Source of the DNA: Bacillota bacterium
GTDB lineage: Bacteria > Bacillota > Clostridia > Acetivibrionales > JANLFN01
Direction: 5' to 3'
Assembly: GCA_030705825.1 (NCBI GenBank)
Contig: JAUZPR010000008.1
Coordinates: forward strand, 1 to 52,231
Length of the DNA stretch: 52,231 bases
Under the pieces are notes generated by a model that saw nothing but the letters and a program-made list of their open reading frames with translations, was not told the DNA's origin and did no database searches. The translations under genes were made by a program, and so were the position numbers. Below are positions 1 through 52,231 of this stretch, piece after piece. The first letter of the stretch is position 1, and each line of letters opens with the position of its first letter.

Positions 1-209
1 TCCAGAGAATTGAACTGTGCCAGCTGTCCTATGAATTCCTTGTCGTCTGATGGATTTAAAGGATCCTGATATCTAAGCTGTGTTACCAGAAGATTGAGGA
101 AATCTGTTTTTCCAAGGCTTCCTGTGTTTCTGTCGGTTGTCTGACTAGATGTCTTATCAATAATCTGTTGAATTGTAGTTTGGTTTGAAATAGAGTCTAC
201 TGCTGCCAT
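1..209 (-). CDS. flgD: Flagellar hook-capping protein FlgD, partial (3' end off the window)
   Basis: FlgD caps the growing hook and directs assembly of hook subunits outside the cell. Only the first 69 codons are visible. They carry the FlgD N-terminal signature: the segment [17 protein letters not shown] followed by a stretch like [12 protein letters not shown]. The start is the ATG at 209, preceded by a good GGAGGTG Shine-Dalgarno. It is the last gene of this flagellar run seen here, 14 bp after the fliK stop, and so almost certainly cotranscribed with it. The family match is clear from the conserved QLxxQDPLNP core; length and C-terminal domain cannot be judged. Confidence 0.93.
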
Positions 210-223
210 TTTTCTTCACCTCC

Positions 224-1828
224 TTAAGCTGTGAGATTAATACTGTTTGTAGTAATTTCATATGGGTTATTTCTTTGTTGAAGTACTTCCATACCGGCTG
301 CTGATGCGGTATTTATGCCTCCCGTATTCTGCGTGCTACCTGTTATGCTGCTTTTTTCAGGTTGAAATCTCTGATTTTCGCTAAAGCCCTGACTGGAATT
401 CTGACCTACAGAAACACTGAAACCCTGTACCGATAAGCCCTGTTTTTCAAGTGCATCCTTCAGAAGCTGCATGTTGCTTTCAAGAACTTCCTTTACCTGC
501 TGGCTCTCGGCAACAAACTTTGCCATTACCATGCCACGTTCTGTAACAACCTTCAAAGAAACCTTTCCAAGATTATCCGGTTTAAGATCGACTACCATCT
601 CCGACTTGTCACCGGTTGTTAATACCTTGGCTTTTTCAATAACCTGATTTACAATTTCGCTTTTGCTTATAGGCGTTTCCTTGACCAGTTTGACCACATC
701 CTGCACCTGGTTTTGATTTTGTACCTGGCTCAGGCTGTTTATCTGGGTAGTGTCGGTTGCTGTTCCTACCTTGGCAGTTGCATTGCCTAAACTACTTTCC
801 TGTTTTGCAGGTTCAACTGCTTTGGAAGCATCTGCCTTGTCATTGTTCTTAATTGCAAGATTTTCACTTTTTTTATCGGCATTCTGTGCATCTGTACCCT
901 GTGCATCTGTATCCTGTGCGTTGTTTTGCTGAGCGTTATCCGGCTTTACTTCAGGTTCAGCCTTTTTACCACTGTCTTGAGTTGTTTGTACGGATGCTTT
1001 AGCATCAGTTTTGGTATCTTGTTGTACAAATGCTTTAACTTTTGAAGTCATTTCTTCAAGAAACTTTTGCGGGTCATTATTAAACTTTGTAGTAAGCTGT
1101 TGTATCTGACCGTTAAGTTTTTGAAGCAGTTCGTTCAGTTCTGCAGTATTCCGACCTGCATCCGTTGATGCTTGAACCGTTTGTCCATTCTGCTGTGGAG
1201 GACTTACTTTTGAAGCATCACTTCCGGTATCAGCGGCTTTCAAACTGTTGGGGTCGGTATTAATTTCAGCTTTACCAACATTCAACTGTTTATTAACCAG
1301 TTCGATCAGCTCCGAAAGAACCTTTTTCTGATCATCGCCCAGGCCCATTATTGTAGAGAGCTTGTCAACGGCTTCAGCTGCCTTTGAAGGATCTGCCAGA
1401 TTTTCAGGTTTTATATTCAGTTTTTCAAGCAATTTGTTCAAATCCTGTGGGTTCATTCCCAACAGTCCTGAAAGACTCTCCAAAACCTTATCCGGTTTGT
1501 TTTCAGAATCCTTTTCGCCCTGATTTTGATTGTCCTGAGCTTCCTTGAAATTTTTAACCTTACTGATATCATTGGTACTTTTTTGTTGCACTGCCTCAAC
1601 ATTTCTGTTTTGTTCCGCATCCCTGAATGTTTTAAAATCAGGTTTCTGAACCGGGGCCTTATCCTGCTCCAAAGTCTGTTTGTCCGATTGGACTTTAGCC
1701 GATGCGGTTCCAAGAAAATCCTTGAAGGACGCCGAATCTGACTTTTCACTGCTGCTCCAGGCTTTTACATCATTTGGGATTGTAGGTGCCACCTTCAGAA
1801 TGCTCATTAGATAATTCTGATTTATCAC
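224..1828 (-). CDS. fliK: Flagellar hook-length control protein FliK
   Basis: FliK is secreted and measures hook length, then switches the export gate to filament substrates. The product is 534 aa. Residues 1 to about 390 are low-complexity (rich in Gln, Asn, Asp, Lys, Ala), as is usual for the ruler region. Residues about 390-475 form the conserved C-terminal Flg_hook domain (VDLKPDNLGKVSLKV, then FVAESQQVKEVLESN). A longer frame begins at a GTG at 1846, but that would place the GGAGGTG Shine-Dalgarno inside the gene. The GTG at 1828, five bases after that motif, is the better start. It lies between ylxF and flgD in the operon, the usual place. Identification is firm from domain and position; the N-terminal part is not alignable by eye. 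Confidence 0.9.
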   Translation of the reverse strand: MINQNYLMSILKVAPTIPNDVKAWSSSEKSDSASFKDFLGTASAKVQSDKQTLEQDKAPVQKPDFKTFRDAEQNRNVEAVQQKSTNDISKVKNFKEAQDNQNQGEKDSENKPDKVLESLSGLLGMNPQDLNKLLEKLNIKPENLADPSKAAEAVDKLSTIMGLGDDQKKVLSELIELVNKQLNVGKAEINTDPNSLKAADTGSDASKVSPPQQNGQTVQASTDAGRNTAELNELLQKLNGQIQQLTTKFNNDPQKFLEEMTSKVKAFVQQDTKTDAKASVQTTQDSGKKAEPEVKPDNAQQNNAQDTDAQGTDAQNADKKSENLAIKNNDKADASKAVEPAKQESSLGNATAKVGTATDTTQINSLSQVQNQNQVQDVVKLVKETPISKSEIVNQVIEKAKVLTTGDKSEMVVDLKPDNLGKVSLKVVTERGMVMAKFVAESQQVKEVLESNMQLLKDALEKQGLSVQGFSVSVGQNSSQGFSENQRFQPEKSSITGSTQNTGGINTASAAGMEVLQQRNNPYEITTNSINLTA

Positions 1829-1867
1829 TTTTTCACCTCCTTTCACAAATTGATTATTTATGGAAAT

Positions 1868-2710
1868 TTAGTTTAAGGCTGCAGTTTTTTGCGAAATCAT
1901 AGCTTTTGATAGCTTGTCTGAAACTGTTGCAGCAAACGATGGAGTCATTGCTGCCAATACCTGTGAGGTAGCATTTTTACTCATGTTTTGGAGTATCTTT
2001 ACAACAAGATCCATTTTCGAAGTGCCCATTTGTTCAAGTATCTGTGCGGCTGAGGACGGAGCCATTGCCGAATAGATCTTTGCAAAGTTTGTCGTCTGGG
2101 CATCTACCTGCTGATTTTGCACTATCTGTGCATAAATTTTTTGTGCGTCCTGTGGATCCACCTGGTCAAAATAGCTTTTAAATCCGGCTGTGTCACCTTT
2201 TGCAATCAACTGATCTATTTGCTTTTTCAAAGTGTCAAGCTGTTTTGCTTTATTAATGTAATCGGCTTTTGTTTTATCAATTTCTGAAACCGATTTGCTT
2301 AGGTTATCATTGGTTTTTTGAAGATCCGTTATCTTTTTATTTGCATCGGCAAGCTGCTTGGTAAGCGTATCATTTGAATTTTTTAATTCGGTATATTTTG
2401 ACCGTAACTCCGACTCGGTAAGATTCTTAAGATCATCCGCGGGAGTACTGGCTTTAGCGCTCTTTGGAAGCATCCAGCTTAAAACAGGAACATTTTTTAG
2501 AGATTTCCCATACTTGTCTGCCAGACCATTGACATTATTATGAAGAACAATATAAAAAGCCCCTCCTATAACCACCGCCATAACAGCTACTGCTGTAAGA
2601 AACGCTAAAAGACCGAACATCAATCCGTTTTTCTTCTTTTCGCTTCCTTGCGGTTTGGGGCTTTGTGACGCTTGTGATACCTGACTTGTATCCTGTTTTT
2701 CCTTAGCCAT
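1868..2710 (-). CDS. ylxF: YlxF/MotE-type flagellar protein with MgtE_N-like C-terminal domain
   Basis: This 280-aa protein has a short basic, charged N-terminus and one membrane segment at about residues 30-55. A predicted coiled coil follows (about 95-165), then a C-terminal helical domain of MgtE-N/FliG-like type (about 175-275; motif like YSAMAPSSAAQILEQMG). That architecture, between fliJ and fliK, matches Bacillus YlxF and the MotE chaperone family, thought to support flagellar motor or export assembly; the exact role is poorly defined. The start chosen is ATG 2710 with AGGA upstream. A GTG at 2725 overlapping the fliJ stop is possible but has a weaker ribosome site. Confidence 0.75.
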   Translation of the reverse strand: MAKEKQDTSQVSQASQSPKPQGSEKKKNGLMFGLLAFLTAVAVMAVVIGGAFYIVLHNNVNGLADKYGKSLKNVPVLSWMLPKSAKASTPADDLKNLTESELRSKYTELKNSNDTLTKQLADANKKITDLQKTNDNLSKSVSEIDKTKADYINKAKQLDTLKKQIDQLIAKGDTAGFKSYFDQVDPQDAQKIYAQIVQNQQVDAQTTNFAKIYSAMAPSSAAQILEQMGTSKMDLVVKILQNMSKNATSQVLAAMTPSFAATVSDKLSKAMISQKTAALN

Positions 2711-2721
2711 TTTTTTCCTCG

Positions 2722-3165
2722 TCACTTCTCATTTGTGTAATTATAACCGGCAATCTCTTCACTTAGTTTTTCTTCTGCTTTAAGGCGGGAGACAAGATAT
2801 TCCTGATATTTCTTCTCCTTAAGTTTCTCAAGTATCTCTCTCTCCTGCATAGCCTTTACCAGTCGTTCTCTATAGTTATCGGCATTTTTTTGAGCCATGT
2901 TAATATTTTCTTTCTGAAGTTGAGCTTTTTCTTTCAGACGTGATATGTAGACACTGTATTCCTTTAATTTCAGTACTTTAACTCCTTTACTCGAATCGGA
3001 ACTCATCTTTTTCATGCATTCTTCCTGTTCAATCTCAATATGCTTAAGTTTCTCCTTTTCCCGCTCAAGCCTTTTTACCGCTTTTCCATATTCATTCTTA
3101 AGACTTTCTTCCATTTGCTTTTTTATATTCAATACCGACTGAAGACGGAATTCAAATTTAGGCAT
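2722..3165 (-). CDS. fliJ: Flagellar export chaperone FliJ
   Basis: FliJ is a small coiled-coil protein that sits in the FliI ATPase ring and helps couple ATPase and chaperones to the export gate. The 147-aa product is almost entirely charged helix, rich in Lys and Glu. It opens with the FliJ-like start MPKFEFRLQSVLNIKKQMEE, and length is typical. ATG 3165 follows a GAGGTGAAAAA ribosome site. It is separated from fliI by an unusual 310-bp repeat-filled spacer, whereas most flagellar neighbours here are close together. The assignment rests on position and the N-terminal motif, since coiled-coil proteins align poorly. Confidence 0.85.
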   Translation of the reverse strand: MPKFEFRLQSVLNIKKQMEESLKNEYGKAVKRLEREKEKLKHIEIEQEECMKKMSSDSSKGVKVLKLKEYSVYISRLKEKAQLQKENINMAQKNADNYRERLVKAMQEREILEKLKEKKYQEYLVSRLKAEEKLSEEIAGYNYTNEK

Positions 3166-3477
3166 TTTTTCACCTCAAATAATTGGTTAGGAGTTAGGAG
3201 TTCGGGGTTTTGGGTTCAGGGTTTGACAATAGTAACCCCTTATTTATACCGTGGGTTAAAACCCACGGATGAGGCAGATCAAGTCGGTTAAAACCGACTC
3301 AATTGAGCAATCGCTCCCCTCTCCTGATGTGGGAGAGGGGTCGGGGGTGAGGGCTTAACCTTTAAAGGGCGGCTGTAGGCAGCCGCCCCTACACACTACG
3401 AACTCGCAACTCTGAACTCATATAATTACAACTGTCAACTGTCAACTGTCAACTTAAAATAAACTGTACACTGTACA
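3166..3477. repeat. Modular palindromic intergenic repeat cluster (copy 1, between fliI and fliJ)
   Basis: This gap inside the flagellar operon is built from repeat modules. They are a word-like run (GAGTTAGGAGTTCGGGG type), two sister palindromes (3249-3268 and 3282-3299, both of the form xGGTT-AA-AACCx), and a 9-bp hairpin at 3316-3340 (CCCCTCTCC/GGAGAGGGG). An 8-bp hairpin at 3367-3388 (GGGCGGCT/AGCCGCCC) ends in CCCTACA. Threefold CTGTCAA and twofold ACTGTAC tandem words follow, the last running into the fliI stop codon. I see no gene here; the frame at 3040-3291 on the plus strand is a shadow across fliJ and the repeat. Related modules recur at 11403-11640 and 31780-31989. Confidence 0.8.
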
Positions 3478-4791
3478 CTACCTAAGTATGTTCCCCATCA
3501 TCTCGAGTACTTCTTCATAAGTGTGGTTGTCATAGGTTCCCTGTTCCAAGAATGATATAATGTCATCTATTACGGCTATGGCATAGTCTATTTTTTCACT
3601 GCTGCCTTTTACGTAGGCACCTATGTTTATCAAGTCTTCCGAATCTTTATACACAGCCATTGATTTTTTAATTCCATTGGCGGTTTTTCTATGTTCAGGC
3701 GTAGTTATATCCGGCATTACCCTGCTTACACTTGAAAGTACATCGATTGCAGGATACTGGTTTCTGTTTGCCAGCGCTCTTGACAAGACAATATGCCCGT
3801 CAAGTATACCTCTTGCCGTGTCGGTAACAGGCTCAGTCATGTCATCACCGTCTACAAGAACCGTATAAAGACCTGTTATTGAACCATTTTCAGAATTGCC
3901 TGCTCTTTCAAGCAGCTTTGGAAATACTGCAAATACTGAAGGAGTATATCCTCTTGATACAGGTGGTTCGCCTATAGCCAGCCCAACCTCCCTCTGAGCC
4001 ATTGCAAACCTTGTAAGAGAATCCATCAGTAAAAGTACATCCCTGTTCTGATCACGGAAATATTCAGCCACAGCCGTTGCCAGCAGGGCACCCTTAAGTC
4101 TGATTAAAGCCGGCTGATCGGAAGTTGCCACGATTACAACCGAGCGTGACAAGCCTTCCTCCTGTAAGTCCTTTTCTATAAATTCCCTTACTTCCCTGCC
4201 ACGCTCTCCGATTAAAGCTATAACATTGATATCGGCCTTGGTATTTCTTGCAATCATACCGATCAGAGTACTTTTTCCTACTCCGCTGCCTGCAAATATT
4301 CCAACCCTCTGGCCCTTTCCTATTGTAAGTAAACCGTCAATAGCTTTTATACCAAGAGGAAGCGGTTCTGATATTCTTTTTCTTGAAAGCGGGTTGGGCG
4401 GCTGTTGATTAACCGGGTAAAAGGTCTCAATATCAAGAGGGCCTTTTCCGTCAATAGGATTACCAAGACCGTCAATAACTCTTCCCACAAGATTATGTCC
4501 AACTCCGACTTTAAGGCTGGTCCCCGTGGCAATTACGGTGCTGCCCGGTCCTATTCCGCTCATATCACCCAAAGGCATCAACAGTACTCTATTATCTTTA
4601 AAACCGACAACTTCTGCCGAAATCTCGGTATTCCCGCGCAATGTCTTTATCCGGCAGAGTTCACCGATATTTACTTCAGGACCGTTTGATTCTATGGTAA
4701 GTCCAACAACCTTTGCTACCTTACCTGAATATTCTATAAAATCATTTTCGTTCAATACTTTTCTGTATTTTGAAAGGTCTACTTTAATCAT
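3478..4791 (-). CDS. fliI: Flagellar export ATPase FliI
   Basis: FliI hydrolyses ATP to drive unfolding and entry of substrates into the flagellar type III export gate at the cytoplasmic membrane. The 437-aa product has the F1-beta-like layout: an N-terminal beta-barrel domain, Walker A AGSGVGKST at residues 167-175, Walker B LLLMDSLTRFA, and the family motif GEPPVSRGYTPSVF. The start chosen is ATG 4791, preceded by GGGGGAAAG. This gives the usual length; the upstream in-frame ATGs at 4803 and 4863 only add non-conserved residues. fliH lies upstream, with its stop at 4948. Its own stop codon overlaps the last unit of a tandem repeat. Confidence 0.95.
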   Translation of the reverse strand: MIKVDLSKYRKVLNENDFIEYSGKVAKVVGLTIESNGPEVNIGELCRIKTLRGNTEISAEVVGFKDNRVLLMPLGDMSGIGPGSTVIATGTSLKVGVGHNLVGRVIDGLGNPIDGKGPLDIETFYPVNQQPPNPLSRKRISEPLPLGIKAIDGLLTIGKGQRVGIFAGSGVGKSTLIGMIARNTKADINVIALIGERGREVREFIEKDLQEEGLSRSVVIVATSDQPALIRLKGALLATAVAEYFRDQNRDVLLLMDSLTRFAMAQREVGLAIGEPPVSRGYTPSVFAVFPKLLERAGNSENGSITGLYTVLVDGDDMTEPVTDTARGILDGHIVLSRALANRNQYPAIDVLSSVSRVMPDITTPEHRKTANGIKKSMAVYKDSEDLINIGAYVKGSSEKIDYAIAVIDDIISFLEQGTYDNHTYEEVLEMMGNILR

Positions 4792-4879
4792 ACTTTCCCC
4801 CATAATAAAAACTCGGAGGCATCGAGCCCCTCTCGTTTTTGTGATGTTTTCTTCGAAAATCATGCACCAAATAAAAAAG

Positions 4880-4935
4880 GGTTAAGCTCGAGTTAATTGT
4901 CAATTGTCAAATTCTCAATTCTCAATTATTCAAAC
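4880..4935. repeat. Short tandem word repeat (TTGTCAA / TTCTCAA) between fliH and fliI
   Basis: This stretch contains two TTGTCAA-like words followed by two TTCTCAA words with no gene sense. The same AATTGTCAA vocabulary appears at 8807-8881, and CTGTCAA threefold at about 3431-3452. It fills part of the fliH-fliI gap. It is probably the degenerate tail module of the repeat family that fills the fliI-fliJ gap. Confidence 0.5.
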
Positions 4936-4947
4936 TTAAACCTTATT

Positions 4948-5703
4948 TTACTTTCCCATTACCTGCCTGAATGCCTTTTCAATATTGTCAAGCTTAGTCT
5001 GTACACCTGCATTTACCGTTCCAAAGCTGGTCTCTACCAAACAGTCCCCATTTTTCAAAGATGCATCCTTCTTGACTGAAAATTCCGGGGCTCCCTCCAG
5101 CATGGATTTCAGCCTGTCCAAATTTGCAATTACATATTCATAATCTTCAGGAGATACCTTTAAAATCATGTTATCTTTATTGGAACATTTGTCAAATGCC
5201 TGCTTGACAAGGTATAAAATATCTTCCTTATTAAAACTGATTTCCATACCTATTACCATTTTGGCTATTTCAAGTATGGTTTCTACAGTATCAGCCTCTG
5301 CACTTTCAAGAATGGTTTTATAATCTGCCCTGGCCTGTTCCCGTACTGCTTCAGCCTCGGTCATTGTACTTTCAAACTGCTTTCTGGAAGCTTCGGTGCC
5401 ATCTTCATATCCCTTTTGCCAGGCTTCTTCCTCCACAGCCTTCCTTAACTGGTTCAATTCATTTTCAGCATTGGTAATCAGTTTTTCAGCTTCAAGCCTG
5501 GCTTCTTCTATAATGACTTCAGCCTGCTCGTTTGCTTTATTTATTATTTCCTCAGGATTCTCATCCGGCGCGGTATGTTCAATTTCCTCTTCTGCTTGTT
5601 CAACAAAGTTTACTTTTTGTATTGTATCAAAGTTAAGGGGACTTTTTACCTGGAACGGAAGCCCCACGTTTACCTGATAGTTTTTGAATATTTTACTAGA
5701 CAA
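4948..5703 (-). CDS. fliH: Flagellar assembly protein FliH
   Basis: FliH binds and restrains the FliI ATPase and tethers it to the C-ring. The 251-aa product has an acidic, Glu/Ala-rich helical middle (about residues 45-130) and a C-terminal domain related to V/F-ATPase subunit E and FliH (segment ILEIAKMVIGMEISFN and onward). The start is a TTG at 5703, ten bases after GGAGGAG. It overlaps the end of fliG by 8 bp, suggesting translational coupling. Size and place between fliG and fliI are standard. The N-terminal half is not diagnostic by itself. Confidence 0.88.
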   Translation of the reverse strand: MSSKIFKNYQVNVGLPFQVKSPLNFDTIQKVNFVEQAEEEIEHTAPDENPEEIINKANEQAEVIIEEARLEAEKLITNAENELNQLRKAVEEEAWQKGYEDGTEASRKQFESTMTEAEAVREQARADYKTILESAEADTVETILEIAKMVIGMEISFNKEDILYLVKQAFDKCSNKDNMILKVSPEDYEYVIANLDRLKSMLEGAPEFSVKKDASLKNGDCLVETSFGTVNAGVQTKLDNIEKAFRQVMGK

Positions 5704-6718
5704 TTATTTCATCTCCTCCGCCTCTGGAAATGACAATTTCACCTGCATCCTCAAGTTTACGTATTACATTTACTATCTTCTGCTGAGCTTCTTCAACATC
5801 CTTGAGTCTTACAGGACCCATAAATTCTATGTCTTCCTTAATCATTTCAACCAGACGTTTGGACATGTTGCCGAATACAGTCTTCTGAACCTCTTCAGTA
5901 GCACCTTTTAATGCAACTGCAAGCTGATTGTTGTCGATTTCCCTGAGGAATCTTTGAATGGAGCGGTTATCAAGAGTAAGAATGTCTTCAAATACAAACA
6001 TTCTCTTTTTGATTTCTTCAGCCAAATCTGCATCCTCGATTTCAAGTGTTTCCATGATGTATTTTTCAGTACCTCTGTCAACTGAATTCAAAACATCTAC
6101 TATTGCCTGGATACCGCCTGCTGCAGTATAATCTTCCGTAACCAGCGAAGACAGTTTCTTTTCAAGAACCCTCTCTACTTCCTTGATAACTTCAGGAGAA
6201 GTTCTGTCCATAGTTGCTATTCTTCTTGCAACATCAGCCTGTTTGTCCTGCGGCAGCGCCGATAAGACTACGGCTGACTGCTGAGGTCTTAAGTATGCCA
6301 ATATAAGTGCAATAGTCTGGGGATGCTCATTCTGTATGAAGTTCAGCAGCTGAGACGGATCGGCTTTTCGCACAAAATCAAAAGGCCTTACCTGAAGCGA
6401 AACAGTCAGCTTGTTTATAATATCAAGCGCCTTTTGGGTACCCAATGCCTTTTCAAGTATATCCTTGGCATAACCTATACCACCTTCGGCAATATACTCC
6501 TGTGCAAGACATATCTGATAAAAGTCTTCAAGTACCTTTTCCTTCTCATCCGGCGTAACCGTCCTTATGTTTGCTATTTCAAGCGTCAGCTGCTCTATTT
6601 CTTCTTCTTTAAGATGTTTGAATATCTCTGCTGACTTTTCAGGTCCCAGAGAAATTAGCAGCATGGCAGCCTTTTCTCTTCCGGAACGATCCGATTTGGA
6701 GGCATTTGCCCTTGCCAA
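5696..6718 (-). CDS. fliG: Flagellar motor switch protein FliG
   Basis: FliG joins the MS-ring protein FliF and carries the charged C-terminal face on which the stator acts to produce torque. The 340-aa product shows all three regions: an N-terminal part beginning MARANASKSDRSGREKAAML, a middle EHPQTIALILAYL motif, and the C-terminal domain with FEDILTLDNRSIQRFLREID. I prefer the TTG at 6718 over the GTG at 6727. GGGGTG lies correctly before the TTG, and Bacillus FliG also begins MAR. Its 3' end overlaps fliH. This gene is one of the most confidently identified in the window. Confidence 0.96.
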   Translation of the reverse strand: MARANASKSDRSGREKAAMLLISLGPEKSAEIFKHLKEEEIEQLTLEIANIRTVTPDEKEKVLEDFYQICLAQEYIAEGGIGYAKDILEKALGTQKALDIINKLTVSLQVRPFDFVRKADPSQLLNFIQNEHPQTIALILAYLRPQQSAVVLSALPQDKQADVARRIATMDRTSPEVIKEVERVLEKKLSSLVTEDYTAAGGIQAIVDVLNSVDRGTEKYIMETLEIEDADLAEEIKKRMFVFEDILTLDNRSIQRFLREIDNNQLAVALKGATEEVQKTVFGNMSKRLVEMIKEDIEFMGPVRLKDVEEAQQKIVNVIRKLEDAGEIVISRGGGDEIIV

Positions 6719-6750
6719 ATTTATCACCCCATAAATTTAATATGTTATAA

Positions 6751-8352
6751 TTATTCCCAATCTTCCGAAAGCCAGTTTCTAAGAAGCTGTGCAACTGCAT
6801 CCGGCTTTTGTTTGACAAATTTCTCAATTTGTTTTTTAACTTCAGATCTTTCTTCAATCTCAATTTCCGGAATGTGTTCGGTTGGCTCAGGAACTATAAA
6901 CCTTGGCCCTGTTGCAGCACCTGCTGCAGCTGCCTGACCCAAAGCAGCGTCTTCGGTCTGAAGTACCGGTTTCTTTTTGGGTATCGCGGAAATCATCAAA
7001 CCTATTATAAGTAAAAGCATCAATGCAAAGAATCCGTATGAATTTATCAGCTTGCTGATTGTATCGCCTATAGGTACTTTTGTAACCGCAACCTGTGCAA
7101 GCTTGTATTTGTTTACTGAAATATTGGCTGCCGGTACACCGGTAGCCTTGCTTACATCGTTGGTAAGCTGGGTTATGAATGCTGAAGTGAGTTTTGTATC
7201 ATCCGGTACCCTTCGGCCATAATACAGCAATACTGTCATGGATGACTTGTCTGTAACATCACCCATTGATTTTTCTAATGTAGTAGTAGTCCTATTATAA
7301 TCAAAAGCTTGATCTTTTGATGTATTACTGTATGAACCGTTTTGACTTGATCCGTTAGGATAGGACGGCGTATTTCCTGTTCCGGGATTGGTTTGCGTAC
7401 CTGGAGTACCTCCCGAACCATTAGGAGATGTTGCCTGTTCGCTTGTTTCCTTGTTGGTTATCAGAGCTCCAGTATCCATACCATCGGGGTTTGCTATTGA
7501 ATTGGTTACCGATTGCTGTTTGTTAAAGTCAAGTATTGGATTTGCTATTACTCTGATTGTATCAAAATTATCCACCTGACCGTTGTTAAATAAATCATAA
7601 ACCTTTTTCTCAAGGTCGGTGGTTTTTTTCTGAATTAATTTTTCCTGTGTATTGGTATCTGTTGCGACATCACCGGTATCGGTGTTAAGTACATTAAGAT
7701 TATTATCTACTACGGTTACATCCTTTGGGTCAAGGTTGGCAACACTGTGCGATACAACCTCCACAATTCCATGAACCTGATCGGATGAAAGCTCGGATAC
7801 AGGAGTAACCTTTACATATGCTGTTGTTTTGGATTGATTGTTTTCCGATGTAAGAAAATATTCCGTTTCAGGAATGGCAAGGTCTACATCTACATCAGTA
7901 ATTACATCCTTGAAATCCTCACGTAGTTTACTTAAAAGAGTAGACTTTTTATACTGCTGCCATATTGCATCCCTGTCACTGTCGGTAGAATTAATCTTAA
8001 TCATGCTGAATGCATCGTCAAATGTCATGCCGCCCTTGGGATAACCGCTTTGAAGCAGCGTAACCTGCGCCTTGTTGTTGTCACCGGCATTGACATATAT
8101 GCTTGTATTATTATCCTGGAGGTTATATTTTATATTGGAAGTATCCAGGATCTTTGTCATTGAACCTATATCCTGTGCCGATGCATTTCTGATAAGTGGA
8201 ACGTAATTTGGTTTGGTAACTATAATAATAAAGACAGTTGTAGCAATGATAATTATTGAAGAAATAATAATTATCCTGCTTTTTTGGGATTTGTCAAGAT
8301 TCTTCCAGAATTCTTTAATTTGACTTTGAAGCTTTTTAATGAACTCAGGCAT
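6751..8352 (-). CDS. fliF: Flagellar MS-ring protein FliF
   Basis: FliF forms the membrane MS-ring on which the basal body and export gate are built. The 533-aa product has membrane segments at about residues 25-47 and 440-460. Between them is the ring-building domain (with LIRNASAQDIGSM and GYPKGGMTFDDAF), then a long Gly/Ser/Asn/Thr-rich loop (about 300-350) and a short cytoplasmic tail ending in LLRNWLSEDWE. That tail is the usual FliG-binding element. ATG 8352 is preceded by GGTGGTGAAAA. It lies 58 bp after fliE and 32 bp before the chosen fliG start. Family and length are typical. Confidence 0.95.
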   Translation of the reverse strand: MPEFIKKLQSQIKEFWKNLDKSQKSRIIIISSIIIIATTVFIIIVTKPNYVPLIRNASAQDIGSMTKILDTSNIKYNLQDNNTSIYVNAGDNNKAQVTLLQSGYPKGGMTFDDAFSMIKINSTDSDRDAIWQQYKKSTLLSKLREDFKDVITDVDVDLAIPETEYFLTSENNQSKTTAYVKVTPVSELSSDQVHGIVEVVSHSVANLDPKDVTVVDNNLNVLNTDTGDVATDTNTQEKLIQKKTTDLEKKVYDLFNNGQVDNFDTIRVIANPILDFNKQQSVTNSIANPDGMDTGALITNKETSEQATSPNGSGGTPGTQTNPGTGNTPSYPNGSSQNGSYSNTSKDQAFDYNRTTTTLEKSMGDVTDKSSMTVLLYYGRRVPDDTKLTSAFITQLTNDVSKATGVPAANISVNKYKLAQVAVTKVPIGDTISKLINSYGFFALMLLLIIGLMISAIPKKKPVLQTEDAALGQAAAAGAATGPRFIVPEPTEHIPEIEIEERSEVKKQIEKFVKQKPDAVAQLLRNWLSEDWE

Positions 8353-8410
8353 TTAACATTTTCACCACCCTATAAAAATAAGGTTTTTCTTTTGTATTTA
8401 TAAATTCAAA

Positions 8411-8716
8411 TTATATCTGCATTCTCATAATTTCCTGGTAACCATCCAGGATTTTATTTCTAATAGCCACTGTAAACTGGAGAGCAAGGTCCGCTTTCTC
8501 GGTTGCTACCATGACCTGGTTGATATTATCGGTTTTTCCTGCTGCGAAATCGTTTTCCGACTGCTGTGACTGCAACTGAAGGTCATTTACCTTATTAAGC
8601 GCATCCTTAAGCATATCCCCAAAATTAACGGAATTATCATTGCTTGTATCCAGCTTATCCAACGCAGGTGTCAATTTCGGCAACGTGCCTATATTCGTGA
8701 TATTACTAACAGCCAC
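8411..8716 (-). CDS. fliE: Flagellar hook-basal body protein FliE
   Basis: FliE is a small export substrate that links the MS-ring to the rod. The 101-aa product ends with the FliE signature (VMVATEKADLALQFTVAIRN, followed by the YQEIMRMQI terminus). The start is GTG 8716 preceded by GGGGGG. It sits between flgC and fliF as in most Firmicutes. Nothing unusual apart from the non-ATG start. Confidence 0.94.
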   Translation of the reverse strand: MAVSNITNIGTLPKLTPALDKLDTSNDNSVNFGDMLKDALNKVNDLQLQSQQSENDFAAGKTDNINQVMVATEKADLALQFTVAIRNKILDGYQEIMRMQI

Positions 8717-8806
8717 TTTAATCCCCCCGTATACATTTTTTCTTTAGTATCCTAGAGTTATTTACTTTTATTTTATTTTAAATCATTTACAACCAACTAT
8801 ATATCT

Positions 8807-8881
8807 GTAATAATTGTCAATTAACTGTCATCCGCCAAACTGTCTTTCCACTGTCAATTGTCCTCTATCAACTATCAACTG
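8807..8881. repeat. Degenerate TTGTCAA/CTATCAACT word repeat between flgC and fliE
   Basis: The 165-bp gap between flgC and fliE contains repeated words of the type AATTGTCAA, AACTGTCA, CTGTCAATTGTC and ATCAACTATCAACTGTTA. The last of these runs into the flgC stop codon. It shares words with the fliI-fliJ spacer repeat. No gene or clear hairpin is visible. Confidence 0.5.
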
Positions 8882-9328
8882 TTATTTGGTTATGTCCAGT
8901 GCTTTCATAGCCATGTCCTTGGTTGCATTTATTGAAGTTACATTAGCTTCATATGACCTTGTTGCAGATATCATATCAACCATTTCGGTCACTATGTCTA
9001 CATTGGGCATTTGTACGTATCCGTTCTTGTCTGCATCAGGATTACCGGGATCATAAACCTGTTTGAACGGAGTAGAATCCTCAACTATCTGTGATACCCT
9101 GACTCCGCCTCCGCCTGAAAGCAGGCTTTGACTGCTCTCCGACAGGTATTGAGAAAATGGTGCTGAAGAAGAACGATCCTCAAATACAACCATTTTGCGT
9201 CTGTATGGAGTGCCGTTATCAGTTCTGGTAGTATTTGCGTTTGCAATATTCTGGGATATTGTATCCATCCTCAAACGCTGAGCTGTAAGACCTGAAGCAC
9301 TTATATCCAAAGCACTGAAAAAGCCCAT
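8882..9328 (-). CDS. flgC: Flagellar basal-body rod protein FlgC
   Basis: FlgC is a proximal rod subunit. The 148-aa product starts MGFFSALDISASGLTAQRLR, with the ANANTTRT motif typical of the rod/hook N-terminal helix. It ends with the conserved VDMISATRSYEANVTSIN and the C-terminal helix. ATG 9328 is preceded by GGGAGATGAAGATAA. It follows flgB by 6 bp, and its stop codon abuts a word repeat. Confidence 0.95.
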   Translation of the reverse strand: MGFFSALDISASGLTAQRLRMDTISQNIANANTTRTDNGTPYRRKMVVFEDRSSSAPFSQYLSESSQSLLSGGGGVRVSQIVEDSTPFKQVYDPGNPDADKNGYVQMPNVDIVTEMVDMISATRSYEANVTSINATKDMAMKALDITK

Positions 9329-9334
9329 TTATCT

Positions 9335-9745
9335 TCATCTCCCTTCTGTAATTGCAGTTCTTAAGCGTCTGAATTCCGAATTCATACTTTGTATCAATAC
9401 GTTATATCTTATTGAGTTTTTTGCCAGAGCTGCCATTTCACTGTCAGGGTCTACGTTATTTCCATCTATACGCATACTGAGTGATGAAGAGTTATCTGTC
9501 TGGACCTTCAGATCGATATTATCCACATCTACGGCATCAACAGGCGTATAGCCGCCTGAAACGGTATCCGAAGTTCCTGCATTATCCATAGCCTTGCTAA
9601 GATAATCTTCAAAGGGTACATCCACTCGTTTGTAACCGGGAGTATCAACATTGGCTATGTTTTGTGAAATAGCCCCATTTCTCATCCATGAAGCATCTAC
9701 AGCTTTCTCCAGTATCTTGGTATTCTTGAACAAATTATCAATCAT
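9335..9745 (-). CDS. flgB: Flagellar basal-body rod protein FlgB
   Basis: FlgB is the rod subunit closest to the MS-ring and the first gene of the operon here. The 136-aa product has the N-terminal NGAISQNIANVDTPGYKRVD motif and a C-terminal helix with RYNVLIQSMNSEFRRLRTAI. ATG 9745 follows GGAGGG by a normal distance. Upstream is a 355-bp gene-free region that should hold the operon promoter. Length and motifs are typical. Confidence 0.95.
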   Translation of the reverse strand: MIDNLFKNTKILEKAVDASWMRNGAISQNIANVDTPGYKRVDVPFEDYLSKAMDNAGTSDTVSGGYTPVDAVDVDNIDLKVQTDNSSSLSMRIDGNNVDPDSEMAALAKNSIRYNVLIQSMNSEFRRLRTAITEGR

Positions 9746-9989
9746 AGCAGTACCCTCCGTTAAAGAGACTCCAGGGATATTAAGCTTTTTCGCTACAGCA
9801 CTGTTCTAGTTATTTCTGCTGTATGCCTGGTTAATATAACTGGTATAATATATTTCGACATAACATACCGCTGAAATAATTGTTTTTTAGAGGATTTTCC
9901 AGTAAAAGCATCCATCTATTTACATAATAATGGCATTATCTAAAATAAATTTTAGCATATTCTGTCTAAAAAAACAACTATATAAAGGG
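9746..9989 (-). promoter_or_regulatory. Leader and putative promoter region of the flgB operon
   Basis: This AT-rich, gene-free stretch should hold the start of the flagellar transcript. Two weak candidates are visible on the minus strand. One is TTCAGC, 17 bp, TATATT. The other is a sigma-28-like pair, TAAA (9889-9886) and GCGGTATG (9871-9864), spaced 14 bp. A 7-bp inverted repeat (TACAGCA 9794-9800 / TGCTGTA 9817-9823) lies in the leader. I checked for class I and II c-di-GMP riboswitch signatures, found before some clostridial flgB operons, and saw neither. Confidence 0.35.
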
Positions 9990-10029
9990 CTATAAAATAA
10001 AAAATAATCAACATCTAGTGTTGATTATT
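9990..10029 (-). terminator. Intrinsic terminator after trmFO
   Basis: An 11-bp perfect stem (AATAATCAACA at 10003-10013 with TGTTGATTATT at 10019-10029, 5-nt loop) is followed on the minus strand by a run rich in T (TTTTTTATTTTATAG). This fits a Rho-independent terminator about 70 bp after trmFO. The stem is AT-rich, so strength is uncertain. Confidence 0.65.
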
Positions 10030-10100
10030 CTGGAAACTGTTTTATGTTCATACCAGTTATCCCATTTTAAGGCATAAAATAATGCTGAAAATAAATTTTA

Positions 10101-11402
10101 TCATAATTTATAACTGCTCATTATATCAAGCGAGCGGCTGGCAACCATGCTGTATTTTTTCTTTTTATCCCTTTCTTTAATACCAGAAGTATCGACCAGT
10201 CCGAAATTTGCATTCATAGGCTGAAAATTCCTGACAGACTCATCCGAAATGTACCCCGCCATGGCTCCTATCACTGTAGTTCTTGGAAAAACTACAGGTT
10301 CCTTCTCCAATATTTCCATTGCTGCATTGATTCCGGCAACGATACCCGAAGCAGCCGATTCAACGTATCCTTCCACACCTGTAATCTGGCCTGCAAAATA
10401 TATTTTTGATTTATTTCTTAATTTATATGTTGGTCCAAGCAGCTTTGGTGAATTCAGAAACGTATTTTTATGCATGACTCCATACCGCATAAAATCTGCA
10501 TTTTCAAGTCCAGGTATCATACTGAAAACTCTTTTTTGCTCAGGCCATTTAAGTCTGGTCTGAAAGCCTACTATATTATATAGGGTCCCGGCACTGTTAT
10601 CCTGCCTTAATTGCACAACTGCATAAGGTTCACGGCCTGTTGAGGGATCCGGAAGCCCAACGGGTTTCAGCGGTCCAAACCGGAGTGTATCAACACCCCT
10701 TTTAGCCATTGTTTCGACAGGCATACAGCCTTCAAAAACCACTTCCTTATCAAGTTCCTTTACCTCAGCCAACTCAGCTTTTACAAGTTCATTCCAAAAA
10801 TTGTCGTACTCTTCTTTGTTCATAGGACAATTGATATAATCATCCTCACCCTTATTATAACGTGACAGTCTGTACGCTTTGCTCATATCGATAGAATCCA
10901 GTGCTACTATTGGCGCTGCAGCATCAAAAAAATGCAGATAGCCGCAGCCTGCCATCCCTGCTATATATTCAGAGAGTACATCTGAAGTCAAGGGACCCGA
11001 AGCAATAATTGTAATCCCGTTATTATCAATTTCCGTCACTTCTTCATTTACAACAGTTATATTTTCATGGTTTTTGATTTCTTGCGTTACTAATTCGGAA
11101 AAACCGGTTCTGTCTACAGCCAGAGCTCCGCCTGCGGGTATCCTGGTTTTATCTGCACAGCGCATGATAAGCGAATCCAGTTCCCGCATTTCAGCTTTAA
11201 GCAAACCAACGGCATTTTCAAGCCTGTCAGATCTTAATGAATTGCTGCAAACAAGTTCGGCAAAAGTCCCGTAATGATGTGCCGGGGTATATTTAACCGG
11301 TTTCATCTCATAAAGTCTTACCCTGATACCTCTTTTGGCTATCTGCCAGGCCGCTTCACACCCAGCCAGCCCGGCTCCTATAACGTTTACAACTTTCTCC
11401 AT
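10101..11402 (-). CDS. trmFO: Methylenetetrahydrofolate-tRNA-(uracil-5-)-methyltransferase TrmFO
   Basis: TrmFO makes m5U54 (ribothymidine) in the T-loop of tRNAs using methylenetetrahydrofolate and FADH2. The 433-aa product begins with the FAD-binding [12 protein letters not shown] motif. It has the family motif [11 protein letters not shown] near residue 55 and the C-terminal [16 protein letters not shown] segment. ATG 11402 follows GAGGTGTAAAT. It lies downstream of topA, as in Bacillus (dprA-topA-trmFO), but separated from it by a 238-bp repeat cluster. No codY or xerC lies between it and flgB as in Bacillus. Identification is firm. Confidence 0.96.
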
Positions 11403-11640
11403 ATTTACACCTCAATTTTAAAATAAAAAGTTGAAATTTAAGAATTCATTATATCCGAACCCTTATCTTCCAACTTAAACCCAAATCCTTAACGGTACGA
11501 CGAGGGCGTCGTTCCCTACATTTAAACCTAACCCTGAATTTTAACGGAGCGCTACAGGGGGCGCATTACCTACAATTCATAGGATTAAATATCCTAACGC
11601 TTAACTCCGAACTCTGAACGGAACGGTGATGGCACCGTCC
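11403..11640. repeat. Modular palindromic intergenic repeat cluster (copy 2, between topA and trmFO)
   Basis: Modules seen: ACGACG/CGTCGT at 11497-11512 followed by TCCCTACA, and a weaker GCGC/GCGC pair at 11549-11564 followed by ATTACCTACA. There is also the word run TTAACTCCGAACTCTGAAC (about 11600-11619) and ACGGTG/CACCGT at 11623-11638. The last hairpin's CCCTA tail contains the topA stop codon. No gene or SD-linked frame is visible. Shared words and CCCTACA tails tie it to the clusters at 3166-3477 and 31780-31989. Confidence 0.75.
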
Positions 11641-13719
11641 CTATTCTTCTCTCATATATCCGCAGTCTTCCTTGCTACATTTCAGTTGAGCCTTTTTTCC
11701 GGAAAATTTCTTAACCAGGAAATTACTGCATTGTGGACAGGATTCTTTTGTAGGTTTATCCCATGTCATAAAATTACACTTGGGATTATTTTCACATCCC
11801 AGATACTTTTTGCCTTTTTTGGTTTTTTTGATAAGAATCTTCCCACCGCACTTGGGGCAGTTAACACCGGCTTCTTCAATAATAGCCTTTGTATTTCTGC
11901 ACTCGGGGAAGCCCGGGCATGCAAGAAACTTTCCAAATCTACCGCTTTTTATTACCATGTTGCGGCCACATTTTTCACAGATTATATCTGTCACTTCATC
12001 TGGCACTTCCACATGTCCTATACTCTCTTCCGCTTTTGAAAGAACACTTTCAAAGGGACCGTAAAAGTCCTTCATGATATCGACCCATCTCTTTTCACCT
12101 TCTTCGACATCATCAAGCTTCTTTTCCATCTGTGCGGTAAACTGTATGTCAACTATATCCTGAAAATTCTTTTTCATTATTTCAGTTACTATTTTACCAA
12201 GTTCAGTAGGTATCAGGAATTTCTTTTCCTTTTCTACATACCCTCTTGCAAGAATAGTAGTAATTGTAGGCGCATAAGTACTTGGCCTTCCAATCCCCTT
12301 TTCCTCCAGAGCCTTAACCAAAGTTGCTTCTGTATATCTTGGAGGTGGCTGGGTAAAATGCTGTTTTGGGTCCAGTTTTTTAAGTCCCAGCTTCTCATTT
12401 TCCTCTAATACGGGTATGCTCACTTCACCGTCTTCAGTTTCCTCATCCTTGCCTTCAGTATATACGGCAGTAAAGCCGGGGAATTTCATTTTGGAACCGT
12501 TAGCTTTGAACAGATAAGACCCTGCTCCGATATCAACACTTACCGTGTCATACACGGCTGATGCCATCTGACTTGCAGTAAACCTTTCCCATATCAGCTT
12601 ATACAATTTATACTGATCATTGTTCAGGGAATCCCTTATAGAATCGGGTTCCATATTTATATGAGTGGGTCTGATGGCTTCATGTGCATCCTGGGAAGCA
12701 GATTTGTTTTTAAAAATCCTTATTTCTTCAGGTATATATTTTTCTCCGTATTTCTCCCTGATGAAAGTTCTGGCTTCCTGCTGAGCTTCCGAAGCTATTC
12801 TGGTTGAGTCGGAACGTATATATGTCACAAGACCTAAAGCACCTACTCCTTTTACGTCAATTCCTTCATAAAGCTGCTGGGCAACCATCATTGTTTTCTT
12901 GGTTGTAAATCCCAACTTCCTTGCTGCTTCCTGTTGCAGCGTACTTGTTATGAACGGGGGAGCCGGTGTTTTTCTTTTCTCACTTGCTTTTATCTTATTA
13001 ACAATAAATTCTACATTCTTAATATCTTCAAGTATTTTATCAACTTGTTGTCCATTTTTTAGCTCTATTTTTTCGTTTACAGTACCGTGAAATCTGGCTT
13101 CGAACTGGGCCTTTGCCTTTGGTTCGGTAAGTTTTGCAATTATTGACCAATACTCTTCGGCTACAAATTTTTCTATTTCCTCTTCACGGTCACAAATAAG
13201 TCTGGTTGAAACAGATTGGACTCTTCCTGCACTTAAACCTTTTCTTACTTTTCTCCAAAGCAGCGGGCTGATCTTATATCCTACTATTCTATCAAGAACC
13301 CTTCTTGCCTGCTGTGCGTCAACTAGGTTCATGTCAATTTCTCTTGGGGATTTTATAGCACTTTTTATTGCATTCTTGGTTATTTCATTAAATGTAATCC
13401 TGCATTTGTCGGATTCATCAATATCCAGCAAATTGGCGAGATGCCATGAAATTGCCTCCCCTTCCCTGTCAGGGTCGGTTGCCAGATAAACCTTATTCGC
13501 ATTCTTGGCCTCTTTCTTAATTTTGCTTATGAGGTCACCTTTTCCGCGGATAGTAATATATTTAGGCTCAAAATTGTGCTCAATGTCCACACCCATCTGA
13601 CTCTTTGGTAAATCACGTATATGACCCATTGAAGCCTCAATTTTGTATCCCTTACCCAAAAACCTTCCTATTGTTTTTGCTTTAGCCGGGGATTCTACAA
13701 TAACAAGATTTTCTGCCAT
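11641..13719 (-). CDS. topA: DNA topoisomerase I
   Basis: TopA relaxes negative supercoils through a 5'-phosphotyrosine intermediate. The 692-aa product starts with the TOPRIM segment VESPAKAKTIGRFLG and has the acidic metal site TDPDREGEAISWH. The active-site region GLVTYIRSDSTR lies near residue 300. Three C-terminal four-cysteine zinc ribbons follow (CEKCGRNM..., CPKCGGKI..., CPQCSNF...). ATG 13719 has GGAGGAATCAG before it. Length is normal. The stop codon is embedded in the tail of a palindromic repeat module. It follows dprA at a distance of about 125 bp. Confidence 0.97.
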   Translation of the reverse strand: MAENLVIVESPAKAKTIGRFLGKGYKIEASMGHIRDLPKSQMGVDIEHNFEPKYITIRGKGDLISKIKKEAKNANKVYLATDPDREGEAISWHLANLLDIDESDKCRITFNEITKNAIKSAIKSPREIDMNLVDAQQARRVLDRIVGYKISPLLWRKVRKGLSAGRVQSVSTRLICDREEEIEKFVAEEYWSIIAKLTEPKAKAQFEARFHGTVNEKIELKNGQQVDKILEDIKNVEFIVNKIKASEKRKTPAPPFITSTLQQEAARKLGFTTKKTMMVAQQLYEGIDVKGVGALGLVTYIRSDSTRIASEAQQEARTFIREKYGEKYIPEEIRIFKNKSASQDAHEAIRPTHINMEPDSIRDSLNNDQYKLYKLIWERFTASQMASAVYDTVSVDIGAGSYLFKANGSKMKFPGFTAVYTEGKDEETEDGEVSIPVLEENEKLGLKKLDPKQHFTQPPPRYTEATLVKALEEKGIGRPSTYAPTITTILARGYVEKEKKFLIPTELGKIVTEIMKKNFQDIVDIQFTAQMEKKLDDVEEGEKRWVDIMKDFYGPFESVLSKAEESIGHVEVPDEVTDIICEKCGRNMVIKSGRFGKFLACPGFPECRNTKAIIEEAGVNCPKCGGKILIKKTKKGKKYLGCENNPKCNFMTWDKPTKESCPQCSNFLVKKFSGKKAQLKCSKEDCGYMREE

Positions 13720-13843
13720 CTGATTCCTCCATATTGAAATAGTTTATAAAAACTCAATTCAACATATCCAGTTTAAAAGTATTTTATCTTTTTCTGAACA
13801 TAATAATCATATATTAACACATTTTTTTAAAAAAGCTATAAAA

Positions 13844-14956
13844 TTATATTTTTAAACCAAATATTTTCCCCGGCAGTTGTTCAACTATACCCTTCAATTC
13901 CATTATTACAAGTGTTGAGTTAATAAGCTGCATGCTCAAATTACACTTATCAGCCAACGCATCTATTTGTATTTTTCCATCTGTAAGTTTTTCGGCTATA
14001 ATCCGTTCCTCTCCTGTAAGTCCTCTCAGCACTTTACTTTGGCTTATTTCCTTTAGATTCTCTTTGCTTTCTAAAATTCCAGGTTGTGAAAACTTCAGTT
14101 CTTCCAGTATGTCATCAACACCTGTAACCAATCGGGCACCTTCCTTTATCAGCCTGTTGGTACCCAGACTATTATTGCTGTCGGCATTGCCAGGTACGGC
14201 AAAAACATCTCGTCCCTGTTCCAGAGCTATATTTGCGGTTATCAAGGATCCGCTCCTTTCATTTGCTTCAATAACAGTAACTCCTATCGACAATCCGCTT
14301 ATTATTCTGTTTCTTGCAGGGAAGTTTGCCGGCAGTGGATTTGTACCGGTAACATATTCTGAAATTACTGCACCGTTTTTAGAGATTATCTCCATTAATT
14401 CCTTGTTTTCGTGAGGATAAACCATGTCAAGGCCACAGCCCAGTACCGCTATAGTTCTCCCATTTGCCCTTAAGGCGCCAATATGTGCACTTGAATCTAT
14501 CCCTCTTGCCATGCCGCTGGTAATGGTAAACCCGTTTATGGCTAATTCATAAGAGATTTTCTCTGCCATATTTCTTCCGTATTCGGTCGCATTTCTCGAT
14601 CCCACAACTGCCAAACAAAGCTCGTCATCCAGAAGCTCCCCCATGACATATAGTACAATAGGCGGATCATAGATCTCTTTCAGACATGCGGGATAATTAC
14701 TGTTCTTCAAGGGAAGGATTTTTATTTTTCTTACGTATAAATCCTCCAGTTTCCTTTTAGTCAATTCCTTTATATTCCTGTCCGAAAGAATAGCAGCCAT
14801 CTCCGGACTTACAGACTGATTTTTCAGAAGTTCGTTTTTTGATGCATGCCAAATATCATAGGGACTACCGAACGTTTGCAGAAGTTTGTATTTTTTTCTT
14901 AAGGTTATGTTCGATAAAGAACCAAGCCATACCCAATATAAAATATCCTGATCCAT
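13844..14956 (-). CDS. dprA: DNA-processing protein DprA
   Basis: DprA loads RecA on incoming single-stranded DNA in natural transformation and protects it. The 370-aa product has the Rossmann core: VVGSRNATEYGRNMAE, SGMARGIDSSAHIGAL, GCGLDMVYPHENKEL and the nucleic acid-binding SGSLITANIALEQGR. A winged-helix-like C-terminus follows. ATG 14956 is preceded by GAGGAGAGTTTT; the in-frame ATG at 14980 would put this ribosome site inside the gene. It lies 28 bp after the comM-like gene. Competence itself cannot be judged from this window, as many non-competent clostridia keep dprA. Confidence 0.94.
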   Translation of the reverse strand: MDQDILYWVWLGSLSNITLRKKYKLLQTFGSPYDIWHASKNELLKNQSVSPEMAAILSDRNIKELTKRKLEDLYVRKIKILPLKNSNYPACLKEIYDPPIVLYVMGELLDDELCLAVVGSRNATEYGRNMAEKISYELAINGFTITSGMARGIDSSAHIGALRANGRTIAVLGCGLDMVYPHENKELMEIISKNGAVISEYVTGTNPLPANFPARNRIISGLSIGVTVIEANERSGSLITANIALEQGRDVFAVPGNADSNNSLGTNRLIKEGARLVTGVDDILEELKFSQPGILESKENLKEISQSKVLRGLTGEERIIAEKLTDGKIQIDALADKCNLSMQLINSTLVIMELKGIVEQLPGKIFGLKI

Positions 14957-14984
14957 AAAACTCTCCTCATTTTTATACATTTAA

Positions 14985-16520
14985 TCAGCCTGCCCAGAAT
15001 TTTCTGTCCAGGCTCCTGTACTGGATAGCCTCGGCAATATGCCTCTGTTTTATATCTTCACTTTGTTCTATATCCGCTATTGTACGGGAAACTTTTAAAA
15101 TACGGTTGTGAGCTCTTGCACTTAAGCCCAGTTTTTCAAAGGCATTTTTAAGAAGCTGCCTGCAATCCTCATCCAGTCTGCAGTATTTATTCATCATTGA
15201 GGGCTGCAGCTGTGAATTTGAATAAATTCTAAGTCCCTTGTATCTTTCAAGTTGAATCTTCCTTGCCCTGTTTACCCTTTCCCGGATTTCACTTGATTTT
15301 TCCTCGTCCTTTGTGCTTTCCAGATCTTTATACTTTACCGATGCAACTTCGATATGGATGTCTATCCTGTCCAAAAGAGGTCCGCTCAGCCTACCGAGAT
15401 ACTGCTGGACCTGTTTGGGCGTGCAGGTACACTGCTTGGACGGGTCCAGAAAATTACCGCATTTGCATGGATTGGCCGCACATAAAAGCATGGTCTTGGC
15501 TGGATACGAAAGACTGGCATTGACTCTCGATATGTTAACCATTCCATCCTCAAGGGGCTGGCGCAGTACTTCCAGTGCCTCCTTGCTGAATTCCGGAAGT
15601 TCATCAAGGAACAAAACTCCGTAATGTGCAAGACTTATCTCCCCCGGCTTTGGATATTTACCCCCTCCGACCAGGCTTACATCTGAAATTGTGTGATGAG
15701 GAGACCTGAAGGGTCTTGTGGTTACCAATGATGTGTTGGAAGGCAGCATTCCCGCAATACTGTGGATTTTTGTAACTTCAAGTGCTTCTTCAAAGGACAT
15801 AGCCGGAAGAATTGTAGGCAGCCTTTTTGCCACCATTGATTTACCGCTCCCAGGTGAACCTATCATTATACAGTTATGAGCACCTGAAGCTGCTACTTCA
15901 AGAGCTCTTTTGACATTATCCTGGCCTTTTACATCTGCAAAGTCTATTTCATATTCCGTTTTGTTTTTAAACAGTTCATTTATATCAATGGTATATTCAT
16001 CCAGCTGTTTTTCTCCATTAAGATGGAGTATTACCTCAGTGATATTCTTTACCGGAAGTATTCTCAGGCCTTTTACTACGGCAGCCTCATCGGCATTGGC
16101 TGCAGGCAGCACAAGGTATTCCATTCCTTCCTTTAATGCTGCAATAGCCATTGGCAGGATACCGTGTACAGGTTTTATTTCTCCGTCCAGAGATAATTCA
16201 CCTATAAACATATACTTGTCCAAAGCACCGTTAACTATCTGTTCAGTAGCAGTCAGGATACCCAATGCAATTGGAAGGTCAAATGACGATCCTTCCTTTT
16301 TTATATTAGCCGGTGAAAGATTGATTGTAATTCTTCTAACCGGAAATTCCAACCCGGAATTTTTTATAGCCGACCTTACTCTTTCTTTTGATTCCTTAAC
16401 TGCTATATCAGCCAGACCTACTATCTCAAATACCGGCATTCCGTTCGATATATCGGTTTCCACTTCAAGAATATACCCATCTATACCTATCAACCCGCAG
16501 CTCTTTATTTTAGAAAGCAT
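14985..16520 (-). CDS. comM: YifB/ComM-family Mg-chelatase-like AAA+ ATPase
   Basis: In Vibrio, ComM is a hexameric helicase that promotes branch migration during integration of transformed DNA; in other bacteria the role is less certain. The 511-aa product has an N-terminal ribosomal S5-like/Lon-like domain (residues about 20-150) and a Walker A GSPGSGKSMVAKRLP. It also has sensor and arginine-finger region FLDELPEFSKEALEVLRQPL and a C-terminal Mg_chelatase domain ending near IQYRSLDRKFW. ATG 16520 with GGGAGGAGCAC upstream is preferred over the longer frame at 16553. It is probably cotranscribed with dprA. Confidence 0.92.
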   Translation of the reverse strand: MLSKIKSCGLIGIDGYILEVETDISNGMPVFEIVGLADIAVKESKERVRSAIKNSGLEFPVRRITINLSPANIKKEGSSFDLPIALGILTATEQIVNGALDKYMFIGELSLDGEIKPVHGILPMAIAALKEGMEYLVLPAANADEAAVVKGLRILPVKNITEVILHLNGEKQLDEYTIDINELFKNKTEYEIDFADVKGQDNVKRALEVAASGAHNCIMIGSPGSGKSMVAKRLPTILPAMSFEEALEVTKIHSIAGMLPSNTSLVTTRPFRSPHHTISDVSLVGGGKYPKPGEISLAHYGVLFLDELPEFSKEALEVLRQPLEDGMVNISRVNASLSYPAKTMLLCAANPCKCGNFLDPSKQCTCTPKQVQQYLGRLSGPLLDRIDIHIEVASVKYKDLESTKDEEKSSEIRERVNRARKIQLERYKGLRIYSNSQLQPSMMNKYCRLDEDCRQLLKNAFEKLGLSARAHNRILKVSRTIADIEQSEDIKQRHIAEAIQYRSLDRKFWAG

Positions 16521-16561
16521 GTGCTCCTCCCAATATTCCATATTTAACCACAAATTACAAC

Positions 16562-16606
16562 ATTATACTACACCATTTTTACATAAATGTAAATAATTTG
16601 TATAAT
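16562..16606. promoter_or_regulatory. Overlapping divergent promoters of the comM-like gene and the 16666 gene
   Basis: On the plus strand TTTACA (16578-16583), 17 bp, TATAAT (16601-16606) makes a near-consensus sigma-A promoter for the gene at 16666. On the minus strand TTTACA (16593-16588), 17 bp, TAGTAT (16570-16565) serves the comM-dprA direction. The two -35 boxes are the two halves of one 16-bp near-palindrome at 16578-16593 (TTTACAT-AA-ATGTAAA). Confidence 0.75.
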
Positions 16607-16665
16607 ACAGGATATGTATTTTATTTCAGATTTCTTCAAACAATAGAAAAAAGGAGGAGTATAAA

Positions 16666-16950
16666 ATGTCTGATTCCAAGCTGCCGGTTTGCCCTGTTTG
16701 TAATGGTAAAAACTTTACGTTAAAATATGAAGCCGTTTATGTTTATTCATATACTATTGATTCAAATGCCCCGGGTTTAAAAAATGACGAGGAGTTCCTT
16801 CCTTTTTTATTTGATGCCAGGGATCAGAAAGAGACACAGCAGTATTTGGAATGCCTTGCCTGTGGGGCTAAGTATCCCTGCTATTTTAACCAGTGGAACA
16901 ATGGGATTGGTGTAAAGGAGTTGAAAAATGCTGTTAACAATAAGGTTTAA
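16666..16950 (+). CDS. Small zinc-ribbon-like protein of unknown function
   Basis: I do not recognise this 94-aa protein. It has two CxxC pairs, CPVCNG near residues 9-14 and CLACGAKYPC near 63-72. They are spaced as in a zinc ribbon with a large insert. The middle is aromatic-rich and acidic. No signal peptide or membrane segment is visible. ATG 16666 has an excellent AAGGAGGAG site and a strong promoter 60 bp upstream, so it is surely expressed. It is followed after 114 bp by the reductase gene, which has its own likely promoter. Confidence 0.8.
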   Translation: MSDSKLPVCPVCNGKNFTLKYEAVYVYSYTIDSNAPGLKNDEEFLPFLFDARDQKETQQYLECLACGAKYPCYFNQWNNGIGVKELKNAVNNKV

Positions 16951-16985
16951 CCTTTAAGTCTTTCAGAAAAACTGCAGGAAAAGAG

Positions 16986-17028
16986 TTGACATAAATTAAT
17001 TTTAACACCTCAAATTTTGTAGTATAAT
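16986..17028 (+). promoter_or_regulatory. Putative promoter of the aldo/keto reductase gene
   Basis: TATAAT at 17023-17028 is a perfect -10. The nearest -35 is TTAACA at 17002-17007, with a short 15-bp spacer. A perfect TTGACA at 16986-16991 is too far away (31 bp). The -10 is believable but the -35 is uncertain. Confidence 0.4.
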
Positions 17029-17064
17029 TATGTAGAATTTATTATAAATCCTGGAGGCACGGTT

Positions 17065-18072
17065 ATGGACTACAGAATTTTGGGTAAAACGGGGTTAAAA
17101 GTATCAGTTGTGGGGTTTGGTGGAATCCCTTTAAACAATGTTCCGATGAATGATGCAGTTAAGCTTGTCAACAGGGCACTGGACCTTGGAGTAAACTTTT
17201 TTGATACTGCCCGCTGTTACGGTCAAAGTGAAGAAAAAATGGGAGAAGCATTGAAAAGCAGACGCAACGAATGCTATATTGCCACCAAGTCACTGGAAAG
17301 AACCAAGAAGGATATAATCAAGGAGCTTGATACCAGCTTAAGAAATCTTAAAACCGATTACATAGATCTTTATCAGATACATGATTTAAGAAAACCTGAG
17401 GATTACAGCACGGTCATGAGTCCCGGGGGTGCCCTTGAAGCTGTCCTGGACGCAAAAAAGGAAGGAAAGATAAAGCATATCGGAGTATCCAGCCATCAGC
17501 CCACATTAATAGTACAGGCTGTTAGAACCGGATATTTTGAAACCGTGCAAATACCATATAACATTATTGATTTTGAACTGTTCCAGGACGTACTGCCTGT
17601 TGCCAACGGCCTCAATATGGGAATAATAATAATGAAGCCTTTTTCAGGAGGCCTTTTCAAGGATGCATCAAAAGCTCTCAGATTTGTTCTGTCTCATCCT
17701 ATAACTACTGTAATTCCAGGCATGGCATCAGTAAACGAGCTCGAAGAAAATGTGAAGGTATGTGAAAATGCTTCTGTTTTAACCGAAGCAGAGCTGGAAC
17801 AACTGAAAAAGGAAGCAGACCGCCTGGGAAAGGATTTTTGCAGAAGATGCGGATACTGTCTGCCCTGCCCTCAAGGTATAGACATTCCGACCGTATTCAG
17901 GTATGAACGTTACTTTGATTCTTATTATCAGGAAGCTTGGGCCAGAGAACAGTATGAATGGCTTCCAATAAAAGCGGATGAGTGCATTGAATGCGGAAAA
18001 TGTGAATCCAAATGTCCATATGAACTACATATAAAGGAAAAGCTCAAATCAGCTCATAAAAAGTTAATTTAG
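17065..18072 (+). CDS. Aldo/keto reductase with C-terminal 4Fe-4S ferredoxin-like domain
   Basis: This 335-aa protein has an N-terminal aldo/keto reductase barrel: GFGGIPLNN, then the catalytic Asp/Tyr region NFFDTARCYGQSEEKMGEAL, Lys in YIATKSL, and a His in DLYQIHDLRK. A C-terminal cysteine-rich part follows: CRRCGYCLPCPQGIDIP (about residues 268-284) and CIECGKCESKCPY (about 311-323). The second set can bind a 4Fe-4S cluster. It probably reduces a carbonyl compound in the cytosol with NAD(P)H or ferredoxin; the substrate is unknown. ATG 17065 follows CTGGAGG. Such fusions are common in clostridia. Confidence 0.9.
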   Translation: MDYRILGKTGLKVSVVGFGGIPLNNVPMNDAVKLVNRALDLGVNFFDTARCYGQSEEKMGEALKSRRNECYIATKSLERTKKDIIKELDTSLRNLKTDYIDLYQIHDLRKPEDYSTVMSPGGALEAVLDAKKEGKIKHIGVSSHQPTLIVQAVRTGYFETVQIPYNIIDFELFQDVLPVANGLNMGIIIMKPFSGGLFKDASKALRFVLSHPITTVIPGMASVNELEENVKVCENASVLTEAELEQLKKEADRLGKDFCRRCGYCLPCPQGIDIPTVFRYERYFDSYYQEAWAREQYEWLPIKADECIECGKCESKCPYELHIKEKLKSAHKKLI

Positions 18073-18079
18073 AATAATT

Positions 18080-18104
18080 AAAGGACATTGCTTAAATGTC
18101 CTTT
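18080..18104. terminator. Bidirectional terminator-like hairpin between convergent genes
   Basis: A 10-bp perfect stem (AAAGGACATT / AATGTCCTTT, loop of 5) is followed by AGTTTT on the plus side and AATTATT on the minus side. It ends the reductase transcript and also contains the last codons and stop of the opposing PilZ gene. T-runs are modest. Confidence 0.6.
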
Positions 18105-18709
18105 AGTTTTGATATATTGGCTTCATATTCATCTTTCAATATTTTTATACTTTGCTTTAGTAAATTGACTGTTTGAAAATTGGCTGATATAACTTTAAAA
18201 CCATATTCAAAATTCTGATCATGCTGGAATTTCCATATGACTTTCACCCTTACAGGCAATATGGTATTACCTATTGAAAGTTCCATATCAAAATCATTAT
18301 CAATGTCAATATCATCCTTTGAAATTACTTTAAAACCTTCAACACTGATATTTTTTACTATTAAAATTGGATTTCCCGAGGTTGAATTTGATTTCATATA
18401 TGCATAAAGTGAAACAGGAAATCTTTGATTGATACGTTTATCGGTAATAACATCGAAATTGTCTGCTTCTACAGTAACGGTCCTTGAACCTGGGTTTATA
18501 GACGTAATTATGCAGCTTGATAAATAGATGGACCCTTCATCCTCATAACCCATTGTAACCGGTTCATCCTCAAATAAATTATATGCAGCAAAGTCCTTTG
18601 TGAGCTTCAATGTTATTAAATTATCTTTAACTTCAGTCACTAAACTGCTTAGCGGGCTCATGGATGAATAGTAATTTAATGAAACTACGTAACCCGGTTT
18701 TATCTGCAT
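18092..18709 (-). CDS. PilZ-domain (YcgR-like) c-di-GMP-binding protein
   Basis: This 205-aa protein has a YcgR-type N-terminal beta domain (about residues 1-95) and a C-terminal PilZ domain. The two c-di-GMP motifs are present: RxxxR as RINQR near residue 93-97, and (D/N)xSxxG as NISVEG near 120. Proteins of this type act as flagellar brakes or other c-di-GMP effectors in the cytoplasm, often at the motor. It lies outside the flagellar operon, between a reductase gene and nrdR. ATG 18709 has a GGTGGTGGCAGATGC context. PilZ assignment rests on the motifs; partner and output are not visible. Confidence 0.85.
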   Translation of the reverse strand: MQIKPGYVVSLNYYSSMSPLSSLVTEVKDNLITLKLTKDFAAYNLFEDEPVTMGYEDEGSIYLSSCIITSINPGSRTVTVEADNFDVITDKRINQRFPVSLYAYMKSNSTSGNPILIVKNISVEGFKVISKDDIDIDNDFDMELSIGNTILPVRVKVIWKFQHDQNFEYGFKVISANFQTVNLLKQSIKILKDEYEANISKLKDI

Positions 18710-18732
18710 CTGCCACCACCTAAATCCCTTAA

Positions 18733-19188
18733 TTATTTATCTCTTAATAACTTGCGGAGTTCGTCCATAAATGTATTGATATCCTTGAACTGCCTGTAAA
18801 CTGACGCAAATCTGACATATGCAACCTCGTCCAGTATTTTTAGCCTGTTCATTATCATTTCACCTATTGCCTGGCTTGTAATTTCCCTTTGGAATGAATT
18901 GTATATCTGAGCCTCTATTTCATCTACAAGCTTTTCCAGATCATTTATTGATACTGGCCTTTTTTCGCATGCCCTTAGTAAACCGTTTAAAAGCTTCTCC
19001 CTGCTAAAGGGCTGTCTGGTCTTATCCTTTTTTATTACCAACAGCGGAAGACTTTCAACCTTTTCGTAAGTTGTAAACCTGCGTAGGCACTTTGAGCACT
19101 CTCTCCTTCTTCTGATAGCAAACCCCTCATCAGTTGGCCTCGAATCAATAACCTTGTCCTCTTCGAAACCGCAATACGGACATTTCAT
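18733..19188 (-). CDS. nrdR: Transcriptional repressor NrdR
   Basis: NrdR represses ribonucleotide reductase genes in response to ATP/dATP levels. The 151-aa product has the N-terminal zinc ribbon beginning [19 protein letters not shown], with the [12 protein letters not shown] second half, then an ATP-cone domain ([20 protein letters not shown] onward). ATG 19188 follows GGAGGTGCC, and the longer frame from 19218 adds residues not found in the family. No nrd gene is in the window. It is a standard-length member. Confidence 0.96.
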
Positions 19189-19351
19189 ATGGCACCTCCC
19201 AATTATTCCGGTTGGCATATTTGTATAAATATAACAAACCGGATTTTATCTTTAGTAAACCTACCCAACATATTGTATCGGCTTTTTTTGTATATACTTT
19301 ATACAGATATGAAAAATAGCTTACAAGTAATAGTTAAGAGATGGAAAATAT

Positions 19352-19615
19352 TCAAACATCAAAATGCTTTCTTATGTACCTTTCGTCTACATCAACAAGA
19401 ATAATGTCTTCTCCTATCTTTTTTACATTTTCCCACGGAATAATGAATTCGTTATCTTTCCCGAGTATGCCAAAAAGCCTTCCGCCTCCCGGAATAATAA
19501 TTGCTTCAATACTTCCTTCCTCCAGATTCACTTCTACGTCACAAACAAATCCAAGTCTTCTTCCGTCTGTGATATTTATTACCTCTTTCTGCTTAAAATC
19601 AGAAGTCCTACTCAT
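19352..19615 (-). CDS. YlmC/YmxH-family sporulation-associated PRC-barrel protein
   Basis: This 87-aa protein has the YlmC/YmxH pattern: an N-terminal KQKEVINITDGRRLGFVCDV segment, a short beta-barrel (PRC-barrel fold) with IEAIIIPGGGRLFG, and a C-terminal WENVKKIGEDIILVDV. Members are usually found near sporulation genes, and here it follows sigG. Function is not established. ATG 19615 has GGGGGTGTAAA before it; the frame upstream to 19633 is not conserved. It is probably transcribed separately from sigG, which ends in a strong terminator. Confidence 0.82.
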   Translation of the reverse strand: MSRTSDFKQKEVINITDGRRLGFVCDVEVNLEEGSIEAIIIPGGGRLFGILGKDNEFIIPWENVKKIGEDIILVDVDERYIRKHFDV

Positions 19616-19747
19616 TTTACACCCCCAAAGCAATAAAATCAGCTGTACAATTCTTGTACCATTTGTATATTTATATGTTGATTTTTTTTATCTATGAAAG
19701 ACAACCTCACTATATTTTAAATAGAAATATAGAATTCAATATTTGCT

Positions 19748-19786
19748 AAAAAAAAAGCACAAAAGAGGTTTTAAAGTCTTTTGTGC
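19748..19786 (-). terminator. Intrinsic terminator after sigG
   Basis: On the minus strand a perfect 10-bp stem (GCACAAAAGA with TCTTTTGTGC, arms 19786-19777 and 19766-19757) is followed by nine T residues. This is a textbook Rho-independent terminator 24 bp after the sigG stop. Confidence 0.9.
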
Positions 19787-19809
19787 ATTATATATTCCTA
19801 TTTATAAAA

Positions 19810-20583
19810 TCAGATATATTTTTTCATATGCATGAGAGCCGTTTTTTCAAGTCTGGAAACCTGTGCCTGAGATATTCCTATCTCCTCTGCAACTTCCATC
19901 TGTGTTCTTCCTTCAAAAAATCTTAGATTCAAAATCAGTTTTTCCCTGTCATTGAGCTTCCGCATCGCTTCTTTTAGTGCAATCCCCTCAAGCCATCTTT
20001 CATCATGGTTTTTTTCATCGCTTACCTGGTCCATGACAAAAATAGCATCTCCACCATCATGATATACCGACTCGAATAGTGATATCGGATCCTGGATGGC
20101 ATCCAATGCAAATACTATTTCCTCCTTGGGTATTTTCAATTCCTCGGCAATTTCAGCTATGGAAGGTTCCTTGGCGTTTTTGTTTGTTAGCTTTTCCTTT
20201 GCCTGAAGAGCTTTATAAGCAATATCTCTAAGAGACCGGCTTACTCTTATTGAGTTGTTGTCTCTAAGATATCTCCTGATTTCTCCAATTATCATAGGTA
20301 CGGCATAAGTAGAAAACTTAACATTTTGTGTTACATCAAAGTTATCTATTGCTTTTATCAAGCCGATACAGCCTACCTGAAACAAATCGTCCACATATTC
20401 ACCGCGGTTGTTGAACCTCTGAATCACACTTAAAACGAGCCTAAGATTTCCTCTTATGAATTCCTCTCTTGCGGAGGTATCTCCCTTATGCATTCTTTCG
20501 AACAGCTCTTTTTTTTGTTCGTTTGTCAGAACTGGCAATTTAGAAGTGTTAACACCACAAATTTCAACCTTGTTGACCAGCAT
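19810..20583 (-). CDS. sigG: RNA polymerase sporulation sigma factor SigG
   Basis: SigG directs late gene expression in the forespore after engulfment. The 257-aa product is very close to Bacillus SigG as I recall it. It has the N-terminal NKVEICGVNTSKLPVL tag, region 2 GEYVDDLFQVGCIGLIKAID with KFSTYAVPMIIGEIRRYLRD, and region 4 GRTQMEVAEEIGISQAQVSR. ATG 20583 has GGGAGG at a good distance; the frame from 20631 is spurious. It lies downstream of spoIIGA-sigE as in Bacillus but is separated by about 510 bp holding a hairpin array and its own promoter. Its ribosome site can be masked in read-through RNA. Confidence 0.97.
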   Translation of the reverse strand: MLVNKVEICGVNTSKLPVLTNEQKKELFERMHKGDTSAREEFIRGNLRLVLSVIQRFNNRGEYVDDLFQVGCIGLIKAIDNFDVTQNVKFSTYAVPMIIGEIRRYLRDNNSIRVSRSLRDIAYKALQAKEKLTNKNAKEPSIAEIAEELKIPKEEIVFALDAIQDPISLFESVYHDGGDAIFVMDQVSDEKNHDERWLEGIALKEAMRKLNDREKLILNLRFFEGRTQMEVAEEIGISQAQVSRLEKTALMHMKKYI

Positions 20584-20589
20584 AGAAAA

Positions 20590-20637
20590 ACCTCCCGTAG
20601 CAAAATTCCGTACGTAAAACATTATTGCCACGGAGGT
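20590..20637 (-). promoter_or_regulatory. Hairpin that can mask the sigG Shine-Dalgarno
   Basis: In minus-strand RNA the sequence ACCTCCGUGG (from 20637 to 20628) can pair with CUACGGGAGGU (20600-20590), which holds the sigG ribosome site. This gives ten pairs with one bulged G and one G-U. The upstream arm lies between the -35 and -10 of the proposed sigG promoter. It would therefore be present only in transcripts reading through from sigE. This resembles the arrangement I recall for Bacillus sigG. Confidence 0.65.
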
Positions 20638-20648
20638 TATTTTTATAC
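20620..20648 (-). promoter_or_regulatory. Sigma-F-type promoter of sigG
   Basis: The minus strand reads GTATA (20648-20644), 14 bp, GGCAATAATG (20629-20620). This fits the sigma-F pattern GyATA, about 15 bp, GGnnAnAnT at nearly every fixed position. It lies about 40 bp before the sigG start codon. A forespore promoter is expected here because sigG is a sigma-F target in Bacillus. Confidence 0.6.
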
Positions 20649-20692
20649 TGTAAAACCAATCAAAAATTTTTCAGCAAAACCCTTGACATATT

Positions 20693-21098
20693 GACAGCTG
20701 TAATATTAGCCGTTTTTTTTACGGAATGTGTAAGGTTACACATTGGGAGTAAAATTATAGAACGGCTTATATTACAGCTGTCATTTCCTTTTAACCTGCG
20801 TAAGAGGAATAATAGTCATTCTTTTTTACGGGCTGTGCACGGTGTCCGTTCACAGAGGGAGTAAAATTATAGAATGACTTTTTCTCTTACGTCTTATTGA
20901 CAGCTGTAATATTAGCCGTTTCTTTTTTATGGAATGTGTGAGGCACACATTGGGAGTAAAATCTATAGTACGGCTTATGTTACGGCTGTCATTTCCTTTT
21001 TTGCCTGCCTAAGAGAAATAATAGTCATTCTTTTATGCGGGTTGCTTGCGACAATCGCACGCAATGTAGCATAATTTATAGAATGACTTTTTCTCTTA
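20693..21098. repeat. Tandem array of four large hairpins (A-B-A'-B') between sigE and sigG
   Basis: Units: A 20693-20782, B 20799-20891, A' 20899-20990, B' 21010-21098. A and A' have arms GACAGCTGTAATATTAGCC and its near complement. B and B' have arms with TAAGAG(G/A)AATAATAGTC and GACTTTTTCTCTTA. All share a T-rich 5' inner strand, an apical stem of variable sequence, and a conserved strand near GGGAGTAAAATTATAGA (diverged in B'). The A-B pair, including its linker, is repeated with a period of about 206-211 bp. B' overlaps the sigE stop codon. No open frame or known RNA family is recognised. Confidence 0.8.
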
Positions 21099-21827
21099 TA
21101 TCATCTTATTTATCTCTTTTTTCAATCTGCTTATAATTCGCTTTTCCAATCTTGATATATATGATTGTGAAATACCCAGCATATCTGCCACTTCCTTCTG
21201 GGTCTTTTCTACACCATTGGAAAGTCCGAATCTAAGCTCCATAATCTTTTTCTCCCTGACAGAAAGCTTTTTCATTGCATTATTGAGAAGTTCCTTATCC
21301 ACTTCATCCTCAATACTTCTATGAATAAGATCATTGTCAGTGCCGAGTATGTCGGACAGAAGCAGTTCATTTCCATCCCAGTCTATGTTTAACGGTTCGT
21401 CAATGGATATCTCGGTTTTTACCCTGTTGTTTCTCCTGAGATACATCAAAATTTCATTTTCAATACATCTTGAGGCATAAGTAGCCAGCTTTATATTTTT
21501 TGAAGGATTGAACGTATTGATGGCCTTTATAAGACCTATAGTTCCTATTGAAATAAGATCTTCTACTCCAACCCCTGTATTCTCAAATTTTCTTGCTATA
21601 TAAACCACAAGTCTGAGGTTTCTCTCAATGAGAATTGACTTTACGCCAAAATCACTATCTTCAAGCTTTCCAAGAAGATAATTTTCTTCTTCACTGCTGA
21701 GCGGCGGTGGTAAGGCTTCACTGCCGCCAATATAATATATAGGCTGTTCTTTTTGAATTTTTAACTTTTTAAGAAGATTTAAATATTTTATCCAGAGTTG
21801 CAGCTTCAGTTTCTTTATTATAAACAT
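21096..21827 (-). CDS. sigE: RNA polymerase sporulation sigma factor SigE (pro-SigE)
   Basis: SigE runs early mother-cell gene expression and is made as an inactive precursor. The 243-aa product has an N-terminal basic amphipathic pro-sequence (about residues 1-30). The hallmark [14 protein letters not shown] follows, then region 2 [18 protein letters not shown] and [19 protein letters not shown], and region 4 [20 protein letters not shown]. SpoIIGA, encoded just upstream, should cleave near the QKEQ/PIYY junction by analogy with Bacillus. ATG 21827 follows GAAAGGGG. The gap to spoIIGA is 24 bp, so the two are cotranscribed. The stop codon lies inside the last hairpin of the downstream array. 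Confidence 0.97.
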
Positions 21828-21851
21828 TGGAAAGCCCCTTTCAAGATATTA

Positions 21852-22751
21852 TCAACCGACCAGTTCAGGATTCAGCAAAGCTTTGTATCTCTCGTTTCTG
21901 GATAGTATACTGTTGTATATTCCTATTATCACTTCATTTATATCTTTCTTGTGCTGATTTTCTCCTATTTCTATATAATCCGGCTTGAATCCCAACAGCA
22001 TACCGTTTTGCTTGCCCAGAGAACTGAATGGAATAAGCCGGAATCTGGCAATCCACTCAGAATTAGATATTATATTGGTTACACAAGTCAAATCGTTCTC
22101 CCGGGAGTTCTCATATATGTTCTTTATTTCTTCAGGCAGTATTTCTCTTAATGCATTAAACTCCACAACTACTACAGGCAGATTTGATAAAGGATCAAAC
22201 AAGGAATTTCCTGTATCAATTAAAGCTGCCATTCCTATTTTTTTGCTTTCAAATGAAATTTTAAGCGGTATTAAAAGTTTATCCCTTTCAAATCTGTGCT
22301 GAAATATCTCCCAGAATATTCTGACTATAATACCTACAGTAACTACAGACAATAGAAGTACAATTGTTTGTGACTGCCAGAATACATAAACAACACCGTT
22401 TTTTAAAAAACCTCCGTTTTGATTAAAGTAAAGGAAAGCAAAAGCAGCACCTGCGAAAATAAAAGTAGATGCATAGAACAAAACCAGTATTTTAATGAAT
22501 TCCCAGACTTTCTTCGGTGTAAAGACCAATGCAACAATGAGCAAGGAGAGAGCAAATTTGGAGAATGCAGTGTAGTATATTTTAAACCCTGGACAGATTA
22601 AAAGGAAAACTACATATAAAGCTCCTACAAAAGCACCTATAAATAATCTGAGGGTAGAAGTCTTTCTTTTAGAAAACTTGGATGTAACCATCAAAATTAA
22701 GAAATTCATTACCAGGTTCTCTAAAAAAAGCACATCCAAATATACTTCCAC
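21852..22751 (-). CDS. spoIIGA: Sporulation sigma-E processing aspartic protease SpoIIGA
   Basis: SpoIIGA is a membrane-embedded aspartic protease that activates pro-SigE in the mother cell after asymmetric septation. The 299-aa product has about five hydrophobic segments in residues 1-145. A cytoplasmic protease domain follows with the catalytic motif ALIDTGNSLFDP (Asp at about 179). The start is GTG 22751; the upstream ribosome site (GGGG) is weak-to-fair. It is the first gene of the spoIIG operon here, transcribed toward sigE from a promoter with Spo0A-box-like sites. Confidence 0.95.
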   Translation of the reverse strand: MEVYLDVLFLENLVMNFLILMVTSKFSKRKTSTLRLFIGAFVGALYVVFLLICPGFKIYYTAFSKFALSLLIVALVFTPKKVWEFIKILVLFYASTFIFAGAAFAFLYFNQNGGFLKNGVVYVFWQSQTIVLLLSVVTVGIIVRIFWEIFQHRFERDKLLIPLKISFESKKIGMAALIDTGNSLFDPLSNLPVVVVEFNALREILPEEIKNIYENSRENDLTCVTNIISNSEWIARFRLIPFSSLGKQNGMLLGFKPDYIEIGENQHKKDINEVIIGIYNSILSRNERYKALLNPELVG

Positions 22752-22816
22752 ATTTATACCCCACAGTCAGACATCCCTTATATACTTATATTCAGTAGCT
22801 TGTTTCTTTATGTTAT

Positions 22817-22863
22817 ATTATACTTTTTGTAAATATAATAATTTGTCAAATGATATTGTTGAA
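22817..22863 (-). promoter_or_regulatory. spoIIG-type promoter with long spacer and Spo0A-box-like sites
   Basis: The minus strand has TTGACA (22849-22844), a 21-bp spacer, and TATAAT (22822-22817). Two sequences one mismatch from the 0A box TTCGACA overlap or flank the -35: TTCAACA (22863-22857) and TTTGACA (22850-22844). The Bacillus spoIIG promoter also has consensus boxes with an overlong spacer and depends on Spo0A-P bound beside the -35. Confidence 0.75.
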
Positions 22864-22881
22864 AAAGGAAAATCGTATGAC

Positions 22882-22915
22882 AAAAAAAAACAGGATGTCT
22901 GCTGACATCCTGTTT
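22882..22915 (-). terminator. Intrinsic terminator after ftsZ
   Basis: A perfect 12-bp stem (AAACAGGATGTC with GACATCCTGTTT, loop of 4) is followed on the minus strand by a T9 tract (the first three T's belong to the stem). It separates ftsZ from the spoIIG promoter 20-30 bp further on. Confidence 0.93.
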
Positions 22916-22928
22916 CAAGCTTATATTT

Positions 22929-24023
22929 TTATTTAAATCTGTTTCTTCTTAAAAAAGTTGGTATATCAAGCTCATCACCCGTTGGGGGAACGGTAGTCTG
23001 TTGTTTATCGATTTGAGCTGAGGAAGGTACATTCTTTTCAGCAACTTTGTCTGTCTTCTTGAATACAGGTCCCTTATCAAAACCTGTAGCTATGACAGTA
23101 ATCTGGATTTCGTCCTTTAAGTTGTCATCAATAACCGCTCCGAATATTATATTGGCATCCGGATCTACGGATTTTTGTACAAGTTCTGCGGCTGTATTGA
23201 CTTCAAACATTCCCAAATCGGCACCGCCTGTTATATTAAACAGTACTCCTCTTGCACCTTCTATTGAAGTTTCAAGCAACGGGCTGTGTATTGCCTGCCT
23301 TGCTGCTTCTTCCGCCCTGTTTTCACCTGATGCTTTTCCTATACCCATATGTGCAAGACCTGTATCTATCATTATGGTCTTAACATCCGCAAAGTCCACA
23401 TTTACAAGGCCAGGTACCGCAATCACATCAGATATGCCCTGTACACCCTGTCTTAATATATCATCAGCTATTTTAAAGGCATCGACTATAGATGTCTTCT
23501 TTTCTACAACCTGAAGAAGCCTGTCGTTGGGGATGGTAACCAGTGTATCAACACTGCTTTTTAAGTTTTCTATCCCTCTCTCGGCATGCTGCATACGTTT
23601 TCTGCCTTCAAACATAAAAGGCTTAGTTACTACGCCGACAGTCAATATTCCCAATTCCTTGGCAATCTGTGCAACAACTGGTGCTGCTCCGGTTCCTGTA
23701 CCGCCGCCCATTCCTGCTGTAACAAAAACCATATCCGCACCTTTAATAGCTTGTGCTATTTCGTCTTTGCTCTCATTTGCCGCCTTTTCACCGATTTCAG
23801 GGTTTGCTCCGGCTCCAAGACCTTTAGTTAGCTTGTCCCCTATCTGTATTTTAGTATTGGCTTTCGAAGTAAATAAAGCTTGTTTATCAGTATTTACCGC
23901 AATAAATTCAATGCCGCGCAAACCTGCTGCAATCATTCTGTTTACAGCATTGCTTCCGCCGCCGCCGACACCTATAACTTTTATCTGTGCGAATTGCCCC
24001 ATGTCAAGATCGAATTCCAGCAA
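22929..24023 (-). CDS. ftsZ: Cell division protein FtsZ
   Basis: FtsZ is the tubulin-like GTPase that forms the division ring. The 364-aa product starts [20 protein letters not shown], matching the Bacillus N-terminus when read from the TTG at 24023. That TTG stands seven bases after GGGGGA. The nucleotide-binding [13 protein letters not shown] and tubulin signature [13 protein letters not shown] are intact, as is the T7 loop region FADVKTIM. The C-terminal tail ends in [13 protein letters not shown], the usual peptide for FtsA and other partners. Longer frames to 24077 are not conserved. It is separated from ftsA by 313 bp with a good promoter of its own. Confidence 0.97.
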
Positions 24024-24190
24024 TTTGAGTCCCCCTTTTTTAGAGCTTCTTATCATTTGTTTATCTGGAAAATACACCTACAGCCAAATCAGTATAAGCC
24101 TGCCAATTAAACAGTTCATACACCGGCTTCTAATTGTCAAAAACATAATTCACATTAGCATAATTCAGATTAGTCTTTAGATTGTTTTTA

Positions 24191-24219
24191 AATCTACTTT
24201 AAATATATATTATTGTCAA
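24191..24219 (-). promoter_or_regulatory. Promoter for ftsZ in the ftsA-ftsZ gap
   Basis: The minus strand reads TTGACA (24219-24214), 17 bp, TAGATT (24196-24191), a good sigma-A-type promoter about 170 bp before the ftsZ start. The rest of the 24024-24336 gap is AT-rich with no gene. A second TTGACA at 24140-24135 lacks a fitting -10. Confidence 0.6.
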
Positions 24220-24336
24220 AAATAACGCAACATAAGATTTATACATATGCATAGAATATTATAAACTAAAATAAGTAAATTGTATAGCAGTATCAATATA
24301 ATATGGATGAAATATGGAAATTAAATCGGCTTATAG

Positions 24337-25572
24337 TCAACTTAGCTTTTTAAACAATGCAGAAAGCTTTTTAAAAACCCCGTTTTCATTATTTTTCTGA
24401 ACCTGCTTTTTGTTCTTTATTTCATTTATAAGGCTTGTACCTTTTTTATTATTGTTGGCAAACCTTACAATTCCGGCAGCTGTCATAAATTCGGACTTTG
24501 TTATTCCGTTAAGTTTAGGTGTGGCAATACGTACAGGAAGCTCAAATACTTCCGATGCCAGCTGTTTTCCGCCGTCTATATGTGAAATTCCGCCTCCTGT
24601 CAAAACTATACCGGCAGGCAGACTTTCGCGTATTCCGGATTTGCATAAAAGTTCATTACACAGATATAATATTTCATGTACCCTGCATTCGATTATTTCA
24701 ACAACCTCAGATACCTTAACGGCTTTTTTCTTATTTTCGTTGATCTCATTCACAAGTATATCCTGATCGTTTTTAATCAGTGAAGTAAGGGCAAGTTCAA
24801 ACTGTCTCTTGATTTTTTCAGCATCGTTATGAGATATTTTAAGTCCGATGGAAATATCGTTGGTTATATGGTCTCCACCAACCGGAATAGAATCATAAAA
24901 AAGCAACCGGTTGTTTTTATAAACAGATATATCAGTAACTCCTCCGCCTACATCTACCAAAATTACTCCTATATCCTTTTCTTCCTGCGTCAAAGCCATT
25001 TCAGCAGTTGCAAAAGATTCGACAACCAGTCCGTCAATCTTTAAACCAGCTTTTTCAAGGCTTTTAATAATATTCTGAGCAGATGTTATTTTTGCTGCAA
25101 TTACATCTGCGTCGACTTCCATTTTTACTCCCAGCATACCTATAGGATCGACAATTTCATCATATCCATCTATAATATACTGTCTGGGTATTATGTCTAT
25201 AAGCTGTCTGTCTTCAGGCAGTTCTATATCTCTAACATTGTGCAAAACCTTATCAATATCTCTCTGAGATATTTCATTTTCTTCTCCCGACCTGTTTATT
25301 TCAGAACGGTAATTCAATACCGATACGTGCATTCCAATTATATTAACATAGGCTGAGCCGATTTTTATATCAGCTTTTGCTTCCGCTTGTTCAACAGAAT
25401 TCTTAACAGCCCTCGCAGTGCTTTCAATATCGACTATTACACCTTTTTTTATACCGCAGCAGGAATCCATGCCTTCTCCGATTATTACAAGTTCATCAGC
25501 CCTGCCAAGCTGACCGATAACCGTACATACCTTAGAAGTGCCAATATCGATCCCTACGATAATATCACTCAC
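24337..25572 (-). CDS. ftsA: Cell division protein FtsA
   Basis: FtsA is an actin-like ATPase that tethers FtsZ to the membrane. The 411-aa product has phosphate loops VGIDIGTSKVCTVIG at the N-terminus and ILVDVGGGVTDISVYKNNRL in the middle, plus the adenosine motif VLTGGGISHIDGG. A C-terminal amphipathic helix (FKKLSALFKKLS) serves membrane binding. The start is GTG 25572 with GGGAGG nine bases before. It follows sbp by about 75 bp. The family is unambiguous. Confidence 0.95.
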   Translation of the reverse strand: MSDIIVGIDIGTSKVCTVIGQLGRADELVIIGEGMDSCCGIKKGVIVDIESTARAVKNSVEQAEAKADIKIGSAYVNIIGMHVSVLNYRSEINRSGEENEISQRDIDKVLHNVRDIELPEDRQLIDIIPRQYIIDGYDEIVDPIGMLGVKMEVDADVIAAKITSAQNIIKSLEKAGLKIDGLVVESFATAEMALTQEEKDIGVILVDVGGGVTDISVYKNNRLLFYDSIPVGGDHITNDISIGLKISHNDAEKIKRQFELALTSLIKNDQDILVNEINENKKKAVKVSEVVEIIECRVHEILYLCNELLCKSGIRESLPAGIVLTGGGISHIDGGKQLASEVFELPVRIATPKLNGITKSEFMTAAGIVRFANNNKKGTSLINEIKNKKQVQKNNENGVFKKLSALFKKLS

Positions 25573-25647
25573 TTGATTATACCTCCCAAGAATAGACCTT
25601 CCACTGTAGAATTTTAAGCACCAGAAGCTATTTCGACAAAATATCAG

Positions 25648-26004
25648 TTACTTCTCTATTATATTATCTTTTTTCAAAAATTTGTTCAATAGGAATCTTC
25701 TAATAATTGCAAAATTGAGGAAGAGTCTGTTTCCAAAAGCAAACACAGCTGCAAGATATATGGGAATACCCAGCTTGTCCCCAATATAGGCCAACAAAGC
25801 AGCCAATAACGCATTTCCAAAAAAGCCCGAAAGGAAAACCTTCATGTCAAATTTACTTTGAAGTGATGCGGCTATACCGCCGAAAACCGAATCCAATGAG
25901 GCAAGAATTGCCACCGCAACATAGTTTGAGTATTGTGAAGGTATGTAATATGGAACAAAAAGTCCTAAAAGTATTCCTGCAACCAAGCCTAAAATAGGCA
26001 TCAT
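25648..26004 (-). CDS. sbp: Small basic membrane protein Sbp (DUF1290 family)
   Basis: This 118-aa protein has three to four hydrophobic stretches and a basic C-terminal tail (RRFLLNKFLKK). The family signature is present: GLVAGILLGLFVPYYIP, then ASLDSVFGGIAASLQSKFD and LAAVFAFGNRLFLNFAIIRR. Members lie next to ftsA in Firmicutes (Bacillus sbp) but their function is unknown. ATG 26004 is preceded by GGGGGGAATACAT. It lies between divIB and ftsA and is likely cotranscribed with both. Confidence 0.9.
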   Translation of the reverse strand: MMPILGLVAGILLGLFVPYYIPSQYSNYVAVAILASLDSVFGGIAASLQSKFDMKVFLSGFFGNALLAALLAYIGDKLGIPIYLAAVFAFGNRLFLNFAIIRRFLLNKFLKKDNIIEK

Positions 26005-26059
26005 ATGTATTCCCCCCTAAGATTTTCATCTTTTTTGTGTACTTGTTACCACCTTTTAC

Positions 26060-26917
26060 TTAATTTGCCGGTGCGAATTCAGGATTGCTGCTTGTAAAAT
26101 CCAAGCTGCCCTTATCAGTCTTTTTAATATGCTTTACATACACTTCCCTAAGAAAAAGTATCCTGTAATTCAAGTCATCCAGTTTGCCCAGATTGACCAA
26201 TATTCTGGAATCCAGCATGATTTTGATATTTCCTGTATCACTTGCGTCAATATAATTTACAATCTTACTTATTTTAAAGGCATCATTCTTATCCGAAGCT
26301 TCAAGTGCATTCATCAGCTGAACACTTAAATCAAATGCTTCCTGGTTTTTAATATCAAGTTTTTGACCGGGCTTGTACCCATTGAATTCAAGGCCTTTTA
26401 GAGAAGGCAAATGCAGATTTTCGGTTTTATTTATCGCATCTGCTACGTATTGCTCTCTGTCTACCAAAAGGTTGGTACCCAAATAAGGTATTATAAAAGC
26501 CGGTGTTCTTTCTACTATTTCTATTTTAAAAATTCCCGGTAAATGCAGACGGATAGTGGCAGATTTTATATATGGGTAACTTGACAGTATTTTATTTTCA
26601 CCATCTTTATACCTGAATAAAAATATACCTTTAAAACTATTGCCTATTGTTTTGAAAGCGTTTTTTCCTGTTTCTATTCCTGAAGCAGCTATAATATCAC
26701 TGTTTGAATATCTGTGGCTGCCCTGTACATCAATCCGGGTTATTTTAAACAGCGGAGACAATGCTAAAATTACCAGTAATACGGCTAAGAAAATTATTAC
26801 AATAAATGATTTTAACCATTTGTGCTTCTTCTTAATCTTTTTCTTTCCGCTTTTTTTTCCTGCAGCCTGACGACTGTGGCTTACGCCGTTCTGCATGTTT
26901 AGCTCGTGTACCTTCAA
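26060..26917 (-). CDS. divIB: Cell division protein DivIB/FtsQ
   Basis: DivIB/FtsQ is a bitopic protein that links early and late division proteins with septal peptidoglycan synthesis. The 285-aa product has a very basic cytoplasmic tail (about residues 15-37) and one membrane helix (about 38-58). A POTRA domain follows (FKITRIDVQGSHRYSNSDII onward), then a beta domain containing IEIVERTPAFIIPY. The start is a TTG at 26917 with GAGGTAAATTCCC before it; an in-frame ATG at 26896 is an alternative. It follows the truncated murA by 14 bp. Confidence 0.88.
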   Translation of the reverse strand: MKVHELNMQNGVSHSRQAAGKKSGKKKIKKKHKWLKSFIVIIFLAVLLVILALSPLFKITRIDVQGSHRYSNSDIIAASGIETGKNAFKTIGNSFKGIFLFRYKDGENKILSSYPYIKSATIRLHLPGIFKIEIVERTPAFIIPYLGTNLLVDREQYVADAINKTENLHLPSLKGLEFNGYKPGQKLDIKNQEAFDLSVQLMNALEASDKNDAFKISKIVNYIDASDTGNIKIMLDSRILVNLGKLDDLNYRILFLREVYVKHIKKTDKGSLDFTSSNPEFAPAN

Positions 26918-26931
26918 GGGAATTTACCTCT

Positions 26932-27891
26932 TTAATCAATTTTATTAATTTTAGCACCTATCTGTGCCAATTTTATGTCTATATCCTCATAACCTCTTTC
27001 TACATGATGGAGGCCGTTGATTGTGGTATCACCTTCAGCTGCAAGCCCTGCTATAATAAGTGCAGCTCCGCCCCTCAGGTCTCTTGCGGTAACACTTGCT
27101 CCATTAAGCTTTTTTACACCTTTGATTACAGCAAGCCTGCCTTCCAGCTTTATATTTGCGCCCATTCTTAATAGTTCATCCACATGCTTGTATCTATTTT
27201 CAAAAACAGTTTCCACCATAATGCTGGTGCCCCTGGCTATTGACAGATAAGCTACCATTTGAGCCTGCATATCGGTAGGAAAACCCGGATATGGCAGCGT
27301 TCTGATAATGTCTATTGCTCTGGGCCTGATAGGTCCTGACAAGTGTATTATATTTTTTTTGCAGTTAATCCGGCAGCCGCTTTCCCTCAAATTGGATATG
27401 GCAGAAGTCAGGTGCTCAGGAATAACATTTTTTATATAAACGTCCCCGCCGGTTATTGCTGCAGCCATCATATATGTACCGGCTACTATCCTGTCGGGAA
27501 TAACTGAATGTTCAACATTCCTGAGTCCTCCGCTGCAGCCTTTTATTCGAATAACACTGGTACCTGCGCCGTATATATTTACGCCAAGGTTAACCAGGAA
27601 GTTCTGTAAATCAACAATTTCCGGTTCTTTAGCAGCATTTCTTATGTAAGTTTCTCCTTCTGCAAACACCGAAGCAAGCATGACATTCTCTGTAGCACCT
27701 ACACTGGGATAGTCCAATTGTATATCGCAGCCTTTAAGTCTGTCTGCTTCGCAGGATATAAAACCGCGATTGGTATCATGAATTCTGGCGCCCATGCTTT
27801 TCAATGCCTTTAGATGCAAATCTATGGGTCTTGGGCCTATTTCACATCCACCCGGATGTGTTACTTTATTGGCTCTTCTTAATTTTACCAC
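26932..27891 (-). pseudogene. murA: UDP-N-acetylglucosamine 1-carboxyvinyltransferase MurA, N-terminally truncated
   Basis: MurA transfers enolpyruvate to UDP-GlcNAc, the first step of peptidoglycan synthesis. The frame encodes 319 aa, against about 415-420 for full enzymes. Homology begins just before the active-site loop (HPGGCEIGPRPIDLH), corresponding to about residue 105 of the usual protein. The first domain part is therefore missing, including the conserved Lys-Asn pair near residue 22 and the Arg near 91. Later motifs are intact (PYPGFPTDMQAQ, ENRYKHVDEL, DLRGGAALIIAGL). The GTG at 27891 has no visible Shine-Dalgarno, and a stop lies five codons upstream. I found no N-terminal remnant in the 335 bp before it. 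Either a decaying copy or a recent deletion; the downstream part still looks selected. Confidence 0.75.
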
Positions 27892-28226
27892 GGTAAAAAG
27901 TGTGTATCAATTAAATATAGGCAATAATATCAACAAAGTTTTAAAAATTTTACAAGAAGGCTTTGTTGCTTAATGCTGGTATTCAACTTTACCGCTTTGA
28001 ATCAAGCAGCCGCTCTCAGAGGATAAACATCAATTAAATTTGAAATATCGTTGAAGCGTTCGATATTTCAAGTGAACGGCTGAAGTATAATAATGAGGTG
28101 GTAAAGTTGAACTGGTAATTAATAAAATGGTGTGCCTTCGTATACTACATTATGTTATAATAAATGGATACTTAGGTACATAGTAATTCCAAATACATTA
28201 ATGGATGATAATACCCGGGAGAAGAT
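27892..28226. other. Divergent intergenic region with nested palindromes (truncated murA / murT)
   Basis: No gene is visible. A nested palindromic element spans 27982-28111. It has outer arms TTCAACTTTACC (27982-27993) and GGTAAAGTTGAA (28100-28111), middle arms CAGCCG (28007-28012) and CGGCTG (28077-28082), and an inner hairpin TGAAATATCG (28041-28050) and CGATATTTCA (28061-28070). To its right, TATAAT at 28156-28161 is a likely -10 for murT, without a clear -35. The murT ribosome site GGGAGAAG precedes 28227. Confidence 0.65.
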
Positions 28227-29708
28227 ATGAATTTAAGACTGATTATTACTATAATAGTAACTAAAATAGTTATAAAGCTGTGTAGACTCATGCATTGGGG
28301 AGGGACAACCCTTTCGGGTAAAATAGCTATCCGGCTGTACCCCAATATTGCCAAAGCCGTCTCAAAAGATTTCAGAGTAATCATGGTTACAGGAACTAAC
28401 GGAAAAACCACTACAACACGTATAATAGGACAAATTCTTGCAGAGAACGGTATTCCTTATATAACAAATAAATCGGGAGCCAATCTGGTGTATGGAGTAA
28501 TATCAACCTTTATAGAATCGGTTGATATAAAAGGCAAAAGCAGCAAAAATACCGCTTTGATAGAAATTGACGAGGCTGCCTTCAAGAGGATGTGTGATTT
28601 TATAAAGCCCGAAATCCTGGTTGTAACCAACTTTTTCAGGGACCAGCTTGATCGTTACGGAGAACTTTATTCCACATTGAAAAAGGTCACCGGGGGCATA
28701 GAAAAATCACCATCTACCAAGTTAATACTTAACGCAGACGATTCCCTTTGTGCATCGCTTGGCAGAGGTAAAACCGGAAACATACTATATTATGGTATGG
28801 AAAAGAAGGCCTATACCGGATCCAACGAGTCGGTAAACTCCGATGCAATGTTTTGTTATTACTGTAAAACAAAATATGATTATGAAAATCACGTTTATGG
28901 CCACCTTGGAGGATTCAAGTGCCCTAACTGCGGCTATTCCAAACCTTCAACAGACATCACCTGCACTGGAATAGAGGAGCTCACCAGTGTATATTCGAAA
29001 ATAGCTTTTTCAGCCAGGGCAAGGAAAATATACAAACCTATAAATTGTATGAAAAAACTTGATGCTGAAAAGAGAAGTTATAAAGGTAAAAACTTTGTTT
29101 TAAGCAATTCAATATCGGACAAAACCTATCATGCAAAAATAAATCTGCCCGGCTTATATAATATTTATAATTCACTTGCGGCAATATCTTTAGGAAATAT
29201 GCTGGGATTACCGGTCGACAAAACAATAGAGGCTCTGGGTAATTTTGAATGCGGTTTCGGAAGAATGGAAACAATTGTTACCAATGATAAAAACATCAAA
29301 CTGATTCTGGTAAAAAACCCTACCGGTTTCAATCAGGTAATTGATTATCTGCTTACTGAAGAAAAAAATATTCAGCTTGCATTCCTTATTAATGATAAAT
29401 ATGCTGACGGTACTGATATTTCCTGGCTTTGGGATGTCGATTTCGAAAAGCTTCAGCATATTCAGGAAAAAACTGATAATATATATACTTCTGGTATACG
29501 TGCCGAAGATATGGCTCTGCGTTTAAAATATGCCGGAATATTTACCGACAAGATAAGTGTAATCAGAAACTATTCCGATTTGATTGACAAAGGCCTTGAA
29601 AGGACATCGCCCGGACACAGCTTTTATATATTGCCTACTTATACTGCAATGCTGGATATCAGGAATGTTCTCAGAAAAAAATTCGGGTTAAAGGAGTTCT
29701 GGAAATAA
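28227..29708 (+). CDS. murT: Lipid II isoglutaminyl synthase, Mur-ligase subunit MurT
   Basis: With GatD, MurT amidates the alpha-carboxyl of D-glutamate in the lipid II stem peptide, using ATP and ammonia from glutamine. The 493-aa product has a Mur ligase ATP motif (MVTGTNGKTTTTRIIGQIL, about residues 53-71) and an embedded zinc ribbon (CYYCKTKYD and KCPNCGYSK, about 210-240). DUF1727 forms the C-terminus (VKNPTGFNQVIDYL). ATG 28227 follows GGGAGAAGAT. The stop is one base before the gatD start, so the two are coupled. Identification is firm from the zinc ribbon and partner. Confidence 0.94.
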   Translation: MNLRLIITIIVTKIVIKLCRLMHWGGTTLSGKIAIRLYPNIAKAVSKDFRVIMVTGTNGKTTTTRIIGQILAENGIPYITNKSGANLVYGVISTFIESVDIKGKSSKNTALIEIDEAAFKRMCDFIKPEILVVTNFFRDQLDRYGELYSTLKKVTGGIEKSPSTKLILNADDSLCASLGRGKTGNILYYGMEKKAYTGSNESVNSDAMFCYYCKTKYDYENHVYGHLGGFKCPNCGYSKPSTDITCTGIEELTSVYSKIAFSARARKIYKPINCMKKLDAEKRSYKGKNFVLSNSISDKTYHAKINLPGLYNIYNSLAAISLGNMLGLPVDKTIEALGNFECGFGRMETIVTNDKNIKLILVKNPTGFNQVIDYLLTEEKNIQLAFLINDKYADGTDISWLWDVDFEKLQHIQEKTDNIYTSGIRAEDMALRLKYAGIFTDKISVIRNYSDLIDKGLERTSPGHSFYILPTYTAMLDIRNVLRKKFGLKEFWK

Positions 29709-29709
29709 C

Positions 29710-30462
29710 ATGTACACTCTTAATATATGTCATCTCTACCCCGACCTGCTCAACCTGTACGGTGACAGGGGCAATATTATCGCTCTGCGCAAACGTGCCG
29801 AATGGCGGGGGATTAATGTAAATGTAACCAATCTTTCCCTTGGTGATCAATTTACACCTGAAGCATACGACATTGTATTCTTAGGCGGAGGTCAGGATTA
29901 CGAACAGGAAATTCTGCAGGAGGATGTCCTTGTAAGAAAAGGTTCTTTTATAAGAGAAGCAATTGAACAGGATAAAATATTTCTCTGTATTTGCGGAGGC
30001 TACCAATTACTGGGAAAATACTATAAAACCTGGGAAGGGAAGCAGATCAACTATCTTGGCGCCTTGAACCTATGGACTACAGGCGGCAGGAAAAGAATGA
30101 TCGGAAATACGGTATATGAACTGGATTTTCTTAAGTCGGATAGCTGTGACGGAAAAATAGTAGGTTTTGAAAATCATTCGGGCAGAACGTACCTTGGGCC
30201 GGAGGTCAAGCCCCTTGGCAAAGTTATAAAAGGATATGGCAATAACGGTGAGGATTTATCTGAAGGTGCAATGTATAAAAATGTTTTTTGCAGTTACTCC
30301 CACGGAAGCCTCCTACCCAAAAATCCCACGTTTACCGATTATTTGATAACGCTGGCTTTAAAGCAGAAATACAGCGATTTTGTGTCCTTGTTCAAGCTTG
30401 ATGATGAGCTGGAAAACCTGGCCCATGATACCATAATAAAAAGGGTAGCGGGGAAATATTAA
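29710..30462 (+). CDS. gatD: Lipid II isoglutaminyl synthase, glutamine amidotransferase subunit GatD
   Basis: GatD hydrolyses glutamine and passes ammonia to MurT. The 250-aa product is a CobB/CobQ-type class I amidotransferase. It has the N-terminal LNICHLYPDLLNLYGDRGN, the nucleophile elbow CICGGYQLLG (Cys near 94-96), and the catalytic His in CSYSHGSLLPKNP. ATG 29710 lies one base after murT. Together with murT it indicates amidated peptidoglycan, a Gram-positive trait. Confidence 0.94.
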   Translation: MYTLNICHLYPDLLNLYGDRGNIIALRKRAEWRGINVNVTNLSLGDQFTPEAYDIVFLGGGQDYEQEILQEDVLVRKGSFIREAIEQDKIFLCICGGYQLLGKYYKTWEGKQINYLGALNLWTTGGRKRMIGNTVYELDFLKSDSCDGKIVGFENHSGRTYLGPEVKPLGKVIKGYGNNGEDLSEGAMYKNVFCSYSHGSLLPKNPTFTDYLITLALKQKYSDFVSLFKLDDELENLAHDTIIKRVAGKY

Positions 30463-30609
30463 AGCCTTTAAAAATAAAAGATTTTAAGGAAGGCTTTAAT
30501 GAAATGCTCTTAACGGAAATTAAAAAATTAAGGTGGAATTATAATTTCCTAAGCATTATAACAAGCCTTAATAGAAAGATTTAAAAGAAAGACTTATGAT
30601 GGAGGATCT

Positions 30610-31779
30610 ATGGCGAAAGCTTATTTAGTAAAAGGCAAGGAAAAAAGAGTTGAGTACGGTCATCCATGGATTTTTAAAAGTGATATCGATATAACCGAGG
30701 GAAGCTTTGAAAATGGTGATGTGATAGATGTTTACAGCTTCAAAAAGAGGTTTCTCGGCAGGGGCTATATAAATTTAAAATCTCAGATTTCTATCAGAAT
30801 GCTGACCTATGAACATGAAGAAATAAATTATGCTTTCCTGTATAAACGTATACAGGATGCATGGGAATACAGAAAAAAAGTGGCAGACATAAACAGCTGC
30901 AGGGCTATATTTGCTGAATCGGATTTTTTACCTGCATTGATTGTTGACAAATTCGGCGGATATCTGGTTGTCCAGGTTTTATCTCTGGGCATGGAAAAAT
31001 TCAAACCGATGATAATAGACATCCTTGACGATATAATAAAACCGCTAGGAATATATGAAAGAAGCGATGTGGCAGTAAGAGAGCTTGAGGGTCTTGAACA
31101 AACCAAGGGATTTCTTAAGGGTAATTTCGATACTAATGTTGAAATGATTGAAAACGGAATAAAGTTTATGGTAGACGTTGAAAGCGGGCAGAAAACAGGA
31201 TATTTTCTTGATCAAAAGGAAAACAGGGCAGCCCTTCGTCCATTTGTAGAAAATGCCAAGGTCCTGGATTGTTTTACACATGTTGGGTCCTTTGCCCTCC
31301 ATGCAGGATATTACAAGGCAAGGGAAGTAACTGGTATAGATATTTCGGAGCACGCAGTACATTGTGCCTCAGAAAATGCGAAGCTCAACGGTCTTGAGAA
31401 TACCGTAAGATTCGAAACAGCAAACACCTTTGACAAGCTCAGAGAATGCTATGATAACAGGGAACATTTTGACGTTGTAATTCTTGACCCCCCTGCCTTT
31501 ACTAAAACACGCGGAGCTGTCGAAGGAGCTGTCAGGGGTTACAAGGAAATAAACCTAAGGGCCATGAAAATAATCAGCAGCGGAGGTTTTTTGGTTACCT
31601 GTTCATGTTCACATCATGTTGATCCGGAATTGTTCATGGATATAATTTATAACGCCGCAATTGATTCCAAAAGAAAAGTAAGGCTGATAGAATACAGGTC
31701 ACAGGCAAAGGATCACCCGATACTTATTGCTGCTGAAGAAACACAGTACCTGAAATGCGCAATATTGCAGGTGGTATGA
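30610..31779 (+). CDS. Class I rRNA methyltransferase of the RlmI/YwbD family
   Basis: This 389-aa SAM-dependent methyltransferase has an N-terminal PUA domain (KGKEKRVEYGHPWIFKSDI) and an EEHEE-like linker. The Rossmann methylase core follows (VLDCFTHVGSFALHAGYYKA), with motif IV LDPPAFTKTRG and the SCSHHVDPELF segment. The family includes E. coli RlmI (m5C1962 of 23S rRNA) and Bacillus YwbD/RlmQ, which methylates a different base. The exact target cannot be told from sequence alone. ATG 30610 follows GATGGAGG. The stop codon abuts a palindromic repeat cluster. The 30463-30609 gap to gatD holds only an imperfect AT-rich hairpin (AAAGCCTT/AAGGCTTT). Confidence 0.88.
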   Translation: MAKAYLVKGKEKRVEYGHPWIFKSDIDITEGSFENGDVIDVYSFKKRFLGRGYINLKSQISIRMLTYEHEEINYAFLYKRIQDAWEYRKKVADINSCRAIFAESDFLPALIVDKFGGYLVVQVLSLGMEKFKPMIIDILDDIIKPLGIYERSDVAVRELEGLEQTKGFLKGNFDTNVEMIENGIKFMVDVESGQKTGYFLDQKENRAALRPFVENAKVLDCFTHVGSFALHAGYYKAREVTGIDISEHAVHCASENAKLNGLENTVRFETANTFDKLRECYDNREHFDVVILDPPAFTKTRGAVEGAVRGYKEINLRAMKIISSGGFLVTCSCSHHVDPELFMDIIYNAAIDSKRKVRLIEYRSQAKDHPILIAAEETQYLKCAILQVV

Positions 31780-31989
31780 TGTAGGGAACGGCGCCCTCGT
31801 CGTTCCGCTCGGAGTTTGGAGTTCAGGAATTAGAGCCATTTAATTAACAGAACTCACCCCATACCCCTCTCTTTCCAAAGAGAGGTGCTTTTAAATAAAA
31901 AGGGCAGATATGGAATCTGCCCCTACGACTATCTCTCAACTTTTAACTCCGAACCCCAAACTGCGAACTCCTAACTCCTAAATTCTCAT
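31780..31989. repeat. Modular palindromic intergenic repeat cluster (copy 3, between convergent genes)
   Basis: Modules: TGTAGGGAACG with partner CGTTCC (31785-31806), a perfect 9-bp palindrome CCTCTCTTT/AAAGAGAGG (31866-31885), and GGGCAGAT/ATCTGCCC (31902-31922) ending CCTAC. The word run TTAACTCCGAACCCC and then GAACTCCTAACTCCTAA is the reverse complement of the words in the 3166 cluster. The first module begins at the base after the methyltransferase stop codon. The 9-bp hairpins could also act as terminators for these convergent genes. No gene is seen. Confidence 0.8.
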
Positions 31990-33294
31990 TTATATCCCCT
32001 TCATAAGCGTGCTTCCGTATTTCTTTGCTACCGTAATAATATCTTCCATATTTTCTATTTCGCCTAGTACAACCCCTGCCTTACCCCTGTATATCCTCAG
32101 AGCATTGCTTAATGCCTTAGTATTGGATGACTCAAATATGAAGGGAAGTTTTGAATAGGTCTGCAGTGTTTTTACCGCTTCGGGAAGTACGGTCTCTATT
32201 CCGTCCACTCCATCGAGATTGATATATACTGCATTCGAATCTTCTTCTGTCAACTCCATTGATATATCTACAAGACAGTCCATACTTCCTTCCGATAGAT
32301 CCTTTAACATTGAGTTGTCTGCTTTTGCAACTATTTTGCCTGCTTTCAAATCTGTTTTATCCAAATTCAGCGATTTCACATCCGAGGTTATTATCCTGTC
32401 ACAATTACCTGCCGGTTTAACTGGTGCAAGTCCTTCTATATTCTTCCTTATTTCAGCAATGAATTCAGGTGTAGTCCCGCAGCATCCTCCTATCAATCTT
32501 GCTCCGTATTTGACAAATTCTTTTGCTATTTCTGCAAAGCTTCCGGGGCATTCCGAATATACCGTTTCTCCGTTCACAACCTGAGGTATTCCGGCATTTG
32601 GCTTTGCACTTAGATAGACATCGCCCGTCTGAGACATACTTTTTACTATTTCCAACATGTTGGCAGGTCCCGAAGAACAATTTGTACCAACAATATCCGC
32701 TCCAAGTGATTTGAGAACCGTTACAACCGTATAAGGATCAGAGCCCATTAACGTTTTGCCGTTTGCCTCAAAAGACACCGAGCATATCAAAGGCAGGTCT
32801 GAATTCTCTTTGGCGGCAAGAAGAGCAGCCCTCATTTCAGCAAGATCGGTAAAGGTTTCAAAGTTTATTATGTCCACGCCACCTTCTGCAACTGCCTTAA
32901 CCTGTTCTGCATAAATTTCATAAGCCTGTTCGAATTTTAGCTCGCCATATGGTTCCAGCAGTTTGCCCAAAGGACCTATTGATGCTGCGACATAACCGTC
33001 CCGGCCCATTACTTCACGAGCCAGCCTTGCACCTTCAAAATTTAATTCATAAGTCCTGTCACCCAGGGAATATTCACTCAGTTTAAGCCTGTTTCCCTGA
33101 AATGTGTTTGTCTGGATTACATCAGCCCCTGCTTTTCTATATTCACGGTATATCTGTTTTACCTCTTCCGCATGGGTCACATTCCAAAGCTCGGGGCACT
33201 CTCCGCCCTTCATGCCCAGTTTTTGAAGCATGTATCCTTTGGAACCGTCATATATAAGTACTTTGCTTTTAATCTCTTTTAAAAATTCTCTCAT
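31990..33294 (-). CDS. Homocysteine S-methyltransferase-domain protein with short pterin-binding-like C-terminus
   Basis: The 434-aa product has the zinc-dependent homocysteine methyltransferase barrel of MetH module 1 (about residues 1-295; DGSKGYMLQKLG, QTNTFQGNRLKL, zinc ligands in GTNCSSGP and GGCCGTTP). A further 135 residues resemble part of a pterin-binding barrel (KLPFIFESSNTKALSNALRI, like the PLSIDSSN motif of MetH module 2). A complete folate barrel would be about 280-300 residues and is not there. It probably transfers a methyl group to homocysteine with a partner corrinoid protein or another donor; this is inference. ATG 33294 has GGAGATGGGTTATA before it. No SAM or cobalamin riboswitch is visible upstream. 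Confidence 0.8.
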   Translation of the reverse strand: MREFLKEIKSKVLIYDGSKGYMLQKLGMKGGECPELWNVTHAEEVKQIYREYRKAGADVIQTNTFQGNRLKLSEYSLGDRTYELNFEGARLAREVMGRDGYVAASIGPLGKLLEPYGELKFEQAYEIYAEQVKAVAEGGVDIINFETFTDLAEMRAALLAAKENSDLPLICSVSFEANGKTLMGSDPYTVVTVLKSLGADIVGTNCSSGPANMLEIVKSMSQTGDVYLSAKPNAGIPQVVNGETVYSECPGSFAEIAKEFVKYGARLIGGCCGTTPEFIAEIRKNIEGLAPVKPAGNCDRIITSDVKSLNLDKTDLKAGKIVAKADNSMLKDLSEGSMDCLVDISMELTEEDSNAVYINLDGVDGIETVLPEAVKTLQTYSKLPFIFESSNTKALSNALRIYRGKAGVVLGEIENMEDIITVAKKYGSTLMKGI

Positions 33295-33430
33295 TATAAC
33301 CCATCTCCATAAAAAAATAAAAGTGATAGAACGATTTTGAAACTCATTCTACCACATTTTGAAACAATATTAAATGTTTTTGTTTCTGCTTAAAGTATTA
33401 AAAAAAGACTATATTATTAGAAAAACCATA

Positions 33431-33697
33431 TCAGCCTGCTTTTGAGCCTGGAACCAACATTGTATAACCTTCACTCAAATTGACAATCCTGTTGTACCTT
33501 ACCTCATAGTCAGCTTTATCACCGTTTGGGAATGAAACAGAAGCCTTACCCACCATTTCTTCCTTCCCTTTTTCCAATTTGATTTTAAACCCTTCATCAT
33601 CTATCAATTTGTAAATATCATCATAATAGAATTTATTATTGTACTCTCTTATGATATCAAAAAGAATTTTTTCATGTGGATGCGCTTGACGAGACAT
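33431..33697 (-). CDS. Small conserved-looking protein of unknown function
   Basis: I do not recognise this 88-aa protein. It is charged, without membrane segments or cysteine motifs. It seems to have an N-terminal helix (PHEKILFDIIREYNNKF) and a beta-rich C-terminal half (GKASVSFPNGDKADYEVRYN). The ATG at 33697 has an excellent GGAGGTAGTT ribosome site. Real expression is supported by that site and by codon use like its neighbours. It stands alone between the tad operon and the homocysteine methyltransferase gene, all on the same strand. The 33713-33927 gap shows no clear element. Confidence 0.7.
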   Translation of the reverse strand: MSRQAHPHEKILFDIIREYNNKFYYDDIYKLIDDEGFKIKLEKGKEEMVGKASVSFPNGDKADYEVRYNRIVNLSEGYTMLVPGSKAG

Positions 33698-33927
33698 AAC
33701 TACCTCCAGCATTTTTTTATAATTATATCAACATAGTTGTATTAATTCAACTAAAATATTCCAGCGGAAAATATCATAATTTGTTTTTTTTAGGAAACCT
33801 TGAAACCCCTTTAACTGTAGTACTTGCTGTACATTTCAAATAACAGATACAAATTTATGAATAATCCTCTTACAGGCATTTCCCTTGAATTAGAGCGTCT
33901 AGCCCTTACCATAAAGGCTTTACAGGC

Positions 33928-34845
33928 TTATTTGTTAAATGCTTCTATCAGCCTTATAACTACTGGTCCCAAAAGTATCATGAATATTGTAGGGAAAATG
34001 AATAATACCATTGGTATAAGCATCTTAACAGGTGCCTTCATGGCTTTTTCCTGAATTCTCTGTTTTTTCTTCTGACGTATCTGGTCTGACTGGAGTCTCA
34101 ATACATTACCTATACTTACCCCGAATTGATCGGCCTGGATTATTGAGCTTACAAATGTAGTCAGGTCCTGTACACCGACTCTGTCTGCCATATCCTTCAG
34201 AGCATCCTTTTTTTGCTTTCCAACCTTTATTTCATTAAGGACATCTCCAAACTCATCCGAAACCGGTCCCGGCATTCTTTCTATAACCTTGGATATGGCA
34301 CCGTCGAAGCCAAGTCCGGCTTCTACACTTACAGTAAGCAAGTCAAGCACATCAGGCAGCACAGCCATTATTTTTTTCTGTCTTTCCTTAATTTTGTTCT
34401 TTAAAATGGTATTAGGCAATAAATATCCTAAAATAATTTCAGCAAGACACATCAATATTACATTCTTTGATGGAAGCTTTCTGGAATAACCTATTAACAG
34501 TGTCAGTCCCGGAAGCAGAGTCAAAAAAAGCAGTTGGAGGTTGACCCAGCCCTTAACCGTCATGTTGAACGGATTGCCTGCCATGACAATTTTCTTCTCG
34601 AGAGAGCCGGTAATCTCCTTTGGGGTAATTTTTATGATGATTTTACTTATGTCATCCAGAACCGGTTTTATCACCCTGACAAAAATGGGTTGGTTAAGTT
34701 CATTATCCTGATTTTTGATATTGTTTTTTGAAATCCTGTCAAGACGGGCGCTTATCAACATTTTAGTACCAAATAAATGACATAGAACATAATAGAACAA
34801 AAGAAACAGTGTAACGGCAGATACTATAAAAATGAGCAGTAACAA
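33928..34845 (-). CDS. tadC: Tad pilus inner-membrane protein TadC-like (T2SF domain)
   Basis: TadC with TadB forms the membrane platform for Flp pilus assembly. The 305-aa product has an N-terminal membrane helix (residues 3-25), two further segments around 115-150, and a T2SF/GspF domain (about 155-285; VLPDVLDLLTVSVEAGLGF, then MADRVGVQDLTTFVSSIIQ). A last hydrophobic helix ends it. The start is a TTG at 34845 with GGGGGC seven bases upstream. It follows tadB by 12 bp and ends the pilus operon as seen here. Confidence 0.88.
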   Translation of the reverse strand: MLLLIFIVSAVTLFLLFYYVLCHLFGTKMLISARLDRISKNNIKNQDNELNQPIFVRVIKPVLDDISKIIIKITPKEITGSLEKKIVMAGNPFNMTVKGWVNLQLLFLTLLPGLTLLIGYSRKLPSKNVILMCLAEIILGYLLPNTILKNKIKERQKKIMAVLPDVLDLLTVSVEAGLGFDGAISKVIERMPGPVSDEFGDVLNEIKVGKQKKDALKDMADRVGVQDLTTFVSSIIQADQFGVSIGNVLRLQSDQIRQKKKQRIQEKAMKAPVKMLIPMVLFIFPTIFMILLGPVVIRLIEAFNK

Positions 34846-34857
34846 CCAAATCGCCCC

Positions 34858-35826
34858 CTAAAACTTTATATTTACTATCTTCTTAATGGCAAATATACCA
34901 ATCAGCTCCATTACTGCAGCCGTTACAAGTATTATATTACCAAGAGTAGTTTTAAACAGCATTCCTATCTGCTCGGGATTTATCATATAAAGAACTACGC
35001 ATAAAATAGGGGGTATCAGTGAGATTACCATTCCTGACATTCTGCCCTGCGCCGTAATTGTTCTGATTTCACCTTTTATCTTTATCCTCTCCCTGATAGT
35101 AAAAGATATGTTATCCAGAATCTCTGAAAGATTGCCTCCGGCTTGTCTTTGTATAAGAACTGCGGTTATTACCAGGTCAAGATCCTCACTGGCAACCCTG
35201 GAAGTAAGGTTTTCAAGTGCTTTTTCAGTACTCTGACCCAGATTGATTTCCTTCTGCAGATAAAGGAATTCCTCCGATATTGGCCCAGTCATCTCTCTGC
35301 TGACTGTTTCTACAGCCTGAAAAAAGCTATAGCCTGCTTTTAGTGAGTTTGAAATCATTACAATGGCATCATTCAGTTGCTCGTTTAAAAGTTTCAGCCT
35401 CTTTTTAATTTTAGATTTAATAATTAATGAAGGTATCAACCATCCTACAGTTGCTCCCAGGGGAAATAGTAATAAATTTTTGGCAGCGGCTGTAAGAATA
35501 ATACCAAATAGCAGCGCAACGCCGATACAGACAGCAATATACTCCTCCGGCTTCAGAAGGACATGTGCTCTTAAAAGCTTTAGCTGAATAGACTTTTTAT
35601 ATCCGTCAAGGAATCTGGCATTTCCTATGCCTTTGGTCAATATACTCAGGCCTGCTTTATAGTCCTTGTGCAATTTCTTTTTATCTGAACCTTTTGAATT
35701 TCCGGTTTCCGAATACTTTTCAAGACGCTCAATAGGCTTTTGCCTTCCCTTGAAGGAAAGTTTCAGTATGGTATAAAAAAAGCCTGTTAAAGCTAAAACA
35801 AGAAGCAGCAGGATTAACTTTTCCAT
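34858..35826 (-). CDS. tadB: Tad pilus inner-membrane protein TadB-like (T2SF domain)
   Basis: This 322-aa protein is the second GspF-type platform subunit. It has an N-terminal membrane helix (residues 3-22), a basic stretch, two central helices (about 95-130), and a T2SF domain with LNDAIVMISNSLKAGYSFFQAV and AVLIQRQAGGNLSEIL. A C-terminal helix pair ends it. ATG 35826 follows GAGGGTGAATAT. It lies between cpaF and tadC, the standard tadA-tadB-tadC order. Confidence 0.9.
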   Translation of the reverse strand: MEKLILLLLVLALTGFFYTILKLSFKGRQKPIERLEKYSETGNSKGSDKKKLHKDYKAGLSILTKGIGNARFLDGYKKSIQLKLLRAHVLLKPEEYIAVCIGVALLFGIILTAAAKNLLLFPLGATVGWLIPSLIIKSKIKKRLKLLNEQLNDAIVMISNSLKAGYSFFQAVETVSREMTGPISEEFLYLQKEINLGQSTEKALENLTSRVASEDLDLVITAVLIQRQAGGNLSEILDNISFTIRERIKIKGEIRTITAQGRMSGMVISLIPPILCVVLYMINPEQIGMLFKTTLGNIILVTAAVMELIGIFAIKKIVNIKF

Positions 35827-35843
35827 ATATTCACCCTCTTTCC

Positions 35844-37211
35844 TTATCCAATAAACAAATCCGAAGGAATTGTGACACCGGCTTTTTCAAATTTTTCAAT
35901 GAATTTGGGTTTTATGCCTGTCGGTACTATGTCGCCGAGTATTCTGCCATGCTCATCCTTTCCGCTCTGTTTGAAAACAAAAATATCCTGGAGCGTAATT
36001 ATTTCTCCCTCCATACCCAAAACTTCGGTTATGTGGGTTATCCTCCTGCTTCCGTCCTTAAGCCTGGACTGCTGGATTATCAAGTCTATAGCCGATGAAA
36101 TCTGCTCTCTTATTGCTTTAATAGGAAGCTCCATACCTGCCATAAGCACCATGGTCTCCAATCTTGAAATCATATCCCTCGGACTATTTGCATGGCCGGT
36201 TGTCAACGAGCCGTCATGTCCTGTATTCATTGCCTGAAGCATATCCAGTGCTTCTCCGCTTCTGACCTCACCTACAATAATTCTGTCGGGCCTCATTCTA
36301 AGAGAGTTTCTGACAAGATCCCTTATAGTTATAGCACCCTTGCCTTCTATATTCGGGGGTCTTGTTTCAAGCCGCACTACATGTTCCTGTCCCATCTGGA
36401 TCTCTGCAGCATCTTCAATGGTAACTATTCTTTCATCATCCGGAATAAATGAGGAAATAACATTCAAGGTAGTGGTTTTTCCGCTGCCGGTTCCTCCCGA
36501 AACAACTATGTTGAGTCTTGCTTCAACACAAGCCTTTATTAACATTGCAACCGCGGGAGTCAGAGTTCCGAAATTAATAAGATCCTTGATGGTAAAGGGT
36601 TTCTCTGAAAATTTTCTTATGGTAATAGACGGCCCCGTTAGAGACAGTGGAGGTATTATGACATTAACACGTGAACCGTTTTTGAGCCTGGCGTCAACCA
36701 TGGGAGAGCTCTCGTCTATTCTCCTGCCCAAGGGAGAAACTATTTTTTCAATGACATGCATCACGTGCTGCTCATCCCTGAAGGTAATGTCAGTCAGTTC
36801 AAGCTTGCCTTTTCTTTCAACATATATCTGATCAGGACCATTCACCATTATTTCCGATACTGTCGAGTCATGTATCAGGGAGTTAATAGGCCCAAGCCCG
36901 ACAGTTTCGTCTATGATCTCATTTATTAGCTTTTGTCTTTCATTTTTTGTTATAATAAGGCTCTCATTATCCAGAAAATTTTCTATTACAGCTATGATCT
37001 CCTTTTCAAGAGTATCTTCGGTATTGTCCTGTTGGCCTCCTTTTAGGGAATCCAAATCTATTTCTTCTATAATTTTATTATAAATTTTTTCTTTAATTTC
37101 ACGGAATGGGTCTTCTTTGGAAGCTGCCGCATTTTTCTTTACTTTCTGCTGACCTGCAGCTTCTCCTGTTTCAATTGCTTTCTCCTTCTGCAGCCGTTCA
37201 AGCAGTGACAT
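35844..37211 (-). CDS. cpaF: Tad pilus assembly ATPase CpaF/TadA
   Basis: CpaF/TadA is the hexameric secretion ATPase that powers Flp pilus extension and, in some systems, retraction. The 455-aa product has an N-terminal linker and helical domain. The core follows with Walker A VVSGGTGSGKTTTLN, the Asp box DDERIVTIEDAAEIQM, Walker B-like LRMRPDRIIVGEVRSGEALD, and His box NTGHDGSLTTGHANSP. ATG 37211 has GGAGGTGGAGGT in front. It lies 33 bp after cpaE and 17 bp before tadB. Confidence 0.94.
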   Translation of the reverse strand: MSLLERLQKEKAIETGEAAGQQKVKKNAAASKEDPFREIKEKIYNKIIEEIDLDSLKGGQQDNTEDTLEKEIIAVIENFLDNESLIITKNERQKLINEIIDETVGLGPINSLIHDSTVSEIMVNGPDQIYVERKGKLELTDITFRDEQHVMHVIEKIVSPLGRRIDESSPMVDARLKNGSRVNVIIPPLSLTGPSITIRKFSEKPFTIKDLINFGTLTPAVAMLIKACVEARLNIVVSGGTGSGKTTTLNVISSFIPDDERIVTIEDAAEIQMGQEHVVRLETRPPNIEGKGAITIRDLVRNSLRMRPDRIIVGEVRSGEALDMLQAMNTGHDGSLTTGHANSPRDMISRLETMVLMAGMELPIKAIREQISSAIDLIIQQSRLKDGSRRITHITEVLGMEGEIITLQDIFVFKQSGKDEHGRILGDIVPTGIKPKFIEKFEKAGVTIPSDLFIG

Positions 37212-37244
37212 ACCTCCACCTCCAATTTCGATTACTTCATTTTT

Positions 37245-38450
37245 TTAAAGCCTTAACCCAAATTTCCGTTTTACTTCCTTTCTCTCCTCAATACTCTGCG
37301 AATCCTCATTGGCTATTTTGTTTGCCATGTCTATTATAGCTTTTGCCACCTTTGTTTCAGTTCTTGTCATAACAAACGGGAAGCCCTTGTTAGCCGAAGT
37401 AACCACTGTTTGGCTATCTTCGGGAATATAAGCCCATATTTTACGTTTCAATGTGTTTTCAAAATCCTTATACTTTATTCCGAATTGTTCCGATGCTTTA
37501 TTAAGAATTATATTGATCTTTTCAGGAGGGTAGTGCAGCGAATCCATAACGTCCATTCCCGATTTAACGTTTTTAATGGTTGGAAGGTCCTGGGTTGAAA
37601 CAAACAGTATGGTATCAGCCATGTCCAGAGACATAAGAACTGTTTCATGAAAGCTTGCCGAAGTATCTACTATGATATAATGGTACTTTTCCTTAAGAAG
37701 CTTGATAATTTTATCTACATGGCTCGATGTGATATATTCCGCATACTCCGGCTTTAAAGGAGCTGGAAGTATCCTGACTCCGGAAAAATGGTTTATAAGG
37801 TAATCCTCCATGAGCTCAGAATCCAGTTGAGCGGCTTCTTTTATCACATCATTTATTGTATTCTTTACAGCAACATTAAGCATGATTGCAATATCTCCAA
37901 ATTGCAGGTCCAGGTCAACCAAAGCTACCTTTTTTTTCGTAAGTCTTGCCAGACTAACTGCAAGATTGGATGCAATGGTAGTTTTCCCTACTCCTCCTTT
38001 GGTACTGAATACTGTAATCACTTTGGACCTGACTAATTCTTCAGCGCCTGACACTACCAGATGTTCCTTTCTTTTACGTTGCATTTCATGCGCACTGATA
38101 ATTGTATTAATAAGTACCTCAGATGAAAACGGTTTGGATATGAAATCCCGTGCACCGGCCGACATGGCTTTTTTCAGGTATTCCTGTTCACCCTGGACAG
38201 ACATTATAATAACTGTAACTTCCGGCCTGCTCAGGGTTATTTCTTCTGTAGCCTTTATCCCATCCATTACAGGCATATTTATATCCATAAGAATTATATC
38301 TGGATGAATTTCATTGGCTATTCTTACTGCATCAACACCGTTGACTCCTTCTCCCGCTAATTTTATTCTATTATCAAACGCCAGCAGGGCTTTTATGTTG
38401 TTCCTGGTTTCTTCTATATCGTCTATTACTGCAACCGATATCCTGTCCAC
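37245..38450 (-). CDS. cpaE: Tad pilus localisation protein CpaE/TadZ with receiver domain
   Basis: The 401-aa product has an N-terminal response-regulator receiver domain (about residues 1-120) and a ParA/MinD-like ATPase domain (about 130-390; FSTKGGVGKTTIASNLAVSL). The receiver keeps the acidic pair (VIDDIEE), the phospho-acceptor Asp in ILMDINMPVMDG, and the Lys in ISKPFSSE. It therefore looks competent for phosphorylation, whereas many TadZ receivers are degenerate. TadZ proteins place the pilus machine at a cell site. The start is GTG 38450 after GGGAGGG; the longer frame to 38546 would overlap cpaB and is not conserved. Confidence 0.88.
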   Translation of the reverse strand: MDRISVAVIDDIEETRNNIKALLAFDNRIKLAGEGVNGVDAVRIANEIHPDIILMDINMPVMDGIKATEEITLSRPEVTVIIMSVQGEQEYLKKAMSAGARDFISKPFSSEVLINTIISAHEMQRKRKEHLVVSGAEELVRSKVITVFSTKGGVGKTTIASNLAVSLARLTKKKVALVDLDLQFGDIAIMLNVAVKNTINDVIKEAAQLDSELMEDYLINHFSGVRILPAPLKPEYAEYITSSHVDKIIKLLKEKYHYIIVDTSASFHETVLMSLDMADTILFVSTQDLPTIKNVKSGMDVMDSLHYPPEKINIILNKASEQFGIKYKDFENTLKRKIWAYIPEDSQTVVTSANKGFPFVMTRTETKVAKAIIDMANKIANEDSQSIEERKEVKRKFGLRL

Positions 38451-38484
38451 CGAAATCCCTCCCAAAAAATCATAATATTTTAAC

Positions 38485-39252
38485 CTATTTGCCTGGCATT
38501 TGTCCGTTTGAGCTTGTAGCAGCACCTTTACCTGATACAAGATCATTCCTTATTATTTCCGGTGAGTCTACTTTATTGTCATCTCCCACCGATCTTAGAG
38601 CCAGCCTTACAACACCATATTCCGTAGCATAAGTCAGTTTTACCGAATCCTCCGGACTTACAGCCAGAGTAACTGTTTTAGGCGGCTCTTTAAGCTTTTC
38701 ATCGGTTATTAACTGATCCTGGCTCATTGCAAGCACCTGAACATTTTGTATTATTATTTTGGTAGTTCTCGGATAAGTAATCTTATTTCCGTTTGAATCT
38801 ACCTCTTCCTTGTCAAAGCTTGCCAATACATCGACAAAATCCCCGGGCCTTATCAGATCTGAGACAGCTATCTGCTCATTTATATTAAAACTCACAGCAC
38901 GTTTATCCTTGGGTACGTTATAGGCAAGTTCCGTTTTCCTGTCATCAATAAGTCTTCCGTGTAAAATTTGCTCACCAGCTATTATACTTTCCTTAAGGTT
39001 TTTTCCGATTATTTCATTCTTATCGAAAATTGCATCAGGATTTACATACTCCCGTGCAATTTTAGCCAGCTTAATATCGCTATCTTCTATTTTATGTTTA
39101 GCAGGCAGTGTGTTAACTGCAACATAAACATTGGTATACTGAACTGTTACCGGTTTTCCCTCTGAATTTTTTATGTAAACATATATCAGAAAAGCAGTAA
39201 TTAATGCCAATATCACAGCTGCAGCAACAATTTTTTTATTTGTTGATTCCAT
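38485..39252 (-). CDS. cpaB: Tad pilus assembly protein CpaB/RcpC (SAF domain)
   Basis: The 255-aa product has a membrane anchor (residues about 8-27) and a SAF domain (about 45-105; NTLPAKHKIEDSDIKLAKI, then GKNLKESIIAGEQILHGRL). An RcpC-type domain with IRPGDFVDVLASFDKEEV follows. In Gram-negatives it acts with the secretin; here, without an outer membrane, its role is likely in the envelope near the membrane, perhaps binding peptidoglycan or glycan. ATG 39252 has GGGGGTGACTGTA before it. It lies 39 bp after tadE. Confidence 0.88.
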   Translation of the reverse strand: MESTNKKIVAAAVILALITAFLIYVYIKNSEGKPVTVQYTNVYVAVNTLPAKHKIEDSDIKLAKIAREYVNPDAIFDKNEIIGKNLKESIIAGEQILHGRLIDDRKTELAYNVPKDKRAVSFNINEQIAVSDLIRPGDFVDVLASFDKEEVDSNGNKITYPRTTKIIIQNVQVLAMSQDQLITDEKLKEPPKTVTLAVSPEDSVKLTYATEYGVVRLALRSVGDDNKVDSPEIIRNDLVSGKGAATSSNGQMPGK

Positions 39253-39291
39253 TACAGTCACCCCCGAAGGTTTGAAAAACTTAAGGCTTGC

Positions 39292-39690
39292 TCATTCCAT
39301 CCTCATAACTGTTTTAGCTGTCAAATGTACGGGATTGGGAATAATAGCGCTTATTATTGGTGTTATAAGCTTATTGTCATATTCGACTGTTATAGTTACT
39401 TCGTCACCTTTTTTTCTGACCGATTGTCCCGGGTATATTGTAATTTTCATGTCCGCCCTGTCGAGATTCTGTGTCATACCTTGAACAATATCAGTCACCT
39501 GGGTGTCGGTTTTTCCTACAACTGCATTCCTGGCTCCTTCACGCGAAGCATTATCGATTGTCATATAATTTCCAAAGAGTAATCCAAAATCAATTATACC
39601 CATCACAAGAATTAAAAGAATTGGAAGAATAAGTGCCATTTCAACCAGCGACTGTCCCTTTTGAGATTTCCATGTATTTTTTATATGCAT
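39292..39690 (-). CDS. tadE: TadE-family pseudopilin
   Basis: The 132-aa product has the TadE signature near its start: a short basic leader, then KGQSLVEMALILPILLILVM as prepilin-like cleavage and transmembrane segment (Glu at position +5-like). The ASREGARNAVVG motif and a beta-rich C-terminal half follow. TadE is processed by a prepilin peptidase and helps form the pilus base; no peptidase gene is in this window. ATG 39690 is preceded by AAGGAGATGGC. A terminator lies between it and the flp pilin upstream. Confidence 0.9.
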   Translation of the reverse strand: MHIKNTWKSQKGQSLVEMALILPILLILVMGIIDFGLLFGNYMTIDNASREGARNAVVGKTDTQVTDIVQGMTQNLDRADMKITIYPGQSVRKKGDEVTITVEYDNKLITPIISAIIPNPVHLTAKTVMRME

Positions 39691-39770
39691 TTAAGCCATC
39701 TCCTTTTAAAACAGTCCGGCTGTTTTCTTTACAGGAATAATCTTCTTCAAGGAGTTATACTGTTTTAGTA

Positions 39771-39801
39771 AAAAGCCCTACCTGTTTTAGATAGGGCTTT
39801 T
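39771..39801 (-). terminator. Terminator/attenuator between flp and tadE
   Basis: A perfect 10-bp stem (AAAAGCCCTA at 39771-39780 with TAGGGCTTTT at 39792-39801, 11-nt loop) ends in five T's on the minus strand. It stands 46 bp after the pilin stop. It would let flp be made in excess over the assembly genes. Confidence 0.75.
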
Positions 39802-39846
39802 ATTTAATATTCCACTTTTAGCTTTAGTTTGTATTAAGGCTATACA

Positions 39847-40029
39847 TCAAGCTGCACCTGTTATTGAGTTGACTATGCTTGTAAACACTCCCGCAATGGT
39901 ATTTCCCAATGGGGTTAGAGCTGCTATTACTACAACTGCGATCAAAACAATTATCAAACCGTATTCTACCATTCCCTGTCCCTTACTGCTTGCTGAAAGT
40001 TTCTTAATCATCTTCAAATACTTCTTCAT
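39847..40029 (-). CDS. flp: Flp/Fap-type pilin
   Basis: This 60-aa protein is the major pilin of the Tad system. It has a short basic leader, the prepilin processing region KGQGMVEYGLIIVLIAVVVI (Glu-Tyr pair as in Flp pilins), and a short C-terminal part. ATG 40029 follows AGGAGAAATCATT; the frame to 40047 includes the ribosome site. It is the first gene of the pilus operon, followed by a terminator that probably sets its excess over the other subunits. Confidence 0.93.
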   Translation of the reverse strand: MKKYLKMIKKLSASSKGQGMVEYGLIIVLIAVVVIAALTPLGNTIAGVFTSIVNSITGAA

Positions 40030-40202
40030 AATGATTTCTCCTTTCAAAATTTTAATTTATTGTAATTATTTTTCTTTCGTCTGATATCTAAGAGCTGTTG
40101 GTTCGTTCATTTTCCTTTGCCCTGTTGACAGTTTTATTATAAAACGGTAAGGGAGCTTGTTCCATACGCCATAATAACCGTTTGACATAATACATTTATC
40201 CT

Positions 40203-40245
40203 AAAAATAAAAAGGGAAGCAAGCATATCAATATGCCTACTTCCC
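40203..40245 (-). terminator. Intrinsic terminator after the DegU-like regulator
   Basis: A long hairpin (GGGAAG...GGCATAT with ATATGC...CTTCCC, 40214-40245, small internal loop) is followed on the minus strand by TTTTTATTTTTA. It lies about 50 bp after the regulator stop. It isolates it from the flp operon; the latter must start within about 40030-40200, where only a -10-like TATAAT is seen. Confidence 0.88.
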
Positions 40246-40297
40246 GGGACTAGTTTACCATAAGTACTTAGTATGTATTATTTATACCATCATGAAC

Positions 40298-40945
40298 CTA
40301 TTCGGTCTTTATATTATGTTTAAATGCATATATTGCAGCCTGGGTCCTATCAGATACATTTAGTTTTTTAAATATGTTGGAAACATGATTCTTGACCGTC
40401 TTTTCACTTATGTAAAGCTTTTTTGCGATTTCCTTATTGATCATACCTTCTGCAATTAACTCAAGTACTTCAACTTCCCTTGCAGTAAGGTCATTGTCAT
40501 CCGATTTGTCTTTTTCATGAAGAGTTACTCTATTGAATTCTCTTACCAGCTCTTTTGTCATATTCGACTGTATGTAGGACTGTCCGCCGTATACACTCCT
40601 GATAGCTTCCACAAGCACTTCAGGTTCAGCATCCTTTAATACATAACCCTCAGCTCCCATTTGCAGCGTCTTGAATAAATATTCCCTATCCTGGTGAATG
40701 GTAAGCACGATAATTCTTGAAGGGCTGTTTTCTTCCTTCATTTCTTTTATTGCCTGAAGTCCGTTGGTACCTGGCATGTTTATGTCCATCAATACTATAT
40801 CAGGCTTATACTCTCTGGCCAGCTTTACAGCTTCAGCCCCGTTTGCCGCCTGAGCAACTACCGTAAAGTCCCTTTCAAGCTCAAGGATTTGTTTTAGTCC
40901 CTGACGTACCATGTTATGGTCATCTGCTATTAGAATCCTTATCAT
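40298..40945 (-). CDS. NarL/DegU-family response regulator
   Basis: The 215-aa product has a receiver domain (residues 1-120; ILIADDHNMVRQGLKQIL, phospho-acceptor in IVLMDINMPGTNG, Lys in YVLKDAEPE). A LuxR-type helix-turn-helix follows (LTAREVEVLELIAEGMINKE, then ISEKTVKNHVSNIFKKLNV). It closely resembles DegU. ATG 40945 lies inside the end of the kinase gene (26-bp overlap), so the two are translationally coupled. The longer frame to 41029 is a shadow in the kinase. Gene order next to the flp operon suggests, but does not show, that it controls the pilus genes. Confidence 0.9.
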   Translation of the reverse strand: MIRILIADDHNMVRQGLKQILELERDFTVVAQAANGAEAVKLAREYKPDIVLMDINMPGTNGLQAIKEMKEENSPSRIIVLTIHQDREYLFKTLQMGAEGYVLKDAEPEVLVEAIRSVYGGQSYIQSNMTKELVREFNRVTLHEKDKSDDNDLTAREVEVLELIAEGMINKEIAKKLYISEKTVKNHVSNIFKKLNVSDRTQAAIYAFKHNIKTE

Positions 40946-42134
40946 CTTCTTTTGTTTCCCCCTCTTCCAGTATAAAAGGAATAGTAATATTGAGACGGGT
41001 TCCATTCCCCGGTTTGGAACTAATATCAAAATTTCCTTCCAAAAGCTCTATCCTCTCACGCATGCTAACCAGACCAAAACCGCTGTTTATATCATCATCC
41101 TTGACCTTAACAGCTTCTATGTCAAAACCTTTTCCATCATCATATACGTATAATTTAAGTTCCTTTTGCATAAATTCCAGATTTACAATTGCATTTTGTG
41201 CCTCCGCATGCTTCCTTATATTGTTCAAAGCTTCCTGCATAATTCTGAATACTGTCAAAGCAACTACAGGCTTGACATCAATATACATTCCTCTTACCTT
41301 GAATGATACCTCGATCCCGGTCTCTTCCTGAAAATTGAGCACAAACCGTTCAAGCGTTGGTACCAGTCCTATATCATCCAGTGACATAGGCCTTAAGTCA
41401 TATATTATTTTTCTAACGTCCTGAAGGCTTTCCCTGACAATTCCCTTAAGATTTTTAAGCTCATTCCTGGCTTTATTCATATCTACGTCAAGCAGCCTTT
41501 CACAAATTTCCGCTTTCAAAACTACATTTGACATGGATTGCGCAGGACCATCGTGGATTTCACGTGCAACACGCTGGCGTTCTTCCTCCTGGGCTTTTAT
41601 AACCCTTAACCCAAGCAGCTGCTTCTGCTGTATATCTTCCAGCTGGGAACTCATCTCCATAAGGTCACCCGTCAAGTACCCAAGAGCAACTCCTACATTA
41701 ACTATAAGGTTATCGGCTTTCTGCATTGTCCTGTAGGCGTCTTTAATCCTAATTTCCAGGTCATTTCTCCGCTTTATGAAAAATTGTTCCTGCTCACGTT
41801 TTACTGCAAGCTCTATACGTATGTTATCGGCTTTCTCATAAGCTTGTTTAAGCTCTTCCTGCGAAAGTTTATCAAAATTTTTATTAGCTAATAAAAGTTT
41901 TCTCTTACTTTCCTTAAGTTCAGCCTCAAGAACCTCTGTTGTCTCAATTAATTCCTTTACATGAGCCTTTAACTGCTGAAGTTCTTCCTCCAAACGTTTA
42001 CATTCTTTTTTAGCACTCTCTGCAATGTCAAAAATCTCATTTTTACTGTTATTAATAGCTTCAACTGTTTTTTTGACAATCTTATCAAGTTTTCCCACAT
42101 TCAGCTTCTGGGTGCTCAAGATTTCCATCTCCAT
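40920..42134 (-). CDS. DegS-like cytoplasmic sensor histidine kinase
   Basis: The 404-aa product has no membrane segment. Residues about 15-180 are a long coiled coil of DegS type. The HisKA_3 phosphorylation site is in EEERQRVAREIHDGPAQSMS, and a HATPase_c domain follows (QEALNNIRKHAEAQ, YDDGKGFDIEAV, GFGLVSMRERIELLEG). It should phosphorylate the overlapping DegU-like regulator. The start is not certain: ATG 42134 lacks a good ribosome site, and a TTG a few codons in, nine bases after GGAG, is an alternative. No small upstream regulator gene (as degQ) is seen. Confidence 0.88.
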   Translation of the reverse strand: MEMEILSTQKLNVGKLDKIVKKTVEAINNSKNEIFDIAESAKKECKRLEEELQQLKAHVKELIETTEVLEAELKESKRKLLLANKNFDKLSQEELKQAYEKADNIRIELAVKREQEQFFIKRRNDLEIRIKDAYRTMQKADNLIVNVGVALGYLTGDLMEMSSQLEDIQQKQLLGLRVIKAQEEERQRVAREIHDGPAQSMSNVVLKAEICERLLDVDMNKARNELKNLKGIVRESLQDVRKIIYDLRPMSLDDIGLVPTLERFVLNFQEETGIEVSFKVRGMYIDVKPVVALTVFRIMQEALNNIRKHAEAQNAIVNLEFMQKELKLYVYDDGKGFDIEAVKVKDDDINSGFGLVSMRERIELLEGNFDISSKPGNGTRLNITIPFILEEGETKEDDKDSNSR

Positions 42135-42188
42135 AAGATTTAATGTTTACTAATTCGACACTTTACTGAAAAATCCTTTTATTCTTAC

Positions 42189-42219
42189 TAAAATAAAAAG
42201 CAGGCATTACTGCCCGCTT
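42189..42219 (-). terminator. Intrinsic terminator after adhE
   Basis: A 9-bp stem with one mismatch (AAGCGGGCA / TGCCTGCTT on the minus strand, loop GTAA, 42219-42198) is followed by TTTATTTTAG. It lies about 35 bp after the adhE stop. Confidence 0.88.
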
Positions 42220-42254
42220 CCAGTTTGGTATTATATCTTTTAGTTTTTTAGTCA

Positions 42255-44837
42255 TCAAACGCTTTCAAGATTGCCTTCCCATGCTTTATAATAGATATCC
42301 TTGAGTTCCTCTACCAGAGGCATTCTTGGATTAGTGCCAGTGCACTGGTCTGCAAAAGCATTATTTGCCATATAATCGACACTTCTATCCATATCCTCCT
42401 TCTTGATGCCGGCGTCTTTCAGTGTTGCCGGAATACCTACATCAGCCATCAGTTCAGTAACTTTCCTTACCAGAAACCTTACTCCCTCTTCGGTAGTATT
42501 TGCTTCAAACCCCAGAAGTTTTGCTATTTCAGCGTACCTTTCATTAGCGTGCGGATATTCGTATTTGGGGTATGCTATGAACTTTGTAGGCCTTTTAGCA
42601 TTATATTCTATTACATATGGCAGAAGTATTGCATTTGCTCTTCCGTGAGGAATATGGAAGCTTGCTCCCAGATTATGAGCCATACTGTGATTTACTCCCA
42701 GAAAAGCATTTGTAAATGCCATTCCGGCCATGGTAGAGGCATTAGCCATTTTTTCTCTTGCTTCCTTATCCTCTGGATTTTTGTATGCTCTCGGAAGATA
42801 TTCAAATACCAGCTGAATGGCCTTTACCGACAATGCATCGGTATAGTCGGAAGCCATTACAGAAACATAAGCTTCTACTGCGTGGGTCAAAACATCCATT
42901 CCAGTATCTGCAGTTACTGTTCTTGGTACGGTATAAGTAAGTTCAGGGTCAATAATTGCTATATCCGGCGTAAGTTCATAGTCTGCCAGAGGATATTTAA
43001 TTCCCTTCACCTTATCTGTAATTACTGCGAAGGCAGTTATTTCAGAACCGGTTCCTGCTGTTGTCGGAATAGCTACCAAACGTGCCTTCTTGCCCAGATC
43101 AGGGAATTTCACCGCTCTTTTTCTTATATCCATAAATTTAAGTCTCAGCATTTCAAACTCAGTCTGCGGATATTCATAAAACAGCCACATACCTTTTGCC
43201 GCATCAATTGCAGAGCCTCCACCAAGAGCTATTATTATGTCCGGGTTGAACCTGTTCATTTCCTTAACGCCCTTGAATACCGTATCAACCGATGGATCAG
43301 GTTCGACATCCTGGAACACCTCATACTTTATTCCAGCCTTATCCAGATGTGAAATAACCTTATCTATCAATCCCAGTTTAACCATGTAATTATCAGTTAC
43401 TATAAATGCCTGCTTTCCCTTTATCTTCTGCAGATACTGAAGTGAACCCGGCTCAAAGTAAATTTTAGGTGGTATCTTAAACCATTTCATATTAACTGTC
43501 CTCTTTGCAACTCTTTTTATATTAATCAAATTGGATGTGCTTACATTGGATGTAGTTGAATTTCTGCCCATTGTTCCGCATCCCAGAGTAAGTGAAGGCC
43601 TGTAGCTGTTATATAGATCTCCGATTGCACCCTGTGAGGAGGGTGAATTTACAATTAATCTTCCTGTTCTGACCTTGGAGCTGAATTCCCTTATAACAGT
43701 GTCATTTTCAGAATGTATAACCGCAGAATGCCCCAAGCCTCCAAATTCGGTCATCTCCTCACATCTTCTTATTCCCTGCCGGAAATCATCTACAGTATAT
43801 AAAGCCAGTACCGGGCTGAGTTTTTCTCTTGAAAGCGGATACTGCGGACCTACGCCTTCCAATTCCGCAACTAAAATCTTAGTGTCCTTTGGAACATTAA
43901 ATCCTGCCATTTCTGCAATTTTATACGCCGGCTGTCCCACAATTTTCGGATTCATTGCACATTTTTCCTCATCAATTGCCGTACTTTCAAGAGCTTTTAT
44001 CTCTTCCGAATTGAGAAAATAGCAGCCCATTTCCTTCATAAGACCGGTTACCTGTTCTGCAATTTCTCTGTCTATGATAACCGCCTGTTCCGAGGCACAA
44101 ATCATACCGTTGTCGAATGTTTTGCTTAATATCAGATCGGATACAGCTCTTTTTATGTTTGCAGTCTTTTCTATATAACACGGAACATTTCCAGGTCCAA
44201 CACCCAATGCCGGTTTTCCGGTACTGTACGCTGCCTGTACCATTGAAGCTCCGCCGGTAGCAAGCACCATTGATACATCAGCATGGTTCATAAGTATTTT
44301 AGTAGCCTCAATCGAAGGTTCCTCTATCCATTGTATACAATACTGAGGAGCGCCCGCTTTTACCGCCGCATCCCTTACGATTTGAGCCGCTCTTACTGAT
44401 GAATTCTGAGCCTTTGGATGAAAGCTGAATATTATAGGATTTCTAGTTTTAACACATATCAACGATTTGAACAAGGTTGTTGAAGTAGGGTTTGTAACCG
44501 GAGTCACCCCAGCAATTACACCTATTGGCTCGGCAACTTCGAAATAATTGTCATCGTCATTTTCAGTGACAATACCAACCGTTTTATCATACTTTATGCT
44601 GTGATAGACATACTCGGTTGAAAAAAGATTCTTTGTAACCTTGTCCTCATATATACCCATTCCTGTCTCTTCAACTGCAAGCCTTGCCAATTCCATGTGC
44701 TTGTCGATACCAGCCAAAGTCATCGCTTTTACAATTCTGTCGATAGTCTGCTGATCCAGATTCTTGTATTCGTTTTGAGCCTGTATTGCTCGCTTCACCA
44801 ATTCGTTTACCTTGACCTGAATATCCTGTTTTTCCAT
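42255..44837 (-). CDS. adhE: Bifunctional acetaldehyde/alcohol dehydrogenase AdhE
   Basis: AdhE reduces acetyl-CoA to acetaldehyde and then ethanol using NADH, forming long cytoplasmic spirosomes. The 860-aa product has the N-terminal CoA-acylating aldehyde dehydrogenase (about residues 1-440; cofactor region GPGNVPCYIEKTANIKRAV, catalytic Cys in NGMICASEQAVI). The C-terminal iron-dependent alcohol dehydrogenase (about 455-860) has GGGSAIDAAKGMW and His ligands in NHSMAHNLGASFHIPHGRAN. ATG 44837 has a strong AAGGAGG site. It stands alone, with its own promoter, Rex-like operators and a terminator. Length is typical. Confidence 0.97.
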   Translation of the reverse strand: MEKQDIQVKVNELVKRAIQAQNEYKNLDQQTIDRIVKAMTLAGIDKHMELARLAVEETGMGIYEDKVTKNLFSTEYVYHSIKYDKTVGIVTENDDDNYFEVAEPIGVIAGVTPVTNPTSTTLFKSLICVKTRNPIIFSFHPKAQNSSVRAAQIVRDAAVKAGAPQYCIQWIEEPSIEATKILMNHADVSMVLATGGASMVQAAYSTGKPALGVGPGNVPCYIEKTANIKRAVSDLILSKTFDNGMICASEQAVIIDREIAEQVTGLMKEMGCYFLNSEEIKALESTAIDEEKCAMNPKIVGQPAYKIAEMAGFNVPKDTKILVAELEGVGPQYPLSREKLSPVLALYTVDDFRQGIRRCEEMTEFGGLGHSAVIHSENDTVIREFSSKVRTGRLIVNSPSSQGAIGDLYNSYRPSLTLGCGTMGRNSTTSNVSTSNLINIKRVAKRTVNMKWFKIPPKIYFEPGSLQYLQKIKGKQAFIVTDNYMVKLGLIDKVISHLDKAGIKYEVFQDVEPDPSVDTVFKGVKEMNRFNPDIIIALGGGSAIDAAKGMWLFYEYPQTEFEMLRLKFMDIRKRAVKFPDLGKKARLVAIPTTAGTGSEITAFAVITDKVKGIKYPLADYELTPDIAIIDPELTYTVPRTVTADTGMDVLTHAVEAYVSVMASDYTDALSVKAIQLVFEYLPRAYKNPEDKEAREKMANASTMAGMAFTNAFLGVNHSMAHNLGASFHIPHGRANAILLPYVIEYNAKRPTKFIAYPKYEYPHANERYAEIAKLLGFEANTTEEGVRFLVRKVTELMADVGIPATLKDAGIKKEDMDRSVDYMANNAFADQCTGTNPRMPLVEELKDIYYKAWEGNLESV

Positions 44838-44968
44838 ATGAAAACCTCCTTACTTTTTAAATTATTTAAAACCCGCTAAATGAATTTCACTTGTGACTAT
44901 TTTTCTGTTGATATAACGTTAATATGCCCAGTAACAATTTTCAAAATCAAACTATTATAAAAAAATGA

Positions 44969-45067
44969 TATAATATAATCATATTGTTAATTTTTTAACT
45001 ATCTTTATGATTATATTATACCACTGCTTAAATAAAAGTAAACAGAGATTTGTTATTTTTTTAACGA
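44969..45067 (-). promoter_or_regulatory. adhE promoter with two Rex-type operators and a perfect dyad
   Basis: The minus strand has TTTACT (45042-45037), 16 bp, TATAAT (45020-45015). Rex-like box 1 is TTGTTAA-TTTT-TTAACTA (44984-45001), one base off the consensus TTGTTAAnnnnTTAACAA. Box 2 is TTGTTAT-TTTT-TTAACGA (45050-45067), two off. A perfect 15-bp inverted repeat (44969-44983 / 45006-45020) brackets box 1 and contains the -10. The remaining gene-free bases to 45168 show only weak hairpins. Confidence 0.8.
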
Positions 45068-45168
45068 TATTGTTCAAAATATTAAATCAATTTTAGGCAT
45101 CAAAAGAAAACCTGTATACCTTCTGGTTTGCCAGGCCAAAAAATTCATACTTTATCGCTGTTCGTGCA

Positions 45169-45993
45169 TTATTGTTTAACCGCTCCGCTTATGATTCCCT
45201 TGACTATTTGCTTCTGTACGAGGAAATAGAATATCAGTACAGGAAGAATTGCTATAGTCAGACCAGCCAAAGCCAGGTGCCATTGTCTTGTATACTGTCC
45301 AAAGAAGTAGAATATCATAAGCTGCAGTGTCCTCATTCCCTGTTTATTTACAACAAGAGACGGCAGCAGATAATCATTCCATATCCACATAATATCGAGT
45401 ACAATTATGGTTACTGTCGTGGGTTTCAGCATAGGAAAAACTATCAACCAGAATGTACGGAATCTTCCGCATCCGTCAATTCGCGCAGCATCATCCAACG
45501 ACTGCGGTATTCCCTTAAGAGCTCCATGATATAAAAATATACCGAGACTGCATCCAAAACCTAGATACATAAATATAAGTCCTGGAATATTCAGCATTTT
45601 GACTTTGCCAAATTCTGCAACCAATGGAATCATTACTGCCTGGAATGGAATGAGCATAGCCGCTGTAAAAAATATAAACAAAAATGTACTGGTCTTTCTT
45701 TTTACTCTTTGTAGTGCATATGCCGACATGGATGAAAAAATTATGATTATTAAAATACTTAAAGCTGTAATCAGAATAGTATTGACGAATGACTCTCCTA
45801 ATCCAAGATCAACTGCAGCTTGTCTGTAATTACCAAGTTGTATTTTTTTCGGAAGGCCGATCGTACTTGTAAATAATTCTTTTTTTGTCTTAAATGAGTT
45901 ATCTAGCACAAGGTAAAAAGGCGATATCCAAAAAATCGCCAGTATTATTCCAAATACAGCCAAAGTATATTTTTTTATCCTGCTCCTTCTCAT
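45169..45993 (-). CDS. Carbohydrate ABC transporter permease, MalG/CUT1 type
   Basis: This 274-aa inner-membrane protein has six predicted segments and the EAA loop for ATPase contact (DDAARIDGCGRFRTFWLIVFP). The N-terminal motif ISPFYLVLDNSFKTKKEL and C-terminal QKQIVKGIISGAVKQ are typical of CUT1 MalG-like permeases. ATG 45993 shares one base with the stop of the preceding permease gene (TAATG), with GGAGGTCGAACA upstream. No ATP-binding subunit is encoded here; a shared MsmK-type ATPase elsewhere is expected. Substrate is probably an oligosaccharide. Confidence 0.93.
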   Translation of the reverse strand: MRRSRIKKYTLAVFGIILAIFWISPFYLVLDNSFKTKKELFTSTIGLPKKIQLGNYRQAAVDLGLGESFVNTILITALSILIIIIFSSMSAYALQRVKRKTSTFLFIFFTAAMLIPFQAVMIPLVAEFGKVKMLNIPGLIFMYLGFGCSLGIFLYHGALKGIPQSLDDAARIDGCGRFRTFWLIVFPMLKPTTVTIIVLDIMWIWNDYLLPSLVVNKQGMRTLQLMIFYFFGQYTRQWHLALAGLTIAILPVLIFYFLVQKQIVKGIISGAVKQ

Positions 45994-46871
45994 TATTGTT
46001 CGACCTCCCTCTTTTTACTGAAGTAAACCTGTAAAATTGATATGGTTGCTATTATGAGAAACATGACAACCGCTTTTGCCTGGCCGTATGCCATTTGTTT
46101 TTCGCTGTAAGCGGTTTGATAAATATTCAGGGTGATCATTTGGGTTGTGTTACCTGGAGCACCCTTAGTCAAAGACAGATTCTGGTCAAAAATTTTGAAA
46201 GCATTGGAAAGGGTAATAAACAAGCTTATTGTAAATGCAGGAAAAATCAAAGGAAATGTGATCTTTCTGAATTGCTGCCAGGAATTCGCCCCATCAATCT
46301 GAGATGCCTCTATTAAATCAACGGGTACGCTTTCTATATAAGCAATATATATTACCATGACATAACCCGCCATCTGCCAGGCTGTTATTATGACCATTCC
46401 CCAGAAACCGGTATTGGTTGTTGAGAGCCATACTTTCAGACCGCTAATACCAAGTGCATCACCTATTGTCGAGAAAACATCTATAAAGATGAAATTCCAT
46501 ATAAATCCCAGAATTAGTCCTCCTATAAGATTAGGCAAATAGAATGAAGTACGCATAAAGTTTTTAAAGGGTATTGCTCTTGTAACCAGCATTGCAAGTC
46601 CCAAGCCGAGCAGGTTAATTAAAAAGACAAAAACCAGTGCAAATTTCGCAGTAAAAAGAAGTGAATTCCAAAAAAGCTTATCATGCAAAAGATTGGTAAA
46701 ATTTTTAAAACCGATAAAAGAATACGGATTAACAGCATCCCAGGTTGTCAGAGAATAATATATTCCTATAATGAATGGAATAAGTACCACAATCATCAAT
46801 GCAACAAAGCTTGGTGTAAGGAATGTCCAATACCAAGCTCCTCCGTTTAATGACCTTTTTCTGATATTCAT
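45993..46871 (-). CDS. Carbohydrate ABC transporter permease, MalF/CUT1 type
   Basis: This 292-aa permease has six predicted membrane helices and the EAA loop IEASQIDGANSWQQFRKITFP. The CUT1 feature YYSLTTWDAVNPYSFIGFKN follows the first helix. It forms the channel with the next gene, with which it overlaps by one base. It follows the binding-protein gene by 77 bp, in which a GC-rich hairpin lies. ATG 46871. Confidence 0.93.
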   Translation of the reverse strand: MNIRKRSLNGGAWYWTFLTPSFVALMIVVLIPFIIGIYYSLTTWDAVNPYSFIGFKNFTNLLHDKLFWNSLLFTAKFALVFVFLINLLGLGLAMLVTRAIPFKNFMRTSFYLPNLIGGLILGFIWNFIFIDVFSTIGDALGISGLKVWLSTTNTGFWGMVIITAWQMAGYVMVIYIAYIESVPVDLIEASQIDGANSWQQFRKITFPLIFPAFTISLFITLSNAFKIFDQNLSLTKGAPGNTTQMITLNIYQTAYSEKQMAYGQAKAVVMFLIIATISILQVYFSKKREVEQ

Positions 46872-46898
46872 TCAAAATGCCTCTCTTTCCTGACAATA

Positions 46899-46927
46899 CC
46901 GGGAGCATGCAAATGCAATACTCCCGG
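46899..46927 (-). other. Hairpin between the binding-protein and permease genes
   Basis: CCGGGAG (46899-46905) and CTCCCGG (46921-46927) form a 7-bp GC-rich stem without a T-run. Such hairpins often protect the 3' end of the binding-protein mRNA and give it excess over the permeases; that role is inferred. Confidence 0.6.
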
Positions 46928-46948
46928 ATCTTATCATCCTAGAATTTA

Positions 46949-48298
46949 TTACTTTCTGGCATCAGCCCATGCTTTCTTTTCGTTTTCTATCAGCTTGTTC
47001 CAATCCAGTTTTCCGCCGACATACAACTGAACATCTGCCCCAAGTTTATCCATTCCCCAACCGTTTGGATATCCGTTGAATACCCATCCAAAGGTCTTTC
47101 CTGCATTTGCCGCACTTAAAAGCTGTTTGCCGAGAGGATCACTGACACTATCATTACTGTAGCCCTTATATGCAGGAATGAATTTAAACTGCTCTACCAC
47201 TATTTTTTTACCGTTATCGGAAGTATACAGCCAATCGAGGAAAGCCTTTGCAGCCTGCTGCACTTCAGGAGATTTGGTTCCGTTTACTGCCCAATACATC
47301 GGCACACCTAAAGGATAGCTGTCTTCCTTGAAACCTTTTACAGGGTAAGGCAGCATTCCGATATTGTTTTGCGCGAAATCTGCATCTATACCCGTTAGAG
47401 TTGGAAATACCCAGTTACCCTGCTGAATCATTGCGACCTTACCGGTGGAAAACAGTTTTTCGACTTGAGTGCTGTAATCCATACTGGCTGTCGGCTGTAC
47501 CGAATATTTATTCTGCAGGTCTATCATTGCCTTCATTGCATCACCGTACTTAAAGTCTACGGTTTTAGAATTATATGCTTTCATCACATCTCCGTCGAAT
47601 TCTGGAGAGAAAAATGCATTTGAAAGGTGAAGCCCTGTTACCCAGGTTTCTTTACATGGGAAAGCAAATACTGCCTGTATCCCCAAATCCTTCTTCTTTG
47701 AATCAATTGTTTTTACAGCATTTGTCAAAGCGTCAAACGTAGTTATTGATGCAGGATCTATTCCTGCCTTCTCAAATATCTTCTTATTGAATATCAAACC
47801 ATAGCCTTCTACATTATAAGGTATGCCATATATTTTCCCGTTTACTGTAACACCCTGGAGAGTACCATCCAATGCCTGTTTGGCTGCATTGGTTTCTGAA
47901 ACATCGGCAAGCTTTGCCTGCCATGTCTCCACATCCGAGGGTCCGCCTATATTGAATATTGCCGGTTCTTCTCCTGCGTTGAATTTTGCTTTTAATGCTG
48001 CGCCATAGTCCTCTCCGCCGCCAACAGTCTGAACATTAATGGTTATATTCGGGTTATCCTTATGAAAGGCTTCAACTGCAGCTCCAAATGCGTCCTTAAA
48101 TTCCACCTTGAACTGGAAAATGTCCACTGTCACTGGTTTGGCAGCAGTAGTCTCCTGCACCTTGGTACTGGCAGGTGTTTGGACTGGTGTATTCGAAGAA
48201 GTGTCCTTGGTTGTCGACGAGTTGCTGCCACAGCCTGCAAATATTCCTGTAATCATTATTAAAGCAAGTAGGAGAACAAATATTTTCCTGAGTTTCAT
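46949..48298 (-). CDS. Extracellular solute-binding lipoprotein (CUT1 sugar ABC transporter)
   Basis: The 449-aa product has a lipoprotein signal peptide with the lipobox around Cys23 (TGIFAGC) and a Ser/Thr-rich linker to about residue 50. A family 1 binding-protein fold follows (FNAGEEPAIFNIGG, VNGKIYGIPYNVEGYGLIFNK, then STGKVAMIQQGNW). It captures sugar outside the cell for the two permeases encoded downstream. ATG 48298 has GAGGGGGATGTATTA before it. A promoter and a 12-bp dyad lie in its 5' leader. The substrate is likely an alpha-glucan oligosaccharide, given the adjacent alpha-glucosidase. Confidence 0.93.
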   Translation of the reverse strand: MKLRKIFVLLLALIMITGIFAGCGSNSSTTKDTSSNTPVQTPASTKVQETTAAKPVTVDIFQFKVEFKDAFGAAVEAFHKDNPNITINVQTVGGGEDYGAALKAKFNAGEEPAIFNIGGPSDVETWQAKLADVSETNAAKQALDGTLQGVTVNGKIYGIPYNVEGYGLIFNKKIFEKAGIDPASITTFDALTNAVKTIDSKKKDLGIQAVFAFPCKETWVTGLHLSNAFFSPEFDGDVMKAYNSKTVDFKYGDAMKAMIDLQNKYSVQPTASMDYSTQVEKLFSTGKVAMIQQGNWVFPTLTGIDADFAQNNIGMLPYPVKGFKEDSYPLGVPMYWAVNGTKSPEVQQAAKAFLDWLYTSDNGKKIVVEQFKFIPAYKGYSNDSVSDPLGKQLLSAANAGKTFGWVFNGYPNGWGMDKLGADVQLYVGGKLDWNKLIENEKKAWADARK

Positions 48299-48438
48299 TA
48301 ATACATCCCCCTCAAATTATTAATTTTATTTAAGCTGCATGTAAAAAAGACAAGCAGTTTAAACCTGGAATAAGTAAATTTTCCAAGCGGTTAATTATTG
48401 AATAGGTTTTGCTATCCGAAAAAAGTTAAGAAAATATA

Positions 48439-48471
48439 ATAGGTTAAATTTAACGAATTAATTCAACCTAT
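48439..48471 (-). promoter_or_regulatory. 12-bp dyad (operator or leader hairpin) upstream of the sugar transporter
   Basis: ATAGGTTAAATT (48439-48450) and AATTCAACCTAT (48460-48471) form a 12-bp inverted repeat with a single G-U pair and a 9-bp centre. It lies about 25-55 bp inside the predicted transcript, a usual place for a repressor operator. It could be a DNA site or an RNA hairpin. Confidence 0.5.
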
Positions 48472-48498
48472 GTAGATATGAACCAACGTTATAATTGA

Positions 48499-48527
48499 AT
48501 TATACTACGTCAAGGTGTTTTTCAAAA
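48499..48527 (-). promoter_or_regulatory. Putative promoter of the binding protein-permease operon
   Basis: The minus strand reads TTTTGA (48527-48522), 17 bp, TATAAT (48504-48499). It leaves a leader of nearly 200 nt before the binding-protein start. The -10 is perfect; the -35 is poor, as in many regulated promoters. Confidence 0.5.
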
Positions 48528-48587
48528 TTCTCAAAATTTATTATAGAGGTACTGTTTTTTAATTGGTATCGGACATTACTTTCAGCT

Positions 48588-50264
48588 TCAGCATGTCAAT
48601 TTATAAACTCTTGCTTCATAAGGTCTCATCTTTATTTGTCCCGGATTTTGACCGTGTTTCACATCATAATTGGATAGCATCAATTTCAAATTTTGAAATT
48701 CAATTTCAGGTGAAATTTTGAATTCTATGTCCAGACAGTCAAAATTGAGTATTATCAGCATCTTTTCGCTTTCCAATTCCCTCACATATGCAAATATCGG
48801 GCCGTCATTCGCAAGCGGAACAAATCTGCCATAGACCATAACCGGATTCTGTTTTCTGAATCGAATCAATCTCTTATAGTATTCCAGAATTGAATCCATG
48901 TTTTTATTTTCAATTTTTACATTTATCTTTTTATAATTGGGGTTTACTTTAATCCAGGGCTTTCCAACGCTGAAACCTGCATTCTCATCATCATTCCATT
49001 GCATCGGGGTACGGGCATTATCCCTTCCCTTTTTATAAATGGCTTCCATAGCCTTCACAGGCTCCTTGCCCTTATTAACAGATTCATTGTAGAAATTCAA
49101 CGTTTCCAAATCTTTGTATTCCTCAATAGAATCAAAAGCAACATTTGTCATTCCTATTTCTTCACCCTGGTATATGAATGGGGTTCCCTGCAAAGTATGA
49201 ACAAGGGTTGCAAGCATTTTTGCAGATTCCGCCCTGAATTCGGAATCATTCCCAAAACGGGACACCATCCGGGGTTGGTCATGGTTATTGAGGTAAAGGC
49301 TGTTCCAGCCTTTTCCGTCCAATTCCCTCTGCCATTTTATGATAATCCTCCTGAAGTCTTCAACACTCCACGGCTTGATTTCCCACTTACCCGATGGACC
49401 CGAATCAATATCCATCAGTTCAAATTGAAATACCATGTTTAATTCCTTCCTGTTTTCTTCTGTGTATAAAAGAGCATGTTCAGGAGTAATATCCGGAGTT
49501 TCGCCTATTGTGAGGATATTGTATTTTGAAATCACTTCCCGGTTCATTTCCTGAAGGTATTCGTGAATCCTGGGACCGTTCAAAAAATATCTGCCTCCGT
49601 ATACATAACCTTCACACTCCGAATCAACAGACGGAAGTCCCTTTGCCTTTGATATGCAATTGACGGCATCCATTCTGAAACCGTCGATTCCCTTCTTTAT
49701 CCACCATTCCATCATTTTATATATCTCATGCCTCAGCTTTGCATTTTCCCAGTTTAGGTCGGGCTGTTTTACAGAAAAAAGATGAAGATAATATTCTTCA
49801 GTCGCTTTGTCATATTCCCATGCTGAGGGTGAAAAAAACGATCTCCAGTTGTTAGGCTCTTTCTCGCCCTTTCCTGATCTCCAGATATAATAGTCTCTTT
49901 TTCCATTATCCTTGGACGACCGCGATTCTATAAACCAGGGATGTTCATCCGATGTGTGATTGACAACCAGATCCATTACCAGCTTCATGCCTCTTTTGTG
50001 AATCTCCAGCAGCATTTCATCCCAATCCTTCATGGTTCCGAATTCATCCATGATTTCGAAGTAATTTGAAATATCATACCCGTTATCGTCATTGGGAGAT
50101 TTGTATACAGGACACAGCCAAATAACATCTATCCCAAGCTCTTTCAAATAGTCAAGCTTTGAAATTATTCCCCGGATATCTCCTATTCCATCTCCATTAG
50201 AATCGTAAAAGCTCCTGGGATATATCTGATAAACGACAGCCTCTTTCCACCATTTGCGATCCAT
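48588..50264 (-). CDS. GH13 alpha-glucosidase (oligo-1,6-glucosidase/maltase type)
   Basis: This cytoplasmic 558-aa enzyme hydrolyses the non-reducing glucose of imported alpha-glucosides. The catalytic residues are visible: Asp199 in GFRMDAVNCISK, Glu near 256 in TIGETPD, and Asp in NNHDQPR. Other family motifs are VNHTSDEHPWF, QPDLNWEN and RTPMQWNDDENAGFS. Length equals the classical oligo-1,6-glucosidase. Residue 200 is Ala where alpha-1,6-active enzymes usually have Val, so an alpha-1,4 preference is possible. ATG 50264 follows GGGGGTAAATAT; the frame to 50321 overlaps the next gene. It lies between two binding-protein genes on the same strand. Confidence 0.92.
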   Translation of the reverse strand: MDRKWWKEAVVYQIYPRSFYDSNGDGIGDIRGIISKLDYLKELGIDVIWLCPVYKSPNDDNGYDISNYFEIMDEFGTMKDWDEMLLEIHKRGMKLVMDLVVNHTSDEHPWFIESRSSKDNGKRDYYIWRSGKGEKEPNNWRSFFSPSAWEYDKATEEYYLHLFSVKQPDLNWENAKLRHEIYKMMEWWIKKGIDGFRMDAVNCISKAKGLPSVDSECEGYVYGGRYFLNGPRIHEYLQEMNREVISKYNILTIGETPDITPEHALLYTEENRKELNMVFQFELMDIDSGPSGKWEIKPWSVEDFRRIIIKWQRELDGKGWNSLYLNNHDQPRMVSRFGNDSEFRAESAKMLATLVHTLQGTPFIYQGEEIGMTNVAFDSIEEYKDLETLNFYNESVNKGKEPVKAMEAIYKKGRDNARTPMQWNDDENAGFSVGKPWIKVNPNYKKINVKIENKNMDSILEYYKRLIRFRKQNPVMVYGRFVPLANDGPIFAYVRELESEKMLIILNFDCLDIEFKISPEIEFQNLKLMLSNYDVKHGQNPGQIKMRPYEARVYKLTC

Positions 50265-50292
50265 ATATTTACCCCCATTCAATAATTCACTT

Positions 50293-51636
50293 CTATTTTG
50301 AAATCCCGTTACACCATGCATTTATATAATCCTTTGCGAATACAACCGGGTCTTTATATTTCCCCACAAGCAGGTCCTGCCACATCCTTCCCTCATCGTC
50401 TCCCGTGAACCATGCAGGCATGGTGGTCCAGGTTACTATGGCATTTGACGGATTGTTCAAAACCTTTGTCACTTCTCCCTTAAGATACCCCCAATTGGTT
50501 TTAACATCCGGATTGGCAGACGGAGCCTTTCTTCCTTCACTTATAGCTTTCATTGAGTCAGGCTTCAGCATGCTCTCAAGAACTTTCAAACATTCATCCT
50601 TATATTTTGTACCTGAATAAATATAAGCAACAACATCAGTACCCGTGCCAACAACAGGCTTTTCATCCTTTACAATTGCAGGATATTGTGAAAAACCGAT
50701 ATTTTCAGTATCCTGCTTTTTTTCAGAAATCAAATCGGCTGCCCATAGTCCCTGGCTTATAATAGCAGTCCTACCGCTTGCAAACTCTTCAATTTGATTT
50801 CCATAAGTCGCTTTTACTACATCAGTATTAATCAATCCTTTATCTCTTAATTCCAGTAAATCCTTTGCATATGTTACAAGAGTACCTTCAGGAGAGCTGT
50901 CCCATCTCAGTTTTTTAAGATCGATTCCGAGCATAGCTCGCTGCTGTTCCGTATAGCTCATTTTCTGCTTGACAATTCCTCCGTGTATAAAGTTCGACAT
51001 ATGCTGAAGTATCCATGAGTCCTTTCCTCCGATATAGAAAGGTATGATTCCGGGTTTATTTTTCTTGATGGTCTGCAAATTATTAATAAAGTCATTCCAT
51101 GTATCGGCAGGCTTCAAACCAAGTTCACCGAAAATAGCCTTATTATAAAATAAACCCACTATAGACTGACACAGACCCACACTGTAAATCTTTCCCGATT
51201 TAACATCAGTGTTGAATTCCTTGTCCGAAGGGCTGAGTTTATTCCAGAAAGGCTCATTTGATAAATCAACAAATGAGCCCTGATCTATCATGTTCTGCGT
51301 TGGGGTGATACCCACAATTATATCCGGTGCATTACCTGAAGCCAGCTTAACCTGCAAAACCTTGGTGGCTTCCTTTTGATAATCCGTTTGAATAACTATA
51401 TTGTCTTTGTTAGTCGAGTTATAATTCTGAAAGTAGGCATCAAAAAAATCCACCACTTCCACCATACCGTTCAATAATGTCAGTTTTACAGGCTCTTTAC
51501 CTTGTTCTCCGGGCTGTTCGGCAGTAGGAACATTTTTTTCGGTTCGGACCGATTTATTTTCCAGTCCTGCATTACAGCCAGTTAATGCAGCCATGGCGTA
51601 GAATGAAATTATTAATACAGCCGCCTTTTTTACCAT
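50293..51636 (-). CDS. Second extracellular solute-binding lipoprotein
   Basis: This 447-aa product has a lipoprotein signal with the lipobox at Cys21 (AALTGC) and a family 1 binding-protein fold (LASGNAPDIIVGITP, IYSVGLCQSIVGLFYNK, then ASGRTAIISQGLWAADL). It is distinct from the first binding protein and has no permeases of its own in the window. It stands divergent from a YesM-like kinase gene, so it may act as that kinase's sugar sensor rather than in transport. ATG 51636 has GGGGGATACGGAA upstream. It is probably cotranscribed with the alpha-glucosidase gene, 28 bp downstream. Confidence 0.9.
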   Translation of the reverse strand: MVKKAAVLIISFYAMAALTGCNAGLENKSVRTEKNVPTAEQPGEQGKEPVKLTLLNGMVEVVDFFDAYFQNYNSTNKDNIVIQTDYQKEATKVLQVKLASGNAPDIIVGITPTQNMIDQGSFVDLSNEPFWNKLSPSDKEFNTDVKSGKIYSVGLCQSIVGLFYNKAIFGELGLKPADTWNDFINNLQTIKKNKPGIIPFYIGGKDSWILQHMSNFIHGGIVKQKMSYTEQQRAMLGIDLKKLRWDSSPEGTLVTYAKDLLELRDKGLINTDVVKATYGNQIEEFASGRTAIISQGLWAADLISEKKQDTENIGFSQYPAIVKDEKPVVGTGTDVVAYIYSGTKYKDECLKVLESMLKPDSMKAISEGRKAPSANPDVKTNWGYLKGEVTKVLNNPSNAIVTWTTMPAWFTGDDEGRMWQDLLVGKYKDPVVFAKDYINAWCNGISK

Positions 51637-51854
51637 TTCCGTATCCCCCAAGACATAAATGCTACCTAAGAATATACAGGTATTTACATATAGTATAAAT
51701 CTGTACTTAAACAAGGTAAATTCCCTTTTTTACAAATTCAGGTATGATTTTTGGAATTATAAGTATTTCCCATAGAGAAAACCTGCAGCATGGAATAATC
51801 GAGCTGTCTATTGTTATATATTCCCTTTTATTGAATTAAATTGTAAACTAAAGT
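51637..51854. other. Divergent regulatory gap between binding protein and kinase genes
   Basis: This AT-rich 218-bp gap must hold promoters for both directions. I see no consensus -35/-10 pair or clear operator dyad. Nothing else is recognised. Confidence 0.4.
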
Positions 51855-52231
51855 ATGGGGGTAATTAAACTGATTTACTTTATGAAGAAGATTACCAGAT
51901 ACAGCGATTGGAGCATAAAGTTCAAACTGCTTGTAATGTCAATTTTATTGACCTTCTGCTCTATATTACTGATATCTTTCATTTCCTATAAACAGTATAT
52001 CAGGGACTTCCAGAAGCAGTCCACCGACAGGATACAGCAGACAATCGAACAGGTTTCCCTGAATCTGGATACCTATCTCGATGATTTATTAAGGCTGTCT
52101 ATTTCTCCCTATTACAAACGAGACGTCATGGCAGCGGTTCAAAGCGACAATACAGGTTCAGGGAGTGAACAGCTGGATAAAAGCAGGCTTATTGAGGACT
52201 TTTTGAATGAAATCATGATAACTCCAAGGAA
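51855..52231 (+). CDS. YesM-like sensor histidine kinase, partial (3' part off the window)
   Basis: The visible 125 codons encode a short basic N-terminus, one membrane segment (about residues 25-45; KLLVMSILLTFCSILLISF), and the start of an extracellular sensing domain. The segment ISYKQYIRDFQKQSTDRIQQ, with SLNLDTYLDDLLRLS, is characteristic of YesM-type kinases of clostridia. The kinase core lies beyond the window. The start is uncertain: ATG 51855, with a weak site, or ATG 51882 in the same frame. It diverges from the second binding-protein gene. Confidence 0.82.
   Translation, partial: MGVIKLIYFMKKITRYSDWSIKFKLLVMSILLTFCSILLISFISYKQYIRDFQKQSTDRIQQTIEQVSLNLDTYLDDLLRLSISPYYKRDVMAAVQSDNTGSGSEQLDKSRLIEDFLNEIMITPR

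Follow-up and report, generated by a model that had tools for sequence, protein, structure and literature searches.

A hairpin predicted in read-through RNA would mask the sigG start region in Acetivibrionales and, in other letters, in other spore-formers

Background

Directly upstream of sigG in a clostridial genome, the RNA copy of the sigG promoter is predicted to fold onto the ribosome-binding site and start codon of the gene, and we consider it probable (roughly 0.8) that the resulting hairpin constitutes a read-through-specific translation lock, which would bar the synthesis of sigma-G from RNA that reads through from spoIIGA-sigE. In the proposed mechanism, a polymerase that passes spoIIGA-sigE and continues into sigG would produce a long RNA that includes the sequence of the sigG promoter. 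The promoter strand, being antisense to the start region of sigG, would then close over the Shine-Dalgarno sequence (SD) and the AUG, and the long RNA, which is made before the septum forms as well as in the mother cell, would yield little sigma-G. In the forespore, sigma-F and later sigma-G would initiate transcription 3' of the masking strand, giving an open RNA that can be translated. Three points are inferred for the source organism itself: the position of the transcription start, the production of read-through RNA and the in vivo block of translation.

The gene of sigma-G lies in the sigE operon, yet the protein is kept from both the mother cell and the predivisional cell; how this is achieved has long been asked, mainly in B. 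subtilis. The co-variation between promoter and start site across distant spore-formers, described below, speaks for a lock with a function and against a mere curiosity of B. subtilis, and the lock proposed for that species looks, from the sequences compared, widespread among spore-formers. A search of open-licence papers yielded no report of a sigG read-through hairpin in Clostridia. New are the clostridial members, the use of the whole promoter strand (i.e. -35, spacer and -10) as the masking strand, and the co-variation itself. The promoter spacer would in addition be under an RNA constraint, which implies that spacer changes that are read as promoter effects may alter the translation of read-through RNA.

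Results

The locus and the sigG promoter

The window, i.e. the whole stretch of DNA that was analysed, comprises 52,231 nt of contig JAUZPR010000008.1 (GCA_030705825.1) from a Bacillota bacterium of the order Acetivibrionales, and its minus strand encodes ftsA, ftsZ, spoIIGA, sigE and sigG according to the ORF list. The gene for sporulation sigma factor G (sigG; 19810..20583, minus strand, 257 aa with an ATG start in the ORF list) was identified by a match to TIGR02850 (spore_sigG) above the curated cut-off within its own genome, and is 96% identical to the orthologue from the same family. It lies directly 3' of spoIIGA-sigE on the same strand, separated from it by a gap of 512 nt, and this linkage, read from the ORFs of the window and of its relatives, is conserved. 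On the basis of the ORF list and homology, sigE (21096..21827, minus strand) would be the source of the read-through RNA, and the putative read-through operon would begin with spoIIGA (21852..22751, minus strand; ORF list and conserved linkage). A terminator-like site upstream of the sigG promoter was found in none of the sigE-sigG gaps scanned (58/58 without), and the window contains no Rfam match.

Read-through at this locus has precedents. In C. acetobutylicum, Northern blots revealed spoIIGA-sigE-sigG, spoIIGA-sigE and sigG RNAs (PMC2530871), and in C. difficile a forespore-type promoter was mapped before sigG, besides that of spoIIGA; both read-through and separate sigG transcripts are inferred for this species (PMC3789822).

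Between sigE and sigG lies a promoter that is by sequence of the sigma-F/G type (GTATA-14-GGCAATAATG). The block reads, 5' to 3', CA-GTATA-AAAATAACCTCCGT-GGCAATAATG-TTTTACGTACGGAATTTTGCTAC-GGGAGG-TTTTTCT-ATG, i.e. -35 element, spacer, -10 element, leader, SD and start codon. On the minus strand, the -35 element GTATA occupies 20644..20648, the 14-nt spacer AAAATAACCTCCGT, which bears the anti-SD, 20630..20643, and the -10 element GGCAATAATG, which is nearly invariant across the order, 20620..20629. Transcription is predicted to start at 20613..20614 (minus strand), some 6 nt past the -10, given the promoter geometry and the leader positions in B. subtilis (PMC5942855). The 5' arm of the putative lock (20625..20650, minus strand; predicted fold, conserved in A1) coincides with the promoter from the -35, across the spacer, to halfway through the -10; as it ends at 20625, the predicted start at ~20614 lies downstream of it. 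Of 158 distinct homologous regions preceding sigG, 152 contain a sigma-F/G-type promoter.

The elements pointed out in the initial annotation are located exactly where it had put them on the minus strand (GTATA at 20648-20644, ACCTCCGTGG at 20637-20628, GGCAATAATG at 20629-20620, CTACGGGAGGT at 20600-20590 and ATG at 20583-20581), and the logic it proposed is supported by comparison, given the conserved promoter, the position of the masking arm upstream of the expected start and the co-variation of arm and start region between clades. Nearly the whole order uses a 14-nt spacer in the sigG promoter; a spacer of 14 nt was reported for Bacilli, with 15 nt being commoner in Clostridia (Mearls et al. 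2018, PMC5942855).

The predicted fold of the read-through RNA

In the predicted fold of the read-through RNA, CAGUAUA, AAA and AACCUCCGUGGCAA (20650-20625) pair with UUGCUAC, GGAGGUUUUU and UAUGCUG (20603-20578), which yields a helix of ~24 pairs with one bulged G that covers both the SD and the AUG. The 3' arm (20578..20603, minus strand) encompasses in this fold the UUGCUAC preceding the SD, the SD itself (GGGAGGU, 20596-20590), the U-run, the AUG (20583-20581) and CUG. The pairing noted initially, of ten pairs with one bulge, is real and forms the inner ten of this helix, but it understated the extent of the predicted pairing. The core (20640-20586) folds at -19.7 kcal/mol (z -4.72), with 0 of 200 shuffles being as stable, and the fold is unchanged when the 5' end of the RNA is moved from ~55 nt to 500 nt before the SD.

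Opening the SD of the window is predicted to cost 11.3 kcal/mol when the RNA includes the promoter strand, versus 1.6 kcal/mol in the promoter-started RNA. The corresponding values for read-through and promoter-started RNA are 12.7 and 3.0 kcal/mol in the order (n=60), 12.1 and 3.4 kcal/mol in Bacillaceae (n=32), and 2.7 and 1.9 kcal/mol in clades without the hairpin. The masking of the SD is hence predicted to require the upstream arm, in line with the original proposal that masking be limited to read-through RNA. For the local leader (20614-20573) the folding energy is -4.7 kcal/mol, and when 40 nt of coding sequence are added to the promoter-started RNA a weak pairing of the SD with downstream sequence is predicted to be possible.

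Of 31 window genes that were folded identically, sigG ranks first both in energy (-28.6, the lowest; next -26.9) and in the probability of pairing between SD and upstream sequence (0.88; next 0.84). Only about 0.5% of spacer shuffles of the window pair as well as the native sequence (p 0.005), and a probability of SD-upstream pairing above 0.8 is found for 14% of 261 control genes, taken from many loci, versus 95% of the sigG genes of the order.

Conservation of the pairing within the order

The regions upstream of sigG were sampled from the order of the window (58 genomes), other Clostridia, named genomes and Bacillaceae. Of the 60 sequences from the order, 56 exceed their spacer shuffles at p<0.05, and when folded individually 51 of 53 anchored rows adopt the fold of the lock. 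The comparison across clostridia that had been suggested at the outset thus shows the pairing to be kept in nearly all 60 order sequences. The consensus block of the order (CAGTATAAAAATRACCTCCRTGGCAATAATGATACTGAC...ATTGCCGGGAGGTTTTTT) implies that in the relatives the -10 (GGCAAT) additionally pairs with the AUUGCC that precedes the SD, and for the second helix the variants C-G (29 rows), U-G (6 rows) and U-A (2 rows) were observed.

Departures of the spacer from the order consensus amount to 71 cells, with the pair being retained in 58 and broken in 13. Nearly all pair-retaining changes are C>T or A>G, i.e. they lead to G.U, which is the pattern expected for RNA. The same changes bear on the reading that the inverted repeat is a DNA dyad, serving as the operator of a regulator of the sigG promoter. 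The position in the promoter region, with two arms ~40 nt apart that flank the start site, would suit an operator, but the mostly one-sided and G.U-compatible changes of the arm, the excess of one-sided over two-sided changes within the structure, the identity of one arm with the SD itself and the retention of pairing between arms whose sequences are wholly different from clade to clade all argue against it. We hold an operator to be highly improbable, and it was dropped because the changes are of the G.U type.

Two-sided covariation is weak in the within-order alignment because one of the arms does not vary. Similarly, in a fixed register 87% of the cells are paired, compared to 40-52% when the arms are slid, a count that is hardly above that of column shuffles because one arm is held by the ribosome or the promoter. 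Standard RNAalifold returned no consensus structure for the alignment of sigG upstream regions, since pairs that are broken in a few register-shifted rows become forbidden; with a lowered penalty the expected fold returns.

Co-variation between clades

The pairing is present, in other forms, in Bacillaceae, in Clostridium and in two further clades. In Bacillaceae the layout is the same and the letters are different, with the spacer TTTTTCCTTCYC facing GAGGAGGGAAAAG and GGAG of the -10 facing CUCC. Per clade, the partners in spacer and start region are ACCTCC/GGAGGT, TTTTTCCTTC/GAGGAGGGAAAA, CACACCTC/GAGGTGTG, CTCCATCC/GGATGGAG and ATCAGC/GCTGAT. When partners were swapped among the five clades energy was always lost, and the native partners were best in 5/5; the arm of the order, for instance, pairs with the start regions of the order at -23.1 kcal/mol and with those of Bacillaceae at -11.2 kcal/mol.

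As three of the five clades in the swap test had been chosen because they pair, an unselected permutation test was added, in which native and permuted partners were compared in draws of 23-31 sequences with spacers less than 55% alike. Native partners were better in 10/10 draws (z -3.6 to -8.2, p <=0.0004). An earlier, cruder test, in which partners were swapped between 61 single-linkage clusters, had given a marginal outcome (Wilcoxon p 0.044; KS p 0.05 and 0.28), and its weakness can be attributed to a single cluster that absorbed 76 sequences. Taken together, the comparisons support that the promoter arm and the start region of sigG changed together and that the pairing is under selection.

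A coincidence perpetuated by inheritance, in which SD-like and anti-SD-like strings are each conserved separately for reasons of ribosome or promoter, would be in keeping with the fact that SDs are all alike, that -10 and SD are independently constrained and that each helix has one arm with hardly any variation. It would not explain why the otherwise free spacer fits the start region of its own locus even though SD contexts differ between the clades, and the unselected permutation test speaks directly against it. We see very little chance for this explanation, and a chance origin of the sigG pairing is, from these comparisons, very unlikely.

The differences between clades also weigh on the possibility of an intrinsic terminator or attenuator, in which the hairpin halts read-through just before sigG and masks the SD as a side effect. 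The hairpin is indeed followed by a U-rich run, as the scored stretch after the SD contains 7.0 T in the window and 6.4 in the order. In Bacillaceae, however, an equally strong hairpin goes with almost no T (0.6), and in two other clades the value is ~3. Furthermore, the loop, at about 14-25 nt, is a long one, and the T-run doubles as the pairing partner of the A-run in the spacer. With stem and U-run present and a long loop, a scanner limited to loops of 3-8 nt makes no call. The terminator-only reading, which we consider unlikely, was dropped because the U-runs are not retained outside the order, although the hairpin may add partial termination in the order of the window.

In one further homologous region (L139) a complement of the SD region, recognised by eye (TCCATCCCCGG with CTGGGGATGGA), is located 5' of the -35 and not in the spacer; the masking arm may have moved there.

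Absence of the hairpin and evolutionary history

Homologues that do not keep the pairing had been named initially as evidence that would speak against the lock. Within its own order the pairing is kept, but it is missing in several distant clades: clear negatives include the groups L144-L149 and L154-L159, Tissierellia (L072, L079, L083 and L093) and Desulfotomaculaceae (L048). Several sporulating clades with an adjacent sigE lack it, so the hairpin is no general requirement for sporulation. The distribution of the trait is clustered and patchy; on the SigG tree an unrooted count gives at least 13 changes, 8 of which are forced by starred branches, compared to 30 for shuffled labels.

Linkage to sigE is not significantly associated with the hairpin, which is carried by 3 of 10 unlinked versus 52 of 101 linked loci (Fisher p 0.32). 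At L076 a GNAT-like gene is inserted between sigE and sigG and the hairpin is absent, whereas the sister L065, with an adjacent sigE, has it; this contrast is suggestive of a link between hairpin and sigE distance. At L078 spoIIGA-sigE and sigG occupy opposite strands and are divergently oriented, an arrangement that makes read-through impossible, and the hairpin there is not significant.

A tentative scenario, which we regard as possible though somewhat less probable than its alternatives combined, is that the lock is ancestral to spore-forming Bacilli and Clostridia. The forespore promoter of sigG would then have served as antisense to its own start site from their common ancestor onward, and promoter spacer and SD would have co-evolved while the sequences turned over, with independent losses in some lineages; the alternative would be repeated gain.

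Palindromic repeats between sigE and sigG

The sigE-sigG gap of the window also contains four tandem structured palindromic repeats (stem-loops) of ~95 nt each (20691..21101, minus strand). A covariance model built from these four found 12 copies in the source genome, and a search with it found copies, often in tandem, in 6 further genomes from the order, so that the repeats form a dispersed, uncatalogued family. The conserved core is CTATAA-P3-TACA/TCCC-P4-CCC, and no Rfam family matches the repeats. In their stems, almost all changes are Watson-Crick exchanges of both partners (162 cells, with very few one-sided changes), and the covariation score is 0.754 versus 0.196 when shuffled. This pattern points to maintenance of the palindrome at the DNA level, and the repeats look like a DNA-level mobile or hairpin element. 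Since they are missing from the sigE-sigG gap of the nearest relative (151 nt), the lock would not require them.

Comparison with known systems

Masking of a ribosome site by a strand that carries a promoter has been tested experimentally in phage T4, where hairpins in the early transcripts of gene e (lysozyme), soc, 49 and I-TevI mask the ribosome site (PMC3014915). The late promoters lie inside the 5' strand, and their transcripts lack that strand and are translated (PMC3014915), much as is proposed for the window. The genes are unrelated, however, the promoter is a phage promoter, and the control is temporal instead of compartment-specific.

A second hairpin at sigG is the leader hairpin of Mearls et al. 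2018, which has 5 bp, is formed in the promoter-started RNA, occludes the SD of sigG and dampens translation 2-4 fold at all times (PMC5942855); such leader hairpins are rarer in Clostridia (PMC5942855). An occluded sigG SD is predicted for the window as well, but the promoter-started leader of the window has little structure near the SD (predicted opening cost 1.6 kcal/mol). An assignment to this type was rejected, as it requires -6 kcal/mol or lower and the window leader reaches -4.7 kcal/mol.

The closest counterpart is the read-through hairpin of B. subtilis, a precedent that the initial annotation had pointed to and that indeed exists (Mearls et al. 2018, PMC5942855). There, a hairpin of 20+ bp was proposed to block the translation of sigG (spoIIIG) from spoIIGA-sigE read-through RNA, and it cannot form in PsigG transcripts (PMC5942855); Mearls et al. 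2018 trace its description to Masuda 1988 and their reference 9 (PMC5942855). The read-through RNA was described as untranslated, and a large hairpin was proposed (PMC2530871, PMC5942855). The two systems share the gene, the spoIIGA-sigE neighbour and a hairpin of 20+ pairs over the ribosome-binding site that would form in read-through RNA only, and in the Bacillaceae homologues the 5' arm lies, as in the window, in the promoter spacer and the -10. The arms themselves are unrelated: in the window an A-run and ACCTCC face GGAGGU and a U-run, whereas in the Bacillaceae homologues a U-run and CCUUC face GAGGAGGGAAAA. The start codon of sigG is ATG in the window and TTG in the Bacillaceae homologues compared. 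Judged by the features that can be tested in sequence, the hairpin of the window belongs with the sigG read-through hairpin of B. subtilis.
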